The notes under the pieces are model-generated. The model made no database searches and was not told the DNA's origin. It was given only the letters and a program-made list of their open reading frames with translations. A program made the translations under genes and the position numbers. 64,000 nt of DNA from NCBI GenBank assembly GCA_018268195.1, contig JAFDWZ010000001.1:1-64000 (forward strand), written 5' to 3'. This DNA is from Bacteroidota bacterium. Lineage in GTDB: Bacteria > Bacteroidota > Bacteroidia > AKYH767-A > OLB10. Shown here one piece after another: positions 1 to 64,000 of the stretch (position 1 is its first letter; each line of letters opens with the position of its first letter).

Positions 1-1769
1 GGGTCAATTAAGAAAATTGATTTAGACACCAATGGAAACGGTGCTAAATTCAGTGCACCGTAATTATTAAACGGCCCAACCCAAAGATTACCGCCATGCG
101 GCTGGCTGTCAATAACAGCCACTTTGTTAAGATACAATCCGTCAAAGTGATAATTCATATTGTTACCACGAAGGCGCGTAACAGGGTTAAATCCTCCGAA
201 ATAAATCCCCGTAACAGTGCTGTCCGTAGTGTTACAACCAATGTAACTCCGCTCAGCAAGGCTTGCAGTTATGGCAGAGGTGTTATAAGTCAAGCCCGTA
301 GCAGGATACGAGCCTGTGATGCTATTGCAACTTGCATTCACGCGCTGTGTGCCATTTAATGCAATTCCTGTTGTACTTATCGGTGATGTTGCATTTATTT
401 TTATAGTATTAAACTTAACAGCACCATTTTTTGTGTGATTTTGTACAATTCCATAAAATGAGTTATTAAGCATTATCGTATTGTTTGTTGCCGAGTATAA
501 AACATTTTTTAAATTGGATATTTCACTCATATAAATAGCACCTCTGCTAAAACCTTTAGCTTTGTTATTTCCCGTTAATGGAGGAGCATTTACAACTATA
601 CTGTCATTTATTGCCATCATGTTTTTTGCATAAGCATTATTTGTCCAGAATATACCTGTTGCCTGTGTCGTAATTTTACAGTTATTCACCATGCTTGTTT
701 GCAGCCAGGGAGTTCGTGTGCCATAAACACCTTGATTCACGTTAAGCAAATTTATAAAACTTGCCGCTAAGACAGAGCCATCTGTATATATTCCACGCCA
801 ACAATTATTAACGGTTTTGAATGTTCCGTTTTCAGGCAAAACAGTAAGTTTAGGATTACTTATTGCCGGTATATTTTCGTGATAAACACTTACCATTGCT
901 GTTCCTCTGTATGCTTCCGTGTAAACCGAATCTGTTACAATGTTTGTGAATTTTGTGTTTTTAATGGTAACAGTGCTGTTATGAGCCACCATACCTGTAT
1001 TCAACTTATTAAAAGTATTAATAGAACTTATATTACCTCCTAAAATAAATCCTGCCACACTGTAAATCTCAATTCCAACTTTGGGTAATTTTCCATGTAA
1101 TGATTGTCCAATATAGTCTGGTTTAAATACAGCAGATGTCATTGCAAAAGTGGTATTACTAATACTTACTATCACATTGTTTAATCCTGACGATTTAGGA
1201 GGAATGTATAAACCTGTAACACAGTTCAATATTTTACTTCCGTTATCTATATTCACAGATGATCCATCATGCGCTTCAATTCCAATATTTGCATCGTTTA
1301 ATTCAGAATTATTGGTTAAATAAATTTTCCCCTTTGAAAGCACACTTATCCCTCTCCACATCGTATCGCAACTTTGAACGATTGTATTATTCAAAATCAA
1401 ATTACCGTTGCTTTGAACAACAATTTGCCCGCCTACACCAACATACACCATGCAGTTGTTAAGCGTAAGTGTGCCGTTCACATAATACGTTCCTGCAATA
1501 AATACACTTAAATTACTCAGGGTAAGGTTTCCTGAATAAGTACTGTCTGCAAAAGTTGTATCGGTGGTGGTGCAGGGGTTTATAACGGTAACACAAACAC
1601 TATCTTTCCAAGTAGTATTAGCAGGTGAGGTAACAGAGGCAACATTGTAAAAACAACTTCCCGATTGTGTAAAATATCCGCTCACTGTAAACGTAGCACA
1701 CTGCATAGAGTGAAGCGTTACACTGCCCGGCAGGGTGGAGTTGGTTTGAACAAATCTCATAAAACTCAT
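1..1769 (-). CDS. Truncated paralogue of the 2493-aa T9SS protein (DUF11 tail + beta-helix), runs off left edge
   Basis: I read this frame codon by codon: it is open from ATG at 1769 to base 1 (589 codons, no stop), so the gene continues beyond the window. It begins MSFMRFVQTNS, with no signal peptide, in the middle of a DUF11-like repeat. From FVQTNS onward it matches the inside of the 2493-aa protein (near residue 1545): first ~110 residues almost identical, then a clearly related but diverged right-handed beta-helix region with repeated N/T-rich strands. Its ATG overlaps the TGA of the gene at 1766-3301 (ATGA). As it stands it could not enter the Sec/T9SS route alone. It is either a recombination remnant still translated by coupling, or a pseudogene. 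High confidence that it is a copy; low confidence that it works. Confidence 0.8.
   Translation of the reverse strand, partial: MSFMRFVQTNSTLPGSVTLHSMQCATFTVSGYFTQSGSCFYNVASVTSPANTTWKDSVCVTVINPCTTTDTTFADSTYSGNLTLSNLSVFIAGTYYVNGTLTLNNCMVYVGVGGQIVVQSNGNLILNNTIVQSCDTMWRGISVLSKGKIYLTNNSELNDANIGIEAHDGSSVNIDNGSKILNCVTGLYIPPKSSGLNNVIVSISNTTFAMTSAVFKPDYIGQSLHGKLPKVGIEIYSVAGFILGGNISSINTFNKLNTGMVAHNSTVTIKNTKFTNIVTDSVYTEAYRGTAMVSVYHENIPAISNPKLTVLPENGTFKTVNNCWRGIYTDGSVLAASFINLLNVNQGVYGTRTPWLQTSMVNNCKITTQATGIFWTNNAYAKNMMAINDSIVVNAPPLTGNNKAKGFSRGAIYMSEISNLKNVLYSATNNTIMLNNSFYGIVQNHTKNGAVKFNTIKINATSPISTTGIALNGTQRVNASCNSITGSYPATGLTYNTSAITASLAERSYIGCNTTDSTVTGIYFGGFNPVTRLRGNNMNYHFDGLYLNKVAVIDSQPHGGNLWVGPFNNYGALNLAPFPLVSKSIFLID
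1323..1754. repeat. Direct repeat copy 1 (internal segment of the big T9SS gene)
   Basis: About 430 bp, nearly identical by eye to 5713-6147, offset about 4.39 kb and in the same orientation. Homology stops abruptly at 1754/1755, just inside the start codon of the truncated gene, which marks a recombination junction. Both copies code for the end of the DUF11-like repeat and the start of the beta-helix. Confidence 0.85.
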
Positions 1770-3301
1770 TCATTAAAAACAACTAATTTTTTATGCACAC
1801 GCTCACCATTACTTGTAATACTACAATTATAAACCCCATTTGCAACACGTGACAATGAAACACTTTGCAATGTACTCCACGGAGGGAGATTTTGCGAATA
1901 AACTACTCTGCCGTTTATATCAAAAATCTCCAACTTACCTGATTTGTTCTGCGGCAATAAATACATGATTCTGAAATTGCCATTGTTGGGATTTGGTGAA
2001 ACGGAAAACTTAAAATCATGTTCTGTTAAATCTTTCACACTCGTAAGCGTATCGCATGGGCTACCCACCAAACGACCTAAGTAGTAGTTGGGGTGGTTAG
2101 GAACCGTACCAACATTAAAACAAGGTAAGTGAATGTTGTGTAAGTTAACTGTACAGTCTATGCCTGCACTGTCAGGATAATCCATTTCATGCAAATCTAA
2201 AACACCACTTGTTGATGTAATATAAATCTTACCGTTTGCAGCAAGGTACATTAAATAAAAATTGGTGTAAAATACCGGAGGAGCGGAAAGGAATGTGTCA
2301 TTGGTGGCAACTAACTGATAAGTAGCTCCAATATTTGATGTATCAGTATTAATTTGATGAATGTGTTCAGTTGTAGCAAAATATAAATATTTTGAATTAG
2401 AAGAAAAAGCTGTTGCATAAGAAATGTTCCCGTCCGTAAAATCAATAACTGTATCTAATGAAAAAACACCTGAACACCTGTCAAAATCAAATAACTGAAC
2501 TTTTGATTGATAACTCATGCCAACAACATTACTACATGAAAAAGCAAATTTTTCACCGTCAGGTGAAAATGTTGGTTGTCCTGCAAACCCAAATGGAAAG
2601 CCTGCAATTTGCAGGTTCTGATTTCCAAAATATTGAATTGTATCGGGTGTTACTAAAAAAGTATGGGCATGAGTTGCATCGAAAGATAATACCACTACCC
2701 ACCAATCTCTACCATTAGCGTGTTTACAAGCAGCAATACCCCACCCGAATACATCTGTATGAGCAACATTATTTTTACTGATTACTTCTCCTAATCCATT
2801 ATCATGAGTAACATCTATAATACTATAATAAAAATTACTATCTATCAGAATTGGACTATTGTAATTGCACGTTTGATGAAATAATACATATTTATTTGAA
2901 TCATCAGGCATAGGTAAAATAATAGTACCGTAAGGAATAGGCAATCCATATTGATGTCCATAATCATAAGTGCATTGATTAGGGTTTAATCCACTGCCAT
3001 TTTGCATGGTATCACCTGTTGCATTAGCTATAAAATAACCATTGCTGCTGATTAATATATTTCCGTTTTCATCAGCAATGTTTGCTTGGGTGTCCATGAA
3101 AGGAATTACTCTTTGTTCACTCAATACACTATATGAATTTTGAGTAAAATTAATTCTACCTTCTGCTGACGTAGAACTATAATGGTGTCCTAACAGCCAA
3201 ACATGATTTTTACCTTGCGCAACTGCTGATTCTTTTATTACTAAAAAAAGTAATAAAAGAATCAGAATTAGTGGGGCGTTTATTTTTTTACCCTTTCTCA
3301 T
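1766..3301 (-). CDS. Secreted beta-propeller-like protein with T9SS type A sorting domain
   Basis: 511 residues. Residues 1-28 are a signal peptide (basic start, Leu/Ile core, cleavage after AVA-Q). The body has PD40/propeller-like strands, for example QPTFSPDGEKFAFS near 250 and AFSSNSKYLYFAT near 300. The last ~80 residues are a type A T9SS sorting domain: FSVSPNPNNGNF, then LEIFDINGRVV, NGVYNCSI and a basic KKLVVFNE end. It should be exported by Sec, then moved across the outer membrane by T9SS and anchored or released. The start ATG overlaps the stop of the upstream 2493-aa gene (ATGA at 3298-3301), and its own stop overlaps the next start, so the three are probably translationally coupled. 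The substrate is unknown. Confidence 0.85.
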   Translation of the reverse strand: MRKGKKINAPLILILLLLFLVIKESAVAQGKNHVWLLGHHYSSTSAEGRINFTQNSYSVLSEQRVIPFMDTQANIADENGNILISSNGYFIANATGDTMQNGSGLNPNQCTYDYGHQYGLPIPYGTIILPMPDDSNKYVLFHQTCNYNSPILIDSNFYYSIIDVTHDNGLGEVISKNNVAHTDVFGWGIAACKHANGRDWWVVVLSFDATHAHTFLVTPDTIQYFGNQNLQIAGFPFGFAGQPTFSPDGEKFAFSCSNVVGMSYQSKVQLFDFDRCSGVFSLDTVIDFTDGNISYATAFSSNSKYLYFATTEHIHQINTDTSNIGATYQLVATNDTFLSAPPVFYTNFYLMYLAANGKIYITSTSGVLDLHEMDYPDSAGIDCTVNLHNIHLPCFNVGTVPNHPNYYLGRLVGSPCDTLTSVKDLTEHDFKFSVSPNPNNGNFRIMYLLPQNKSGKLEIFDINGRVVYSQNLPPWSTLQSVSLSRVANGVYNCSITSNGERVHKKLVVFNE

Positions 3302-6300
3302 TTTACTAGTATCAATTTACTTGTTAATGATTTTTTATTGGCTGCATTTACTGTAATTGAATAAATACCGCCAGATAAATTATTTAAATGAATCAGATGT
3401 GTTTTTTCACTGCAATTAAATTCTGATTCATATACCGTCTCATTCAACACATTCCTGATTTGAATCTTGCATATTCCATCTTCTTGTCCCGTTAATTCAA
3501 CTTTTACTTTATCACTTGCAGGGTTAGGAATAATTTTTATTCCATTTTCTTCTGATTTTTCAGTTGTATTATTTGCCAGCCTGTAAACGCCACTTTGCAA
3601 ACATACATTTGCATCATCATAATCAATTGAATCATTAATTAGTGCAATAAGTGTACGTGCCCGTTCAACTGCCGCTCCTCCTGTGTAAGGACATTGCGTA
3701 GCTATTGAATATAGTTCGATGTAATTATTTCGGACAATCTCAACATCCTCGTCTCGTTCCAAATATCCTATTTCTATTTCATTAATGATTTTATTGTTTA
3801 ATTCAGGCAACTCACCATTAACAACAAGGTCATTCTTGTACTGTGCACTGTCTAAACGGTTCTGTAATATAGCCTCTCTCTGCACCTTAATATTGTTAAC
3901 CGTTTGGTTTAAAAACTCAACCGTCAATTTCCAATGATTGTAAATGCTGTCAGCATCCTGCGTTGGGTGATTTACCTTCCACGTTTCAATATTATTCATG
4001 CTGTCGGCAAATAATTTCATTTGTGAGTAGGTGTTTTCAATCAATACCATCATCGTGGAATCATACGTGTATGCAGCCTTTTTATATTCATCAGCAGCAT
4101 ACAAATTTCCGGTATTATCACTTTTATGTACAAGCATAAACTGGATGTAAATGGAATCACTAAACCATAAGGTCGAATCCTGTGCCAGCTCTTTGTAGAG
4201 GTACTCAGCAGCAATGGCTTTTGATTCTTTAGATATTTCTTCCGAATCAAAAATGCCTGAAGCAATTAATTCGCGAATGGTGGTGTCAGCCATTGCAGGT
4301 GGTTGACTTGAACATACAATAGAGTTGGAACAATAAAATGTGCTGCCTCCTTTAGTTGGATTAAACCATGAGCTTGGTGTTACTACTGGATTATAAACTG
4401 AACCCAATAAAGAATCCACATCAAAACGTGAAAGTGGAACAAAGGGATTACTTGCTAAATTCATTCCACCAAAACCACTTACGGTTGGCACATTCCATTT
4501 ATTGCCATTATGCGGCTGTATGCCCATGTAAGTAGGATTAGTGGGGCTTCCTGTGTTCAGATATAAGCCAACGTAATGCGTATTCATTTCATTACCCCTA
4601 AAAACAGTATTAGGATTAGCTCCGCCAAAGCTGAAACCTCTGTAAGTGCTGTCCACCGTGTTGCAATACATGGTTACTTTATTATTCATGTTGCCCGCAC
4701 TTATTCCGTTTGAGTTGCCTGTAATGCCTGTTGCATAATTCCCAGTAATGTTGTTGCAACTTACGGCTGAATTTTGATTTGCTGCAACTAAAATGCCGTT
4801 GCCGTTGCCATGCAGTTTAACAACATTGTATTTTATTTTAGCCGTGTTCAATGCTCCTGCATATATAGCGTGTGAGGCATTGGTTAAAGTCAATACGTTG
4901 TTGCTTGCCATATATCGCACAGGAGTTACCTGATTAAACTCACTCATCCATAAGCCATAGTTAGCCAGACTTAAACCTGTGCCATTAGCTCCATTGATGG
5001 TAATCGTATTGTTGGTTGCATACATAAACCGCGCAAAAGGATTGGTCGCCATTTTTATTCCTATGTGAGTGGCTGTAATGGTACAGTTGCTCACGGTGTT
5101 TGTACTTAACACAGGTGCACTTGTTTCTTCAACTCCGGTTCTTACATTCAATATATGTATAAAACTTGCTGTCAATTTACTCTTGTTAGTATAAATTCCC
5201 CTGTAGCAATTCTCAACTGTGTTATAGTTCAATGCTTCGGGCAGCACGGTAAGGTCGCCCGTGTGTATGTCGCCAACAGGCATTCCAACACTTACTATTG
5301 CTGTTCCTCTGTAGGGTTCGTTATAAAACGTATCGTAACCAATGTTGCTGAACTTACTTCTTTTCACTGTAACAATACTGCTTATAGCTACAATACCGGT
5401 ATTCAGTTTCTCAAACTCATTTAGGTTTGCATCACCAATAGTAGTTATCATATTGGTCATGTCTATTCCTGCTTTGGGCAGTGTGCCATGTGGTGTTTGT
5501 CCTGCATAGTCAGGTTTAAAGTTTGGGCTTTGCATTTTAAATTTACTTCCGTCCACTTTCAACGCTATGGAATTATAACCACCACCCGGGTGTACCGGTA
5601 TCTTCAGCCCTGTTACACAATCGTAAATTTCACTTTGCAGAATTTCAACCTGCGATTGGTCTAAAGCATAAATTCCAACATCAGCATTGCGGAGTATGCT
5701 TCCGTTTAGTTTTATTTTCCCCTTTGAAAGCACATTTATCCCTCTCCACATCGTGTCGCAGCTTTGCATGGTGGTGTTGTTCAGGTTTAGCACTCCGTTG
5801 CTTTGAACAATTATCTGCCCGCCTGCATTCACATACACCATGCAGTTGTTCAGTGTAAGTGTGCCGTTCACATAATATGTTCCTGCAATAAATACACTTA
5901 AATTACTTAGTGTAACGTTCCCCGAATAAGTGTTGTCTGCAAAAGTTGTATCTGTAGTAGTACATGGGTTTATAACGGTAACACAAACACTATCCTTCCA
6001 TATTGTATTAGCAGGTGAGGTAACGCTTACTGTGTTAAACAAACATCCTGTGGCAGCATTGCCAAAGTAGCCCGCTACCGTAAACGTATCACACTGCATG
6101 GAGTTAAGCGTTACACTGCCCGGCAGTGTGGAGTTGGTTTGAACAAAACCGCTTGGCAGCGCATCGGCCAACACTCCGGTTTGCGTGTTTGCGCTGTTGT
6201 TGCACACCGTGATGGTGTAAGTTACCAGGTCTGTCACTGCTGCTGCCGTATCTCTGTCTGCTGTCTTGGTTATCTGCCAGCAGTCGGCACAGGCACTCTG

Positions 6301-9300
6301 CACGCTACTCATCCTGAAAGTGCTGTTCATCATTGTTTTATTTGCATTTGCAGATACTAACTCATTACAGAAATCATGAGCAAATATAACAATATCCGGC
6401 AGTGTGGTGTCGCCCGCAAAGGTGCAGGTGGGCAGCAGGTCAAACCTAATGGTCATTATCCGGCCATTGTTGTAGCCTCCATTGGCATAACCAATCTTTT
6501 TTATGCTGTCTGCATCCGTTATCCAAACCGTATTGGTTGCTGTTGGCGTGAGTTGTGCCGATGCTGATGTGAGGTGGTTGTTGCCATAAAACATATAGGC
6601 TCCCACCACCTGCAGGTTGGGCTTGAGGTTGGTGAGCACCACCGTGTCGGGATAGAGGTAGCCGAGATATTTGCTGTTGAAGGGCGCCCACACACTCACC
6701 GTGTCGCAAAGGGTGTAGGGCGTTTCGTAATATTTCTGAGTAACGTCAAAAGCTGCCGTGTCTTTATTATAACTCAACTGAGTAAGTATATAACTGCATA
6801 TTTTGGTGCTGTCATAAGGTGCAGCAGGATAGTTGCCACAGTTCCATCCGATGTGTATGTTGAAAAATTCTTTCGAGCTGTCTATTGGGCACGACACAGG
6901 CGTGGCGCACAGGTTGCCGCTCACGCTTGCCCCTTTTGCCAGCGATGGGGTTACGGGAATGATGTTGCCTGCGGCTGCGTAAGTCTGTCCTCCTGTTTTG
7001 AAATGCCAGTTGCTAAGATGGGGAGTGCTGCCCACGATGGCAATAAACACATTGTCGGCAGCGGTTTGGCCGGAGTTGCCTGTGTTGGTGTTTTGCACGG
7101 TCAGGTTGTTCCAGCATATTGTATCGCTGCGCAGGGAAGCATTGCTGTTGTCTATGGAGGTGAGTTGCAGATGAGGGTTTATGCTCAGTGTATTAAGGCT
7201 GTTGCCCGAAGGGTTCAGCACAGGGTCATTCATGGTGCTGCATCCACTACCCGTCAGGCAGGCAGGCCATTGCGGATGGAAGGTTATTTGTGCCGCTGTG
7301 GATGCGGATGGCGTTACAGGTAGCACCATGCAACTGTCGGGAAACAACTTCAGCGATATGAAACACCGGTTTTCCTGATCCCCGATATAAAATGTGGTCG
7401 AATTGCCCGCACTGTTGTTTTGGAAAAAACAATTCATAGCAGGTAGCGCTGTGGCACTGAAAGTTACATTGCCCGAAGCATTTTCAAGAAACGACAATCC
7501 CACCGTGTCGCTTTCCATATAAACTCCGTTTACACGTACACCATTTTTGGCAACGGCATTTTTTACATGATAGCCCTGCGGAATTTGCAGGTTGAAGAAC
7601 GAAGGCTGCAACACGGGCGGTTTATACTCATAGGGGTAAATATCTATGAGGCCTTTGCCTCCGGCAATGGTGCTTCTTGATTCAACTATCATTTCTTTTT
7701 CGCAGCCTTGCTTGTTGCTGATGCTGGTATTGTTTGAAGCCATCTGACTCACAAAATAGTGAATGCTTCCGGTGGCTTCGCAGAAAAAAGCGTAACTGTT
7801 TATGAAGGCCGTGTCAACCAAATTGTTGCTCACATCGTTTGGGTCAACTGTCCATCCGAGGCTATCAAGTTTCGCTGTGGTGTTGGGTTGTTGCGGAACC
7901 AGGTCGCTCACCTTATTTTGTATTTCCCCACTGAAAAACATCCGGTTGAAAACATTGCTTTCTTTTATTACATCGTCAACCGAGTTCAGGGAGGCAGGCA
8001 TATAATTTCCGCAAACGTTATAAATTACTTTTATCCGGTAGTGTTGCCCGGGCATGAACCCCGTGAATGAACCAACGCTGTGCGTAATCAGTTGAGGATA
8101 GTCGTGCAGATTGCCCGAATAGGTGTTACTGACAGTATCGTGGTAGGTGGTAAATACAAATCGGTATTCGTTGGCAGTGGTGGTGGTGTCAATCAAAAAC
8201 TGTGACAGCAGATTGCCGCCAATGGCATATTTGCGAATGGTGGTATAGTCGTTTGCTCCCATGGAGTAAGGCTCGCAGTCCAAACATCCATTCACCGAGG
8301 GTGTGGCATCGTCCATATAAAAATAGATGCTGTCCGGATAAAGTTTCATGGTGTCTAGCCCCATAGGGATAAAACGGCTTAGCTGCAATACGTTAAAACG
8401 CAATCCCTGCTGTTGCAGTTGAGCATAGTCATAACCTCCGTTATTTCTGTCCCCATCCACAAAATTGGCTCGCATATAGTCTGCTGCCCGGTCGCCATAA
8501 CTTATATAATTCTTTTTTATTTTCGGGAATAGCTGACTACCTGCTGTAATCTGTACAAGTGGATCATCTGCCCGTCCGTCATCATCACTATCGGCAAGAC
8601 CGAAGTTTTCGCGCTGCATATAATATCGTTGTGCTATCAGCCCCGGGCTTTTGCAACCCGGGCACATGACTGCAATACGTTTTCCTCTGTCGTTCAACGG
8701 CAGCCATTGTATGTTGCCATTGAGGTTGTTAATGGCGGGAGGAATAAGGTGTGTTCCAAAGGCTCCTCCTGTGTAGTTTAATGAAAAACAGTTGTCGGTA
8801 TTAGGTAACAGATGAAACGTAGCAGAATATGGTGTAGTGGACATATCGCTGCCACAGCAGGCTTGCAGTTTGAAAATAAATTGCCCACTGTCAAGTACAT
8901 TTTTCATATCGTTCACCAATAGGTTAAAATAAAAATAATATAATGTCTTTCTGCATATTGCTAATCCAATGGTGTCTGATGTGTAATAATATTCAGGCTG
9001 ATAATAAGTTGTATCGCCAAGAGCATCGGTTTTTATAAAATAAACATCCTGCCAGGGTCTGGTGATGCGAAGATTGGTGTCGCAAAACACCGTTGCTCGC
9101 AGCCACCCGTTAAGAGTAGTGCATAAATTTTGTGGCTGGTTACATCCTAACAGTTGATATACATTGGTTGCTCCTTGCTTTACAATACCTTTAAAGTCTA
9201 TACTAAAAGTTGCTGAGTCGCCCGTTCCTGCATTAGTAACGCTCAGGTTGCTCACGGTAGGGAAGAAGTTGTTCTTCAGATAAAAATCGTAGCCTGCTCC

Positions 9301-10779
9301 TCCTGCCTGCTGCCCTGAAATGTTTTTTCCACTGATTAATCCCGTACCTGTTTGATCTACTTTGCCGCCACAGATATTTTTAGCATAAAAATTCTCTAAA
9401 GCCCATTGATTGTATTTTTTGTAGTGGTTCAGCAGTGCGGCATCGTTTTCTTCTGAGCATCTTAATGTTGTAAAACTGAAAAATACGGTGTCTTTTTCTC
9501 CGAAATTTTTTATACGAACATAGCAATGTTGCAATGCCGTGTCCACCAAATTTTTGCACAACCAGTTGCTGCGAAGTGCTATGGAGGTGTCTATAGTGCA
9601 GATGCTGTTGGCACTTTTACTTATTGCAAGTGAGTTTTTATTGATCAGCATCAGAAAAGTGGGGTCGCCATAATTATAAATGGTGGCATCTTGCACGAGA
9701 TCGAAGTTCAGGCTGTCCATAGCACCTCTGCCTTTGTTGATGATCCGATAGCTCCACAGAGTCGAGTTTGCAGTATCATTGAAACAACTGAACTCACGCA
9801 CCGCATCGGCAGGGCTTATGCGTACTACATCGGCTTGAAGCAAGTCGTTGTTGAAGAGTTTGAAATGGCAGGTATTCTTTGGCTTGCAATCATTACACAA
9901 AACGGAAGCCACAGCCTGCGGATAGTTGCAACTCCATATTAACCTTGCCGTTGCATTGCTGCATAATATACTACTCAAACACGTGCTGGAACTAACACGC
10001 TGGAGCAGTATCAGCGTGTCGTTGTTGGCAAGTGTTAGCGTGTCCGATGGCGAGTCGGTATAGTTTCGTAATATATCGTTCACTCCCTTCTGAAAAAAGA
10101 TGCTGTCGGTTGTTATTCCGTTACAATAAGTGCTATCCGTTAGAAAGCGAAACCTCAAATTTCCTCTGTCAATATTATTTTTATATACAAACTTCAAAAA
10201 TGTTTGCGTTTTGTTGGCTATATTAAATGTTGTAATTGAGTCCTGTAAAACAAGTTCCGGTTTGGTGATACCGCTTGTTTTGAAAATGTCTGTGCCATTG
10301 CCTGTATTGAAGATTATGCCGTTAGTACCTGTAAAGGTTTGATAAAAATTCACATTCTGGTTGCCGGAAATATGGCAACCTATATATGCATGATAGCTTA
10401 AGGTAATATTCGAATTGTTATTCACCGTAAAATGCAGTGTGGTTCCTCCTGTGATGTTGCCGATGGCATTATTTGGTGATGCTGAAACAAAATCAAAATA
10501 CACACTCTGACTTTGAGTACTGTTGCAGCCATTGATAGTAATACCGTCAAATGAAGGTGTTATTGTTATCTCCGTTCCTACTGTTACTCCCGAAAAACTA
10601 ATCGTGTAAAGATTTTCCAGACAAGCTCCCACTGTAGAAGGTGGCGTTACAGTAATGCTTACCGTTTGAGCCTTGCCATAAGTGAGGCTTGTGATGAGCA
10701 CAAGTATTATTAATTGTACTCTTTTACTCATGCTTGCATGAATCTTAGCCGGTTGGAATTGGTCAATCATACTTTTCAT
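3298..10779 (-). CDS. Giant secreted protein: DUF11 repeat, right-handed beta-helix, T9SS type A sorting domain
   Basis: 2493 residues. The first ATG gives a 16-residue leader before MSKRVQLIILVLITSLTYG, a good signal peptide, so the start may be ATG 10731 instead. Residues ~40-1500 are a long extracellular region of Cys- and Asn-rich beta-strand sequence that I cannot assign. About 1505-1620 is a DUF11-like repeat (ITKTADRDTAAAVTDLVTYTITVCN style). About 1620-2130 is a right-handed parallel beta-helix of the pectate-lyase fold (repeated short NNT/NGNG strands). About 2150-2410 is predicted helical. The last ~75 residues are a type A T9SS sorting domain (IKIIPNPASDKVKVEL, LSGGIYSITV, SKLILVK). 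Likely a surface adhesin or polysaccharide-interacting protein; enzymatic activity cannot be inferred. It is first of three genes joined by ATGA overlaps. Confidence 0.85.
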   Translation of the reverse strand: MKSMIDQFQPAKIHASMSKRVQLIILVLITSLTYGKAQTVSITVTPPSTVGACLENLYTISFSGVTVGTEITITPSFDGITINGCNSTQSQSVYFDFVSASPNNAIGNITGGTTLHFTVNNNSNITLSYHAYIGCHISGNQNVNFYQTFTGTNGIIFNTGNGTDIFKTSGITKPELVLQDSITTFNIANKTQTFLKFVYKNNIDRGNLRFRFLTDSTYCNGITTDSIFFQKGVNDILRNYTDSPSDTLTLANNDTLILLQRVSSSTCLSSILCSNATARLIWSCNYPQAVASVLCNDCKPKNTCHFKLFNNDLLQADVVRISPADAVREFSCFNDTANSTLWSYRIINKGRGAMDSLNFDLVQDATIYNYGDPTFLMLINKNSLAISKSANSICTIDTSIALRSNWLCKNLVDTALQHCYVRIKNFGEKDTVFFSFTTLRCSEENDAALLNHYKKYNQWALENFYAKNICGGKVDQTGTGLISGKNISGQQAGGAGYDFYLKNNFFPTVSNLSVTNAGTGDSATFSIDFKGIVKQGATNVYQLLGCNQPQNLCTTLNGWLRATVFCDTNLRITRPWQDVYFIKTDALGDTTYYQPEYYYTSDTIGLAICRKTLYYFYFNLLVNDMKNVLDSGQFIFKLQACCGSDMSTTPYSATFHLLPNTDNCFSLNYTGGAFGTHLIPPAINNLNGNIQWLPLNDRGKRIAVMCPGCKSPGLIAQRYYMQRENFGLADSDDDGRADDPLVQITAGSQLFPKIKKNYISYGDRAADYMRANFVDGDRNNGGYDYAQLQQQGLRFNVLQLSRFIPMGLDTMKLYPDSIYFYMDDATPSVNGCLDCEPYSMGANDYTTIRKYAIGGNLLSQFLIDTTTTANEYRFVFTTYHDTVSNTYSGNLHDYPQLITHSVGSFTGFMPGQHYRIKVIYNVCGNYMPASLNSVDDVIKESNVFNRMFFSGEIQNKVSDLVPQQPNTTAKLDSLGWTVDPNDVSNNLVDTAFINSYAFFCEATGSIHYFVSQMASNNTSISNKQGCEKEMIVESRSTIAGGKGLIDIYPYEYKPPVLQPSFFNLQIPQGYHVKNAVAKNGVRVNGVYMESDTVGLSFLENASGNVTFSATALPAMNCFFQNNSAGNSTTFYIGDQENRCFISLKLFPDSCMVLPVTPSASTAAQITFHPQWPACLTGSGCSTMNDPVLNPSGNSLNTLSINPHLQLTSIDNSNASLRSDTICWNNLTVQNTNTGNSGQTAADNVFIAIVGSTPHLSNWHFKTGGQTYAAAGNIIPVTPSLAKGASVSGNLCATPVSCPIDSSKEFFNIHIGWNCGNYPAAPYDSTKICSYILTQLSYNKDTAAFDVTQKYYETPYTLCDTVSVWAPFNSKYLGYLYPDTVVLTNLKPNLQVVGAYMFYGNNHLTSASAQLTPTATNTVWITDADSIKKIGYANGGYNNGRIMTIRFDLLPTCTFAGDTTLPDIVIFAHDFCNELVSANANKTMMNSTFRMSSVQSACADCWQITKTADRDTAAAVTDLVTYTITVCNNSANTQTGVLADALPSGFVQTNSTLPGSVTLNSMQCDTFTVAGYFGNAATGCLFNTVSVTSPANTIWKDSVCVTVINPCTTTDTTFADNTYSGNVTLSNLSVFIAGTYYVNGTLTLNNCMVYVNAGGQIIVQSNGVLNLNNTTMQSCDTMWRGINVLSKGKIKLNGSILRNADVGIYALDQSQVEILQSEIYDCVTGLKIPVHPGGGYNSIALKVDGSKFKMQSPNFKPDYAGQTPHGTLPKAGIDMTNMITTIGDANLNEFEKLNTGIVAISSIVTVKRSKFSNIGYDTFYNEPYRGTAIVSVGMPVGDIHTGDLTVLPEALNYNTVENCYRGIYTNKSKLTASFIHILNVRTGVEETSAPVLSTNTVSNCTITATHIGIKMATNPFARFMYATNNTITINGANGTGLSLANYGLWMSEFNQVTPVRYMASNNVLTLTNASHAIYAGALNTAKIKYNVVKLHGNGNGILVAANQNSAVSCNNITGNYATGITGNSNGISAGNMNNKVTMYCNTVDSTYRGFSFGGANPNTVFRGNEMNTHYVGLYLNTGSPTNPTYMGIQPHNGNKWNVPTVSGFGGMNLASNPFVPLSRFDVDSLLGSVYNPVVTPSSWFNPTKGGSTFYCSNSIVCSSQPPAMADTTIRELIASGIFDSEEISKESKAIAAEYLYKELAQDSTLWFSDSIYIQFMLVHKSDNTGNLYAADEYKKAAYTYDSTMMVLIENTYSQMKLFADSMNNIETWKVNHPTQDADSIYNHWKLTVEFLNQTVNNIKVQREAILQNRLDSAQYKNDLVVNGELPELNNKIINEIEIGYLERDEDVEIVRNNYIELYSIATQCPYTGGAAVERARTLIALINDSIDYDDANVCLQSGVYRLANNTTEKSEENGIKIIPNPASDKVKVELTGQEDGICKIQIRNVLNETVYESEFNCSEKTHLIHLNNLSGGIYSITVNAANKKSLTSKLILVK
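5713..6147. repeat. Direct repeat copy 2 (inside the 2493-aa gene)
   Basis: Partner of 1323-1754 in the same orientation. Recombination between the copies would delete the 511-aa gene and fuse the big gene to the truncated paralogue. The right end of identity is at the sequence gaacaaa near 6141-6147. Confidence 0.85.
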
Positions 10780-10863
10780 TTTTCTTTGGTGTTATGGTTT
10801 GACTAAATTATAGTGATTGCATCTCTTTCGGAACGGGTTGTATAAAAAGCAGAAACGCGGGCT

Positions 10864-10998
10864 AATTCCCAATGCCCGTATCAGTGGGAGTCGAAGCCCA
10901 GCACACGAAGCAAAGAGGAACGCCCGCGTTTTATGCAGGCGTTTCCACTCTAACTTTCCCGTGTGCTTGAATTTTTCGACTTTTCTGATACAGGAATT
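10864..10998. repeat. Long imperfect palindrome (MITE-like or regulatory cruciform)
   Basis: Blocks on the left arm reappear in order as reverse complements on the right: AATTCC (10864-10869) with GGAATT (10993-10998), TATCAG (10879) with CTGATA (10985), AGTCGAA (10889) with TTCGACT (10975), AGCACACG (10900) with CGTGTGCT (10960), AACGCC (10919) with GGCGTT (10938). All share a centre near 10931-10935. The element is GC-richer than its surroundings and lies between the divergent 2493-aa and OmpA genes. The 77-codon ORF across it looks incidental. Confidence 0.65.
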
Positions 10999-11402
10999 CT
11001 TAAAGCGAAACGCTAATTATCTTTTCTTTATATCATCTAAATTGTATTAATATTTTTATAGTTCAACATTTAATGCGGTAAAAAATTCCTCACGGTAAAA
11101 GTAAGCTGCTTTTTTCAATAATCAAATATTTTTAATATTTTTTCATTGTTTACTACAATTATTGTTTCGAATTTTACAATGTTTTCTACTCTTTCTATCA
11201 CATCCCGACAACTATCGGGATATTTCTGATTCGTTTCAACCTATTTTTAAAGAAAATGAATCACATACACTGGCACAAGTTTAAAAACTTACGTCAGTTT
11301 ATGGTTCATTAGTGTAATTTTTAACGTTAAGCCTTAAACTTCCTCTTAAAAAACAGACGTTATATCCACGAACACTTTTTAAGAATGGTGATGAGTTTAT
11401 TT
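10999..11402. other. AT-rich non-coding stretch between divergent genes
   Basis: No credible ORF. The only structure I see is a short palindrome at 11202-11221. The stretch serves as upstream region for the OmpA-type gene at 11429. Confidence 0.6.
11202..11221. repeat. Short palindrome ATCCCGA-N6-TCGGGAT
   Basis: A perfect 7-bp stem with loop CAACTA. It is not followed by a T-run, so it is not a typical terminator. It resembles short dispersed palindromes common between genes in Bacteroidota. I see one copy in this window. Confidence 0.5.
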
Positions 11403-11410
11403 TAATTTTG
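11403..11410 (+). promoter_or_regulatory. -7 box TAATTTTG of the OmpA/PD40 gene
   Basis: Matches TAnnTTTG. It is 18 bases before ATG 11429, and the TTG at 11408 lies inside the box, which argues for the downstream ATG as the start. I see no good -33 TTG. Confidence 0.55.
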
Positions 11411-11428
11411 CCTGAAATAATTTTCAAT

Positions 11429-13357
11429 ATGATTCGCTTTGCAGCACTTTGTTTAATCTCTATCCTTTTGGCAGGAACCGCCACTGCACAAAAAAGAACT
11501 TACTCAAGCACATCTTCAAAAGCTATAAAAAGCTTAGAAAGTGCCATGAAATATTATGACTCACGACAAACTAACAAAGCAATAAGTGAAGCTGAAAATG
11601 CAACCCGAACAGATCCTAATTTTATTGAAGCATGGATGTTGCTTGGTGATTTGCAGGCAGACAATAATAATCTGCCGGCAGCAATAGATGCTTACAAAAA
11701 AGCAATTGGCATCAACGCGGGCTTTTTCCCGAACACATATTATGCCCTTGCCCGATACGAGATGGAATTGGGACGCTACGATGATGTTACCGAGCACCTC
11801 AATGCATTCATGAAATTGCCGAATGCACAACCTGAAAAAAAAGAACAAGCAAAAATGCTTCTTGCCTCTTGTGATTTTGCACGCGAAGCATTAAAGCATC
11901 CTGTACCTTTTGCCCCTGAAAATTTGGGTGACGGAGTGAATTCCGTTTTCGATGAATACTTTCCTTCTATTACTGTTGATTCCAAACAAATGCTTTTTAC
12001 ACGAAAGATAAAAAGTGACCAATTTGGGTGGCAGGAAGATTTTTATATAAGCAATAGCGACAACAACGGAAAATGGATGAAAGCTAAAAATGTTGGCTCA
12101 CCGGTGAATACCGAACTCAACGAAGGAGCTCCCTCTTTCAGTGCTGACGGGCAATTGATATTTTTCACAGCGTGCGATCGCCCTGAAGGAAAAGGCTCAT
12201 GTGATATTTATTACTCTCGAAAATTTGGAGATACCTGGGGACGTCCCATAAATCTCGGCTCGCCAGTAAATACCGGTGCTTGGGAATCGCAACCTTCCTT
12301 TTCAAGTGATGGCAAGACTTTATACTTTGTAAGAGGAAGTGGCATGCGTGACGAAAAAGACCAGGATATTTACATGACTCAGGTGAGTGAAAAAGGTTGG
12401 AGCACTCCCGTTAAACTAAGTGATAAAATTAACTCACCCGGTAAAGAAGAAGCAGTGTTTATTCATCCTGATAACCAAACATTGTATTTCGTTTCGGATG
12501 GTTGGCCCGGCATGGGAGGCACTGATATTTATATGAGCAGAAGGCAGCCTGACGGCAGCTGGGGCGATGCCATCAATCTGGGTTACCCCATTAATACTTT
12601 CGCTAACGAAACCGGATTGATAGTAAGCCCTGACGGAAACACTGCTTATTTCAGCAGCAATCGTGATGGCGGTTTTGGTGGACTCGATATTTATTCATTC
12701 AACCTTTATGACAAAGTAAAACCGGTACCTGTAAGTTATGCCAAAGGACTTGTAACTGATGCAGAAACCAATCAACCTATTGATGCAAAATTTGAAGTGA
12801 TAGACTTAGAGAGCGGGCAAACTGTCGTTGAGTCTTATTCAGACAAAAGCAAGGGCGAATTTCTGCTTACCTTACCTGCCGGAAAGAATTATGCACTGAA
12901 TGTGTCTAAAAGAAAATATCTTTTTTATTCTGACCATTTTTCAATGACAGAAACTGCTGATGTGCAGCATCCTGTTGCTCTTAACGTAAAACTTCAACCT
13001 GTGAAAGACGGCAGCACCATGAATCTGAATAATATTTTCTTCGATACCAACTCTGCTACGCTTAAACCGGAATCAAAAACCGAGTTGGATAAACTTGTTG
13101 CTTTCATTAAAAGTAATGCACTTGCCAAAATTGAAGTTGGTGGCCACACCGACAATGTTGGCGATGACAAATCCAATCAGACACTCTCAGAGAACCGTGC
13201 CAAAGCAGTTTACGATTACTTACTTAAATCAGGCATAGAAGCCATACACCTGACGTGGAAGGGTTATGGTGAGAGCAAACCGATTGCTGATAATACAACA
13301 GAATCAGGCAAAGCAAAAAATCGAAGAACGGAAATCACAATTTTGAAGGTACATTAA
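11429..13357 (+). CDS. OmpA-family outer-membrane protein with TPR and PD40 repeats
   Basis: The frame opens at TTG 11408, but the signal peptide MIRFAALCLISILLAGTATAQ starts at ATG 11429 (642 residues). Order: signal peptide 1-21; TPR-like helices ~35-140 (NKAISEAENATRTDPNFIEAWMLLG style); PD40 propeller ~170-430 with repeated PSFS.DG..L.F motifs; carboxypeptidase-regulatory-like beta domain ~435-525; C-terminal OmpA/MotB peptidoglycan-binding domain ~535-640 (FDTNSATLKPES, GHTDNVGDD, NRRTEI). This architecture is common in Bacteroidota, including PorE-like cell-envelope anchors of T9SS, so it may tether an outer-membrane complex to peptidoglycan. The link to T9SS is inference. Confidence 0.85.
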   Translation: MIRFAALCLISILLAGTATAQKRTYSSTSSKAIKSLESAMKYYDSRQTNKAISEAENATRTDPNFIEAWMLLGDLQADNNNLPAAIDAYKKAIGINAGFFPNTYYALARYEMELGRYDDVTEHLNAFMKLPNAQPEKKEQAKMLLASCDFAREALKHPVPFAPENLGDGVNSVFDEYFPSITVDSKQMLFTRKIKSDQFGWQEDFYISNSDNNGKWMKAKNVGSPVNTELNEGAPSFSADGQLIFFTACDRPEGKGSCDIYYSRKFGDTWGRPINLGSPVNTGAWESQPSFSSDGKTLYFVRGSGMRDEKDQDIYMTQVSEKGWSTPVKLSDKINSPGKEEAVFIHPDNQTLYFVSDGWPGMGGTDIYMSRRQPDGSWGDAINLGYPINTFANETGLIVSPDGNTAYFSSNRDGGFGGLDIYSFNLYDKVKPVPVSYAKGLVTDAETNQPIDAKFEVIDLESGQTVVESYSDKSKGEFLLTLPAGKNYALNVSKRKYLFYSDHFSMTETADVQHPVALNVKLQPVKDGSTMNLNNIFFDTNSATLKPESKTELDKLVAFIKSNALAKIEVGGHTDNVGDDKSNQTLSENRAKAVYDYLLKSGIEAIHLTWKGYGESKPIADNTTESGKAKNRRTEITILKVH

Positions 13358-13442
13358 AACGTCCCACATACAAAAAATAATTGTGAATAGCATGTTGAAA
13401 ATTATTTAAATTTATTTTCAAAATTCCGGCTGCTCAATAAGC

Positions 13443-13450
13443 TAAATTTG
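13443..13450 (+). promoter_or_regulatory. -7 box TAAATTTG of dnaB
   Basis: An exact TAnnTTTG match ending only four bases before the dnaB ATG (13455). With the usual spacing, transcription would begin at or next to the start codon, giving a leaderless or nearly leaderless mRNA. Confidence 0.55.
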
Positions 13451-13454
13451 CAGC

Positions 13455-14990
13455 ATGGAAGAAAACGTGGATGCAGGAAGGAGTCATCGAAAAAAAACCA
13501 CTCCCAAGTCGTTAACAAATCAACAAATAGCTATTGGATTAGGCAAAATCCCTCCACAAGCTATAGATATGGAAGAAGCAGTGCTTGGTGCACTTATGCT
13601 GGAGAAAAATGCACTTACAGCTGTTATTGATATACTTCACCCTGAAAGTTTTTATAAAGAAGCTCATCAGAAAATTTTCAAAGTCATACATCAGTTGTTT
13701 CACAGTGCCGAACCGGTTGATATACTCACTGTAACACATGCGCTGAAAAAATCAGGAGAACTTGAAATAGTTGGTGGTGCATTTTATCTCACTCAATTAA
13801 CAAATCGGGTAGCCTCCGCTGCCAATATTGAATTTCATGCAAGAGTTATTCTACAAAAGTTTATTCAGCGTGAACTGATACGCATTTCCAGCGAAACCAT
13901 TAAAACTGCTTTTGAAGATACCTCTGATGTACTGAAAATGTTGGATGATGCTGAACGCAATTTATTTGCAATTGCAGAAGGAAACATCAGAAGAAACTAC
14001 GAAAGCATGAGTTCATTAATTTCAAAAGCTATTAAGGAAATTGAAATTGCTTCCAAACAAACACAAGGTATCACAGGTGTACCAAGTGGATTTACTGAAC
14101 TCGACAGAGTTACTGCAGGATGGCAGAAATCTGACCTCATCATCATTGCTGCTCGTCCGGGTATGGGAAAAACAGCATTTGTACTTTCGCTCACCGCCAA
14201 TGCCGCTGTAAAGTTTGATATTCCAGTGGCCTTCTTCTCTCTTGAAATGTCGAACATTCAATTGGTGAACAGGCTCATTTCTTCGCAAACAGAAATTTCA
14301 TCAGAAAATATTAAGAAAGGTCAGCTTGCCGATTATCAGTGGGAGCAACTTAACAATAAGATTGCACCTTTAACCAAAGCTCCTATCTATATTGACGACA
14401 CACCTGCTCTTTCTATTTTTGAATTGCGTGCCAAGTGCAGACGATTGGTTGCCGAAAAGAAAGTACAACTTATCATCATTGACTACCTACAGTTAATGGT
14501 AGCAGGCACCGACAATCGCTCCGGAAATCGCGAACAGGAAATCAGTACTATTTCACGGTCGCTCAAAGCAATTGCCAAAGAACTGGAAGTGCCTATCATT
14601 TGTTTGTCGCAGCTAAGTCGTGAAGTTGAAAAGCGTGGTAATGTAAAGAGACCTCAGTTAAGCGACCTTCGTGAGTCAGGAGCTATTGAGCAGGACGCTG
14701 ATATGGTAATGTTTATTTACCGTCCGGAGTATTACGGATATACAGAAGATGATAATGGTGGTTCCACTCTGAACACAGCTGAAATTATTGTTGCCAAGAA
14801 CAGAAATGGTTCATTGAAAACAGTAAATCTTAAATTCATTGGTCAATACACCAAGTTTGCCGACCTTGAAGATTTTGAGTTTTCTGAAGTAGGCCACACA
14901 GTGAAAATGCCTAATCCTGAAGTTGATTCTGAGCAACGTTACACACGAGGCTCACGAATGAATGAAATGTCTGATGATGATCCGTTTTAA
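13455..14990 (+). CDS. dnaB: Replicative DNA helicase DnaB
   Basis: 511 residues, normal for the family and without an intein. A ~38-residue basic extension precedes the conserved N-terminal domain, which starts near GKIPPQAIDMEEAVLGALML. The RecA-like motor domain has Walker A ARPGMGKTA (~residue 235) and Walker B LIIIDYLQLM (~340), then SQLSREVEKR and the DLRESGAIEQDAD motif with the arginine finger region, and RNGSLKTVNL near the end. It unwinds DNA ahead of the fork as a ring hexamer. It is transcribed alone and converges on the rfbD-like gene with 16 bases between stops. Confidence 0.97.
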   Translation: MEENVDAGRSHRKKTTPKSLTNQQIAIGLGKIPPQAIDMEEAVLGALMLEKNALTAVIDILHPESFYKEAHQKIFKVIHQLFHSAEPVDILTVTHALKKSGELEIVGGAFYLTQLTNRVASAANIEFHARVILQKFIQRELIRISSETIKTAFEDTSDVLKMLDDAERNLFAIAEGNIRRNYESMSSLISKAIKEIEIASKQTQGITGVPSGFTELDRVTAGWQKSDLIIIAARPGMGKTAFVLSLTANAAVKFDIPVAFFSLEMSNIQLVNRLISSQTEISSENIKKGQLADYQWEQLNNKIAPLTKAPIYIDDTPALSIFELRAKCRRLVAEKKVQLIIIDYLQLMVAGTDNRSGNREQEISTISRSLKAIAKELEVPIICLSQLSREVEKRGNVKRPQLSDLRESGAIEQDADMVMFIYRPEYYGYTEDDNGGSTLNTAEIIVAKNRNGSLKTVNLKFIGQYTKFADLEDFEFSEVGHTVKMPNPEVDSEQRYTRGSRMNEMSDDDPF

Positions 14991-15006
14991 ACGGAAGTAT
15001 TGAAAA

Positions 15007-15909
15007 TTATTTTTCAAGTTGCTGTTTCACAATCTCCAATCCCTCATGTAGAGAATGGGGTTTGAACTCCAAATCACGAATAGCTTTATCAATCACGAAA
15101 CCTGTCACCAGCGGTCGTTTGGCAGCCTGATTTAACTCTGCTGTAGTTACCGGATGAATGAACATTTTGTCCAATCCAAAAAAATCAGCCGTACGGTTTA
15201 CAATTTCTAGTATGCTGAATGTCTCAGCACCTGAAACATGATATATGCCCTTTGCTTTCTTTAAGGCTGCTTGAACACATGCATCTGCAAGGTCTTCGGC
15301 CAGTGTGGGCGAGCGAAACTGATCACTGATAACATTGATTGCCTTCTGCTGACGCAAAGAATTAATCGTCCACACAATTACATTGCTTCGTTGTTTATCA
15401 TCAACCACACCATAAATGATGATGGTACGTAATATGGCACTGTCAATTCCCGACTGCAGAACAATTTTTTCAGACTCAAATTTGCTCCATGCATAATAAC
15501 TCAAAGGATTAGGTTGGTCTTCCTCTTTATAAGGTCCTGCTGTTCCGTCAAAAACAAAATCGGTGCTTAAATGAACCAAATGTATATGCTCTTGTTCGCA
15601 GATGTGAACCATATTTTTTACAGCATCCACATTCATTTTTAAACACTCTTGTTGATGTTGCTCACATGCATCCACATTGGTCATTGCTGCGGTGTTGATG
15701 ATACAATGCGGTTTGTATTTCATCACAACAGACCTTACATCCTCGTGGTTGGTAATATCCATAGGCACATAAATGTAACCTTCCTTTTCAGCAGTACGGT
15801 TTGCTCCTTTTGATGTGGCTATAAGTTCCACATCTTTTCTCTTTATCAGAGCATAAATTATTTTTTGCCCTAACAAACCATTGCTTCCGGTGAGCAGAAT
15901 GCGTAACAT
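15007..15909 (-). CDS. SDR-family sugar-nucleotide reductase (RfbD-like)
   Basis: 300 residues. N-terminal Rossmann motif TGSNGLLGQK (~7-16), NTAAMTNVDACE (~75), and the catalytic YYAWSKFESEK (Tyr-x3-Lys, ~140) place it in the extended SDR group near dTDP-4-dehydrorhamnose reductase. Those enzymes reduce 4-keto sugar nucleotides with NAD(P)H for surface glycans. No rml partners are nearby, so the substrate is uncertain. It is the last gene of the minus-strand run purN-EVE-receptor-this, five bases after the receptor gene. Confidence 0.8.
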   Translation of the reverse strand: MLRILLTGSNGLLGQKIIYALIKRKDVELIATSKGANRTAEKEGYIYVPMDITNHEDVRSVVMKYKPHCIINTAAMTNVDACEQHQQECLKMNVDAVKNMVHICEQEHIHLVHLSTDFVFDGTAGPYKEEDQPNPLSYYAWSKFESEKIVLQSGIDSAILRTIIIYGVVDDKQRSNVIVWTINSLRQQKAINVISDQFRSPTLAEDLADACVQAALKKAKGIYHVSGAETFSILEIVNRTADFFGLDKMFIHPVTTAELNQAAKRPLVTGFVIDKAIRDLEFKPHSLHEGLEIVKQQLEK

Positions 15910-15914
15910 GATTT

Positions 15915-18218
15915 TTAAAAAGTTAAAGAAGCTCCAATAGAAGGCATGATAGGCAACTGATTGATGACCTTATAACTCATACGGTCAATATAGAAAACAT
16001 TTTTACGGTTATAAACATTCACCACGCTGGCTACCACTTCTAATTCGCTGTTGCGTGCTACCTGAAATTGTTTCTTGATAGATATATCAAGACGATGGTA
16101 AGTTGGTAAACGTTTGTTGTTATACGGTCCGTAAATAATTCCCATTTGTCCATTATCATGTGGATAGTCTGTTGCCAGTCCGTCCTGGAAATTCAGATAG
16201 GGGTAAAAACCTTGTGTTTGAGTAAACGGAAATCCACTTCCGAAATTCCAGCGTACATCTACTTCCCAATCAACCTTCTTACCAAGTTTGTAACTCGATA
16301 CAATGTTAATGTTATGTCTGCGATCGAAGTGTGGAGCATACGTGTAGTTGCCGGTGTTGCGTGTATTGAAACCCAACGAATAAACCAACCAGGCATAAAA
16401 TCTTCTGTATTCATATTTAAGAACCACATCCACACCTCTTGACAAACCTTGCTCAACAATGAAACTCTTTTTAGTTGAATCGGGCTTATCATAATTATTG
16501 GCAACATCATCATACACTTTGTCGCGGTTGATATTTGACAATTGATAAAAATCTTTGATGTAACCTTCAATATTCAGGTCAAGATGTTTGTTGATGTCAA
16601 CTTCCACTCCTGCCACAGCATGTCGTGCAAGCTGAAGTTTCTTCTTGATGGTTTTTCCGTCAAAAGTTGTAGGTAAGTCATCAGGTGCCGATAAAAATCC
16701 ATAGAAGAAATTCACCACATCGCGGTCACTGTTGGCAGCTATGAGATTTTGTGCATAATAGCCTCCTGCCGCTTTCAACCTTACTTTGTCGCTGATGTTA
16801 TATTTCAGTCCTAACCTTGGCTCAGGCGAAAACTCCGAAATGGATGCATAATACTGTACGCGGAAAGATGGATCTATAATTAATTTATTGATGATTTTCT
16901 TATAGCGGATAAATAATCCAAACTCAGTAGTGTTATCGGCTTGTGATATATGTCTGTTGGCATAATTGTAAAAATCAAAGTCTGTTTTAAATCCCTGTAC
17001 TTCTATACCGTAATTAATCTCATCGTTATTTAAAAAATAAAGCCAGTTGAATCCAAGATTAAAACCATTAACCAAACTGCTGCGTGGTTTATCATCGCCT
17101 TCGTCCAAACTAATTTTATAACTTGAAAATGCGAGGTTACCTCTCAACAATACTTTGGAAGTGCCGGGAACCAATACAAAGTTCATTCCTCCTCCTGATG
17201 AGCTCCAATCATAACGTGCCAATCCGCTATAGTTGACTTTATCCGTAAAATTAAATCCAAAAAAACTTACCTTACTTCCGCTGGCACTGTTCACCACCAC
17301 TTTTCCATAAATGTCATTGAATGAATAAGGCAAACCATTATCCGAAGCATATTTGTAAAGTGATTTTGATGTCTGATCGAGATATGAATTTTTTACTGAA
17401 AAAATGAAAGATGCAGTTCCGTCATTTTCGTCTTTGGCTTTTTTTATTGGACCTTCCAGTAACAATTTTGAAAGGAACGTTCCGGCAGAAACTTTTCCGC
17501 CAAATCGTTTTTTGTTACCGTCACGTGTGGTGATGTCCATTACAGACGATATACGTCCTCCATATTGCGCACCAAAACCTGCTGTATATACATCGGTGTT
17601 TTTAAGAATATCAGTATCAAACACACTGAAAAGCCCAATGCTGTGAAAAGGATTATAAATAACCATACCATCCAGCAACACTTTGTTTTGTACAGGTGTA
17701 CCACCACGGATGTAAAGTTGTCCGCCCTGGTCGCCACTGGAAACCACTCCCGGAACAACCTGCATGTACTGCACAATATCACCTTCGGCACCAACACTTG
17801 GCAGCGATTGAATTTCCTTTGGGGTCACCGATTCAACGGCAATTTTTACTTCTGTTTTCTTGGTTTGTCGTTCGGCAGAAATTTCTACCTGCGTGAGTTC
17901 TACGTTTTTCTTTTTTAGAACAATCTTTTTATTGATGACATCATCTTCCTTGAGTTCAATTTCAACAAAAGTGGAGTCATAACCCAGTGTAGATGCAGCC
18001 AGAATATATTTTCCCGGTTTGATTTTTACGATGGAATAATATCCGTTAAGGTCGGTGAAAGATGCAAGCGTAGTACCTTTGATGAACACACTTGCAAAAG
18101 GCATTGGCTCTCCATTACCGGCATCGTAAACAAATCCTTTGATGCTGGCATTTTGCGCCTGAACAAAACACACTGCTGCTACTGATAGCATGGTGAGAAA
18201 ACTTTTTTTAATCCACAT
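15915..18218 (-). CDS. TonB-dependent outer-membrane receptor with carboxypeptidase-regulatory-like domain
   Basis: 767 residues. Signal peptide 1-21 (SVAAVCFVQAQ). Residues ~24-110 are a CarboxypepD_reg-like beta-sandwich (IKGFVYDAGNGEPMPFASVFIKGT), typical of Bacteroidota receptors. The plug is ~115-230 (VEISAERQTKK, LYIRGGTPVQNKVLLDGMVIYNP). A 22-strand-type barrel follows and ends in an aromatic residue (GASLTF), as the barrel-assembly signal requires. No SusD partner is adjacent, so it is not a typical polysaccharide locus; the ligand could be a siderophore, metal or peptide. It starts three bases after the EVE gene. Confidence 0.92.
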   Translation of the reverse strand: MWIKKSFLTMLSVAAVCFVQAQNASIKGFVYDAGNGEPMPFASVFIKGTTLASFTDLNGYYSIVKIKPGKYILAASTLGYDSTFVEIELKEDDVINKKIVLKKKNVELTQVEISAERQTKKTEVKIAVESVTPKEIQSLPSVGAEGDIVQYMQVVPGVVSSGDQGGQLYIRGGTPVQNKVLLDGMVIYNPFHSIGLFSVFDTDILKNTDVYTAGFGAQYGGRISSVMDITTRDGNKKRFGGKVSAGTFLSKLLLEGPIKKAKDENDGTASFIFSVKNSYLDQTSKSLYKYASDNGLPYSFNDIYGKVVVNSASGSKVSFFGFNFTDKVNYSGLARYDWSSSGGGMNFVLVPGTSKVLLRGNLAFSSYKISLDEGDDKPRSSLVNGFNLGFNWLYFLNNDEINYGIEVQGFKTDFDFYNYANRHISQADNTTEFGLFIRYKKIINKLIIDPSFRVQYYASISEFSPEPRLGLKYNISDKVRLKAAGGYYAQNLIAANSDRDVVNFFYGFLSAPDDLPTTFDGKTIKKKLQLARHAVAGVEVDINKHLDLNIEGYIKDFYQLSNINRDKVYDDVANNYDKPDSTKKSFIVEQGLSRGVDVVLKYEYRRFYAWLVYSLGFNTRNTGNYTYAPHFDRRHNINIVSSYKLGKKVDWEVDVRWNFGSGFPFTQTQGFYPYLNFQDGLATDYPHDNGQMGIIYGPYNNKRLPTYHRLDISIKKQFQVARNSELEVVASVVNVYNRKNVFYIDRMSYKVINQLPIMPSIGASLTF

Positions 18219-18221
18219 ATT

Positions 18222-18632
18222 CTATTTCTGTCTGCTTAAATCATTTATAATATCATATTCATTTTTAGTAAGCGGCATTACCGATAATCTGCCTATGCGC
18301 ACCAAGGCAATATTCTTCAGCCCGGGTTCCGCTTTTATCTGTGCCAACGGCACCGGTCTCTTCAAAGCTTTATGGGGAACCAAATCTACTGCCACCCAGC
18401 GTTCATCATCTGTTGTCGGATCCTGATATGCCGTAGCTGCAACTTTGGCTATACCTACTATGGCAAGTCCTTCATTGCTGTGATAAAACATTACATGGTC
18501 GCCTTTCTTCATGGCAAGAAGATGCAAACGCGCAGCATAATTGCGCACTCCATCCCAACACGTTTTTCCATCGGCAACAAATTGCTCCCACGAATACACA
18601 GAAGGCTCTGACTTAACTAACCAATAATTCAT
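18222..18632 (-). CDS. EVE-domain (PUA-like) protein
   Basis: 136 residues forming a single EVE domain: MNYWLVKSEPSVYSWEQF, then WDGVRNYAARLHL, GDHVMFYHSNEG, IVGIAKV and DERWVAVDLVP. This is the THYN1-like layout. EVE/PUA folds bind modified bases in DNA or RNA; in bacteria the role of the stand-alone form is not settled. The position between purN and the TonB receptor gives no functional hint beyond probable co-transcription. Confidence 0.9.
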   Translation of the reverse strand: MNYWLVKSEPSVYSWEQFVADGKTCWDGVRNYAARLHLLAMKKGDHVMFYHSNEGLAIVGIAKVAATAYQDPTTDDERWVAVDLVPHKALKRPVPLAQIKAEPGLKNIALVRIGRLSVMPLTKNEYDIINDLSRQK

Positions 18633-18692
18633 ATCTTTTTAAAGAGCCCGACAAAGAAAAAAAAATAATTGAACAGCATGTGTTACCGGATG

Positions 18693-19274
18693 TTAATTAT
18701 CCTTCATATTTTGAATCAACTTGTCTATCACCGGGGGATAATGCCGATACTCCAGCTGATGAATTTTATCGGCAAGTGTTTCCGCTGTATCGCCCATTGT
18801 TACAGGAACCTTGTCCTGAAAGATGATTTCACCTTCGTCAAATTTCTCATTTACATAGTGTATGGTTATACCCGACTCCGCGGCTCCCGATGCCAGCACC
18901 GCTTTGTGAACCCGCTCACCGTACATTCCCTTACCCCCGAATGACGGCAGCAAGGCAGGATGAATATTCACAATACGTTTGGAGTAATGCGCCACCACAT
19001 CGGCAGGCATCAGTTTTAAAAATCCGGCAAGCACCACAAAATCTGTTCTGTGTTTCTGCAACAGCGAAAGTATTTTCCCCGGCCGTGCAAGATCTTCTGA
19101 AGTGAATACTTCACATGGCACATGATAGCGGTGTGCACGTGCTATGACGCCTGCCTGTGCATAGTTGGTGAGCACCACCTGCACCCGCACATCTTCTCTG
19201 TCTTTGAAATAAGCAATGATATTCTCGGCATTGGTTCCCGAGCCTGAAGCAAAAATGGCTATGTGCCTGACCAT
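18693..19274 (-). CDS. purN: Phosphoribosylglycinamide formyltransferase
   Basis: 193 residues, usual length. Motifs: FASGSGTNAENI at the start (phosphate loop), NIHPALLPSFGGKGMYG (~105-120, with the catalytic Asn and His) and HYVNEKFDEGEIIFQ (~135-150, with the catalytic Asp). It transfers the formyl group of 10-formyl-THF to GAR in purine synthesis. It heads the minus-strand run and has its own -7 box at 19298-19305. It is divergent from the XRE/S24 regulator. Confidence 0.95.
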   Translation of the reverse strand: MVRHIAIFASGSGTNAENIIAYFKDREDVRVQVVLTNYAQAGVIARAHRYHVPCEVFTSEDLARPGKILSLLQKHRTDFVVLAGFLKLMPADVVAHYSKRIVNIHPALLPSFGGKGMYGERVHKAVLASGAAESGITIHYVNEKFDEGEIIFQDKVPVTMGDTAETLADKIHQLEYRHYPPVIDKLIQNMKDN

Positions 19275-19297
19275 AATAAAAACTGGATTAACGGATG

Positions 19298-19305
19298 CAA
19301 AAATA
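19298..19305 (-). promoter_or_regulatory. -7 box TATTTTTG of purN
   Basis: Reverse complement of CAAAAATA; fits TAnnTTTG. It is 23 bases before the purN ATG. The operator at 19358-19382 lies about 50 bases further upstream. Confidence 0.5.
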
Positions 19306-19357
19306 GTGAACTGTTAATGACAGACTTAGTTATTTTTTTGGCACTATTGCAATCATT

Positions 19358-19391
19358 CGTATGGTTAAATTACAACCATACGCTATATTTG
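19358..19391 (+). promoter_or_regulatory. Palindromic operator and -7 box of the XRE/S24 regulator
   Basis: A perfect 9-bp inverted repeat, CGTATGGTT (19358-19366) and AACCATACG (19374-19382), with a 7-base spacer. It is followed one base later by the -7 box TATATTTG (19384-19391). It fills the -33/-7 interval of the promoter for the gene at 19415, the expected place for an autorepressor site. Its size fits a dimeric helix-turn-helix protein. Confidence 0.75.
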
Positions 19392-19414
19392 TTACCCTCA
19401 AAAAAGCAAAAGAC

Positions 19415-20239
19415 ATGTATTTCAGTTCCAACATCAGATTACTGCGTAAACGCAAAAAACGCACTCAGGAAGTGGCTGCACTGGCATTAGGATTTTCGCG
19501 CTCCACACTTAACAGTTATGAGAACGGAGCCATCACCAACCCTACAGTGGAAGCACTGATTAATTTTTCGAATTATTTCAAAATATCAATTGACACACTG
19601 CTACGCGTGGATATGAGCAAACTTTCGGAGTTGCAACTGCGCGAACTGGAGTTGGGCTATGACTCTTATGTGCGAGGCACCAAACTGCGTGTGCTGGCTA
19701 CAACAGTTGACAGTAAGAATCGCGAAAACATTGAACTGGTACCTGCCAAAGCCAAAGCAGGATATACGGCAGGATATAACGACACAGAGTTTATACGTAG
19801 CCTCCCAACTTTCCAGCTGCCTTTTCTTTCACCTGATAAAAAATTCAGAACATTCCAAATCAGTGGCGACAGCATGCTGCCCATACCTGACAAATCGTAT
19901 GTGACGGCTGAGTTTGTTGAGAATTGGATGGAGATAAAAGATGGTAATGCTTACATCATCCTCACTCAGGATGACGGCATCGTATTTAAGGTAGTATATA
20001 ACCACATCAGCAATATGAAAAAACTATTGCTCAAATCACTGAATCCGGTTTACAAACCTTACGAAGTAAACATTAATGAAGTAAAAGAAATTTGGAGATT
20101 TGTGAATTACATCAGCAATGAGTTTCCCGAGCCGGTGACAAATAATCCCAAGCTCTCCAATACCGTTGCACGCATACAGAATGAGATGAATAAAATAAAA
20201 GACCTGCTGGGCGTGCCGCAGGAAGATGACAGAAACTAA
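19415..20239 (+). CDS. XRE helix-turn-helix / S24 self-cleaving repressor (LexA-like)
   Basis: An upstream ATG at 19361 lies inside the operator and before the promoter, so the start is ATG 19415 (274 residues). Residues ~4-60 are an XRE-type HTH (RKRKKRTQEVAALALGFSR, TLNSYENG). After a linker comes an S24/LexA peptidase domain: candidate Ala-Gly cleavage bonds at 115-116 and 119-120, Ser153 in SGDSM, Lys192 in VFKVV. These distances (34-38 and 39) closely match LexA (35 and 37), so RecA-stimulated or spontaneous self-cleavage is plausible. A helical C-terminal tail (~230-274) is extra. The next gene is recA, which suggests but does not prove a role in DNA-damage control. Confidence 0.85.
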   Translation: MYFSSNIRLLRKRKKRTQEVAALALGFSRSTLNSYENGAITNPTVEALINFSNYFKISIDTLLRVDMSKLSELQLRELELGYDSYVRGTKLRVLATTVDSKNRENIELVPAKAKAGYTAGYNDTEFIRSLPTFQLPFLSPDKKFRTFQISGDSMLPIPDKSYVTAEFVENWMEIKDGNAYIILTQDDGIVFKVVYNHISNMKKLLLKSLNPVYKPYEVNINEVKEIWRFVNYISNEFPEPVTNNPKLSNTVARIQNEMNKIKDLLGVPQEDDRN

Positions 20240-20522
20240 AGCAGATGGAAAGGTTACCTTATGCCGTAAGAACCGAAGGTGCGCTTCAACCACCCTCCCA
20301 CATTATATTTCACCGATATGACCATATTAACACCATTCATATTGGTTGCCATACAATCCATTTAATTGTTTATTTTTTTTTGTAAATCTTTATAAATCAC
20401 ACATTTTCATAGCATAAAGTAACGGTCTGGGCATTGTTGAAAACAAAATTTTAAAAAATCAAACTTTTGCTCAGCCTAAAAGCATTACTTTGTGTCATCA
20501 AAACAGATAATATTCAATAGCA

Positions 20523-21530
20523 ATGAGCACACAAGCACCCGACAAAGAGAAATTGAAAGTATTACAAGCAGCCATTGAGCGTATTGACAAAACATACGGC
20601 AAAGGAACCATCATGCGTATGGGCGAAGAAGCTGTTGAACCGGTAGAAGCTATTGAAACAGGAAGTATCACTCTTGACATTGCTCTCGGAATAAATGGTC
20701 TTCCCAAAGGACGAGTTATTGAAATATACGGACCTGAATCATCAGGTAAAACAACACTTGCCATTCATGCTATTGCCAACGTACAAAAAAACGGAGGCAT
20801 CGCTGCATATATTGATGCTGAACATGCCTTCGATCGTTTCTATGCGCAGAAACTTGGTGTGGATATTGAAAATCTCCTCATCTCGCAACCCGATAACGGT
20901 GAGCAGGCTCTTGAAATTGCCGACAATCTTATTCGCTCAGGTGCAATAGATATTATTGTTATTGACTCGGTAGCAGCCTTAACTCCTAAAAGTGAAATTG
21001 AAGGAGAAATGGGCGATTCAAAAATGGGACTGCAAGCACGCTTAATGTCTCAGGCCCTTCGTAAACTTACTGCCAGCATCAGCCGCACAAAATGTTGCTG
21101 TATATTCATCAACCAGTTGCGCGAAAAAATCGGAGTAATGTTCGGAAATCCCGAAACTACAACAGGAGGTAATGCTTTAAAATACTATTCTTCTGTTCGC
21201 CTCGATATTCGCAGAATTGGACAGATAAAAGATGCTGATCATGTGATTGGAAACCGCACCCGTGTAAAAGTTGTAAAGAACAAAGTTGCTCCTCCTTTCA
21301 GACAAGCAGAATTTGACATCATGTACGGTGAAGGAATTTCCAAAACCGGTGAATTGGTTGACCTGGGTGTAGAACTCAATATCATTAAAAAAAGCGGATC
21401 ATGGTTCAGCTATGGCGATACCAAACTCGGTCAGGGACGCGATGCCGTAAAACAATTGTTTGCCGACAACCCTGAACTGGCAGATGAAATTGAACAAAAA
21501 ATTAAAGAAACGATGCACAGTAAAGCATAA
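20523..21530 (+). CDS. recA: Recombinase RecA
   Basis: 335 residues, typical length. Walker [10 protein letters not shown] (~70-78), MAW-like IDAEHAFD, Walker [23 protein letters not shown], loop L2 region [26 protein letters not shown], and the [15 protein letters not shown] motif are all present. It forms filaments on single-stranded DNA, drives strand exchange and stimulates self-cleavage of LexA-type proteins. The 283-bp leader has imperfect matches to the neighbour's operator half-sites (ACCATA near 20320, CCATAC near 20349) but no clean palindrome. A terminator follows at 21560. Confidence 0.98.
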
Positions 21531-21559
21531 TAAAAACACTTATTTGTTTATTGGTAAAA

Positions 21560-21598
21560 GAAAGGGGCTGCCGGTTTTCCGGTGGCTTCTTTCATTTT
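21560..21598 (+). terminator. Rho-independent terminator after recA
   Basis: A 15-bp stem (GAAAGGGGCTGCCGG with CCGGTGGCTTCTTTC, including G-T pairs), loop TTTT, then a short T-rich tail. Confidence 0.75.
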
Positions 21599-21675
21599 GT
21601 AGAAACAATTGCTGACTTTTGCCGCTTCAATAATTTTTATTCAGGCATCAGCAACAACAGAAAAATATTATTACA

Positions 21676-22677
21676 ATGAAGTCATTCTCCATCATCGCTG
21701 TTCTTACCCTTTTCATTTTTGCGTGCGGACCCGGGAACAACGAAAATACTACCGAATCAAAAGATAAGATAACACTGCTTTCAGATAAAATTGCTTCCGA
21801 CAGCACAAACCCCCGTTTGTATTTCGACCGTGCCAATGCTTATTATCAGAAATCTATGTTCGACAAGGCATATTTTGACATGGCGAAAGTAATGGCCATT
21901 GACAGCCTGAACCCCGAATATATGATGCTCTATTCTGACCTTAGTTTCAGAATGAATAAAGTAAAAGCTTCACGCGATGTGTTGTTGAAGGTCAGAGAAA
22001 TCAATCCCAATAACTATGAAGCGGCCTTTAAACTTGCTGAAATATTTTTATATACCAATAACCAGGATTTGTCATTGAAATACCTCGATACGGTATTACA
22101 GAAAGACGCCCGAAACACCAAGGCGTTGCTGATGAAAGGATTTAACCTGAAAGAAAAACATGACACAACAGCTGCTGTAAATGCATTTCGTGATGCCATA
22201 AACATTGACCCTAAATTTTACGAAGCACAAATGCAATTAGGTGTGATTATGTATGCTCAGAAAAACAAACTTTGCACCGAATACTTTAACAATGCTCTCC
22301 AGATAAAACCCAACAGCGAAGAAGCCATGTATGGCCTGGCACTGTGGTATCAGGACCATAGCGATTATAACAAAGCGATTCAGTTATATACCGATATTCT
22401 GCAAATCAACCCCAAAAACAAAGATGCCTATTTCAATCTGGGTTATATACATCATGAATATCTGAAAGTATATCACGAAGCTATTAAGTACTATTCAAAA
22501 GCTATTGACGTAGATCCCAATTATTCACAGGCTTATTACAACAGAGGAATGTGTTATGAGTATCTGGGTAATGTGCCTGCTGCTAAAGATGATTACAACA
22601 AAGCTCTTCAACTGCGACACAACAATTATCCGCCCGCACAAGAAGGCATTGAACGTTTATCGCGCCAGTTAAAGTGA
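21676..22677 (+). CDS. TPR-repeat lipoprotein
   Basis: 333 residues. Signal peptide with lipobox LFIFAC puts the lipid-modified Cys at 17, followed by GPGNNENTT. The rest is a run of about seven TPR units (~35-330), for example AMYGLALWYQDHSDYNKAIQLYTDILQINP and AYYNRGMCYEYLGNVPAAKDDYNKALQL-type helices. TPR lipoproteins are scaffolds; no enzyme domain is present. It is transcribed alone between recA and a convergent acyltransferase gene. Confidence 0.85.
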   Translation: MKSFSIIAVLTLFIFACGPGNNENTTESKDKITLLSDKIASDSTNPRLYFDRANAYYQKSMFDKAYFDMAKVMAIDSLNPEYMMLYSDLSFRMNKVKASRDVLLKVREINPNNYEAAFKLAEIFLYTNNQDLSLKYLDTVLQKDARNTKALLMKGFNLKEKHDTTAAVNAFRDAINIDPKFYEAQMQLGVIMYAQKNKLCTEYFNNALQIKPNSEEAMYGLALWYQDHSDYNKAIQLYTDILQINPKNKDAYFNLGYIHHEYLKVYHEAIKYYSKAIDVDPNYSQAYYNRGMCYEYLGNVPAAKDDYNKALQLRHNNYPPAQEGIERLSRQLK

Positions 22678-22726
22678 TTACATATTTTGTATTGGAATTC
22701 AGGTTGTTAAACCGACTTATTTCTTA

Positions 22727-23290
22727 TCAATAAATCACTCTTTCCTTCTTATACTCTGCAGGATTACCCTGATAAATTCCGTACTCCTTAAGCGATGAAG
22801 TTGCTACTGAACCAGCTGCAAGTACGCTATGCGAGCGGCAAATTACATTAGGACAGACAATAGATTTTGCACCAATAAACACTCCGTCCTCAATAGTTAC
22901 AGGTCCGAAAATGGTTTCGAAACGAACACTTTTATAATTGTGATTACCGGTTAGAATCATAGCACCCTGAGCGATATTTACGTGATTGCCTATAACTACT
23001 TTATCCAGGTTATAAATCCATGCTCCCTCACCTATCCACACATGGTCACCAATAATTAGTCGCCACGGAAATTTGATGTTCACTCCCGGTTTGCTGATGA
23101 CAACGCCCTTTCCCACCTTGGCTCCAAAAAGCCTTAAAAGAAAACAACGCACTGCACTTGAAGGACAAAACGGGCTGATGAAAAAAATTACGTTCACCCA
23201 ATGCCAGATGAAAAATTTAAGAGAAGAAACTCCTCTGTCAAATTCACCGGGGTTAAATTTGGATAAATCGGTCTTAAGGCGTTGTTCCAT
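22727..23290 (-). CDS. Left-handed beta-helix acyltransferase (WcaF-like)
   Basis: 187 residues. A short hydrophobic stretch (~27-50) precedes hexapeptide repeats (IGDHVWIGEGAWI, VVIGNHVNIAQGAMI, TIEDGVFIGAKSIV) and the catalytic-type histidine segment GNHNYKS (~118). It resembles colanic-acid O-acetyltransferase WcaF. It would add an acetyl group from acetyl-CoA to a surface sugar. The gene lies 30 bases downstream of the DUF922 gene; co-transcription is likely, a shared function is not obvious. Confidence 0.85.
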   Translation of the reverse strand: MEQRLKTDLSKFNPGEFDRGVSSLKFFIWHWVNVIFFISPFCPSSAVRCFLLRLFGAKVGKGVVISKPGVNIKFPWRLIIGDHVWIGEGAWIYNLDKVVIGNHVNIAQGAMILTGNHNYKSVRFETIFGPVTIEDGVFIGAKSIVCPNVICRSHSVLAAGSVATSSLKEYGIYQGNPAEYKKERVIY

Positions 23291-23320
23291 TTGCGCAAAA
23301 GTAGAAAACTCAGCGGTTAC

Positions 23321-23884
23321 TTAGTCGCGTATTGGGAAACGTATGGTTTGCGATGAGTATAAGTGATAGTGTACCAAATTTTCTTTGATAAAATTCTGCC
23401 AGGTTCGCTGAGCAAATTCCACGTTTGAAAATTCGGTAGCACGGTCATAAGCTTGATGTTGCTTTTGCAGGTCTTCCCATGTTTTATCATAAACCTTCTG
23501 TACGTCCTTCACAAAAGTACTTTTATTGGTTTTCATTGCCAGAATACGTTTCTTCAGTTTGCGTGCAAAAATCTCTGTCAGATCAAAATGTCCCTTTTCA
23601 TGTTGCAACAACAATGGCGTTACTCTCTTTCGTCTAGCCCAGGATTTATTTCTGTCGAAGTAAGCAATGATGGTAATGGACGCTGTATCGCCAGTAATTT
23701 GCGGTATGCAATACAGCCCGCAACTGGATGAAATATGGTTACTGGTGTCAGCTGAGGTAATGCCCCCCTTATAATCTTCAACAGAAAGTTGCAAAGTATC
23801 ATTCCATTCAATCAGGTCACGCTGAGCAAATGTGCTTGTCGAGGTTAGTAAAAACAAAAAGAGTAAAACTGAAAAAAATCGCAT
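23321..23884 (-). CDS. DUF922-like periplasmic protein with HExxH-type motif
   Basis: 187 residues. Signal peptide 1-20 (LFLLTSTSTFAQ). Residues 25-120 contain W-x-D-x-L and a motif LLQHEKGHFDLTEIFARKL (~95-113), matching the DUF922 group of putative Zn-dependent peptidases, where HExGHF is the presumed metal site. The substrate is unknown. It probably acts in the periplasm or at the outer membrane. It precedes the acyltransferase gene on the same strand. Confidence 0.75.
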   Translation of the reverse strand: MRFFSVLLFLFLLTSTSTFAQRDLIEWNDTLQLSVEDYKGGITSADTSNHISSSCGLYCIPQITGDTASITIIAYFDRNKSWARRKRVTPLLLQHEKGHFDLTEIFARKLKKRILAMKTNKSTFVKDVQKVYDKTWEDLQKQHQAYDRATEFSNVEFAQRTWQNFIKENLVHYHLYSSQTIRFPIRD

Positions 23885-24027
23885 ATTCCCATTTTTAAAA
23901 TTCAGAATGGTTTACGCAAAATGTGTTTTAATTATTCAATAATTTTCCGAAAATCTTACATCACTTTTGTTAGCTTATTGAGGCAAAAAATTTTATATCT
24001 TCGGGTAATAATTTTAATAATCATATC

Positions 24028-24324
24028 ATGTTTGGAAAGTTAGCAGAAGCCCAGAAAAAAATTGAAGAGATTAAGAAACGGCTCGATAACATCACCGTTA
24101 CCGGAGAATCAGAAGGAGGGAAAATAATAGTAGAGGCTACGGGAAATAACAGAGTAAAATCAATTCAAATCAATGATTCCTTATTTAAAACAGGTCAGCG
24201 TGAAGAAGTTGAAGAATTGATTTCAATAGCTGTTAACCGTGCTCTGGAATCGTCAGAAAAACTGATGCAATCTGAGATGGCTGCAGCATCAAATGATATT
24301 CTTCCGGGCTTTCTGAAAAGATAA
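24028..24324 (+). CDS. YbaB/EbfC nucleoid-associated protein
   Basis: 98 residues, one YbaB/EbfC domain: MFGKLAEAQKKIEEIKKRL, then VEATGNNRVKSIQIND and the acidic helical C-terminal part. These proteins bind DNA as dimers and affect nucleoid structure. In many bacteria the gene sits beside dnaX/recR, but not here. The start fits the family. Confidence 0.92.
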   Translation: MFGKLAEAQKKIEEIKKRLDNITVTGESEGGKIIVEATGNNRVKSIQINDSLFKTGQREEVEELISIAVNRALESSEKLMQSEMAAASNDILPGFLKR

Positions 24325-24442
24325 TAACATTACTGTAATTTATGTTGAAAACTTTCACCCAAATAAAAAAGTCATTCGCCAAAAACAATTTTGTCAAATA
24401 AATGAAACCTATTTAATTTGTTCTCGTTATACAAGTTCAAAA

Positions 24443-24513
24443 GGTCGAGTGGCCGAGAGAAGAGGCAAAAGTCCGCAAGACTTTTTACAGTAGTTCGAAT
24501 CTACTCTCGACCT
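24443..24513 (+). tRNA. tRNA-Cys (anticodon GCA), deviant
   Basis: Folds by hand into a cloverleaf: acceptor GGTCGAG/CTCGACC, D-stem GCC/GGC, anticodon stem AAAGT/ACTTT, loop CCGCAAG with anticodon GCA at 24475-24477, variable TTAC, T-arm AGTAG-TTCGAAT-CTACT, discriminator T as in tRNA-Cys. CCA is not encoded. Oddities: position 33 is C instead of the near-universal T; C32 can pair with G38 to lengthen the stem; the D-loop GAGAGAAGA lacks the G18-G19 pair. A terminator follows directly. It is either a divergent working tRNA or a decaying one. Confidence 0.8.
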
Positions 24514-24526
24514 CAAACAGAAAAGA

Positions 24527-24552
24527 AACCGTCTTACACAAGGCGGTTTTTT
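24527..24552 (+). terminator. Terminator after tRNA-Cys
   Basis: Stem AACCGTCTT/AAGGCGGTT (9 bp with one G-T pair), loop ACAC, then six T. It lies just before the stop of the minus-strand SUI1 gene and may work in both directions. Confidence 0.85.
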
Positions 24553-24557
24553 CTTTT

Positions 24558-24899
24558 TCAGCCTCCTGCCTTTTTTGCTTTATAACCTTCCTTTAGAAGT
24601 ATTTCCATCACCTGATCGCGCTTATCGCCCTGAATAATTATTTCACCATCCTTGGCGCTACCTCCTGTTCCGCACTTTGTTTTCAAAAGCTTGGTCAGTT
24701 TTTCCAGATCAGCTTCGCTTCCTCGAAATCCGAGAACCAGTGTGACTGTTTTCCCACCTCTTTGTTTTGAGTCGCGTAACACACGCAAATCCTGCTGATT
24801 AGGTGATAGTGCTGGAATATGCTCTTCTTCTTGTTGTGGTTTAAAATCAGGATTGGTAGAGTACACAATCCCCGAACGGTTTTTATTCTTATTCGACAT
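24558..24899 (-). CDS. SUI1/YciH-family translation factor
   Basis: 113 residues. A ~45-residue polar N-terminus is followed by a SUI1/eIF1 domain: GGKTVTLVLGFRG, LTKLLKTKCGTGGSAKDG, IIIQGDKRDQV, LLKEGYKAKKAGG. Bacterial members bind the small ribosomal subunit and may tune start-codon selection; the role is not well defined. The start overlaps the end of the lipid-kinase gene by 11 bases, so they are co-transcribed. Confidence 0.92.
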   Translation of the reverse strand: MSNKNKNRSGIVYSTNPDFKPQQEEEHIPALSPNQQDLRVLRDSKQRGGKTVTLVLGFRGSEADLEKLTKLLKTKCGTGGSAKDGEIIIQGDKRDQVMEILLKEGYKAKKAGG

Positions 24900-25770
24900 G
24901 TTGCGGAACTATAACTTTTAAGGATGCCGGATGGCAAATAATATTCAATTCGCTGGTGAAGCCTGCCGGCTCACCATCAATGTGTAGCGGTTGTTCAGAA
25001 GATAGTTTCATAGAAATTTTACTATAGCGCAAATAGGTGTAATCAGAAGATGGCATCAGTTTTTTTGAAAACAGGTTAACAGCAAAAGCAATCAGTTTTA
25101 ATCCTTTCAGTTTCTTGCACACCACCACATCAAGCACACCATCACTACACGATGCTACAGGTGCAATCCATGCATTGTTTCCAAACTGCCCTGAATTGGC
25201 TATTGAAATCAGCCATGCCTCATGTTTGTGCCCTTCTATTTGTGCTTCAAACGATTTTGACTTTGCATACTCTCTTAAAATTGTTTTGATATAATTTTTA
25301 AGCCCTCTGTTTTTTCCTTCAGCAAAACGATGTGCTACCAATGCATCAAAACCAACCCCGGCAATGTTAGCAGCAAATAAACCATTCACTGTAAAAGAAT
25401 CAATACTTACGGTTTTCCCATTCGTTAAAAGTGAAAGCGCTTGCTTAGCATTCATAGGTATTTTAAGATGGCGCGCAAGACCATTACCCGATCCTGCTGG
25501 AATAATTGCTAAACAAGTTTCCGTATTTTTCAGAGTTGAAGCAACTTCATTTACAGTGCCGTCACCCCCCACACACATCACAAATTCTACCGACCCATCA
25601 ACTGCATTTTTAGCTATTGATTTTGCATGACCAGCATATTGAGTTTGTTCAAACTGAATATCAAAAAGAGATTTATCAAACCAACGTTCAACTTCCTCCA
25701 CAAAGCGAATGGCATCACCATGCCCTGCTTTGGGATTAAGAATGATGACTATTTTCTTGCGTTTATTCAA
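24889..25770 (-). CDS. DagK/YegS-family lipid kinase
   Basis: 293 residues. N-terminal catalytic domain with ILNPKAGHGDA (~10-20) and the ATP-binding GGDGTVNEVAST (~67-78), then IIPAGSGNGLARHL (~92-105); the C-terminal beta domain has HIDGEPAG (~267). This is the diacylglycerol/sphingosine kinase fold, which phosphorylates a lipid hydroxyl from ATP. Bacteroidota make sphingolipids, so a sphingoid substrate is possible, but the sequence does not decide. It overlaps the LTA-synthase-like gene by 8 bases upstream and SUI1 downstream. Confidence 0.9.
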   Translation of the reverse strand: MNKRKKIVIILNPKAGHGDAIRFVEEVERWFDKSLFDIQFEQTQYAGHAKSIAKNAVDGSVEFVMCVGGDGTVNEVASTLKNTETCLAIIPAGSGNGLARHLKIPMNAKQALSLLTNGKTVSIDSFTVNGLFAANIAGVGFDALVAHRFAEGKNRGLKNYIKTILREYAKSKSFEAQIEGHKHEAWLISIANSGQFGNNAWIAPVASCSDGVLDVVVCKKLKGLKLIAFAVNLFSKKLMPSSDYTYLRYSKISMKLSSEQPLHIDGEPAGFTSELNIICHPASLKVIVPQHVE

Positions 25771-27607
25771 TATCCGTAAGTTTATTTTTAATCATGTCCG
25801 AGTTATAATCGCTCACAATTACTTTGAGCTGGTTCATGAACGATGCGGTGTCCTGAACTTCGGAATTGCGTGATTTAAACTCAGTATCATTCACCAAATC
25901 TGATTTTATGATAGCCTCGGGCGTTATGAGTTGATATAAACCATCTAAATAATTGACAGCCCATTTCCCCTCTGAATTTCTGAAAATACTATTGCCATAA
26001 AATTTGAATTTACGAGGATAATGCAGATAATCCAGAATTGAAGGAACAATATCTGTTTGCTGCGTGGTGTATGAATAAACACCTTTAACAGTACTGTCGG
26101 ACGGCACAAAATATAGAATTGGAATTTCATAAATACCCTGGCGGCTTTGATAGGTTGCATTAAAAGAAGGCCCGGTGTGATCTGCTGTTATTACAAAGAT
26201 GGTATTCATATACCAAGGTTGTTGTTTAGCATAATTAAAAAATCCCTTAAGTGAATAATCGGCATATTCCACAGCCTTATACACCGGCTGACTGCCCCCT
26301 TTTAGGATACGGCTAAGTGAATCGGGAACACTGTAAGGATGATGTGATGACAAAGAAAAGAAGGTGGTTACAAATGGCTGTTGCATTCCATTTATCTGAT
26401 TACAGAAAAATTTGAAGAATGGTTGGTCATAAATTCCCCATGTACCATCATAATCTTTTTCACCATACTCTTTTCTTCCCACATATTCATCATAGCCGGC
26501 CATTTTAGTGAAATTATCAAAACCCATGGTGCCATTGTTTCCACCGTGGAAGAATGACGAATTATAGCCTTGTATTTTTAATAGCGAAGCAATGCTTTGG
26601 ATTTTATTGCCATTATAGGAACTTGAAATGTAGGGTGATGTCATCAATGCCGGCAAACCTGATATAACGGCAGGAATACCTTCAATAGACTTTTTACCAT
26701 TGGCATAGGCATCGGTACATATGAGGCCTTTTCTTATCAACGAATCTAAAAACGGAGTATATCCATTTCCTTCATTAAAGTAACCGATATATTCCTTGCC
26801 GAAGCTTTCCATGATAATGATAACCACATTCATCTGATGGAATGCTGCCGAATCGCTTGTAAAATTTTTTAAGGGATTAAAATATTTTCCGGGATCCTTA
26901 ACAGAAGTTATATTAATCTCGTGCAAATCATCCTTACCTAAAGTTCTAATCACCGTAAAAGAGGAGTTTAATACCGCCCCCACATTGCTTGTTGAAGTAT
27001 ATTGTGCTGCTGATAATATGCTTATTGGTTTAAATTGCAACCCTCCTCTTGCTGTAAGTACCAGCAACAAAATCGTAATTATGGAACCGATTACCGATAT
27101 TTTCCATCCGCGGATTTGATTCAAATGTGACCATATTTTTTTGAATAAGCGATAATTGAACCATATCAAAATAATGAATAGAATCAACAATATCCAATAG
27201 TCACGAATTAGTGACGGTATCATATTAACAAAATCGTCACCCATTGCAGCCATTTTAAAAAAATCGGCAGTAATGCGTTTTTGAGTGAAGGGGTAATAAC
27301 CAGTATCAATGAAATTAAACAAAAAAAACATTGAATTTATAACAACATATAATGTTGTAATTAAATTAGTTAGCAAAACTGATCTAAAGTTAAGCGGCAG
27401 ATTAAATATCAGAAAAAAAATACCATTTGTAAATGCGATAGCAGCTAAATCGAAACGTAAACCTGAAAGGAATACCGTAGAAAAATCTACTGCAGAATGG
27501 AAATTCAGCAATTTAAAGTTAGCAATAATAAAAATCAGTCTTAACAAAAAGTAATTACTGACAGATAAAACCAATAGCCTAAACGTTGCCTGAAGGTTGC
27601 TTTTCAT
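25763..27607 (-). CDS. LTA-synthase-family membrane sulfatase / phosphoglycerol transferase
   Basis: An ATG at 27619 would fall inside the promoter box, so I take ATG 27607 (MKSNLQATFRLLVL; 614 residues). Five transmembrane helices span ~1-200. The extracytoplasmic alkaline-phosphatase/sulfatase domain (~230-540) has IIIMESFGKEY (first metal ligand), NGKKSIEGIPAVISGLP with Ser in the nucleophile position (Thr in LtaS), FFHGGNNGTMGF, and VITADHTGP. Gram-negative members modify membrane glycans or lipids with phosphoglycerol or phosphoethanolamine; the substrate here is unknown. It heads an overlapping run with the lipid kinase and SUI1. Confidence 0.88.
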   Translation of the reverse strand: MKSNLQATFRLLVLSVSNYFLLRLIFIIANFKLLNFHSAVDFSTVFLSGLRFDLAAIAFTNGIFFLIFNLPLNFRSVLLTNLITTLYVVINSMFFLFNFIDTGYYPFTQKRITADFFKMAAMGDDFVNMIPSLIRDYWILLILFIILIWFNYRLFKKIWSHLNQIRGWKISVIGSIITILLLVLTARGGLQFKPISILSAAQYTSTSNVGAVLNSSFTVIRTLGKDDLHEINITSVKDPGKYFNPLKNFTSDSAAFHQMNVVIIIMESFGKEYIGYFNEGNGYTPFLDSLIRKGLICTDAYANGKKSIEGIPAVISGLPALMTSPYISSSYNGNKIQSIASLLKIQGYNSSFFHGGNNGTMGFDNFTKMAGYDEYVGRKEYGEKDYDGTWGIYDQPFFKFFCNQINGMQQPFVTTFFSLSSHHPYSVPDSLSRILKGGSQPVYKAVEYADYSLKGFFNYAKQQPWYMNTIFVITADHTGPSFNATYQSRQGIYEIPILYFVPSDSTVKGVYSYTTQQTDIVPSILDYLHYPRKFKFYGNSIFRNSEGKWAVNYLDGLYQLITPEAIIKSDLVNDTEFKSRNSEVQDTASFMNQLKVIVSDYNSDMIKNKLTDIE

Positions 27608-27616
27608 ACGTAGCTG

Positions 27617-27624
27617 CAAATATA
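27617..27624 (-). promoter_or_regulatory. -7 box TATATTTG of the LTA-synthase-like gene
   Basis: Reverse complement of CAAATATA, 9 bases before ATG 27607. It decides the start codon and implies a very short leader. Confidence 0.55.
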
Positions 27625-27714
27625 GAATTTACTTAAGCCCTGAATGATGGTGATTGAGTTTGGCCAATCAGGAGTTAACCTCCGATTGTTAATATCTATT
27701 ACTAAGCAGACATG

Positions 27715-27744
27715 TTGAAACTGGATAATATTATATTACCTTTG
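27715..27744 (+). promoter_or_regulatory. Bacteroidota promoter: TTG-N19-TACCTTTG
   Basis: A -33 TTG (27715-27717) and -7 TACCTTTG (27737-27744) separated by 19 bases; the best two-part match in the window. It excludes the upstream ATG 27712 as the start of the following lipoprotein gene. Confidence 0.7.
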
Positions 27745-27774
27745 CCCCATAAATCAATTACAAGTAAAATAAAT

Positions 27775-28191
27775 ATGAAAAAATCATTGATTGCTCTCTC
27801 TGTTGCAGGATTATTCCTGGTGAGCGCATGTGGCCCCAGTGCAGAAGAGAAAGCTGCTGAGGCAAAACGCGTACAAGACTCTATTGATGCAGCCAATGCT
27901 GCTGCTGCCGCTGCTGCGAAAGCAACACAAGACTCTATTGCGCTGGTTCAGGAACAAATGGCTGCTGCCGAAAAAGCTAAGCAAGATTCTATTGCTGCAT
28001 TAGAAGAAGCTGCGAAGAACAAAAAAGGTGGAAAACCTGCTCCTAAAAAAGTGGTAGAAGCTCCTAAGAAAGAAGAGCCGAAGAAAGCTCCCGGATCTTT
28101 GAAGGATAAAATTGGTGCTGAATCACAAAATCAAAGTGGAACTCAGGCAGACCCTAATAAGCCTCAAAAGTTGAAAGATAAATTAAAATAA
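27775..28191 (+). CDS. Ala/Lys-rich coiled-coil lipoprotein
   Basis: 138 residues from ATG 27775. The lipobox FLVSAC puts the lipid-modified Cys at 19, followed by GPSAEEKAAEAK. Residues ~22-80 are an Ala-rich coiled coil with three repeats of QDSI (heptad-like, AAAKATQDSIALVQEQ type). The tail is basic and Pro/Lys-rich (GGKPAPKKVVEAPKKEEP) and ends LKDKLK. No known enzymatic domain. It may bridge outer membrane and cell wall in the manner of Lpp-like proteins, which is inference. Expected to be strongly transcribed from its good promoter; a terminator follows. Confidence 0.8.
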   Translation: MKKSLIALSVAGLFLVSACGPSAEEKAAEAKRVQDSIDAANAAAAAAAKATQDSIALVQEQMAAAEKAKQDSIAALEEAAKNKKGGKPAPKKVVEAPKKEEPKKAPGSLKDKIGAESQNQSGTQADPNKPQKLKDKLK

Positions 28192-28210
28192 TCTGTCTTA
28201 AATTTATAAA

Positions 28211-28244
28211 AAAAATGCCTGAAACAAATCAGGCATTTTTTTTT
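28211..28244 (+). terminator. Terminator of the coiled-coil lipoprotein
   Basis: Stem AAAAATGCCTGA/TCAGGCATTTTT, loop AACAAA, then a T-run. Confidence 0.9.
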
Positions 28245-28321
28245 GTCTTATACTTTTGATTATTATCATTAATCGTTCTTAATGACGCGACAAACAATCT
28301 TATTTATATAAGCTGAAATAA

Positions 28322-28355
28322 AAAAAAGGCTGTCTTTTATCAGACAGCCTTTTTT
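28322..28355 (-). terminator. Terminator of the small lipoprotein at 28374 (works both ways)
   Basis: Stem AAGGCTGTCT/AGACAGCCTT with A-run and T-run flanks, loop TTTATC, lying 18 bases past the minus-strand stop. Confidence 0.85.
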
Positions 28356-28373
28356 ATTTAAGCTAACTTTTGA

Positions 28374-28799
28374 TTACTTGTTAGCAGTGATAGTATAAAC
28401 ACAATTTTCTGGCACACTTGCATCATACTCATTAACTGTAAGACTCAATGTGTTGCTGCTTAATGTTCCTGTTCCTGTGTATGTTAAACCATTTAAAGTC
28501 TGATTATCTACGGTGATTGTACTTCCGGAAGCAGTAGCTACAAGTGATAACTGACCACCAATATTTACACTAACTTTCTCATCTCCAGCGGAATTTTCTG
28601 AAATCACAACTGCAGTACCTGCTGCAATAGTACCATTTACTGTTACTCCACAAGTAATTACACCGGTAGTTACAGTATAGTTACCTAAGAATTTTTTACG
28701 ATCAGGATCGCTGTCTTTTTTACAAGCAGTAAAACCAACAGTCATAAGTGCTAATACTGCACCTGTTAAGAGTGTTTTTGATAAATTGAATTTTTTCAT
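28374..28799 (-). CDS. Small secreted lipoprotein of unknown function
   Basis: 141 residues. Signal peptide with lipobox VGFTAC (Cys26), then KKDSDPDRKKFLGNYTVTTG. The remainder is all-beta (alternating T/V/S residues: VVISENSAGDEKVSVNIGG, LTYTGTGTLSSNTLSLTV), with two Cys in the mature part (GVITCGVTV, ENCVYTI) that could pair. It resembles the many short beta-sheet lipoproteins of Bacteroidota; I do not recognise a family. It has its own promoter and terminator. Confidence 0.8.
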   Translation of the reverse strand: MKKFNLSKTLLTGAVLALMTVGFTACKKDSDPDRKKFLGNYTVTTGVITCGVTVNGTIAAGTAVVISENSAGDEKVSVNIGGQLSLVATASGSTITVDNQTLNGLTYTGTGTLSSNTLSLTVNEYDASVPENCVYTITANK

Positions 28800-28830
28800 T
28801 ATGAATTTTTATTTAATTTGTTATTGGGTG

Positions 28831-28838
28831 CAAATATA
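28831..28838 (-). promoter_or_regulatory. -7 box TATATTTG of the small lipoprotein gene
   Basis: Reverse complement of CAAATATA, 31 bases before ATG 28799. Confidence 0.5.
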
Positions 28839-28904
28839 GACAAAATGAATAGAGTATGAAAGTAAAAATTTAAAGTTTTTAACGAAAATTTGTTAATGGC
28901 ATAA

Positions 28905-29130
28905 AAAAGAAAATCACCGCCACGTTGGCGGTGATTTCTAAAAGTATAACCCTAAAACCAAATCTCTTTTTCAAATTGAACAGATGCCGGGCTGCCTTAC
29001 GGGGCAGCCCCCACCTGAAACCAACCTTAAACTGTTTCTTCTGCGGTTCAGGCGATTCAGTTGTAAGCCTTACAGGGCTTATTCCTGAATCAGTTTCTAA
29101 AAACTAACCTAAAACCAAACTATCTTTAAT
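28905..29130 (+). ncRNA. Candidate structured RNA / leader region
   Basis: Between a divergent lipoprotein gene and ribBA, this holds: a perfect 11-bp hairpin (AAATCACCGCC, loop ACGTT, 28911-28937); a GGGCTGCC-TTAC-GGGGCAGCCC hairpin near 28990-29011; a nested stem GATTCAG (29054-29060)/CTGAATC (29085-29091) enclosing AAGCC/GGCTT (29065-29080); and three copies of a CCTAAAACCAA-like block at 28951, ~29015 (variant) and 29108. A 60-codon ORF crosses it but has no signal of coding. It does not match any riboswitch I know. Strand is a guess. Confidence 0.45.
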
Positions 29131-29319
29131 ATCTTTAAGAACAATATGGCTAATTTAACGTGTGTTTTCAGCCAATGGTTACATGATTATAAACGTACAA
29201 TACCGTTGTAAGATTATATGCTATATTACCGGTTCATTCATTCTTAATCAGGTGTAATGCCCACTGAAAATTGCTTTTTAGAGGTGTAAGAAATAAACAA
29301 AACATAACACTTCATGTTG

Positions 29320-29327
29320 TAAATTTG
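29320..29327 (+). promoter_or_regulatory. -7 box TAAATTTG of ribBA
   Basis: Exact TAnnTTTG match, 19 bases before the ribBA ATG. This leaves a leader too short for an FMN riboswitch. Confidence 0.55.
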
Positions 29328-29346
29328 CAAAAACATCGTTATAACA

Positions 29347-30576
29347 ATGAATTCTGACAATAACATACAACTGAACAGTATTGATGAGGCTATTGAAGAA
29401 ATACGTGCAGGCAGAGCTGTAATAGTTGTAGATGATACCGACAGGGAGAACGAAGGTGATTTTATTACTGCCGCTCGCAATGCTACTCCCGAAATGATAA
29501 ACTTTATGGCCAGTCACGGACGAGGGCTCATCTGTGCTACACTTACCGAGCAGCGTTGTAATGAGCTTAATCTGGAGATGATGGTAACCACCAATACTTC
29601 TTCTCATGAAACTCCATTCACGGTTTCTGTTGACTTATTGGGCAATGGATGTACCACAGGAATTTCAGCATCCGACAGGTCAAAAACAATTAAAGCATTA
29701 ATAAACCCAGCAACCAAACCTGAAGACCTTGGTCGTCCCGGACATATTTTCCCACTGAAAAGTAAAAATGGTGGTGTATTGCGCAGAGCCGGACATACAG
29801 AAGCAGGTGTTGACCTGGCTCGCCTGGCAGGATTTGAACCTGCGGGGGTATTGGTTGAGATAATGAATGAAGACGGTACCATGGCAAGGTTGCCTGATTT
29901 AATGAAAATAGCACAGCGTTTCAACCTGAAAATTATTTCTATTGAAGATTTGATTTCTTACCGACTGAAAACTGAAAGTCTGATAAAAAAGGAAGTAGAA
30001 GTGAAACTTCCTACCGAGCACGGAAATTTTGATTTGATTGCTTATCGTCAGATAACTACCGGACAAGAGCACTTAGCACTCATAAAAGGTAAATGGGATA
30101 AAGACGAACCAATATTGGTACGTGTGCATTCATCATGTCTTACTGGCGATATTTTTGGTTCGTGCCGCTGCGATTGCGGCCCACAGTTACACAAAGCAAT
30201 GGAAATGATTGAAGAAGTTGGAAAAGGTGTTATTGTATATATGAATCAGGAAGGAAGAGGAATAGGTTTGCTGAACAAACTGAAAGCCTATAAACTGCAG
30301 GAATCAGGTAAAGATACCGTAGAAGCCAATCAGGAGCTTGGATTTAAACCTGATGAACGCGATTATGGTGTTGGCGCTCAGATTTTGCGCGACCTCGGTG
30401 TTTCAAAAATCAAACTAATGACCAACAACCCAACCAAACGTGCCGGACTCATAGGCTACGGGCTGGAGATTGTTGAAGTAGTTCCTATGGAAATTGCTTC
30501 GAACGAACACAACAGACTTTACCTGCAGACCAAGAGAGATAAAATGGGGCATCTGATTACACAGCACATTAAGTAA
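29347..30576 (+). CDS. ribBA: Bifunctional DHBP synthase / GTP cyclohydrolase II
   Basis: 409 residues. N-terminal RibB (~1-205): [42 protein letters not shown]-terminal RibA (~210-400): Zn-binding [15 protein letters not shown], then [11 protein letters not shown], and a family-typical NNPTKRAGL. RibB makes dihydroxybutanone phosphate from ribulose 5-phosphate and RibA opens GTP, the two entry steps to riboflavin. No other rib genes are near. It is followed 54 bases later by recN on the same strand. Confidence 0.97.
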
Positions 30577-30630
30577 CCTGCTAAAGATTTTATAAACCAT
30601 CATTTTTTCATCCTGAATACGCTCATCTGA

Positions 30631-32286
30631 ATGCTGAAAAAATTACACATCTCCAACTATGTTCTTATTAAAGAACTGGACGTGGATTTTACAAATGGCT
30701 TGAGTATAATTACCGGTGAAACCGGTGCAGGAAAATCCATACTGCTCGGAGCACTCGGTTTGGTATTAGGCGAACGTGCAGATGCTAAAACTCTTTCTGA
30801 TAGAAATAAAAAATGTATTATCGAAGCGGAATTTGATATCAGCGAATATCATCTTCAGAAATTTTTCAATGAAAATGAAATAGATTACGAAGAGCGAACC
30901 ATCATCAGACGAGAAATAAATGCCGAAGGAAAATCAAGAGCATTCATAAACGATACTCCCGTTAACCTTACCCTTTTAAAAACGCTGAGCAGCACCCTGG
31001 TTGATGTTCATTCCCAACATCAGACCCTGACGGTTGGCAATTCATCCTTTCAGTTGAACGTTACCGATGCCCTGGCTGATCACAATGAGTTACTTCATAC
31101 TTACAAGGAGCTTTACAATCAATACCAGCAATTGCAAAAAACACTCAGCACACTTGAAGAAAGAGAACAACAATCATCAGCTGAATATGATTTTATACAA
31201 TTTCAGTATGATGAACTGAATAATGCTGACTTAAAAGACGGAGAACAGGAAACGCTGGAGAAAGAACTGGAAGTACTCACCCATGCTGAAACAATTCTTA
31301 AATCAATAGAAACTGCAAGCCATTTGCTTTCTGAAGACGAACAGAATATAGTCCAGTTGATGAATCAGAGTATTCTACAACTTCAACTGGCAGCAAAATA
31401 TCATCCCGAAACTGAAAATATTCTTAAACGAATGATATCCTGCAACATTGAGCTGAAGGATATTACCTCTGAAATGGACACGGTAAAGGATAGTATTCAT
31501 TTTAGTCCGGAGCGAATAGAAATTATCAATGAACGACTTTCAGTTATTAACCGATTAGAACAAAAGCATCGTTTGAATGATGTAAAACTTCTGATTGAAT
31601 TAAAGGACTCCCTTGAAAGAAAAATTAACGAATATAGTTCGGTGGCTGACGATATTAACCGCATTAAAAATGAAATTTCTGCTTTAGAAGTAAAACTCCG
31701 TGAAGCAGCAACTTTGCTAACAGCAAACCGTAAGGAAGCAGCGAAAAAACTTTCTAAAAGAATACTCAAATTATTAAATGAGGTTGTACTTCCGGATGCA
31801 CGGTTTGAAGTTGAGATGTCGGCACTGAATCAATTCGGCAATTCAGGTATGGATGCCATACGATTTCTGTTTTCGGCCAATAAAGGTGTTCCATTACAGG
31901 AACTTTCCAAAGTGGCTTCTGGTGGCGAAATGTCGAGGCTGATGTTATGTCTGAAAGTTATTCTTGCAGAAGTCACCTCTATGCCTACCATTATTTTTGA
32001 TGAAATAGATACCGGTATATCCGGAGAAACTGCTTTTAAGACAGGAAACCTGGTGCAGGCATTGGCAAAAAAACGTCAGGTGATTGCCATCACTCACCTC
32101 CCACAGATGGCGAGTAAAGGACAAATGCATTACTTCGTGTATAAGCAAACCATTGGAAGCAGTACAGAAACTCGGGTTAAACTACTTTCAAAAGACGAAC
32201 GGATAAAAGAAATTGCTAAAATGTTAAGCGGTGAAGGCATTACCGAAGCAAGTATTGAAAATGCCAAAGATTTATTACTCAATTAA
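30631..32286 (+). CDS. recN: DNA repair protein RecN
   Basis: 551 residues, normal length. SMC-like ATPase: Walker A TGETGAGKSI (~30-39); long coiled coil (~150-370) rich in E/K/L; signature VASGGEMSRLML (~428); Walker B TIIFDEIDTGISG (~450); ITHLPQMAS His-loop (~487). It acts in double-strand-break repair. In many bacteria it is LexA-controlled, but I see no copy of the 19358 operator upstream. Confidence 0.96.
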   Translation: MLKKLHISNYVLIKELDVDFTNGLSIITGETGAGKSILLGALGLVLGERADAKTLSDRNKKCIIEAEFDISEYHLQKFFNENEIDYEERTIIRREINAEGKSRAFINDTPVNLTLLKTLSSTLVDVHSQHQTLTVGNSSFQLNVTDALADHNELLHTYKELYNQYQQLQKTLSTLEEREQQSSAEYDFIQFQYDELNNADLKDGEQETLEKELEVLTHAETILKSIETASHLLSEDEQNIVQLMNQSILQLQLAAKYHPETENILKRMISCNIELKDITSEMDTVKDSIHFSPERIEIINERLSVINRLEQKHRLNDVKLLIELKDSLERKINEYSSVADDINRIKNEISALEVKLREAATLLTANRKEAAKKLSKRILKLLNEVVLPDARFEVEMSALNQFGNSGMDAIRFLFSANKGVPLQELSKVASGGEMSRLMLCLKVILAEVTSMPTIIFDEIDTGISGETAFKTGNLVQALAKKRQVIAITHLPQMASKGQMHYFVYKQTIGSSTETRVKLLSKDERIKEIAKMLSGEGITEASIENAKDLLLN

Positions 32287-32295
32287 AATCAGATT

Positions 32296-32700
32296 ATGGC
32301 TACATCAGAAGTTATTTACTCCGGTGATTTAAGATGCAAATCCACACATTTGTTTTCAGGAAACAGCATTTTCACGGATGCTCCACTGGACAACCAGGGG
32401 CAGGCTGCTTACTTCTCTCCTACCGATTTGTTGGCAACTTCATTAGCCAACTGCATGCTCACCATCATGGGCATTGCAGCACGAACACATCAGTTTAATA
32501 TTGACGGCACCAAAGCTGAAGTAACCAAAATTATGGCATCTGAACCAAGACGCATTGCCGAAATAAAAATTGAACTTTATTTTCCAAAACAAAATTATTC
32601 CGACAAGGAAAAGAAAATCATTGATCATATTGCGCATACCTGCCCTGTGGCATTAAGTCTGCATCCCGATTTAAAACAAACTATAACGCTGCATTTCTGA
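32296..32700 (+). CDS. OsmC/Ohr-family peroxiredoxin-like protein
   Basis: 134 residues. Typical OsmC fold with SPTDLLATSLANCMLTIMGI (first Cys, ~54) and IAHTCPVALSLHP (second Cys, ~117); the pair reduces organic hydroperoxides. Closer to the YhfA/OsmC type than to Ohr by its short length. It lies 9 bases after recN and 1 base before the deaminase, so it is in one operon. Confidence 0.9.
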   Translation: MATSEVIYSGDLRCKSTHLFSGNSIFTDAPLDNQGQAAYFSPTDLLATSLANCMLTIMGIAARTHQFNIDGTKAEVTKIMASEPRRIAEIKIELYFPKQNYSDKEKKIIDHIAHTCPVALSLHPDLKQTITLHF

Positions 32701-32701
32701 T

Positions 32702-33175
32702 ATGAGCAAACAAAAAGAATTTATGACCGAAGCGGTAGAACTTTCCAGAAAAGCTATCGAACAAAATGAAGGCGGTCCATTTGGATGCGTAGTGGTTAAA
32801 GATGGAAAAATAATTGCTCGTGGCAATAATAAAGTTACTTCTTCCAACGACCCTACAGCACATGCTGAAGTGGTAGCCATTCGCGAAGCATGTAAAAACC
32901 TGGATACTTTTCAGCTTACAGGCTGTGAAATTTATACTTCGTGCGAACCATGCCCCATGTGCCTGGGTGCCATCTACTGGGCACGGCCTGATGTGGTTTA
33001 CTTTGCCAATACACGGAAAGACGCTGCCGATATTGGGTTTGATGATGCTTTTATTTACGAAGAAATTCCCGTTGACCCATCAGCACGTAAACTTAAAATG
33101 GTTCATCTGCATGATGATGCTGCAGCGGAAATTTTTAAAGCATGGAAAGATAAAACGGATAAAATAGAATATTAA
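32702..33175 (+). CDS. Guanine deaminase-like zinc deaminase
   Basis: 157 residues. Cytidine-deaminase fold: THAEV-type motif PTAHAEVVAIREA (~52-64; His ligand and catalytic Glu) and EPCPMCLGAIYWA (~81-93; two Cys ligands). The C-terminal part with ANTRKDAADIGFDD and the final basic tail fits the Bacillus GuaD type (guanine to xanthine) better than TadA, which acts on tRNA. Assignment to GuaD is from resemblance only. Confidence 0.85.
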   Translation: MSKQKEFMTEAVELSRKAIEQNEGGPFGCVVVKDGKIIARGNNKVTSSNDPTAHAEVVAIREACKNLDTFQLTGCEIYTSCEPCPMCLGAIYWARPDVVYFANTRKDAADIGFDDAFIYEEIPVDPSARKLKMVHLHDDAAAEIFKAWKDKTDKIEY

Positions 33176-33187
33176 ACATTGCAGTTC

Positions 33188-34618
33188 TTGAAGCTTCCTG
33201 TTAAGAAACTTACGTCACTGGTATTATCGTCTTTTATAGGACCGTTTATCATGACGTTTTTTATTGCCTTGTTTGTATTGCTGATGCAGTTTCTGTGGAA
33301 GTATATTGACGATCTTGTAGGCAAAGGTTTGGATTGGTGGACAATTACCAAATTGTTGGCATATACCTCCACTACTCTGGTGCCTATGGCTTTGCCGTTG
33401 GCCATCCTTTTATCTTCTATTATGACGTTTGGAAATCTGGCCGAGCACTACGAAATTGTTGCTGCAAAATCAGCCGGCATTTCATTACAGCGACTAATGC
33501 GTCCATTAGTAATAGTGGCTATAATGATTTCAGTAGGTGCTTTTTTCTTTTCAAATTATGTATTGCCTTACAGCAATTTGAAAATGGGTTCGCTGCTGTA
33601 TGATGTGCGACAGCAAAAGCCCGCACTGTTTATCAAAGAAGGAGTTTTTTATAACGGAATTGACGGATACAGTATTAAAATCGGGAAAAAACTCAGTGAC
33701 GGAAAATCCATTCGTAACATCATGATTTATGACCATACAAATAATATGGGCAATCGTAAAGTGGTTGTTGCCGATAGTGGAAGTATGGTAATGACGGACG
33801 ACAAAAGATATCTGATAGTAACATTATTCAGAGGGCACTCCTACGAAGATCAGCAAAACCGAAAACGCAATTATGATACGAGTCCTTTGCTGAGAACTAC
33901 TTTTGACTCTGAAGTCATACGTTTTGATTTATCTTCATTTCAGCTAAGTCGCACCAACGAAGATTTATTCAAAGACAACTATCAGATGCTGAATGTTTTT
34001 CAACTTAATGCCATGCAGGATACTTTCAGGCTACAATCAGCCCTTCGTATTTACCGTTTTAAGAAAGACTTGGTTCCTTACTTTCATTTTTTAAAAGACA
34101 GTAGCTTAATGGGTGCTGCCTCTGCTGCCACAATTGCAAAATGGCCTATTAAAAAATCTGACGTAAAAACATCTTCCTTACTTTTTGAAACAGCCACATC
34201 GCAAGCGCGAGTTATAAAATCCTATATAGAATCAACAAAGGATGATTTAAATTCAAGAAACCGTGCTTATCTGAAATATAAAATTGAATGGCATCGAAAG
34301 TTTACACTTTCTATTGCCTGTCTGTTATTATTTCTCATTGGAGCACCACTTGGAGCCATCATCCGAAAAGGTGGGCTTGGATTGCCAATTGTTATTTCAA
34401 TTGCATTTTTCCTATGTTATCATATCATTTCAATTACAGGCGAAAAATTTGCCAAGGAAGGTGTCATCAGCGTTGAACGTGGAATGTGGCAGTCGTCCCT
34501 TGTACTGTTGCCTATTGGATTGTTTTTGGTGTATAAAGCCACTCACGACTCTGCCCTATTTGATATGGATGCATATAAATCTTTTTTCAGGAGACTCTTC
34601 AGAAAGAAAACAGCCTGA
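33188..34618 (+). CDS. LptF/LptG-family permease (YjgP/YjgQ)
   Basis: About 476 residues. The frame opens at TTG 33179, but TTG 33188 (MKLPVKKLTS) matches the family start better; no ATG is available. Transmembrane helices at ~17-45, 57-80, 100-125, then a ~200-residue periplasmic jellyroll domain (~130-360), then three helices (~370-460). This is the LPS-export ABC permease (LptFG), which passes lipopolysaccharide to the periplasmic bridge. Bacteroidota often carry two dispersed lptFG genes, so I do not choose F or G. Confidence 0.87.
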   Translation: MKLPVKKLTSLVLSSFIGPFIMTFFIALFVLLMQFLWKYIDDLVGKGLDWWTITKLLAYTSTTLVPMALPLAILLSSIMTFGNLAEHYEIVAAKSAGISLQRLMRPLVIVAIMISVGAFFFSNYVLPYSNLKMGSLLYDVRQQKPALFIKEGVFYNGIDGYSIKIGKKLSDGKSIRNIMIYDHTNNMGNRKVVVADSGSMVMTDDKRYLIVTLFRGHSYEDQQNRKRNYDTSPLLRTTFDSEVIRFDLSSFQLSRTNEDLFKDNYQMLNVFQLNAMQDTFRLQSALRIYRFKKDLVPYFHFLKDSSLMGAASAATIAKWPIKKSDVKTSSLLFETATSQARVIKSYIESTKDDLNSRNRAYLKYKIEWHRKFTLSIACLLLFLIGAPLGAIIRKGGLGLPIVISIAFFLCYHIISITGEKFAKEGVISVERGMWQSSLVLLPIGLFLVYKATHDSALFDMDAYKSFFRRLFRKKTA

Positions 34619-34686
34619 CGAAAACCAAAAAGGTAATTACTTAAGTTTGCATACAAGTGCTGAATGATTTACAACCACTTTGAATT

Positions 34687-35895
34687 TTGAAAATACTTCA
34701 ACTCTGCCTTCGTGTACCATTGCCTCCTTATGACGGAGCAACTATTGCTATGTACAACCTTGCCGAGTCGCTCACCATGTCGGGTGCAGAGGTAAAAATG
34801 CTTTCTTTCAATACGAAAAAACATTTTACAGATATTAATACCATTGATGGTGAGTTATTAGAAAAATACAAACCTGAAACTGTTTATCTGGATGCCTCCG
34901 TGAAAATTATGGATGCATTTTTGAACCTGTTCAAGAAAAACGAATCGTATAACATCGTACGTTTCGATACGGAGAATTTTCATCGCAAACTGACAGAGAT
35001 ACTGAAATCAGAAACGTTTGACGTCATTCAGTTCGAAGGGCTTTTTCTGAGTCCATATCTGGAAACGGCAAGAAAATACAGTCAGGCAAAAATGATTTTG
35101 CGTACTCATAACGTAGAATGGATGATTTGGCAACGACTCTCTGATGCTTCTACTCAACCTCTGAAAAAGAAATACCTTTCTTTTCTTGCATCGCGACTGA
35201 GAAAATACGAAAAAGAAAGCATCAATAAGTTTGATGCAATACTGGCACTTACTCCCGAAGATAAAAAACTGCTTCTGTCTGAAGGATGCACAATTCCTAT
35301 TGAAATTGCTCCCGTTGGATTGAACACAATGAAGTATGAGGATGTAAGAATTTCAAATCAGGCTGAAGATATTTCAGTCTTTCATCTCGGTTCAATGGAT
35401 TGGTTACCGAATATTGAAGCCGTAAACTGGTTTCTGAAAAATGTGTGGCCACAGGTTATTGCCAAAACCGAAAAGATAAACCTCTACCTTGCCGGTAAGA
35501 ATATGGCTGATGAATATTTCCATATCAAAACCAAAAATGTAATTGTAGAAGGAGAAATTAAAGACTCGAAAAAATTTATGTCAGACAAAAGGGTCATGAT
35601 AGTTCCACTATTGAGTGGCGGAGGAATACGTGTGAAAATTATTGAAGGTCTTGCTGCCGGAAAGGTCATTATATCTACCTCCATAGGAGCAGAAGGTATC
35701 GCTTATAAAAATGGTGAAAACATCATTATAGCCAACACCCCGGAAGCCTTTGCTGATGCATTAATTTCATGTCTTGGTAATCCACAACTCCTGAATACAA
35801 TTGCAACGAATGCTCAAAAGCTGGCAAGAAACCATTATGATAACAATGAGATAGGAAAACGTGTAATTAATTATTACAACAAACTTCTTAACTGA
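34687..35895 (+). CDS. GT4-type glycosyltransferase
   Basis: 402 residues, starting at TTG (ttgaaaatactt, MKILQLCLRVPLPPYDGA), the usual N-terminus of this group. Two Rossmann-like halves: acceptor half ~1-190 with ILRTHNVEWMIWQRL; donor half ~210-390 with FHLGSMDWLPNIEAV, VPLLSGGGIRVKIIEGLAAGKVIIST (E-x7-E-type motif). Homologous enzymes build surface polysaccharide or lipid-linked glycans. It follows lptF/G by 68 bases and is convergent with sucD. Confidence 0.85.
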   Translation: MKILQLCLRVPLPPYDGATIAMYNLAESLTMSGAEVKMLSFNTKKHFTDINTIDGELLEKYKPETVYLDASVKIMDAFLNLFKKNESYNIVRFDTENFHRKLTEILKSETFDVIQFEGLFLSPYLETARKYSQAKMILRTHNVEWMIWQRLSDASTQPLKKKYLSFLASRLRKYEKESINKFDAILALTPEDKKLLLSEGCTIPIEIAPVGLNTMKYEDVRISNQAEDISVFHLGSMDWLPNIEAVNWFLKNVWPQVIAKTEKINLYLAGKNMADEYFHIKTKNVIVEGEIKDSKKFMSDKRVMIVPLLSGGGIRVKIIEGLAAGKVIISTSIGAEGIAYKNGENIIIANTPEAFADALISCLGNPQLLNTIATNAQKLARNHYDNNEIGKRVINYYNKLLN

Positions 35896-35979
35896 ATCCA
35901 TTACGGGATACTGCCAAGTATGCCGATAATTTGAGTGTTAAAAAAATGTAGTTTGTATTACTAAGAAATTTTTAGCTGC

Positions 35980-36861
35980 TTAGGCTTTTACTTTAGAAAG
36001 CACACGCATCATAGTGTCGCCAATATCAGCAGGCGAAGCCACTACATGTATTCCGCATTCATCCATAATTTTCATTTTAGCGGCAGCCGTATCTTCAGCC
36101 CCGCCAACAATAGCACCGGCATGTCCCATTCTGCGACCCGGAGGCGCTGTCTGTCCTGCAATAAAACCTACAACAGGTTTTCTGCTATTATTCTTTATCC
36201 ATCGTGCTGCTTCAGCTTCAAGATTTCCGCCTATCTCACCTATCATCACAATGCCATCTGTCTCGGGGTCATTCATAAAAAGTTCCACTGCTTCTTTGGT
36301 AGTAGTGCCTATAATTGGATCACCACCGATACCAATAGCAGTAGAAATACCGCCACCTGCTTTCACCACCTGATCGGCAGCTTCATAGGTCAAAGTACCC
36401 GATTTTGAAACAATACCTATACGTCCTGGCTTAAAAACAAATCCCGGCATGATGCCTACCTTACACTCTCCGGCAGTAATTACTCCAGGGCAGTTGGGGC
36501 CTATAAGTCGTGCCGACTTATCTTTCAGATATTCCTTTACCAAAATCATATCCTTGGTAGGAATTCCCTCCGTAATAGCAACAATAAGTTTAATTCCTGC
36601 TTGTGCTGCCTCCATAATGGCATCAGCTGCAAAAGCGGGTGGCACAAAAACGATAGACACATCAGCACCTGTTTGTGCTACTGCATCAGCTACTGTGTTG
36701 AACACGGGCTTGTCCAAGTGCGTGGTGCCGCCTTTGCCGGGAGTAACACCTCCTGCAACGTGGGTTCCGTATTCTATCATCTGAGTAGCATGAAAAGTAC
36801 CTTCTGTTCCTGTAAATCCCTGTACCAGAATTTTTGAATTTTTGTTGACTAAAACGCTCAT
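35980..36861 (-). CDS. sucD: Succinyl-CoA ligase, ADP-forming, alpha subunit
   Basis: 293 residues. CoA-binding Rossmann part (~1-130) with [15 protein letters not shown] and GVTPGKGG; C-terminal part with the phosphohistidine motif GHAGAIVGG (~245) and [11 protein letters not shown]. It pairs with SucC to convert succinyl-CoA to succinate with ATP formation in the TCA cycle. SucC is not in the window, as is usual in Bacteroidota. Own promoter box at 36925-36932. Confidence 0.96.
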
Positions 36862-36924
36862 AAACGAAAAATTATGAAATGCTATGTTAAACTAAATTGA
36901 CTTGTATTTTGATTAAAAGATGCG

Positions 36925-36932
36925 CAAAAGTA
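36925..36932 (-). promoter_or_regulatory. -7 box TACTTTTG of sucD
   Basis: Reverse complement of CAAAAGTA. A CAA (TTG on the minus strand) 21 bases further at 36954-36956 could be the -33 element. Confidence 0.5.
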
Positions 36933-37135
36933 AATAATTTATCACATAAGCATCAACTCCCCGATAATAAGGTTGAGAGAGGTCGAAAAATATGACCCTG
37001 ATAAGTTATCTTATTTCCTTAACTTTGAAAAACCAAAAAGACTGTGTACCAAATATCCGGTATGCAATTAAAAAAAAGAAAATCCCATTTAAACTCTGCA
37101 ATCGAAAAATAGTCAAAATGTAAACTCTGTATAAA

Positions 37136-37333
37136 ATGAAAACAATTCAATTTGCGTTGGTCATTGTGACGTTTGCATCTTTATCAGCTTGCAAAAAAGA
37201 TGACGACAATTCTTCGAATGATGACAACCAAGCTGTTCCTGCTGTTTATCAGAAAATATACGGAGCAACCTATTCAGGTGGTTCAAGTCAAACATTTAAC
37301 GTCACTACCAAACTTACAACTCTTAATTTGTAA
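37136..37333 (+). CDS. Short lipoprotein, probably truncated
   Basis: 65 residues. Signal peptide and lipobox SLSAC (Cys19), then KKDDDNSSNDDNQAVPAVYQKIYGATYSGG, the usual acidic linker of Bacteroidota lipoproteins. Such linkers normally lead into a larger domain; here the frame ends after ~45 mature residues, so it may be a relic or a small standalone protein. A strong terminator lies 22 bases later, which supports it being a transcribed unit. Confidence 0.6.
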   Translation: MKTIQFALVIVTFASLSACKKDDDNSSNDDNQAVPAVYQKIYGATYSGGSSQTFNVTTKLTTLNL

Positions 37334-37354
37334 TTGATTTTCTATAAAGCAAAT

Positions 37355-37387
37355 AAAAAAGCAAGTAATTATCTACTTGCTTTTTTT
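37355..37387 (+). terminator. Terminator after the short lipoprotein
   Basis: Stem GCAAGTA/TACTTGC extended by an A-run and a T-run, loop ATTATC. Confidence 0.9.
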
Positions 37388-37638
37388 GTTTGCCCCCCTT
37401 CCCTGTTTTGAAATAAGAATTGACAGAAACCGGTAATGATTCGTTTTATTTCTAAGAGTAAATAGAATCTTAGACTTTAAAATTCATTTTAATATCAAGG
37501 AACTGACCCAATATGACACAGAAAATTCTATTTCACCAAGCGTATTTTAAAAATTAGCCGGAGAGCAAAACCCATTCTGACACTTTATTCAGCGTAACAA
37601 TAATGCTCATTTACGGCAGTTACTTGCTACAAGTGTTT

Positions 37639-37646
37639 TACATTTG
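37639..37646 (+). promoter_or_regulatory. -7 box TACATTTG of the ClC gene
   Basis: Exact TAnnTTTG match, 26 bases before ATG 37673. Confidence 0.5.
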
Positions 37647-37672
37647 TATTTTTCGCATATCTTGTCAGCGTT

Positions 37673-39520
37673 ATGATTAGAGATAACATTCAAAAACTTT
37701 ATAGTAGCTTTAAGTATTTCAGCAGAATAATTAAAACCTATACTTTTCGCAAGTACAATTTATTTGAGATACTGATAATTTGGTTAAAAAGACAACTTAC
37801 GCGATTTCAGTTTTTAGTATTGTCAGGAGTTATTGTGGGAGTATTGGGTGGTGCTGCAGGAATCTGTTTAAAAACAGTTGTGCACTATATTCAGGTAAAT
37901 ACCACAGGCAATTTATCAGAAGAACAAAGGATGATTGCGTATGGCATTCTGCCCATTGCAGGAATTTTAATAACAACACTGGTAGCCCGTTATTTATATA
38001 AGAGCAGAGAAGATATAAAGCTCAGCACGGTATTGGTTGATATTGCCCAGCATGAAAGTGTAATCAATAAGAAAGAAACACACTCTCAGATGGTGCAAAG
38101 CGCAATTACTGTTGGGCTTGGAGGTTCCGCAGGGCTAGAGACTCCTATGGCCATTACTGGTGCAGCAATAGGTTCCAATTTCGCTAAGCGATACCGACTG
38201 GGGTACAAAGAAAAAACATTGTTGCTTGCCGGAGGTGCATCTGCAGGTATTGCCTCTGCCTTTAATGCTCCTATTGCCGGTATCATGTTTTCATTTGAAG
38301 TATTGCTTGTTGGTATTGTTTTTTCCGACTTTATCCCCTTAGTAATTGCTTCCATGTGCGGCAGTTTGCTTACAACTGTTGTGTTAAACAATGACATATT
38401 ATTTAGTTTAGGTAAAAGAGAGCCTTTCGATTACACAAATGTTTTTTATTATGTCGTACTGGGTATTGTATCAGGTTTGTATTCCCGATACTATATTTTA
38501 ATCGGACACAAAATAAAAAAGCTGCTGGAAAATTTTCAGTATGGAAGTATTCGGAGAGCACTACTCGGTGGTGTGATTATGGGTACCTTATGTGTGCTGT
38601 TCCCTGCTGTTTATGGCGATGGATATATCAATATAAAAATGCTCGATCAGGGGAACATATATTATTTGATTTATCAGAATGTCATAAACTTCTTTAGCAA
38701 TCCACAGGCTGCAATATTCGTCATGCTTCTGTTAAGCACCTTGGCCAAAGCTGTTGCCACCAGTGCTACTTTAAACTCCGGAGGTGTTGGTGGAAATTTC
38801 GCACCATCATTAATTGCAGGAGGTTTAATGGGTTATACTTTCGGCTATGGACTTACCTTAATAGGATTTGAACATGCCCCGGTTACCAATCTGATGCTTG
38901 TAGGCATGGCAGGTGTGCTTTCTGCTGTGATGTATGCACCGCTTACTGCGATATTTCTAATTGCAGAAGTAAGTTCAGGCTACGATTTATTTATTCCGCT
39001 GATGATCGTTTCTGTGACTTCTTTTTTAATGAATAAATATTATTCGCCAGTGAATCCGGATATGAAACATCTTGCTGACCAAGGAAAAATATTCACATCA
39101 CAACTGGACAGAAATACAATTACACAGATAACCTTACAGGAGTGTATGGATATGCAAACTATTCAAGTGAGCAATTATGCAAAACTTGATGATATTATCA
39201 ATAAATTCAGAAATTCCGATAAGTCAGTGATAGCAGTTGTAGGAGATGACGGGCATTTCTGGGGAATGATTAACAGGGAACAAATGAATCATTTGCCATT
39301 TCGGGATGAAAAATCAAAATCATTAACGGCAGCTGAAATATCGGTACACCCAAACGATTTGGTAATTGAGGGTGACAGGATGCAAAGCGTTGTTAGAAAA
39401 TTTGAAGAGTCTGACACCTGGTATCTTCCTTTAGTTGATATCAACCATAACTATATTGGTTTTGTCAGCAGGTACCGTTTTCTAAAAAGATATCGTGCAT
39501 TGCTAAAAGAATTGTCTTAA
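37673..39520 (+). CDS. ClC-type chloride channel/antiporter with CBS domains
   Basis: 615 residues. A ~35-residue basic leader precedes a 16-18-helix ClC core (~45-440): GLGGSAGLETPMAITG, which aligns with GREGP and keeps the gating Glu; FNAPIAGIMFSFEVLL; GVGGNFAPSLIAGG, the anion-site loop. Two CBS domains (~475-600) form the cytoplasmic part (IAVVGDDGHFWGMI, LPLVDINHNYIGFV). It moves Cl- (or F-/NO3-) across the inner membrane; channel versus H+ antiport cannot be read with confidence. Confidence 0.9.
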   Translation: MIRDNIQKLYSSFKYFSRIIKTYTFRKYNLFEILIIWLKRQLTRFQFLVLSGVIVGVLGGAAGICLKTVVHYIQVNTTGNLSEEQRMIAYGILPIAGILITTLVARYLYKSREDIKLSTVLVDIAQHESVINKKETHSQMVQSAITVGLGGSAGLETPMAITGAAIGSNFAKRYRLGYKEKTLLLAGGASAGIASAFNAPIAGIMFSFEVLLVGIVFSDFIPLVIASMCGSLLTTVVLNNDILFSLGKREPFDYTNVFYYVVLGIVSGLYSRYYILIGHKIKKLLENFQYGSIRRALLGGVIMGTLCVLFPAVYGDGYINIKMLDQGNIYYLIYQNVINFFSNPQAAIFVMLLLSTLAKAVATSATLNSGGVGGNFAPSLIAGGLMGYTFGYGLTLIGFEHAPVTNLMLVGMAGVLSAVMYAPLTAIFLIAEVSSGYDLFIPLMIVSVTSFLMNKYYSPVNPDMKHLADQGKIFTSQLDRNTITQITLQECMDMQTIQVSNYAKLDDIINKFRNSDKSVIAVVGDDGHFWGMINREQMNHLPFRDEKSKSLTAAEISVHPNDLVIEGDRMQSVVRKFEESDTWYLPLVDINHNYIGFVSRYRFLKRYRALLKELS

Positions 39521-39955
39521 AATATTTTGTCCACTTTTCAATAAAAAACATTCTTAAGCTTTTTTAACAAATTGGATATAGCGCTTTGATTTGATTCATT
39601 GAATGGAATCAAGATATTTCAAAACCAATTAAGGAATTTAACAACACCTCTCTCCTGCACTCTTTTATTTTAAATAGCGAGTTTAATCGCATTTCTTCAA
39701 CATCAATTTTATGAAGGTAATTGCGATTGATATCTTCATCCAAATGCATTTCCGATTATTTTTCTCTTTCAACCATTGCCTCTGATGTTTCAGAATATCC
39801 AGATAAGCAGGTTTATTTTTGTCAGGTATCACCTACTCTTTCTCATCACCATTAATACTTTCCTATTTTTTATTCAGCTTTTGAAAACGAGAATTATTGT
39901 GCAACTCTTCCGGACATACAACATAGGGGAATATGCCCCAATCAAAAACAATACA
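39521..39955. other. Gene-poor stretch with no established gene
   Basis: AT-rich. Apart from a 46-codon minus-strand ORF (39609-39749) I see no coding signal. A TTG-initiated frame from 39776 seems non-coding before ATG 39956. It looks like eroded accessory DNA. Confidence 0.5.
39609..39749 (-). CDS. Possible 46-aa small protein
   Basis: Begins MHLDEDINRNYLHKIDVEE and ends LIGFEIS. Highly charged and predicted helical. It starts from an ATG preceded by an A-rich stretch. I recognise no family; it may be a fragment. Confidence 0.25.
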   Translation of the reverse strand: MHLDEDINRNYLHKIDVEEMRLNSLFKIKECRREVLLNSLIGFEIS

Positions 39956-40117
39956 ATGAATAACAAAAAACAACAAGTTATTGAGATAACCGACACATTA
40001 ACTGAATTGATGATTGTACGAGATGTCAATGATCTAAATAAGTTGCTGGACACCAACTTTAGTCTATCGCACATCAAAGGATATGTACAATCCAAAATCG
40101 AAATGAAAATTGGATAA
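39956..40117 (+). CDS. Possible 53-aa small helical protein
   Basis: From ATG 39956: MNNKKQQVIEITDTLTELM and onward, ending VQSKIEMKIG. Charged, probably two or three helices. The A-rich upstream region is typical of Bacteroidota starts. It is followed 39 bases later by another tiny ORF (40157). No family recognised. Confidence 0.4.
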   Translation: MNNKKQQVIEITDTLTELMIVRDVNDLNKLLDTNFSLSHIKGYVQSKIEMKIG

Positions 40118-40156
40118 TATTAATATCTGAAACTTCAATTTTTTAAATAAAAGAAT

Positions 40157-40267
40157 ATGAAAAAAGTAATCATCATCGAGGTTGGCGGTATTGCCTGTGT
40201 TGCAGATGAATTGGTGTAAGCACCGGAAACGTATATGAGTAAAAATGTACGCATTAGTCATTCATAA
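40157..40267 (+). pseudogene. Tiny ORF interrupted by an in-frame TAA
   Basis: MKKVIIIEVGGIACVADELV is followed by TAA (40217-40219), then the same frame continues for 15 codons to a second TAA. The first part resembles the small beta-hairpin proteins seen on Bacteroidota mobile DNA. It may be a 20-residue protein or a broken 36-residue one. Confidence 0.35.
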
Positions 40268-40341
40268 TTTTGAAAAATTTCATCCGTAAAAAAGATAATT
40301 ACTACTGTTTTTTATATTCAGACTATTATGTTTATACTACC

Positions 40342-40349
40342 TAAATTTG
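40342..40349 (+). promoter_or_regulatory. -7 box TAAATTTG of the cupin gene
   Basis: Exact TAnnTTTG. The TTG at 40347 lies inside the box, so ATG 40377 is the better start. Confidence 0.55.
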
Positions 40350-40376
40350 CATTATAATCTAAAAAAAGATAAAAAC

Positions 40377-40799
40377 ATGGAATCAAACATCTCAAAAATC
40401 AGTAACTTCCCATTAGGCGAAGAAAACACGGGCTTTGCACAATATTTCACAGGCAAATCATGGCTGGCACCATTGACTAACAACAAGGATTTGAATGTGC
40501 CTATCAGTAATGTAACCTTTGAACCGGGTTGCCGCAATAATTGGCACAGTCACATGGGAGGGCAAGTCCTGATTGTAGTGGGTGGTGAAGGATATTACCA
40601 AGAAAGAGGCAAGCCTGCAAGAAAAATTGTAACCGGTGACATAGTAGAAATCGCTCCGAATGTAGAGCATTGGCACGGGGCATCTCCCTCTAGTTGGTTT
40701 TCTCATCTTTCCATCATCTGCAATCCGCAAATTAATAAAAACATCTGGCTGGAACCGGTGAGTGATGAGCAGTATAAGATGGCGGTGGATGGGAGGTAA
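40377..40799 (+). CDS. Small cupin-domain protein
   Basis: 140 residues. Cupin barrel with metal-ligand motif 1 NNWHSHMGGQVLIVVGGEG (two His and a downstream Gln in place of the usual Glu) and motif 2 IAPNVEHWHGAS (His). Such single-domain cupins are often encoded near short-chain or zinc-free dehydrogenases and may be involved in quinone or aromatic metabolism, or bind a metal. The neighbouring MDR gene is convergent. The substrate is unknown. Confidence 0.85.
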   Translation: MESNISKISNFPLGEENTGFAQYFTGKSWLAPLTNNKDLNVPISNVTFEPGCRNNWHSHMGGQVLIVVGGEGYYQERGKPARKIVTGDIVEIAPNVEHWHGASPSSWFSHLSIICNPQINKNIWLEPVSDEQYKMAVDGR

Positions 40800-40853
40800 T
40801 TAAATTTTGCTAAAGTTCTCAATTTTGAGAGGTTAATTAAATCGCTCTTTATC

Positions 40854-41855
40854 CTACCTCACCTTCACTACTACTTTCCCTTTGGCATGTCCATTGGCTG
40901 TATAGGCCATGGCTTCGTTGATTTGATCCAATAAAAATACTTTATCTACAACCGGATAAATTTTTCCAGCTTCTACGAGAGAAGTAATTTCTGCCAATTG
41001 TTGACCATTAGCACGCATAAACAAAAACGAATAAACCGCGCCTAATCGTTTTGCATGCTTGGTAACTTTTCTGCTCATTAAAGCAATGATTGTTCGCATC
41101 CACCACGGCAAACCAATTTCTTTTGCATAAGCCACATCGGGAGGACCTGTAAGAGATAGCACTATACCACCCGGTTTTAATATGCGTAATGATTTTTCTA
41201 GTGTCATTTCATCCTGACTGTTCAATACCACATCATAGTTGCTTAGCAGGGTTTCAAAGTCCAGGGTTTTGTAATCTATCACTACATCGGCTCCTAAGGC
41301 TTTTACCAAATCAAAATTCTTAGCGCTTGTAGTGGTAGCAACACTTGCACCGAGGTGTTTTGCCAACTGAATGGCTATGGTGCCAACTCCACCCGAACCG
41401 GCTTGTATAAATACTTTATTTCCTTTTTGCAGATGGGCTTTTTCTACAAATGCCTGCCATACTGTTAAAGCCACTAAGGGTAAGGAAGCGGCTTCTTCCA
41501 TTGAAATATTTTTCGGTTTCATTGCCACATCGTTTTCATTGATAGCAATGTATTCGGCAAACGTGCCAATGCGAAAATCAGACGGGCGGGCATACACTTC
41601 ATCACCTACTTTAAAACGGCTCACATTGGGACCCACCTGCGTTACAATACCAGCCGCATCATGACCTAATACCAATGGAAGTTTATAAGGCAATACTAAT
41701 TTATAAGCACCGCTTTTTAGTTTTATGTCTAACTGATTGATAGCAGTTGCATGTATCTGTACCAACACATCATTTCCGCTGACTTTCGGTTCAGGCAAAT
41801 CCACTTCCTGAAGTGTATCTTTCTTACTATAACGATGGATGACAAAGGCTTTCAT
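40854..41855 (-). CDS. Zinc-free MDR quinone oxidoreductase-like protein
   Basis: 333 residues. GroES-like N-terminal domain (DVLVQIHATAINQLDIKLKSG, LGHDAAGIVTQVG), then NADPH Rossmann fold with VFIQAGSGGVGTIAIQLAKHLGA (~145-167). It lacks the Cys set for structural or catalytic zinc. It reduces quinones or enals with NADPH. Transcribed alone. Confidence 0.88.
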   Translation of the reverse strand: MKAFVIHRYSKKDTLQEVDLPEPKVSGNDVLVQIHATAINQLDIKLKSGAYKLVLPYKLPLVLGHDAAGIVTQVGPNVSRFKVGDEVYARPSDFRIGTFAEYIAINENDVAMKPKNISMEEAASLPLVALTVWQAFVEKAHLQKGNKVFIQAGSGGVGTIAIQLAKHLGASVATTTSAKNFDLVKALGADVVIDYKTLDFETLLSNYDVVLNSQDEMTLEKSLRILKPGGIVLSLTGPPDVAYAKEIGLPWWMRTIIALMSRKVTKHAKRLGAVYSFLFMRANGQQLAEITSLVEAGKIYPVVDKVFLLDQINEAMAYTANGHAKGKVVVKVR

Positions 41856-42258
41856 TATTTATGTCGTTTTTCAGTTTTACCAACTATTTTTTATGTAAAA
41901 TAAAATGGCTTTTCAATTTACATGCACTTACATTAGATATTTCAACCTGAAAAACCGAAAACATAAATTTAAAGTAACCACTGTAATAAAAATAAAACAT
42001 GCTACCCAACTCTATTTTTGACTCTAATAGTAAGATCAAATTACACCAAATAACTATCGGGTCTCAATATGTGATGACAATGATAATAGTTTTATTCCTA
42101 CTATTCTCATTGCTTACCATGTATTTTTTACTAAATAAGACCTTATTCTGGCAACGAAATCATTGCACACCCATTGTATTTACCGGGCATAAGACAATAT
42201 TCTTTCTGATGTATTATTTGAAATACGTAATTTGCAGATATATCCCTTATTAATCAAC
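41856..42258. other. Intergenic upstream of the two-component system
   Basis: Contains an 84-codon frame from ATG 41999 to 42253 with one hydrophobic segment. I do not consider it proven coding. The RR operator starts at 42259. Confidence 0.4.
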
Positions 42259-42293
42259 ATTCCAAATTTCTTCAAAATTCAAATATAATTTTG
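42259..42293 (+). promoter_or_regulatory. Candidate response-regulator box and -7 box of the two-component genes
   Basis: ATTCCAAATTTCTTC at 42259-42273 is followed by AAAATTC, giving two 11-bp direct half-repeats of the type TTCnAAAtt, as OmpR-family proteins prefer. The -7 box TAATTTTG is at 42286-42293, four bases before ATG. The same 15-base element, with the same 27-base distance to the -7 box, occurs before the PepSY gene (45065). Confidence 0.65.
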
Positions 42294-42297
42294 TGAG

Positions 42298-42972
42298 ATG
42301 AAAATCCTGATAATAGAAGACGAAATGGAATTGGCGCAAGACGTTGCAAAATATCTTGCAGGGCAAAACTATGTGTGTGAAATAGCGAAAACATTTATTC
42401 AGGCATCTGAAAAAATAGGTATTTATCAATACGACTGTATTTTGTTGGACCTTATGCTGCCGGATGGTAGCGGGCTGGCTTTGCTTGAATTGCTTAAAAA
42501 GGAAAACAAACAAGACGGAGTTATTATAATTTCTGCAAAAAATTCATTAGAAGACAAAGTCAAAGGTTTGGAAATTGGGGCAGATGATTATTTGGCAAAA
42601 CCTTTTCATCTTTCAGAGCTTTCGGCAAGAATACTTTCCATTATTCGCAGAAAACAATTCAACAGCTCAAACATTATCCAACAAAATGAAATAACAATTG
42701 ACTTGTTAGGCAAAACGGTAAAAGTAAATGAGATTGAAATTTCTTTGACAAAAAAAGAGTTGGATTTGTTGCTGTTTTTCATTGGCAATAAAAACCGCGT
42801 CATTTCAAAAAGTGCTTTGGCAGAGCACCTTTCAGGCGACATTGCTGATATGTTTGACAATCACGATTTCGTCTATGCACACGTTAAAAACCTGAAAAAG
42901 AAACTGACGGAGGCAAACTATGGCAATTATATCAAAACAATCTACGGAACAGGCTATAAATGGGAAGCGTGA
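42298..42972 (+). CDS. OmpR/PhoB-family response regulator
   Basis: 224 residues. Receiver domain (~1-118): acidic EDE (7-9), phospho-acceptor Asp in CILLDLMLPDG (~51), Lys in LAKPF (~101). C-terminal winged helix (~128-224) with KKELDLLLFF, HVKNLKKKL and TIYGTGYKWEA. Its stop lies 13 bases inside the kinase gene, typical for co-translated pairs. It probably controls its own promoter and the PepSY/efflux genes through the 15-base element. Confidence 0.93.
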   Translation: MKILIIEDEMELAQDVAKYLAGQNYVCEIAKTFIQASEKIGIYQYDCILLDLMLPDGSGLALLELLKKENKQDGVIIISAKNSLEDKVKGLEIGADDYLAKPFHLSELSARILSIIRRKQFNSSNIIQQNEITIDLLGKTVKVNEIEISLTKKELDLLLFFIGNKNRVISKSALAEHLSGDIADMFDNHDFVYAHVKNLKKKLTEANYGNYIKTIYGTGYKWEA

Positions 42973-44228
42973 AACTTTTAGATAAAACCTTTGGGGTATA
43001 TCTGTTTAGCAGTATTGCAGTATTGGTGGTAGCAGCCCCAATATTTTATTTTACAATGAAGCAATTGTATATGGAAGATGCCGATGAAACGTTGGATTTA
43101 TACAAAAAAGAGTTTAAGTACTACGATTTACCTGTATTAAAACAATCAGATATTGAAAGCTATAATCGCTTTAACCGGGATATGAGAATAGAACCTTTTA
43201 ATGGCTATGTTGTTTCCGATACAATTTATTATAAAAATTACTTAGATACATTAAGCAACGAAAACGAACCCTACAGAGTGTTGCAATCATCCATTGTAAT
43301 TGAAAACAAACCCTATTTATTTACTGCACGAATTAGTTTGGTTGAAAACGAAGACCTGATGAAAAGTATTGCTTTTGTTTTCGTTGTTTTAATTGCATTG
43401 CTCTTAATTATTCTATTGGTAATAACACGGCTGTATTCTAAACGAATTTGGCAGCCCTTTCAAAACACACTTGCAAAAATTAAAACTTTTGATTTATCGC
43501 AGGGGAATAAAATTTCGTTTGAAAAAGTGAATATCAAAGAATTTAATGAACTAAACCTGTCTTTGCAAAAACTGACCGATCAAAATCTCTCTGTTTACAG
43601 TCAGCAAAAGGCTTTTATTGAAAACGCTTCTCACGAACTGCAAACACCATTGGCTGTTCTGAAAATCAAACTGAATTTATTACTTCAAAATAAAAACATC
43701 ACGAGTGAACAAGCTGCTTTATTAAGTGCAATAGATTTGCCGTTGGCAAGAATGACAAGAATAAATAAAAATCTTTTGCTGCTGGCAAAGATTGAAAACA
43801 AACAATTTGCTGAAGCAGAAAACCTTAACTTGAATGAAGTGATAAATGAAACTCTTGAGTTGCTGACGGACTACATTGCCTCAAAGAAAATTACTGTTGA
43901 TAAAAATCTTTCAGAAAATATCTATATATCCTGCAACAAAACTTTACTTGAAATCCTAATCAACAACTTATTGATTAATGCTAATGTGCACAACATTGAA
44001 CAAGGTAATATTCAAATTTCACTTACCGGAAAAACATTAGTTGTAAGCAATACAGGTAAAACTGCTTTAGATAAAGAAAAATTGTTTAAACGTTTTACAG
44101 TATCTTCTTCTCAAACGGTAAATAGTGGTCTGGGATTGGCAATTGTTAAAGAAATTTGCAATCGTTATCAGTGGAAGATCGAATACAACTTTGAAAATGA
44201 AATCCACACTTTTAAAGTCACATTCTGA
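42960..44228 (+). CDS. Sensor histidine kinase
   Basis: 422 residues. Two transmembrane helices (~12-33 and ~134-158) flank a ~100-residue periplasmic sensor with no recognised fold. Then a HAMP-like linker, dimerisation helix with phospho-accepting His in ENASHELQTPLAVL (~222), and a compact HATPase domain with NNLLINANVHN (N box) and GLGLAIVKEI (G2). The G1 box is weak (VSNTGKT). The stimulus is unknown; the neighbouring efflux genes suggest an envelope or toxic-ion signal. Confidence 0.9.
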   Translation: MGSVKLLDKTFGVYLFSSIAVLVVAAPIFYFTMKQLYMEDADETLDLYKKEFKYYDLPVLKQSDIESYNRFNRDMRIEPFNGYVVSDTIYYKNYLDTLSNENEPYRVLQSSIVIENKPYLFTARISLVENEDLMKSIAFVFVVLIALLLIILLVITRLYSKRIWQPFQNTLAKIKTFDLSQGNKISFEKVNIKEFNELNLSLQKLTDQNLSVYSQQKAFIENASHELQTPLAVLKIKLNLLLQNKNITSEQAALLSAIDLPLARMTRINKNLLLLAKIENKQFAEAENLNLNEVINETLELLTDYIASKKITVDKNLSENIYISCNKTLLEILINNLLINANVHNIEQGNIQISLTGKTLVVSNTGKTALDKEKLFKRFTVSSSQTVNSGLGLAIVKEICNRYQWKIEYNFENEIHTFKVTF

Positions 44229-44282
44229 GCGTTATATGCATTTTATTTATTCAATTGCTATTAATGATAGTTTCGCGCCATA

Positions 44283-44297
44283 ATCTTTCTTCAAAAT
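44283..44297 (+). promoter_or_regulatory. Partial copy of the response-regulator element before the PAP2 gene
   Basis: ATCTTTCTTCAAAAT shares TTCTTCAAAAT exactly with 42268-42278. The following -7 box is poor (TAGTC-like near 44310), so this copy is tentative. Confidence 0.35.
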
Positions 44298-44325
44298 ATA
44301 AAAACAACTTAGTCGCAAATAAATA

Positions 44326-45045
44326 ATGAGAAAAAACGCATTGTCACTTCTGTTGTTACTATCATTTCAATTTTGTTATTCTCAAAATTCAGATAGCCTC
44401 TTGGTTGCAGGAAAGGATTATGTTAAGGAAAATGTTTTGGCAAGAAGCAGATTTTCATACAAAAAAATATATGTTCCTACTTCGCTTATTGTTGCCGGCT
44501 TAATATTGAATGATAACCGACCCGAAAGTATCAAAAACGAAATCGTGGAAGAACGCAATAAATATCTGCCCTATTTCAAAACTCACGTAGATGATTATTT
44601 GCAATACAGCCCAATTGCTGTAGCGTATGGCCTTGATGCCTTCGGAATAAAATCGAAAACTGACTTAACCAATCGTACCGTCATCTTACTGAAAGGCGAA
44701 TTGTGTATGCTTGCAATAACACAGGTGCTTAAAAGAACTACTCATAACCTTAGGCCTGATCAGTCCAGTTACTCTTCTTTTCCTTCCGGCCATACTGCAC
44801 AGGCTTTTGCAGCCGCTACTTTTTTATCTGAAGAATACAAAGACCAATTCAAATGGATGCCTTATGCATCCTATGGAGTAGCATCTTGTGTTGGTGTATT
44901 ACGAATGGCCAACAATAAACATTTTATAAGCGATGTACTTGTGGGTGCCGGTATTGGTATTTTATCTATGAAGGTTGCCTACTTTACACATCAATATAAG
45001 TGGGGACGAAAAAAAAGTAGAAATTATAACAATAATATCCAATAG
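44326..45045 (+). CDS. PAP2-family membrane phosphatase
   Basis: 239 residues with N-terminal signal sequence. It carries the three phosphatase motifs: KRTTHNLRP (K-x6-RP, ~143), SFPSGHTAQ (~157) and LRMANNKHFISD (R-x5-H-x3-D, ~200), the last close to helices in the membrane. Substrates in the family are undecaprenyl pyrophosphate, lipid A phosphates or phosphatidate. Lies between the two-component genes and the PepSY gene, all on one strand. Confidence 0.9.
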   Translation: MRKNALSLLLLLSFQFCYSQNSDSLLVAGKDYVKENVLARSRFSYKKIYVPTSLIVAGLILNDNRPESIKNEIVEERNKYLPYFKTHVDDYLQYSPIAVAYGLDAFGIKSKTDLTNRTVILLKGELCMLAITQVLKRTTHNLRPDQSSYSSFPSGHTAQAFAAATFLSEEYKDQFKWMPYASYGVASCVGVLRMANNKHFISDVLVGAGIGILSMKVAYFTHQYKWGRKKSRNYNNNIQ

Positions 45046-45064
45046 TTTTAATCAGTTTATTGCA

Positions 45065-45099
45065 ATTCCAAATTTCTTCTAAATCGCCATCTATCTTTG
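45065..45099 (+). promoter_or_regulatory. Candidate response-regulator box and -7 box of the PepSY gene
   Basis: ATTCCAAATTTCTTC (45065-45079) is identical to 42259-42273 and is followed by TAAAT. The -7 box TATCTTTG is at 45092-45099, 27 bases from the start of the element as at the first site. Confidence 0.7.
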
Positions 45100-45124
45100 A
45101 CTTATAATTTTAAAAATAAAAAAA

Positions 45125-45553
45125 ATGAAAAAGACAGTAATTTTAATGGCGGCTATGTTTGCAGTAACATTGGTCAATGCACAAAAAATTTCGGACAAAG
45201 AAGTTCCGGCAGTGGTAAAATCTACCTTACAAAAAAATTACCCCGATGCCAGGGAAGTTAAATGGGAAAAAGAAAAAGGAAATTACGAGGCCGGTTTTGA
45301 ACATAACCATTCAGAGTATTCCCTACTGATGGATGTTTCAGGTAAAATAATTGAAACTGAAATTGAAATCAAAAAAGAAGAACTTCCTTTAAAAGTAAAA
45401 GAGTACGTGGCAAAAAATTATGCCGGAAGTAAAATTAAAGAAGCAGCAAAAATTACTGATGCCAAAGGAGTGGTTACCTATGAAGCAGAAGTAAATGGAA
45501 TGGATTTGATCTTTGATGCACAAGGCAATTTTATCGTTGCAAATAAAGATTGA
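45125..45553 (+). CDS. PepSY-like periplasmic protein
   Basis: 142 residues. Signal peptide 1-19 (FAVTLVNAQ), then two PepSY-like/DUF2874 beta-alpha units (VPAVVKSTLQKNYPDAREVKWEKEKGNYEAGF and LPLKVKEYVAKNYAGSKIKEAAKITDAKG-type). Proteins of this kind in Bacteroidota are often regulated by adjacent two-component systems and may bind a ligand or protein in the periplasm. It probably heads the efflux operon. Confidence 0.85.
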   Translation: MKKTVILMAAMFAVTLVNAQKISDKEVPAVVKSTLQKNYPDAREVKWEKEKGNYEAGFEHNHSEYSLLMDVSGKIIETEIEIKKEELPLKVKEYVAKNYAGSKIKEAAKITDAKGVVTYEAEVNGMDLIFDAQGNFIVANKD

Positions 45554-45565
45554 TTTAAAATTATC

Positions 45566-45598
45566 AGATGAAGCAGGTAATACAAACCTGCTTCATCT
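45566..45598 (+). promoter_or_regulatory. Perfect 13-bp hairpin between PepSY and TolC genes
   Basis: AGATGAAGCAGGT and ACCTGCTTCATCT with loop AATACAA. It has no T-run, so full termination is doubtful. It could attenuate or stabilise the upstream mRNA and set PepSY above the efflux proteins. Confidence 0.6.
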
Positions 45599-45614
45599 TA
45601 AACAATTAACAGCA

Positions 45615-46874
45615 ATGTTATTCTTTTTGCGTTATACCCGTTTTGTTTTAGGATTCTTTTTGGTGTTGCTGTTTGATGTTTCAAATGCTCAATCGCCAAA
45701 TGAACTCTCCTACTTCCTTTCCGCTGCTGAAAAAAATAGTCCCTTGCTGAACGATTACAACAACCAGGTGCTGATTACCAAAATTGACAGCCTAAAACTG
45801 CGAGCGAATTATGGATTCATTTTTTCAGGAGAAGGAAATGCCACCTATGCTCCGTCAGCAAAAGGTTGGGGATATGACAATGCCCTTTCCAACAGTCACA
45901 CCCTGTTTGCAGGCGTTCGAGTGATGCGCGAATTTCTAAGTCGTAATAATCTGAATACCCGATTGAAAAATTACAATTTAGGCATCGCTCAAATTTTGGC
46001 TCAAAAAAACATCAGCCAACAGGCATTAAAAAAACAGATTACCGATCAATACATCACGACTTATTCCAGTCAAAAACAATTGGCCATCACCAAAGAGGTG
46101 CTTCATTTACTGGAACAGGAAGATCTGGTGCTGAAAAAACTAACGCAGGTAGCGGTTTTCAAACAAACCGATTATCTCAATTTTAAAGTTAGCCAACAAC
46201 AAAATCAATTGGCCTACGAACAAAAAAAAGTGGAGATGGAGGCGAACTATGCTCTACTCAACTATTTGTGCGGAATTGTAGATGATCGTGTGGAGAATCT
46301 TCAGGAACCTATTTTCTCACAAATGGACGCATTGCCTTTTGACGAATCGGTGTATGCCCATTCCTTTCAGGCTGACTCAGCCAAAATAGCCAATGATGGT
46401 CAACTCATCGGTTATGATTACAAACCAAAAATTTCGGCTTATGCTGATGGGGGTTATCAGTCATCATTTGTTTTAACGCCTTATAAAAATTTTGGATTAA
46501 GCACCGGAATTTCACTTTCTATCCCGATTTATGACGGGCACAAAAAGAAAATGCTTTTGGATCAAAATAAAATTCAATTGGACAGCAGAACCCAATATGC
46601 AGCATTTGCAAAAAAACAATACCAACAGCAGGTGCTTCAAATTCAGAATCAAATGAAACAATATTCACAACTGAAAGAAACGGCACTTCATGATATGAAA
46701 TACGCAGAAACGCTAACCGAAGCCAATGCCAAACAACTACCCACCGGAGATGTACGAACGGTGGATTTTATTCTTTCGGTCAATAATCTGCTAACCTTAA
46801 AAAGCATGGTGGTTCAATATGATACCATGCTCCTCAATTTAGAAAACCAACTTCAAAATATTGTTTTGCCATGA
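45615..46874 (+). CDS. TolC-family outer-membrane efflux protein
   Basis: The frame is open from 45513, overlapping the PepSY gene, but the signal peptide MLFFLRYTRFVLGFFLVLLFDVSNAQ begins at ATG 45615 (419 residues). The rest has the TolC plan: long helices with Q/K/A-rich repeats (~120-220, 310-400) and short beta pieces. It is short for the family. The stop overlaps the adaptor start (ATGA at 46871). Confidence 0.85.
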   Translation: MLFFLRYTRFVLGFFLVLLFDVSNAQSPNELSYFLSAAEKNSPLLNDYNNQVLITKIDSLKLRANYGFIFSGEGNATYAPSAKGWGYDNALSNSHTLFAGVRVMREFLSRNNLNTRLKNYNLGIAQILAQKNISQQALKKQITDQYITTYSSQKQLAITKEVLHLLEQEDLVLKKLTQVAVFKQTDYLNFKVSQQQNQLAYEQKKVEMEANYALLNYLCGIVDDRVENLQEPIFSQMDALPFDESVYAHSFQADSAKIANDGQLIGYDYKPKISAYADGGYQSSFVLTPYKNFGLSTGISLSIPIYDGHKKKMLLDQNKIQLDSRTQYAAFAKKQYQQQVLQIQNQMKQYSQLKETALHDMKYAETLTEANAKQLPTGDVRTVDFILSVNNLLTLKSMVVQYDTMLLNLENQLQNIVLP

Positions 46875-47809
46875 TTCGATTTGTATTATATCTGCTTGCT
46901 TTTGGAATACTGAGTTTCGGTGTGGTCTCTTGTAAAAATGGGGATTCTTCCGCTACCGCTCCTGCAGAAACCGCAACTCCAAAACCCGAAACTCCGGTAA
47001 CGGTAGGTGAAGCGATAGACACCCTTCGGCTTTCCAATGCCATCACCCTAAATGCAACTGCAAGTTATTTGCTAAAAACAGATGTTAAAGCCAATACCAC
47101 AGGATATATTACGAAAATGTCCATCAAGTTAGGCGATGCAGTAAGAAGAGGACAGGTTTTGTTTGGATTGCAAACCAAAGAAGCCAGAGCCATTGGCAAT
47201 ACCATCAATCAGTTGGATCCTTCGTTCCGATTTCACGGGTCAACCACAGTAACAAGCCCGGCAACCGGCTTTGTGGCGATGGTCAATCATCAACCCGGAG
47301 ATTATGTGCAGGAAGGTGAAGTGTTGGCAACCATTAGCGATGCTTCCAGTTTTGGATTTGTAACCGATGTGCCGTTTGAATATCTTCAGATTTTTAAATC
47401 TCAAAAAAGTATTCCGGTTACACTCTCCGATGGCAGAACAATTCCGGGGCAGATTGCCAAGATAATGCCTTCGGCAGATCCTATTTCTCAAACGGTGAAA
47501 GTATTGGTGAAAGTTTCTTCATCAGAACCTATTCCGGAAAATCTCATTGGTACTATCAGTTTTTCTAAAGAGGGAGTTTTGGGATTGGCCGTTCCCAAAT
47601 CGGCTATGGTTACGGACGAAACTCAATCGGCTTTTTGGGTGATGAAGTTAATTGACCATCATACGGCCATCAAAGTTCCGGTGGAGAAAGGCGTAGAAAC
47701 CGACCGTTGGGTGCAGATAAAATCAGGCAACATCAAAGCCAAGGATAAAGTAATCACTTCCGGAAACTTTGGAGCCGGTGACACCATTCAGGTACAGATT
47801 GAAAAATAA
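46871..47809 (+). CDS. RND efflux periplasmic adaptor (MFP) lipoprotein
   Basis: 312 residues. Lipobox GVVSC (Cys21). Lipoyl/hairpin part (~55-140: GYITKMSIKLGDAVRRGQVLF, SPATGFVAMVNHQPGDYVQEGEVL) with a very short helical hairpin, then beta-barrel and membrane-proximal domains (LAVPKSAMVTDE, VITSGNFGAGD). It links the TolC-like protein to the pump. The ATG shares ATGA with the tolC stop. Confidence 0.9.
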   Translation: MIRFVLYLLAFGILSFGVVSCKNGDSSATAPAETATPKPETPVTVGEAIDTLRLSNAITLNATASYLLKTDVKANTTGYITKMSIKLGDAVRRGQVLFGLQTKEARAIGNTINQLDPSFRFHGSTTVTSPATGFVAMVNHQPGDYVQEGEVLATISDASSFGFVTDVPFEYLQIFKSQKSIPVTLSDGRTIPGQIAKIMPSADPISQTVKVLVKVSSSEPIPENLIGTISFSKEGVLGLAVPKSAMVTDETQSAFWVMKLIDHHTAIKVPVEKGVETDRWVQIKSGNIKAKDKVITSGNFGAGDTIQVQIEK

Positions 47810-47872
47810 AGATTATGAAATGAGTCATTGACGAATTCCATGTGACCATTAAGAACAATAAAAAATAGACAC

Positions 47873-50800
47873 TTGAAAAAATCATTCTTTCTTACCTATA
47901 AAAATCCTTTGCTGATTATCCTGCTGCTGATTTTGTTTGGCGGGGTGTTTTCCTATACCAAAATTCATTCGGCATTATTTCCGCAGATTACTTTTCCCAA
48001 AATAAAAATCATTGCCGATGCCGGACAGCAACCGGTGAGCCAGATGACGGTGGGCGTTACACGGGTTTTGGAAAATGCCGTAAAACAAGTCCCCGATTTG
48101 GAACTGCTACGAAGTACCACCAGCAGAGGAAGCTGCGAAATTTCTGCTTACATGTCGTGGAATTCGGATATCGATTTATCGCAACAGCGCATAGAATCCC
48201 GCATCAACCAAGTGAGAAATCAACTTCCACCGGATATAAACATCACGGTGGAGAAAATGAATCCCGCCATTTTGCCGGTGATGGGTTACGCACTGCACTC
48301 CAGAAATACCGATCCTATTGCACTGAAACAATTGGCTTTGTACACCATCAAACCTTTTCTATCTCAGGTGCCCGGGGTCAGCGACATTCGGATAATTGGC
48401 GGTCAGGACAAAGAGTTTTGGGTGGTTATGGATCAGCAAAAAATGGCAAGACTTGGACTTACGCCTACTCAGGTGGAAACCGCCATCAACAATACCAATT
48501 TTATTAAGTCCAATGGATATTCGGTGGATTATCGATATCTCTATCTTACCCTTACGGATGCTCAATTGAAGAACGAGGACCAATTAAAAAATCTGATTAT
48601 CAGTAATAATGGTAACCGAATAATTCAACTGCAAGACATAGCGCAAATTGATATTCATAAAGCCAAACAATACATCAAAATAAACGCCAACGGAGCGCAA
48701 AGTATTCTGATTGCCGTCATCCAGCAGCCCAATGCCAATGTGGTGGATGTAACCCGAGCCATGACTGCCAAAATGAAGGATTTGGAAAAATTACTTCCCA
48801 AAGATGTGCAGGTAAAACCTTATTATGTTCAGGCCGATTTTGTAAATGATGCCATCAAAAGTGTGACCGATGCTTTATGGATCGGATTGTTGTTGGCACT
48901 GATTGTAGCGGTTATTTTTCTGCGTTCATGGAAAGCCAGTGCGGTTATTTTAATCACCATTCCGGTTACTCTCAGCCTCACCATGCTGATCCTTTATGCT
49001 ATGGGACAAACATTTAATATCATGACCTTGGGCGCCATAGCAGCAGCCATCGGATTGATAATTGATGATGCCATAGTGGTGGTAGAACAAATTCACCGAA
49101 CGCACGAAGAACATCCTGAAGAATCCTCAAAAACATTGGTTCAGAAAGCCATCAATTATTTGCTAAAAGCGATGGTGGGCTCTTCACTGAGTACCATCGT
49201 TATTTTTCTTCCTTTTATGCTGATGTCCGGTGTGGCAGGCGCTTACTTTGGCGTGATGACCGACACGATGATCATAACACTGGTATGTTCTTTCTTCTCC
49301 ACATGGATTTTATTGCCGGTCGTGTATTTGCTGCTTTCCGGAAAAGGGACAAGCGAAAACTTCCAACATCATCATGTAAAAGAGCGAAAATGGGTTGGAT
49401 TTTTTATCAGAAAACCGCTGTTCAGTTATATTTTTATTGGAATTTTAATTTTGCTTACGGTACTTATTTTCCCAAGAGTAAGCACGGGATTTCTTCCCGA
49501 TATGGATGAAGGCAGCATTGTGCTGGATTACAGTTCGCCTCCCGGAACTTCTTTGGAAGAAACCGATAGAGAACTACAGATTGTAGATAAAATTATTACC
49601 GAAAATCCGGAAGTGGAAACCTACAGCAGACGCACCGGAACGCAAATGGGATTTTTCATCACAGAGCCTAATCGGGGCGATTATCTCATTCAACTTAAAA
49701 AAAATAGAACCCAGACTACCGAACAGGTCACCGAAGAACTCCGTAAGAAAATAGAAGCTTCCGGGCTGCCTTTGATTGTCGATTTTGGTCAGGTGATTAC
49801 CGATATGCTGGGCGATTTGATGACCAGTGTACAACCCATTGAAATTAAAATTTTCGGTACCGACCAAAAAACCATTGAAGCCTATTCTAAAAAAGTAGCC
49901 GATGAAGTGAGCAAGGTAAATGGGACAGCAGATGTATTTGATGGCATCGTCATTGCCGGACCCTCTATGAACATTATTCCCAATCTGAGAGCGCTGGCTC
50001 AATATCAAATCTCATTGCCCGATTTTCAAAAGCAACTCCAAGCCAACCTCGATGGAAATGTAGCGGGAAATATTTTTGATCAGGTGCAATATACGCCCAT
50101 CCGTTTGCTGTATAATGCCAAAAGCAACCAAAGTGTAGCGGAGCTAAAGAACAGCATGATCGCCCTTCCCAATGGCAGTCTGAAGCCTTTAAGTGAATTT
50201 GCTACTGTAGATCTGGTAAGTGGCGCTGCGGAAGTTAACCGGGAAGATTTGCAAACCATGGGCATTGTTACCGCCCGATTGGAAAATAAAGACTTGGGTG
50301 GAACGATAAAAAAAATCCAGGAACGCATTCATCAAAATATAAAATTGCCGTCAGGGTATTCCGTGGAATATGGTGGAGCGTATGCCGAACAGCAGAAATC
50401 ATTTCATGAGCTGAGCATTATTCTTGTGTTATCCTGCTTATTGGTTTTTACGGTTATTCTCTTTTTATTCCGGAATATTTGGGTGGCAGCTATTATTCTG
50501 TTGGTGGCTGTTCTGGGAGTTTCTGGCGGATTTATCGCACTCTATCTCACCGGTACACCACTGAATGTAGGTAGCTATACCGGTCTGATTATGATGGTGG
50601 GCATCATTGGTGAAAATGCCATTTTTACCTACTTGCAATACCATGAAAGTCTGGAGGAGAAAACAAGAGAAGAAGCCATTATCTACGCCATCAGCACTCG
50701 GCTTCGTCCCAAGTTGATGACTGCCATTGGTGCCATCATTGCGTTGATGCCATTAGCTTTGGGAATTGGCACCGGAGCACAAATGCACCAGCCGTTGGCC

Positions 50801-50908
50801 ATTGCCGTAATTGGTGGATTTATTTTCGCACTGCCTTTGTTGTTGATTGTGCTGCCTACTTTTTTGAACAAATTGAGAGAAAATAAAATTGAGACATCGG
50901 CAGAATAG
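47873..50908 (+). CDS. RND-family efflux permease (AcrB/HAE-like)
   Basis: 1011 residues, starting at TTG (ttgaaaaaatca, MKKSFFLTYKNPLLIILLLI). Twelve transmembrane helices and two periplasmic loops as in AcrB. The proton relay in TM4 keeps both Asp (AAAIGLIIDDAIVVVEQ, ~400), typical of drug pumps of the HAE type, unlike the heavy-metal CusA motif. Later landmarks are GFLPDMDEGSIVLDY (~535) and GIIGENAIFTYLQYH (~913). Substrate cannot be read from sequence. It lies 63 bases after the adaptor gene. Confidence 0.93.
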   Translation: MKKSFFLTYKNPLLIILLLILFGGVFSYTKIHSALFPQITFPKIKIIADAGQQPVSQMTVGVTRVLENAVKQVPDLELLRSTTSRGSCEISAYMSWNSDIDLSQQRIESRINQVRNQLPPDINITVEKMNPAILPVMGYALHSRNTDPIALKQLALYTIKPFLSQVPGVSDIRIIGGQDKEFWVVMDQQKMARLGLTPTQVETAINNTNFIKSNGYSVDYRYLYLTLTDAQLKNEDQLKNLIISNNGNRIIQLQDIAQIDIHKAKQYIKINANGAQSILIAVIQQPNANVVDVTRAMTAKMKDLEKLLPKDVQVKPYYVQADFVNDAIKSVTDALWIGLLLALIVAVIFLRSWKASAVILITIPVTLSLTMLILYAMGQTFNIMTLGAIAAAIGLIIDDAIVVVEQIHRTHEEHPEESSKTLVQKAINYLLKAMVGSSLSTIVIFLPFMLMSGVAGAYFGVMTDTMIITLVCSFFSTWILLPVVYLLLSGKGTSENFQHHHVKERKWVGFFIRKPLFSYIFIGILILLTVLIFPRVSTGFLPDMDEGSIVLDYSSPPGTSLEETDRELQIVDKIITENPEVETYSRRTGTQMGFFITEPNRGDYLIQLKKNRTQTTEQVTEELRKKIEASGLPLIVDFGQVITDMLGDLMTSVQPIEIKIFGTDQKTIEAYSKKVADEVSKVNGTADVFDGIVIAGPSMNIIPNLRALAQYQISLPDFQKQLQANLDGNVAGNIFDQVQYTPIRLLYNAKSNQSVAELKNSMIALPNGSLKPLSEFATVDLVSGAAEVNREDLQTMGIVTARLENKDLGGTIKKIQERIHQNIKLPSGYSVEYGGAYAEQQKSFHELSIILVLSCLLVFTVILFLFRNIWVAAIILLVAVLGVSGGFIALYLTGTPLNVGSYTGLIMMVGIIGENAIFTYLQYHESLEEKTREEAIIYAISTRLRPKLMTAIGAIIALMPLALGIGTGAQMHQPLAIAVIGGFIFALPLLLIVLPTFLNKLRENKIETSAE

Positions 50909-50933
50909 ATTTCTAAAGGGGATTTTGTAATTT

Positions 50934-50955
50934 GGAGGTGAGAAAAATGAACTAA
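50934..50955 (+). promoter_or_regulatory. Perfect Shine-Dalgarno followed by an ATG-AAC-TAA mini-ORF
   Basis: GGAGGTGA (50934-50941), rare in this AT-rich Bacteroidota context, is followed five bases later by ATG AAC TAA (50947-50955). The EamA ATG is only 11 bases after the TAA. A ribosome loading at the mini-ORF could reinitiate on the transporter gene. Confidence 0.5.
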
Positions 50956-50966
50956 ACATCAAAATT

Positions 50967-51383
50967 ATGTGGTGGATCTATGCAATACTATCAGCATTTT
51001 TTGCTTCGGTTACAGCCATTTTCGCAAAAATGGGAGTAGAAAATATCAATTCAAATTTAGCTACCGGCATCCGGACAATTGTTGTATTGGTCATGCTTTG
51101 GTGCATAATCCTGGCAAGAGGTGAAGCAAAAGGCATCGAAACAATTTCCAAACAGAATCTTTTCTTTTTAGTGATTTCTGGTATTGCCACGGGCTTATCG
51201 TGGATGTTTTATTTTAAGGCATTGCAAATGGGAAATGTATCTCAGGTCGCTCCTATAGATAAACTGAGTGTGGCGCTAACTGTAATTTTGGCCGTAGTCT
51301 TTTTAGGCGAAACATTAACTCTAAAAACCGCCATTGGTGCGGGTTTAATTATTGCCGGAACAGTAGTGATGATTTTGAAATAG
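50967..51383 (+). CDS. Small EamA/DMT-type transporter
   Basis: 138 residues, five hydrophobic helices forming one EamA half-unit: WWIYAILSAFFASVTAIFAKMG at the start and the LSVALTVILAVVFLGETLT segment near the end, which is the signature of the fold. Single-unit members must pair, as homodimers or with another gene, to form a 10-helix transporter. It is probably the last gene of the efflux run or an independent one. Substrate unknown. Confidence 0.85.
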   Translation: MWWIYAILSAFFASVTAIFAKMGVENINSNLATGIRTIVVLVMLWCIILARGEAKGIETISKQNLFFLVISGIATGLSWMFYFKALQMGNVSQVAPIDKLSVALTVILAVVFLGETLTLKTAIGAGLIIAGTVVMILK

Positions 51384-51388
51384 CCGAA

Positions 51389-51738
51389 GATGATAAGGGA
51401 ACAGGAACAGCTAATTTAACTTCGAATGGAGGAAGGGACATATTAATTGCCAAATATTCACAGGGCACTACAATTAAATAACAATGTAATGACAAGCATT
51501 TACCCTAGCCCTGCAAATACAACTTTCAAATTTCATAGTAAAAGAAAACACATCCGATAAAGTTGTAAATATTCTTGGTGCAACAATCAGCACGAACCAC
51601 TTAAACACAGGTGCTAATAGGATTGATATAAGTAGTCATTCCAATGGAATTTACTTTATTCAATCCGCTTATGGCGTAACAGTGAGTTTATTAAAGAATA
51701 GTTTTACAAACTCAACTCCATTATTTTGCATCAATTAA
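51389..51738 (+). pseudogene. Decayed C-terminal end of a T9SS-secreted SBBP/propeller protein
   Basis: Three frame pieces read in order: DDKGTGTANLTSNGGRDILIAKYSQ (SBBP-repeat-like) ending in TAA; then MTSIYPSPANTTFKFH in another frame; then, after a +1 shift, VKENTSDKVVNILGATIST and onward through NGIYFIQSAYGVTVSLL to TAA at 51736. Together they spell a type A T9SS sorting domain. No upstream part of the gene remains: the EamA gene ends 5 bases before, so a deletion joined them. Confidence 0.75.
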
Positions 51739-51983
51739 AGCATACTGTTCAACTATGAGCAGAAGATTTTTATTTGCTGATATTATTAGGTAACAAATAT
51801 CGTCACGATATACATCAAACTGAATGGGAGCTAAAAAATGTAGAATTGAAAAATTTGAATTTAAAATATCAGATTCAAAACTTATTTTTGACAAATCAGC
51901 CTGACTTAACACATTATTCTGTAGGTGAAAAAATAATAGCTTGGAAATAGGTTGAAATATGAAATATAGAATTAAGAGTAATT

Positions 51984-53081
51984 ATGGCAAAAGACAAGAA
52001 AATAAAAGGAATTAGAAAATTTTACGAGTGGACAACTTCTATTCCTATACTAGCTTGTTTGCTCTATTTTTCAGGCTATCTTGACAATAATATTTTCCTT
52101 CAGATTTTTGCAGGGGTATTACTTATCATCTGTGTAATGTCAGCAGTTCATCATTCCGAGATTATTGCACATCGTGTTGGTGAACCTTATGGGACAATTA
52201 TTTTAGCTGTCTCCATTACAGTAATTGAAGTTGCAATAATTGTATCACTTATGATTACCGGAGGTGAGCAATATGCTTCATTTGCGAGAGATACAGTTTA
52301 TTCAGCAGTGATGTTGTTACTCAATGGTGTTGTAGGTCTAAGTTTATTCCTTGGTGGAAGGAAATTTCATACACAAACATTTTCACCTCATTCCATCAAA
52401 ATTGCTCTCGTATCATTGATATCAATTGTTACTTTTACAATGATACTCCCTACTTTTACTAAGGGCGAACCGGGGCCATATTACACCGAATCGCAATTAT
52501 TATTTGAGCTCATAGCCTGTCTTACCATTTATGCAGCTTTTATTTCTGCTCAAACCATAAGGCACCGAGAGTATTTTATTTCAGAAGGTGATGAAGCAAT
52601 TCAAGTTAAAACACAATCCATATCTGCTTTTGCATTCACTATAAGTATTGTTTTTCTTTTAATCAGCCTGACCATTGTTGTATTATTAGCAAAGAGTTTG
52701 TCTCATCCTTTAGAATTGGTGATTGTTAATTACGGGTTACCTAAAAGTTTGGTAGGTATAATTATTGCAGGTGTTATTTTACTTCCTGAAGGGATAGCTG
52801 CCGTGAGTGCTGCACGTAAAAATAAATTACAATCCAGTTTAAATCTGGCACTTGGTTCAGCCATTGCGAGTATTGGCTTAACTATACCTTCTGTTTCACT
52901 AGCCAGCTACCTTTATGATTTCCCTCTGATTTTGGGTATCGACACGCTTTCAATAATACTGTTAGGGATTTCGATTTTTACAGTAATGCTTTCACTGATT
53001 GGTGGACGAAGTAATGCTGTTTACGGAGTAGTTTTGTTGGTCAACTTAATTGCCTATATATTTTTAACCATAAACCCATAA
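51984..53081 (+). CDS. ChaA-type cation/proton antiporter
   Basis: 365 residues, about eleven hydrophobic helices in two inverted halves. Each carries an acidic signature: HRVGEPYGTIILAVSITVIEVAIIVSLM (~60-88) and GVILLPEGIAAVSAARKNKLQSSLNLALGSAIASIGLT (~260-300). These are the CaCA alpha repeats of the ChaA group, which exchange Ca2+ or Na+/K+ for H+ in the inner membrane. Starts after ~240 bases without a gene. A shared terminator follows. Confidence 0.9.
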   Translation: MAKDKKIKGIRKFYEWTTSIPILACLLYFSGYLDNNIFLQIFAGVLLIICVMSAVHHSEIIAHRVGEPYGTIILAVSITVIEVAIIVSLMITGGEQYASFARDTVYSAVMLLLNGVVGLSLFLGGRKFHTQTFSPHSIKIALVSLISIVTFTMILPTFTKGEPGPYYTESQLLFELIACLTIYAAFISAQTIRHREYFISEGDEAIQVKTQSISAFAFTISIVFLLISLTIVVLLAKSLSHPLELVIVNYGLPKSLVGIIIAGVILLPEGIAAVSAARKNKLQSSLNLALGSAIASIGLTIPSVSLASYLYDFPLILGIDTLSIILLGISIFTVMLSLIGGRSNAVYGVVLLVNLIAYIFLTINP

Positions 53082-53176
53082 CACTAATTTTTGGGAAACA
53101 CTCTGTATTTTAAAAATCAATTCATTCTTACGCAACATGTTTTCTCTTTACTAAATCAACTCCATATTGATCGAAC

Positions 53177-53213
53177 AAAAGAGGCCGCTCTTATAAGGAG
53201 CAGCCTCTTTTTT
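53177..53213. terminator. Bidirectional terminator between chaA-like and the 2300-aa gene
   Basis: Stem AAAAGAGGC-CGCTC/GAGC-AGCCTCTTTT with one unpaired position, flanked by an A-run and a T-run. Confidence 0.85.
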
Positions 53214-53230
53214 ATGATAACATTTTTATC

Positions 53231-56200
53231 TTAACGCAACAGAGTTACAGTGCCATTGTAATCATGGCGCTTACCACCTTTAGTTGTTACGCTCAATGAA
53301 TAAACATAGGTTCCCTGAGGTGCTAACCCTCCTCTTCCATCACTTCCATCCCATGGACTTGAAGGCGAATCAGATTGATACAACATCTGACCCCAACGAT
53401 TGAAGATTCTTAATTTGAATCCTGAATAATCCATATTAAATCCGGGATCAAAGAATACTTCATTTCGCCCGTCATTATTAGGAGTAAATGCATTAGGCAA
53501 CCAGAATGGATTTACTACAATTGTTTGCTCTGCTGAGTCAACACATCCGGAAATATTCTCTACAATCAGCTTAACAGGAAACTCTCCAATGTCAGAAAAA
53601 TAATGTGAAACATTTTGTTCAAAAAGTGTGTCACCTAATCCGAACACCCATTTCCAGTTCACAGCATAATCAGATTCATCGGTAAACTGAACCGGGCCAC
53701 TGTAGATATTAGTCATCATTGGATCGGCCTTGAACTTAGCAACTGGTAGCGGATAGAAAAACACCGGAACATTCTTGATTAATGAATCTGTACACCCAAA
53801 AGGATTTGCAACAACTAACTTAATGGGGTATGTTCCGGGAACAGAGAACACCAATGAAGGATTTACCATATTGGAGAATACGCTATCGCCCACGCTCCAC
53901 TGGAATGTAGCACCTGGCTGAGAGATAGTCTGACTAAAGAAATGAATATTGGTAATTTCGCATGTCCTGCTGGTATCGTTTGTAAAACTAACTACCGGGT
54001 ATGGATGTGCTATAAATGCAAATGCAGGTGATGTCTTTTTACATCCGTTGGCATCCGTTACTTCTACGGTATAGTTGCCTGTTTGATTCACTGTAAGTGT
54101 ACTTGCAGAACTGTTATTAGACCAGAGATAAGATGTATATGGCAACGTGGTTGACAATACAGAATTTGCACCTTCGCACACGGCACTTACACCTGTAATC
54201 ACCGGTTGTGGCAATGGATTAACGGTTATAGTTGCCATACCACTCATCTGGGTTCCGGGACAGTTTTTATCATTGATAGAAGTAAGTGAATAAGTGGAAG
54301 TCGTTGTTGGACTTAAACCAAGTAACAATGGATTCTGAGAAGTAGTTGCTGTGGTTGACTGACCTGTAACATTATCTAAATAAGTATAAGTAAACGGAGC
54401 CTCACCGGTAAACTGCAACTGTATTTGCGCAGTCTCGTTAAGACAAATAACCGGTGATCCAGAAATCACAGCCTGTGGTAAGTCATGTACAGCTACAGTA
54501 GTACTTCCAGTAGCATTGGTTTTACAGCCATACAAACCGGTTACCACTCCTGAAAGACTGTAAGTAGTAGTGGTAGCAGGTGTGACAGGAATAGTTACTG
54601 AAGGTGTGTTTGAAGCTACAGGATAATTAGTAGTACCATCTGAATAAGTTACTGCATAAGGACCATTTGCAGTAAAGTTTAGAGTAATAGACCCTGAATT
54701 TCCATTACACAATGATGGTGTTGCAGTAGTAATAGCTACAGTAGGATTATCAAGTACGGTGATTGCTACATTCTGATTAATGGTGGCAGGACAATTGGCA
54801 TCGTTTATAGTAGCCAGAGTATAGTTGGTGGTACTTTGAGGTGCAACATAAAACGAATAGTTACTGTTTGATGTATTCACTGTGCTTCCGCCCTGCATTT
54901 GGAAAGTATAGGGAGCAACACCTGTAAAATGTATTGATAATTGTGTGCTGTCGCCTTTACAGAGTGTGTCACTACCTGTTGTTATTACTGCCTGAGGAAT
55001 TGCATTTACACTTACAACCGCACTTCCTGAAGAAGGGCCTGCACATCCATTGCCAGTAATCGTTGCAGGCAAGGTATAAATCGTTGTTGAAGCAGGCGAA
55101 ACTGGAATGGTTACAGATGGCGAATTTGTAGTAAACGGACCATTGGAATTTCCTCCTGCAAGATAACTATAGCTATAAGGAGCTTCTCCTGTAAAGTTAA
55201 TCGTTAAGTTAGTTGAGCTTCCTGCACAAATAGCTGTAGTGCCTGTTAATGTTGCTCCCGGAGTTGGAACCACACGTACATATACAGACTGATTAACGGC
55301 ACTATTAGTACAGTTTGCATCACTTACATTAACCCCTAAAGCATAAGTTGAATTTACAGAAGGTGATATCGGAATAGTTGCTGTATTACTTGGTGATGAC
55401 AAAGCACCTGAAGTAACTCCATTGGTAAGATAAGTATAATCAAATGGAGGTGTTCCCGTAAATTGTATTGCCAACGAAGTAGAACTGCCGAAACATATTG
55501 TATCATTTCCTGTAAGTATGGCTGTTGGTATTTCATTTACTTTAACCGATGCAGCACCGGTCATAGCTGTACCTGTACAATTATTATCTGAAATCGAAAC
55601 AGGTGTGTAAGTTGTCAATCCAACAGGTGGAGTAACTGATACTATCAAAGGATTGTTGCTGGTAGTACCACTCACATTTGCAGTGCCGTTAAAATAAGTA
55701 TAATTATATGGTGCTGTTCCTGTAAATGAAATATTAAAGTTAGCTGATACACCATCACAAACTGTAGAGTTTCCACCCAATACCATAGTAGGTAATGGAT
55801 TTACAACTATCTGTGTTGTTACAGGATTTACTGGCGCACTACAACCTAATAATCCGGTAACATTTCCGGTAAGTGAATAGGTTGTTGTACCGGTAGGCGG
55901 AGTAACAGATATGGTTGTTGAATTAGTACTGCTGTTAACTCCATTGGATATGGATCCATTAGAATATGTAGTAGTAAATGGTCCTACACCTGTAAAGTTT
56001 ATTGTAATGCTTCCACTCTGTCCTATACAAAGTTTTGGTGTAGTAGTGGAAATTACTGCTGAAGGTAATGGCAGCACTGTAACTTTTACTCCTTGGTTCA
56101 TGTTGCTTGTACACAACTGGTCGCTCACCTTTATCAATGTATAATTAATTGTAGAAGCCGGTGAAACAGGAATTACCTGTGGATTGGAAGCTGCCGTTTG

Positions 56201-59200
56201 CACTCCCTGTCCTGCCAGTTGATAGCTGAAAGGAGCAGTACCTGTAAATTGAATACTCAGATTGGTGGAGCCTCCGCTGCAAATTGAATCAGAAGCAGTG
56301 CTGATAACAGCTGTGGGCAATGGACGCACAGTTATAGCTCCCAACCCACTCACACTACCTTTACATACTCCACTAAATACAGAGTCGAGCTGGAAGGTTG
56401 TAGTTGAAGTGGGACTTAGCACCAATTTATAAGGATTGTTTGATGTAGTTACCGGTCCATAAGTATTTCCTAAACCGTCTTTATAAAAGAAAGTCCAAGG
56501 TGCAGCACCGGCATTGAAATTTACCAATAACGTGTCTTGAGCTCCTGTACAAATAGTTTTATTACCACTGATAACGGCTTGAGGTAAGGTGCTTACTGTA
56601 ACCACTGCTGTTGCAGGATTAGTTGTATTGGCACATTTTGCATCGCTGATGGTTGTGCCAAGGCTATAAGTTGTAGTTGCACCCGGAGTTACATTAACCG
56701 TATATGGATTTAATGAAGTATTAAAGTTGATAGTACTACCGGGAGTTGCAACATAGCTTCCAATGAAAGGTCCGGTACCTGTGAAATTAATAGTCAAAGT
56801 TGAAGATTGACCTGCACAAATAGTATTTGTACCTGAAAGAACTGCTGTAGGCAGCGGATTCACCGTTACTCTAACCGTATCATTAATACCTGAACGCGAA
56901 CAGTACTTATCCGATACAGTGGTTACAATATAATTGGTACTTGCCAAAGGATGAACGTAGAAGTAATATGGGTTGGTAGCTGCATTGGTATTTACAACAC
57001 CTCCTGAATTAGTCACTAAACCATAAGTATAAGGAGCACCATTGCCCGTGAAACTTACCTGCATCCTCACACTGTCGTTCAAACAAATTACCGGGTTGGT
57101 AACAGCACTGATATTGGCATTAGGAATAACTCGAACTGTAACTGTAACTGAATTGGCTACTGAACCCGGACACGCCTTTGCCGAACTGGTAAAGTTCACA
57201 AATGTATATGTAGTGGTTGTGGTAGGTGAAACATTGAGAGTAGTAAATGCTGCATTGGTATTTACAGGAGTAAGAGTGTTAGTAGTATTATCACGAATGT
57301 TACCAACATAAGGTGGTGTACCTGTAAAATTAACACGAATGGTTGCAGATGAGCCTACACAAATAGTATCGTTACCTGTTATTGACATAGTTGCTGTTGG
57401 AACTGGGTTAACAACAATTTTTCTGCTTCCAGAAACCGTGCCTGTACATGCATCTGCAACACTCACCAAGGCATAGGTGGTGGTTGAGGCAGGCGTTACA
57501 TTTAATAACAATGGATTAGAAGGTGTAGTTCCTGAGATATTAGGACCTGTAGAACTACTTATAACATAACTCCACGGACCTGTGCCTGTGAAATTTATGG
57601 TAAGTGTAGAACTTCCTCCTGTACATATGGTATCGTTGGAAGTTATACCGATGACTGCAGTAGGTTTTGGAGCAACGGTAACATTTGCAGTACCTGAAAC
57701 AATTCCCGGACAACCTGCTGTAACAGTTGTTAGCGTATAACCATAATTGCAGTTAACAGGAACGCGGACAACAAAAGGAGTACTATTCGCAACAGCATTA
57801 ACTACTGTATTTCCAACACATCCCGGACCTGGAACATTATAACTGAAATTCCATGGTGGTGCTCCTGTAAAAGAAAACTGAAGATTTATACTATCGCCCA
57901 AACAAGCACTTGAAGAACCTGATACTGCAATTGTAGCAGTAGGTGCTTGCGTAACAGTTACATTAATCGTTGATGTAGTGCTCGTACAACCACTTGGTGA
58001 TTGTGTAATAGTAGCATTATAAGCACCTGTTGCGCAGGCGTTGATAGTTGAAGTTGTTGCTCCTGTATTCCATGAATAATTGTATGTAAAACATGGATTA
58101 TTGGGTGACGGGGAAGCAGTCAAAGGAACACATTGCCCCTGACATACATTGGTTGGTCCACTTGCGCTGATGTTTGCAGTGAAACTATTATTAACAGCAA
58201 TAGAAAAATGGTTGGAATTGGATGTACAAGGTAATGCATCACCTATGCTTACCCAATATTCTATATTTCCGGTACAAATAGTTGTTGAAAAGGGATCTGT
58301 AAATGTTGTTGGTCCTGCTCGTGGAATTGTTGTCACCAATACAGGTGGAGAGCCGGACGGGTACGATCGGTAAAGATTATAATTTGCCGATGCCGATGGC
58401 GGATATGGTCCGGTAAACAATGAATTCCAACTAAGTTGTATTCCACAATTGTTAACACCACTCAAATACATTGTTCTGATCAGATTAGACTGGGTTGACA
58501 AAGAATCAACTCCACAAGTTGATTTTGTCTTCACATAAAAATATATTGATTGATTCGCTGCATTTGCTCCTATTAAAGCTGTAAGGCTGGAGCCAAGAAT
58601 GGTATCTCCCTTTTGCTGATAATGATTCCCTTTTACACTATCAACGAGTGTAAATGGTCCTCCCTGATTGGTAGAAGCATAAATGTAATATGCGTTGAAA
58701 ATATTATGTGTATCAATCGGCATAGGAGGATTCCAATAAAGTCCCACATCTCCTGCAGGATTAAGTACCGTAGCACCTCTGACATCTGGCGCTTTCAGAG
58801 CTATTGGTGGCTCAACGGTAATGGAAATAGTTATTGTATTAATTGCAGGTGCAGGACAATAATCGTCCTGTGCCTTGACAATAAAGTAATACGTATTCCT
58901 TCCTCTGATACAACCTGAAGGCGCAAGTATGTGATTACAATTTGTGACCCAGGTAAACTGAATAAAATTGGCAATAGGTGAAACGGATGGCAACAATTTA
59001 TTCAGGTAAGCACAAGGGGGATACTGACAGCCACCATCTGTGTTTATTGGAGTACCGAACTGATCACTGTAGGCCTCAATTCTGATATTCTGAAAACTTC
59101 CCGAGCCGATGTTCTTTTGAAAATCTGTAGCATCAATCCTGAATCGGACCGTATCTCCTGCAAAAACTGTAGTATCCTTTGAAGTTCCTCCTGCAAAAGG

Positions 59201-60133
59201 AAGATTGATTGCCGGTGGTAGATTTATAGTGGGTGGATTCTGAACAAAACAGTTGGTAGTTAATACAACTCCGTAATCTCTGTATATTTCAGCAACCTTA
59301 ACCCCACATTTGTAAGATGTAACTTTAATACATGTTGCAAAATTCCCTGTTGTGCCCGCAGCCGTAGTAACAAAAAAGTTAACCTCACCTGATAAATTAT
59401 TCATGGTAACATTTCCGGGCAATTGATTATTTACAGAGTAAGGAGCTGAGAAATTAATTGCCGAGGCATTAAAAGCCGCAGGTGGAGATGATGTCGGCTG
59501 GTCAATAGGATTGGCCCATTCACTTCTAAGAGAATCCAAATCACTGTCAACCGCTGTTGGGTTATAGGTATATGGGTAACCAATGCAGATATAGGTATTG
59601 GGGCGCTCTTTGAAATAAGGCGAGGAGTCGTAACACGGGTTCATGTTTAATCCCAGATACGGATACATTGTTGCCCTGATGGTGAATCCCTGACCGCCAC
59701 CTCCTAAATTCACTAATGAATTGCGGCAGCAATCGTCAATGGCAAAAGTCCAACCCGTAGCAGGTGGTGTACCGTTCAGGAATACCGGATTTGTTTTCAT
59801 AACATACTCCTGTATTGCACCGGCACTTGGGCTTGCACAGGTAAATCCACAATTGGGAGGACTCAGGTCATTAATTTGCGTTAAGGCTGCATTAATGGGA
59901 ATAGATGTCAATCCAGGATTTCCATACACCGCCAAGCTGGAAGGTGGGGAAAATGGAATTCCCTGACAATCTCTGTATGCCTTAATGGTAAACTGAAACT
60001 TGCCCGCATCAGGTCCTGACTGAATACATGTCCATGTGATTTCGCCTCCGAATAAATGAGAGGCCTTAGCGCCTACCGTTGACAACATCAACAGTATCAC
60101 TAGTAAGTAAAGTTTTCGATTCATAGCTTTCAT
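53231..60133 (-). CDS. Giant repeat adhesin with gliding-motility-type (T9SS type B) C-terminal domain
   Basis: 2300 residues. Signal peptide 1-24. Residues ~25-300 are the SHLFGGEITW... domain typical of large Bacteroidota surface proteins (AYRDCQG). Fibronectin-like pieces follow (~430-680). From ~730 to ~1975 there are about 14 tandem units of ~89 residues (see repeat feature). Two PKD domains lie ~2045-2210, then the CHU_C-type C-terminal domain (LPNAFTPNNDGRNEVF, FNRWGQMLYQS, PQGTYVYSLSV). It should be exported through T9SS with PorP/SprF-type help and act as a surface filament in adhesion or gliding; no catalytic domain is seen. Confidence 0.9.
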   Translation of the reverse strand: MKAMNRKLYLLVILLMLSTVGAKASHLFGGEITWTCIQSGPDAGKFQFTIKAYRDCQGIPFSPPSSLAVYGNPGLTSIPINAALTQINDLSPPNCGFTCASPSAGAIQEYVMKTNPVFLNGTPPATGWTFAIDDCCRNSLVNLGGGGQGFTIRATMYPYLGLNMNPCYDSSPYFKERPNTYICIGYPYTYNPTAVDSDLDSLRSEWANPIDQPTSSPPAAFNASAINFSAPYSVNNQLPGNVTMNNLSGEVNFFVTTAAGTTGNFATCIKVTSYKCGVKVAEIYRDYGVVLTTNCFVQNPPTINLPPAINLPFAGGTSKDTTVFAGDTVRFRIDATDFQKNIGSGSFQNIRIEAYSDQFGTPINTDGGCQYPPCAYLNKLLPSVSPIANFIQFTWVTNCNHILAPSGCIRGRNTYYFIVKAQDDYCPAPAINTITISITVEPPIALKAPDVRGATVLNPAGDVGLYWNPPMPIDTHNIFNAYYIYASTNQGGPFTLVDSVKGNHYQQKGDTILGSSLTALIGANAANQSIYFYVKTKSTCGVDSLSTQSNLIRTMYLSGVNNCGIQLSWNSLFTGPYPPSASANYNLYRSYPSGSPPVLVTTIPRAGPTTFTDPFSTTICTGNIEYWVSIGDALPCTSNSNHFSIAVNNSFTANISASGPTNVCQGQCVPLTASPSPNNPCFTYNYSWNTGATTSTINACATGAYNATITQSPSGCTSTTSTINVTVTQAPTATIAVSGSSSACLGDSINLQFSFTGAPPWNFSYNVPGPGCVGNTVVNAVANSTPFVVRVPVNCNYGYTLTTVTAGCPGIVSGTANVTVAPKPTAVIGITSNDTICTGGSSTLTINFTGTGPWSYVISSSTGPNISGTTPSNPLLLNVTPASTTTYALVSVADACTGTVSGSRKIVVNPVPTATMSITGNDTICVGSSATIRVNFTGTPPYVGNIRDNTTNTLTPVNTNAAFTTLNVSPTTTTTYTFVNFTSSAKACPGSVANSVTVTVRVIPNANISAVTNPVICLNDSVRMQVSFTGNGAPYTYGLVTNSGGVVNTNAATNPYYFYVHPLASTNYIVTTVSDKYCSRSGINDTVRVTVNPLPTAVLSGTNTICAGQSSTLTINFTGTGPFIGSYVATPGSTINFNTSLNPYTVNVTPGATTTYSLGTTISDAKCANTTNPATAVVTVSTLPQAVISGNKTICTGAQDTLLVNFNAGAAPWTFFYKDGLGNTYGPVTTSNNPYKLVLSPTSTTTFQLDSVFSGVCKGSVSGLGAITVRPLPTAVISTASDSICSGGSTNLSIQFTGTAPFSYQLAGQGVQTAASNPQVIPVSPASTINYTLIKVSDQLCTSNMNQGVKVTVLPLPSAVISTTTPKLCIGQSGSITINFTGVGPFTTTYSNGSISNGVNSSTNSTTISVTPPTGTTTYSLTGNVTGLLGCSAPVNPVTTQIVVNPLPTMVLGGNSTVCDGVSANFNISFTGTAPYNYTYFNGTANVSGTTSNNPLIVSVTPPVGLTTYTPVSISDNNCTGTAMTGAASVKVNEIPTAILTGNDTICFGSSTSLAIQFTGTPPFDYTYLTNGVTSGALSSPSNTATIPISPSVNSTYALGVNVSDANCTNSAVNQSVYVRVVPTPGATLTGTTAICAGSSTNLTINFTGEAPYSYSYLAGGNSNGPFTTNSPSVTIPVSPASTTIYTLPATITGNGCAGPSSGSAVVSVNAIPQAVITTGSDTLCKGDSTQLSIHFTGVAPYTFQMQGGSTVNTSNSNYSFYVAPQSTTNYTLATINDANCPATINQNVAITVLDNPTVAITTATPSLCNGNSGSITLNFTANGPYAVTYSDGTTNYPVASNTPSVTIPVTPATTTTYSLSGVVTGLYGCKTNATGSTTVAVHDLPQAVISGSPVICLNETAQIQLQFTGEAPFTYTYLDNVTGQSTTATTSQNPLLLGLSPTTTSTYSLTSINDKNCPGTQMSGMATITVNPLPQPVITGVSAVCEGANSVLSTTLPYTSYLWSNNSSASTLTVNQTGNYTVEVTDANGCKKTSPAFAFIAHPYPVVSFTNDTSRTCEITNIHFFSQTISQPGATFQWSVGDSVFSNMVNPSLVFSVPGTYPIKLVVANPFGCTDSLIKNVPVFFYPLPVAKFKADPMMTNIYSGPVQFTDESDYAVNWKWVFGLGDTLFEQNVSHYFSDIGEFPVKLIVENISGCVDSAEQTIVVNPFWLPNAFTPNNDGRNEVFFDPGFNMDYSGFKLRIFNRWGQMLYQSDSPSSPWDGSDGRGGLAPQGTYVYSLSVTTKGGKRHDYNGTVTLLR
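54210..57940 (-). repeat. About 14 tandem ~89-aa units in the giant adhesin
   Basis: Each unit begins P-T-A-x-I/L-S-x(4-8)-I-C-x-G-x-S-x-x-L-x-I-x-F-T-G-x-x-P-F/W-x-Y, then has N-P-x(3)-V-x-P and T-T-Y-x-L, and closes near D-x-x-C. One Cys pair per unit (first near ICxG, second near the end) may make a disulphide. Copies vary widely in sequence, so they arose by old duplications. A 15th partial unit (PQPVITGVSAVCEG) ends the array. Confidence 0.8.
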
Positions 60134-60151
60134 TAAATTATATTTTCATCA

Positions 60152-60159
60152 CAAATGTA
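60152..60159 (-). promoter_or_regulatory. -7 box TACATTTG of the giant adhesin gene
   Basis: Reverse complement of CAAATGTA, 18 bases before ATG 60133. Confidence 0.5.
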
Positions 60160-60245
60160 AAAATTATAATTCATAAAAAAAACACATAAATAGATTTATT
60201 TATACACCATAAAGTCATCTGAATTTTCAGGATTAAAATCTGCAA

Positions 60246-61517
60246 CTACCCTGCTACAACTTCAGCCAATTTTTTTGTGTCAAAATACCTCTGTGCTACC
60301 TCTGTAAGTTGTTCTGTGGTGATATTTTTAATCGTATTCAGATATTCTGTGTAAAAGTTCATTTTTAGCCCATATATTAATGTAGATTTTAATCTATCGG
60401 CTATTGCTAAAGGGCCGTCCATACTTCGTTGCAGGGTACCAATCATATAGTTCTTCACCAACTGAAGTTCATCCTCATTAACCGGGCTTTCTCTTAATCG
60501 GTTTATTTCAATATAAATCTGTTTTAATGCATCCTCTTTCACATTTGAAGCAACCTGTGTGGTGATGAAAAAATATCCGCTTTGCAATAAGGAAACTGTC
60601 GCTGAACCAATGCCGTAAGTGTAACCTTTGTCTTCGCGCAAATTCGACATCAGTCGCGAGCCAAAATATCCTCCAAGTATGGTATTAAAAACTGTTAATG
60701 ATGAAAAATCAGCATGAAGTTTGTTCGGAATCCTACATCCAATACGGATAGCAGACTGAACGGCATTTTCTACCGGAATGAAAATTTTTTCAGGTACAAA
60801 ATCACTTTGGAAATGCGGCTCTGAAGAAAACTCTGCCGAATCATGTGTCCACTCACCAAAAGTTTGTTCCAGATATTTTATGGTATTTTCATCTGTCTTT
60901 CCGCTGAGAATAATGAAACCATTCTGCGGATTGTATTTTTCCGAATGCCATTTTTTCAAATCAGATGATGTGAACTGACTGTAACTTTCTTCTTCAGGAA
61001 TGCGACCATAAGGATGACCGCAAGGGAATAGCAACTGATTAAATTTAACACGCGCCAGGTATTCTACTTTTTTTCTGTTTATTCTAAGTTGCTGAATATG
61101 TTGCGAAGCAAATAATTCCATTTCTTCCTGTGGATAAATAGCATCGGTAAGCATTTCGAGAAGCAGCGTGAACGTTTCTTTTGCAAAACGGGTCAGCGTA
61201 AAAAGTCGTACTGATGCAATGTCTGTGGTGCATTCAGTTTCAATATAGGCGCCATAGTAGTCAAATGCCTGCGACAGCTCATAAGCTGTTTTTGTGGACG
61301 TACCTACCTCCATCAGTTTATTTACCATGGTAGCCAGCGCTGTTTTTTCGCCATACCACTCCCCCGCTTTAAAAATTAATTCAAGTTTCAATATTTCCTG
61401 CTCACCTGCCCTTACACAGTAAACCTTCAATCCGTTTTTCAGTTCAATAATTTCCGGTTCGGGCACGGCAATTTCATCAGGCAGTTTTAATTCAGGCTCT
61501 TGTAATCTATTCATCAT
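60246..61517 (-). CDS. M16 peptidase-like subunit without the zinc motif
   Basis: 423 residues. Fold of the M16B family (two halves), but where the HxxEH zinc site should stand it has ATMVNKLMEVGT, so it cannot cleave by itself. It keeps the C-terminal features seen in partner subunits (NLREDKGYTYGIGS, ~300). Paired with the active subunit gene through an ATGA overlap (61514-61517). In such pairs this subunit helps bind the peptide. Confidence 0.9.
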   Translation of the reverse strand: MMNRLQEPELKLPDEIAVPEPEIIELKNGLKVYCVRAGEQEILKLELIFKAGEWYGEKTALATMVNKLMEVGTSTKTAYELSQAFDYYGAYIETECTTDIASVRLFTLTRFAKETFTLLLEMLTDAIYPQEEMELFASQHIQQLRINRKKVEYLARVKFNQLLFPCGHPYGRIPEEESYSQFTSSDLKKWHSEKYNPQNGFIILSGKTDENTIKYLEQTFGEWTHDSAEFSSEPHFQSDFVPEKIFIPVENAVQSAIRIGCRIPNKLHADFSSLTVFNTILGGYFGSRLMSNLREDKGYTYGIGSATVSLLQSGYFFITTQVASNVKEDALKQIYIEINRLRESPVNEDELQLVKNYMIGTLQRSMDGPLAIADRLKSTLIYGLKMNFYTEYLNTIKNITTEQLTEVAQRYFDTKKLAEVVAG

Positions 61518-62758
61518 TTTGCTTCTTTCATTTTATAGTATAACACCGATTCGTTTTCTGTAAAGAAAATTTTTCTTGCCACCTGTCTGATTTCTTCTCT
61601 TGTAACATTCCGGTATTGCTCAATCTGCTTATTCAACAGTGATGCATCTCCAATCATTTCAAAATAAGCAAGATTTAATGCGCGGTTGGCAATATTCATC
61701 TCCGAAAATACCAGTGCCGATTCTGTTTTCTGTTGCACAATGGTTAATTCTTTTTCAGTAATCAACTCAGTGGTCAGATTCGCAATCTCAATATCCAAAG
61801 CTTTCTCAGCACTTTCAAAAGAAACATTTTCATGCAACCTTCCGTCCACAATAAAAAGTCCTTTATCCAAATCGCCTGTGAAGTAAGTACTCAGTGTATT
61901 GAAAATTTTTTCTTGTTTTACCAATTTATAATAAAGTCTTGCTGATTTGCTTCCGGTAAGAATATCCGCTAATAATTCAGTGGCAATAAAATCTTTATCA
62001 AACCTCGAACATGTGTGATATGCTTTGTAAATTGTATTTGCAGGAACATCTCTTTCAAGTTCAAGTGTTCGTTTTTCAGTCTGTACCGGCTCTTGTGGAA
62101 TGGTGTGATTTTTTGCAGGAAGGCTTTTTATTTCTCCAAACCATTTCTCCGACAGCGCAAATGCCGTCTCCGGCAGTATGTTGCCCGACAGAGTGAGAAT
62201 AGCGTTATCAGGACGATACCATGTAGCAAAAAAATCTTTTACATCGTCCATAGTTGCCTGTTCGATGTGCGAAATTTCTTTACCTATGGTTGCCCAGCGA
62301 TATGGATGCACTTTATAAGCCATAGGGCGAAGATGCAGCCATACGTCTCCATAAGGCTGATTGAGATAACGCTGTTTAAATTCTTCCACCACTACATGTC
62401 GTTGCACTTCAAGGCTTTTATCAGAGAAGGCAAGACTCAGCATTCTGTCGCTTTCGAGCCAGAAAGCTGTTTCTATATTCTGCGCTGGAAGTGTGAGGTA
62501 ATAATTGGTAAAATCGTTATTGGTAAAAGCATTGTTCTCTCCTCCTGCGCGCTGCAAAGGCTCGTCATACGAAGGAATATTCACAGAGCCTCCAAACATG
62601 AGATGCTCGAATAAATGTGCGAAACCGGTTTTGTTTTCATCTTCATTGCGCGCACCTACCTTGTAGAGAATGTTCATAGCTACCAGCGGTGTGGTGGCAT
62701 CATGGTTTACAATAACAGTTAGCCCGTTTTGTAAAGTGTGTTTTTCAAAGTTTAACAT
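61514..62758 (-). CDS. M16 zinc peptidase, catalytic subunit
   Basis: 414 residues from ATG 62758 (a TTG at 62761 sits directly before it). Zinc site HLFEHLMF (HxxEH, ~47-54) with a downstream Glu ~77 residues later (VVVEEFKQRYLNQPYGD). It degrades peptides in a closed chamber as a heterodimer with the next gene product; no signal peptide, so cytoplasmic. It starts three bases after the oxidase stop. Confidence 0.92.
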   Translation of the reverse strand: MLNFEKHTLQNGLTVIVNHDATTPLVAMNILYKVGARNEDENKTGFAHLFEHLMFGGSVNIPSYDEPLQRAGGENNAFTNNDFTNYYLTLPAQNIETAFWLESDRMLSLAFSDKSLEVQRHVVVEEFKQRYLNQPYGDVWLHLRPMAYKVHPYRWATIGKEISHIEQATMDDVKDFFATWYRPDNAILTLSGNILPETAFALSEKWFGEIKSLPAKNHTIPQEPVQTEKRTLELERDVPANTIYKAYHTCSRFDKDFIATELLADILTGSKSARLYYKLVKQEKIFNTLSTYFTGDLDKGLFIVDGRLHENVSFESAEKALDIEIANLTTELITEKELTIVQQKTESALVFSEMNIANRALNLAYFEMIGDASLLNKQIEQYRNVTREEIRQVARKIFFTENESVLYYKMKEAK

Positions 62759-62761
62759 CAA

Positions 62762-63706
62762 TCAGAAAAGTTGTGTTAATTTATTTTTTTCGTTTAAAAA
62801 TTCATTCCAAACCTCTTGCACAATTTCTGCAGCAGGTTTAATTTCTTTTATCACTGACGATACTTGACCTATTTCAAGTTCGCCTTCATCAAGGTCACCT
62901 TCAAACATTCCTTTCTTAGCACGTGCTCTGCCAAGTAAGGTTTTCAATTCTTCTTTGGTGGCACAACGTTGTTCAGCTTCAGTAACCTGCTGATAAAATT
63001 TGTTCTTTATCAACCTCACCGGAGCCAGTTGCTTGAGTGATATCATGGTATCTCCATCGTTGCACTGAATAACTCTTTGTTTGAAATTATCATGGGCAGA
63101 TGATTCGGCACTGGCAACAAAACGTGAACCCATTTGTACACCCTCAGCTCCTAATGCAAATGCGGCAAGCATTGATTTGCCTGACGATATTCCACCGGCA
63201 GCTATTAATGGCAGCTCCACAGCCTCACGCACGGCAGGTATTAAACATAAAGTAGTTGTTTCCTCTCTGCCGTTGTGACCTCCTGCTTCAAAACCTTCAG
63301 CAACTATTGCATCAACACCAGCCTGTTGTGCTTTGAGTGCAAATTTTACATTGCTGATAACATGCACTACTGTTATTCCTGCTGCTTTCAGCACAGGTGT
63401 CCATGTAGCAGGGTTCCCTGCAGAAGTGAAAACTATTTTTACTTTTTCGGCAACGATGATATCCATCAGTTGATCTATGTCAGGATATAACATAGGAACA
63501 TTTACTGCGAAAGGCTGTGAAGTAGCTTGTTTGCATCGCTGAATATGCTGCCTGAGAATATCAGGATACATACTGCCTGCACCTATGATACCAAGTGCTC
63601 CGGCATTGCTTACTGCACTTGCAAGTTCCCACCCGCTGCACCAAATCATACCTGCCTGTATGATGGGAAATTTTATGGAGAAAAGATTTGTTATACGGTT
63701 TGTCAT
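62762..63706 (-). CDS. Nitronate monooxygenase / FabK-like flavoprotein
   Basis: 314 residues. TIM-barrel FMN enzyme: FPIIQAGMIWCSGWELASAVSNAGALGIIG at the start, EGFEAGGHNGR (~142, with the catalytic His), LIAAGGISSG, GAEGVQMGSRFVAS. Related enzymes oxidise nitronates or reduce enoyl-ACP (FabK); the short C-terminus does not settle which. It heads the operon with the two M16 genes. Confidence 0.85.
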   Translation of the reverse strand: MTNRITNLFSIKFPIIQAGMIWCSGWELASAVSNAGALGIIGAGSMYPDILRQHIQRCKQATSQPFAVNVPMLYPDIDQLMDIIVAEKVKIVFTSAGNPATWTPVLKAAGITVVHVISNVKFALKAQQAGVDAIVAEGFEAGGHNGREETTTLCLIPAVREAVELPLIAAGGISSGKSMLAAFALGAEGVQMGSRFVASAESSAHDNFKQRVIQCNDGDTMISLKQLAPVRLIKNKFYQQVTEAEQRCATKEELKTLLGRARAKKGMFEGDLDEGELEIGQVSSVIKEIKPAAEIVQEVWNEFLNEKNKLTQLF

Positions 63707-64000
63707 AATCCAAGATTAATGCAACGATACGGAATTAAACAGCATCTTTCGTCATAGAAACGGACAGTTTACTCACACATACATAATGAAAAACTAAGAT
63801 CTTAATTTCACGGAAAATAGTTCATACGAGAATAACGCTGATATGTTTTATAAATGACACTATTATTTCATGAAATAATTCTCAGAGTGTATTAATTTAG
63901 CTATTTGATTATATTTAGAAAACATAAGAAATGCTTGGATATATTACTGACTAAAACACATTTTTTTACATTGCTAAACGAATTCAATCACAAAATATAC
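63707..64000. other. AT-rich right end of the window, no gene
   Basis: Contains the unassigned upstream region of the nitronate monooxygenase-like gene. I see no RNA gene or repeat. Confidence 0.5.

What the first reader, a model, noticed from the sequence alone, without database searches (positions are those of the whole stretch)
19358..20239. LexA-like autorepressor with a clean operator beside recA
Seen: a perfect 9-bp inverted repeat with 7-bp spacer fills the promoter of an XRE/S24 protein whose Ala-Gly bond, Ser153 and Lys192 have LexA-like spacing. Known: S24 proteins of this design self-cleave with RecA help. Inferred: a damage response in a phylum in which canonical LexA is often missing. 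The regulator lies immediately upstream of recA, and the operator overlaps the -33/-7 region.
Basis: partly seen in the sequence, partly recalled or inferred. Interest (0 to 1): 0.7.

Follow-up and report, generated by a model that had tools for sequence, protein, structure and literature searches.

The report
LexA-like SOS repressor with new operator
This bacterium, from a phylum that lacks the textbook LexA protein, probably switches its DNA-repair genes on and off with a phage-like substitute that binds a previously unreported DNA signal in front of itself, recA and an error-prone DNA polymerase.

Summary
A perfect 9-bp inverted repeat (19358-19382) lies in the promoter of an XRE/S24 protein whose true start is 19415, directly upstream of recA. 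The interpretation (LexA-like autorepressor of a damage response) is supported by sequence evidence, but the operator was misdrawn. In this genome the unit lies at the regulator (19340 and 19363), recA (20344) and the only Y-family polymerase operon, dinB-dnaE (contig C4), which a blind genome-wide tandem search also found. In related genomes, 13/21 recA and 15/19 dinB promoters carry it (shuffles: about 0.2). In 54 of 80 named orthologs the regulator is near a divergent dinB. Ala115-Gly116, Ser153 and Lys192 are invariant. This genome has no canonical LexA and no other S24 protein. Non-canonical Bacteroidetes LexA proteins were published in 2021 with motifs CTAA-N5-TTAG and GGA-N5-TCC; this protein falls in a separate, well-supported clade with a third motif, which includes Bacteroidales, an order reported to lack both known groups. 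It is a new variant of a known kind. Binding, cleavage and damage induction are untested.

The parts
19415..20239 (+). XRE/S24 regulator gene, non-canonical LexA, 274 aa; HTH residues 7-62, scissile Ala115-Gly116, Ser153 and Lys192 dyad, extra C-terminal helix 245-264
   Evidence: Pfam HTH_3 4.6e-13 and Peptidase_S24 7.9e-8; invariant residues; AlphaFold model and PDB fold search
19363..19377 (.).
   Evidence: PWM 15.5 bits, best in window (this site was among the 13 used to build the matrix); the GRTT-N7-AAYC register is recovered de novo from 80 ortholog promoters; retained in genus
19340..19354 (.). Second tandem operator O2, GGCACTATTGCAATC, 23 bp centre-to-centre from O1
   Evidence: PWM 10.5; found in the blind genome-wide tandem search; AATC-N8-GATT enriched de novo, 15 of 80 against 0.5
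19384..19391 (+). Bacteroidetes-type -7 promoter element TATATTTG of the regulator
   Evidence: Sequence match; alignment of four genomes of the genus; inferred, no transcription data
20344..20358 (.). recA operator GGTTGCCATACAATC, 165-179 nt upstream of the recA start codon
   Evidence: PWM 14.2, second best in the window and not used to build the PWM; a site at -180 also in the three other genomes of the genus, including G022 where regulator and recA are not adjacent
20523..21530 (+). recA, predicted co-protease and regulon member
   Evidence: TIGR02012 7.3e-173

Best explanation
The gene encodes the SOS repressor of this bacterium, a non-canonical (CI-type HTH plus S24) LexA. Dimers bind TGRTT-N7-AAYCA operators, usually as a tandem pair 23 bp apart, over its own promoter, upstream of recA, and at the dinB-dnaE translesion operon, and repress them. 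After DNA damage, RecA-ssDNA filaments would trigger self-cleavage at Ala115-Gly116 by Ser153/Lys192 and release the regulon. Shown here by computation: domain make-up, invariant catalytic residues, operator conservation, target genes, absence of LexA and of other S24 proteins, clade position. Inferred from characterised relatives: DNA binding, repression, RecA-stimulated cleavage and damage induction.
For: Regulator promoters: 39 of 80 named orthologs have a site of at least 12 bits, dinucleotide-shuffle mean 0.7. De novo gapped-palindrome enumeration ranks TTGA-N11-TCAA, TGAT-N9-ATCA and GATT-N7-AATC (one register) first, and recovers the published CTAA-N5-TTAG and GGA-N5-TCC in the control clades. 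Targets not used to build the matrix: recA 13/21 (null 0.16) and dinB 15/19 (null 0.24). A blind tandem search of the own genome gives 5 places (control 3), of which two are the regulator and dinB promoters; in G021 and G023 hits also abut dinB. dinB is divergent near the regulator in 54/80 loci and a dnaE-like gene is present in 34/80. Ala-Gly, Ser, Lys are invariant in the 44-sequence alignment, with spacings 38 and 39 in the orthologs measured. No LexA_DNA_bind hit, a single Peptidase_S24 hit and a single Y-family polymerase in the genome. The C-terminal domain matches LexA at 2.3-2.8 A. A relative in the sister lineage (Elizabethkingia-like L161 carries the exact published TTACAAATTGTAA) was shown to bind its operator and to be mitomycin-inducible (PMC8565304).
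Against: No binding, cleavage or expression data. About half of the named orthologs lack a strict GRYT-N7-ARYC site within 300 bp: some have an intervening gene or an uncertain start, some appear to use variants such as GACG-N7-AGTC. No recA site was found in seven family genomes. In this genus the recA site lies 165-180 nt upstream of the start codon, with another promoter-like sequence nearer, so its effect on recA is uncertain. Single sites elsewhere in the genome are near background (55 against 40), so the regulon looks small. Sequences are related, so counts overstate independence.
Confidence: 0.85

Rival explanations
1. A local polymerase-switch repressor: the protein controls only itself and dinB-dnaE (an HdiR- or UmuDAb-like minimal regulon), and the recA site is a relic or weak.
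For: dinB adjacency dominates across the clade; other genome hits are near background; the recA site is far upstream in this genus.
Against: recA sites occur in 13/21 family genomes, several at -38 to -66 where a promoter would lie; in G022 the -180 site persists although recA and the regulator are apart.
Confidence: 0.3
2. A prophage or mobile-element CI repressor that happens to lie beside recA.
For: HTH and S24 parts resemble phage repressors (PHROG 4, 1.6e-20).
Against: Single-copy homolog in 20 of 24 family genomes; neighbours are housekeeping genes (EVE-domain protein, formyltransferase, recA); operators lie at recA and at dinB on another contig.
Confidence: 0.03
3. The 9-bp inverted repeat is a chance or structural feature and the protein is a non-cleaving stress regulator.
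For: The full palindrome is unique in the genome and its outer arms are not kept even within the genus.
Against: The inner unit is conserved in register, spacing and target genes; catalytic residues are invariant.
Confidence: 0.04

Closest known systems
Bacteroidetes non-canonical LexA, CTAA-N5-TTAG group (Pontibacter actiniarum WP_025606010.1; PMC8565304)
   Same: CI-type HTH plus S24 domain, Ala-Gly/Ser/Lys, extra C-terminal helix, operator in own promoter, recA and translesion targets; about 35-45% identity to CTAA-promoter homologs found here
   Different: Operator differs (GRTT-N7-AAYC, 15-19 bp, against CTAA-N5-TTAG, 13 bp); recognition-helix region differs (RSTLNSYE or RSTLSGYE against RSLIGSYE); separate clade (UFBoot/SH-aLRT 99/99)
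Elizabethkingia anophelis SOS regulator WP_078407279.1 (TTAC-N5-GTAA; PMC8565304)
   Same: Divergent next to an error-prone polymerase; its lineage groups with this clade in the tree (99/97)
   Different: Different operator (TTACAAATTGTAA in L161); its lineage is sampled here only from other families of the class
Bacteroidetes non-canonical LexA, GGA-N5-TCC group (Salegentibacter agarivorans WP_075324850.1; PMC8565304)
   Same: dinB-dnaE is the main published target; S24 architecture
   Different: Distant outgroup in the tree, different HTH sequence and operator
Canonical LexA (E. coli; winged HTH, CTGT-N8-ACAG)
   Same: S24 C-terminal domain fold (about 2.3-2.8 A), catalytic residues, regulon logic
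   Different: CI-like rather than winged HTH; no PF01726 match in the genome

Membership tests
Bacteroidetes non-canonical LexA (Sanchez-Osuna et al. 2021) | CI-type multi-helical HTH plus S24 peptidase domain | tested here: met
   HTH_3 and Peptidase_S24 above cut-offs; model N-terminus matches SinR/P22 C2, C-terminus matches LexA
Bacteroidetes non-canonical LexA (Sanchez-Osuna et al. 2021) | Ala-Gly bond and Ser-Lys dyad | tested here: met
   A115-G116, S153, K192 invariant in 44 aligned sequences; spacing 38 and 39 in orthologs
Bacteroidetes non-canonical LexA (Sanchez-Osuna et al. 2021) | Phylogenetic placement with published groups | tested here: met
   Same tree as CTAA- and TTAC-promoter homologs, as a distinct clade; groups identified by promoter motif, since the published accessions themselves could not be fetched
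Bacteroidetes non-canonical LexA (Sanchez-Osuna et al. 2021) | Own operator motif CTAA-N5-TTAG or GGA-N5-TCC | tested here: not met
   1/80 and 0/80 ortholog promoters against 0.8 and 2.4 in shuffles; GRYT-N7-ARYC 41/80 against 4.1. Hence filed as a new variant, not as a member of either published motif group
SOS repressor (functional definition) | Operators at own gene, recA and error-prone polymerase | tested here: met
SOS repressor (functional definition) | RecA-stimulated self-cleavage and damage induction | not testable with these tools
   Needs bench work
Canonical LexA | Winged-helix LexA_DNA_bind domain (PF01726) | tested here: not met
   No match in the own genome while 10 control genomes ring

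The most novel reading that the evidence does not exclude
A third, previously undescribed specificity class of Bacteroidota LexA (TGRTT-N7-AAYCA, tandem 23-bp operators) governs a recA + dinB-dnaE SOS response across many uncultured and environmental lineages, including members of Bacteroidales, an order in which both known SOS-regulator groups were reported absent.
Probability: 0.65. Interest if true: 0.6.

Novelty: new variant of a known kind. Interest (0 to 1): 0.5.

Why it matters
It fills a gap left by the 2021 study: Bacteroidetes clades without either known SOS regulator. It gives a new LexA-type operator with a defined register and spacing, names the target genes, and makes damage-inducible mutagenesis in these lineages directly testable. 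It also offers a case of operator switching within one repressor family: G010, in the same taxonomic family, carries a CTAA-type regulator instead.

Tried and rejected
The whole-palindrome genome search gave no second site; this is explained by the outer arms not being conserved. The single-site genome pattern is near background (55 against 40), and the four 1-mismatch hits all lie inside genes. A strong site before a zapA-like operon in G022 looked like a cell-division link, but it is absent from the other three genomes of the genus and was dropped. Loci from the genome search with minus-strand matches are not reoriented; the first footprint was partly wrong for that reason and was redone. 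Supplementary tables of PMC8565304 could not be read; some of these orthologs or palindromes may be listed there.

Full report
Observation. The repeat CGTATGGTT-N7-AACCATACG is exact at 19358-19382 and unique in the window and, at up to 2 mismatches, in the 3.0-Mb genome. The gene behind it starts at ATG 19415 (orthologs), giving a 274-aa protein with an HTH_3 domain and a Peptidase_S24 domain. recA follows at 20523.

Operator anatomy. Promoters of orthologs from the same taxonomic family, once correctly oriented, showed a shared 15-bp unit rather than the 9-bp arms. A position matrix from 13 regulator-promoter sites put two places in the 64-kb window on top: the regulator promoter (15.5 bits, a training site) and, not used in building the matrix, a site before recA at 20344 (14.2 bits). 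A second regulator site lies at 19340. In an enumeration of all four-base gapped palindromes over 80 named ortholog promoters, the three strongest are TTGA-N11-TCAA, TGAT-N9-ATCA and GATT-N7-AATC, one and the same register; AATC-N8-GATT, the tandem arrangement, is also among the top five. The same method returned the published CTAA-N5-TTAG and GGA-N5-TCC motifs from homologs of those groups, which serves as a positive control.

Targets. The only Y-family polymerase gene in the genome is dinB, followed by a DNA polymerase III alpha gene. Its start is preceded by GGTTATATTGTAGCC and GATTGTGATGTAAAC, 23 bp apart. A tandem-pattern search that knew nothing of genes gave five places in this genome against three for the control; two of them are the regulator and dinB promoters, and the other three lie inside genes. 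In G021 and G023 the corresponding hits abut dinB exactly. Over family genomes, 13 of 21 recA and 15 of 19 dinB upstream regions hold a site of at least 12 bits; dinucleotide shuffles average 0.16 and 0.24. In the genus the recA site is kept near -180, even in G022 where recA is not beside the regulator, so it belongs to recA rather than to the tail of the regulator gene.

Context in relatives. In 54 of 80 named loci a divergent dinB lies near the regulator, and 34 of 80 loci hold a dnaE-like gene. The regulator-recA adjacency is a local feature of this genus.

Protein. Ala115, Gly116, Ser153 and Lys192 are invariant in 44 aligned sequences, with constant spacing in orthologs. The AlphaFold model (mean pLDDT 70.6; the linker is poor) has a helical HTH, the S24 fold and a C-terminal helix at 245-264. 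Its C-terminal domain matches LexA structures, including LexA on RecA filaments, and its HTH matches SinR and P22 C2. The genome has no LexA_DNA_bind domain and no other S24 protein.

Relation to what is known. PMC8565304 (2021) described non-canonical LexA proteins in the Bacteroidetes with two motifs, plus a diverged TTAC-N5-GTAA site in Elizabethkingia, and reported both groups absent from Bacteroidales. Homologs with each of these promoter motifs were found here. In trees, the window's protein lies in a clade (99/99) distinct from the CTAA group, closer to the dinB-adjacent lineage that holds the Elizabethkingia-like sequence (99/97). The published motifs are not enriched in its orthologs. 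Its orthologs include loci named as Bacteroidales (12 of 24 with a site of at least 12 bits within 400 bp) and Marinilabiliales (3 of 4), although names of metagenome-assembled genomes are approximate. The GRTT-N7-AAYC motif does not appear in the main text of that paper; its supplements were not readable. Two further literature searches found no later description.

Limits. No experiment is available. Related sequences inflate counts. About half of the named orthologs lack a strict site, and subclades seem to have drifted motifs. The regulon beyond three operons is undetermined.

Noticed in passing
L074, L087, L081, L118 (rumen/gut Bacteroidales) and L071, L077, L080 (Vicingaceae/Cryomorphaceae), regulator promoters: Apparent drifted operator variants, e.g. 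GACG-N7-AGTC and GACAATATTAATGTC, in place of GATT-N7-AATC.
   Followed up: partly
L182, L153-L155, L161 regulator promoters: The dinB-adjacent sister lineage shows varied palindromes (e.g. TGATACAAATTGTATCA) just after the -7 box, with no single shared motif.
   Followed up: partly
L023 (G010, same taxonomic family as the window): This genome carries a CTAA-N5-TTAG-type regulator with two CTAA sites instead of the GATT-type one, a possible regulator replacement. It is 88% complete.
   Followed up: no
L248 1628-1665 (G022 contig C86): A strong operator-like site (GGTTGTAATACAGTC, 17.4 bits) before a coiled-coil gene and a ZapA-like gene; not conserved in the three other genomes of the genus.
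   Followed up: yes
G000:C4:11572-11609 (L188, L190): The tandem dinB operators abut the annotated ATG directly in four genomes, so dinB may have a very short or no leader, or start further downstream.
   Followed up: no
window 3298-10779 (-) and 53231-60133 (-): Two very long ORFs (2493 and 2300 aa) in the window, not examined.
   Followed up: no
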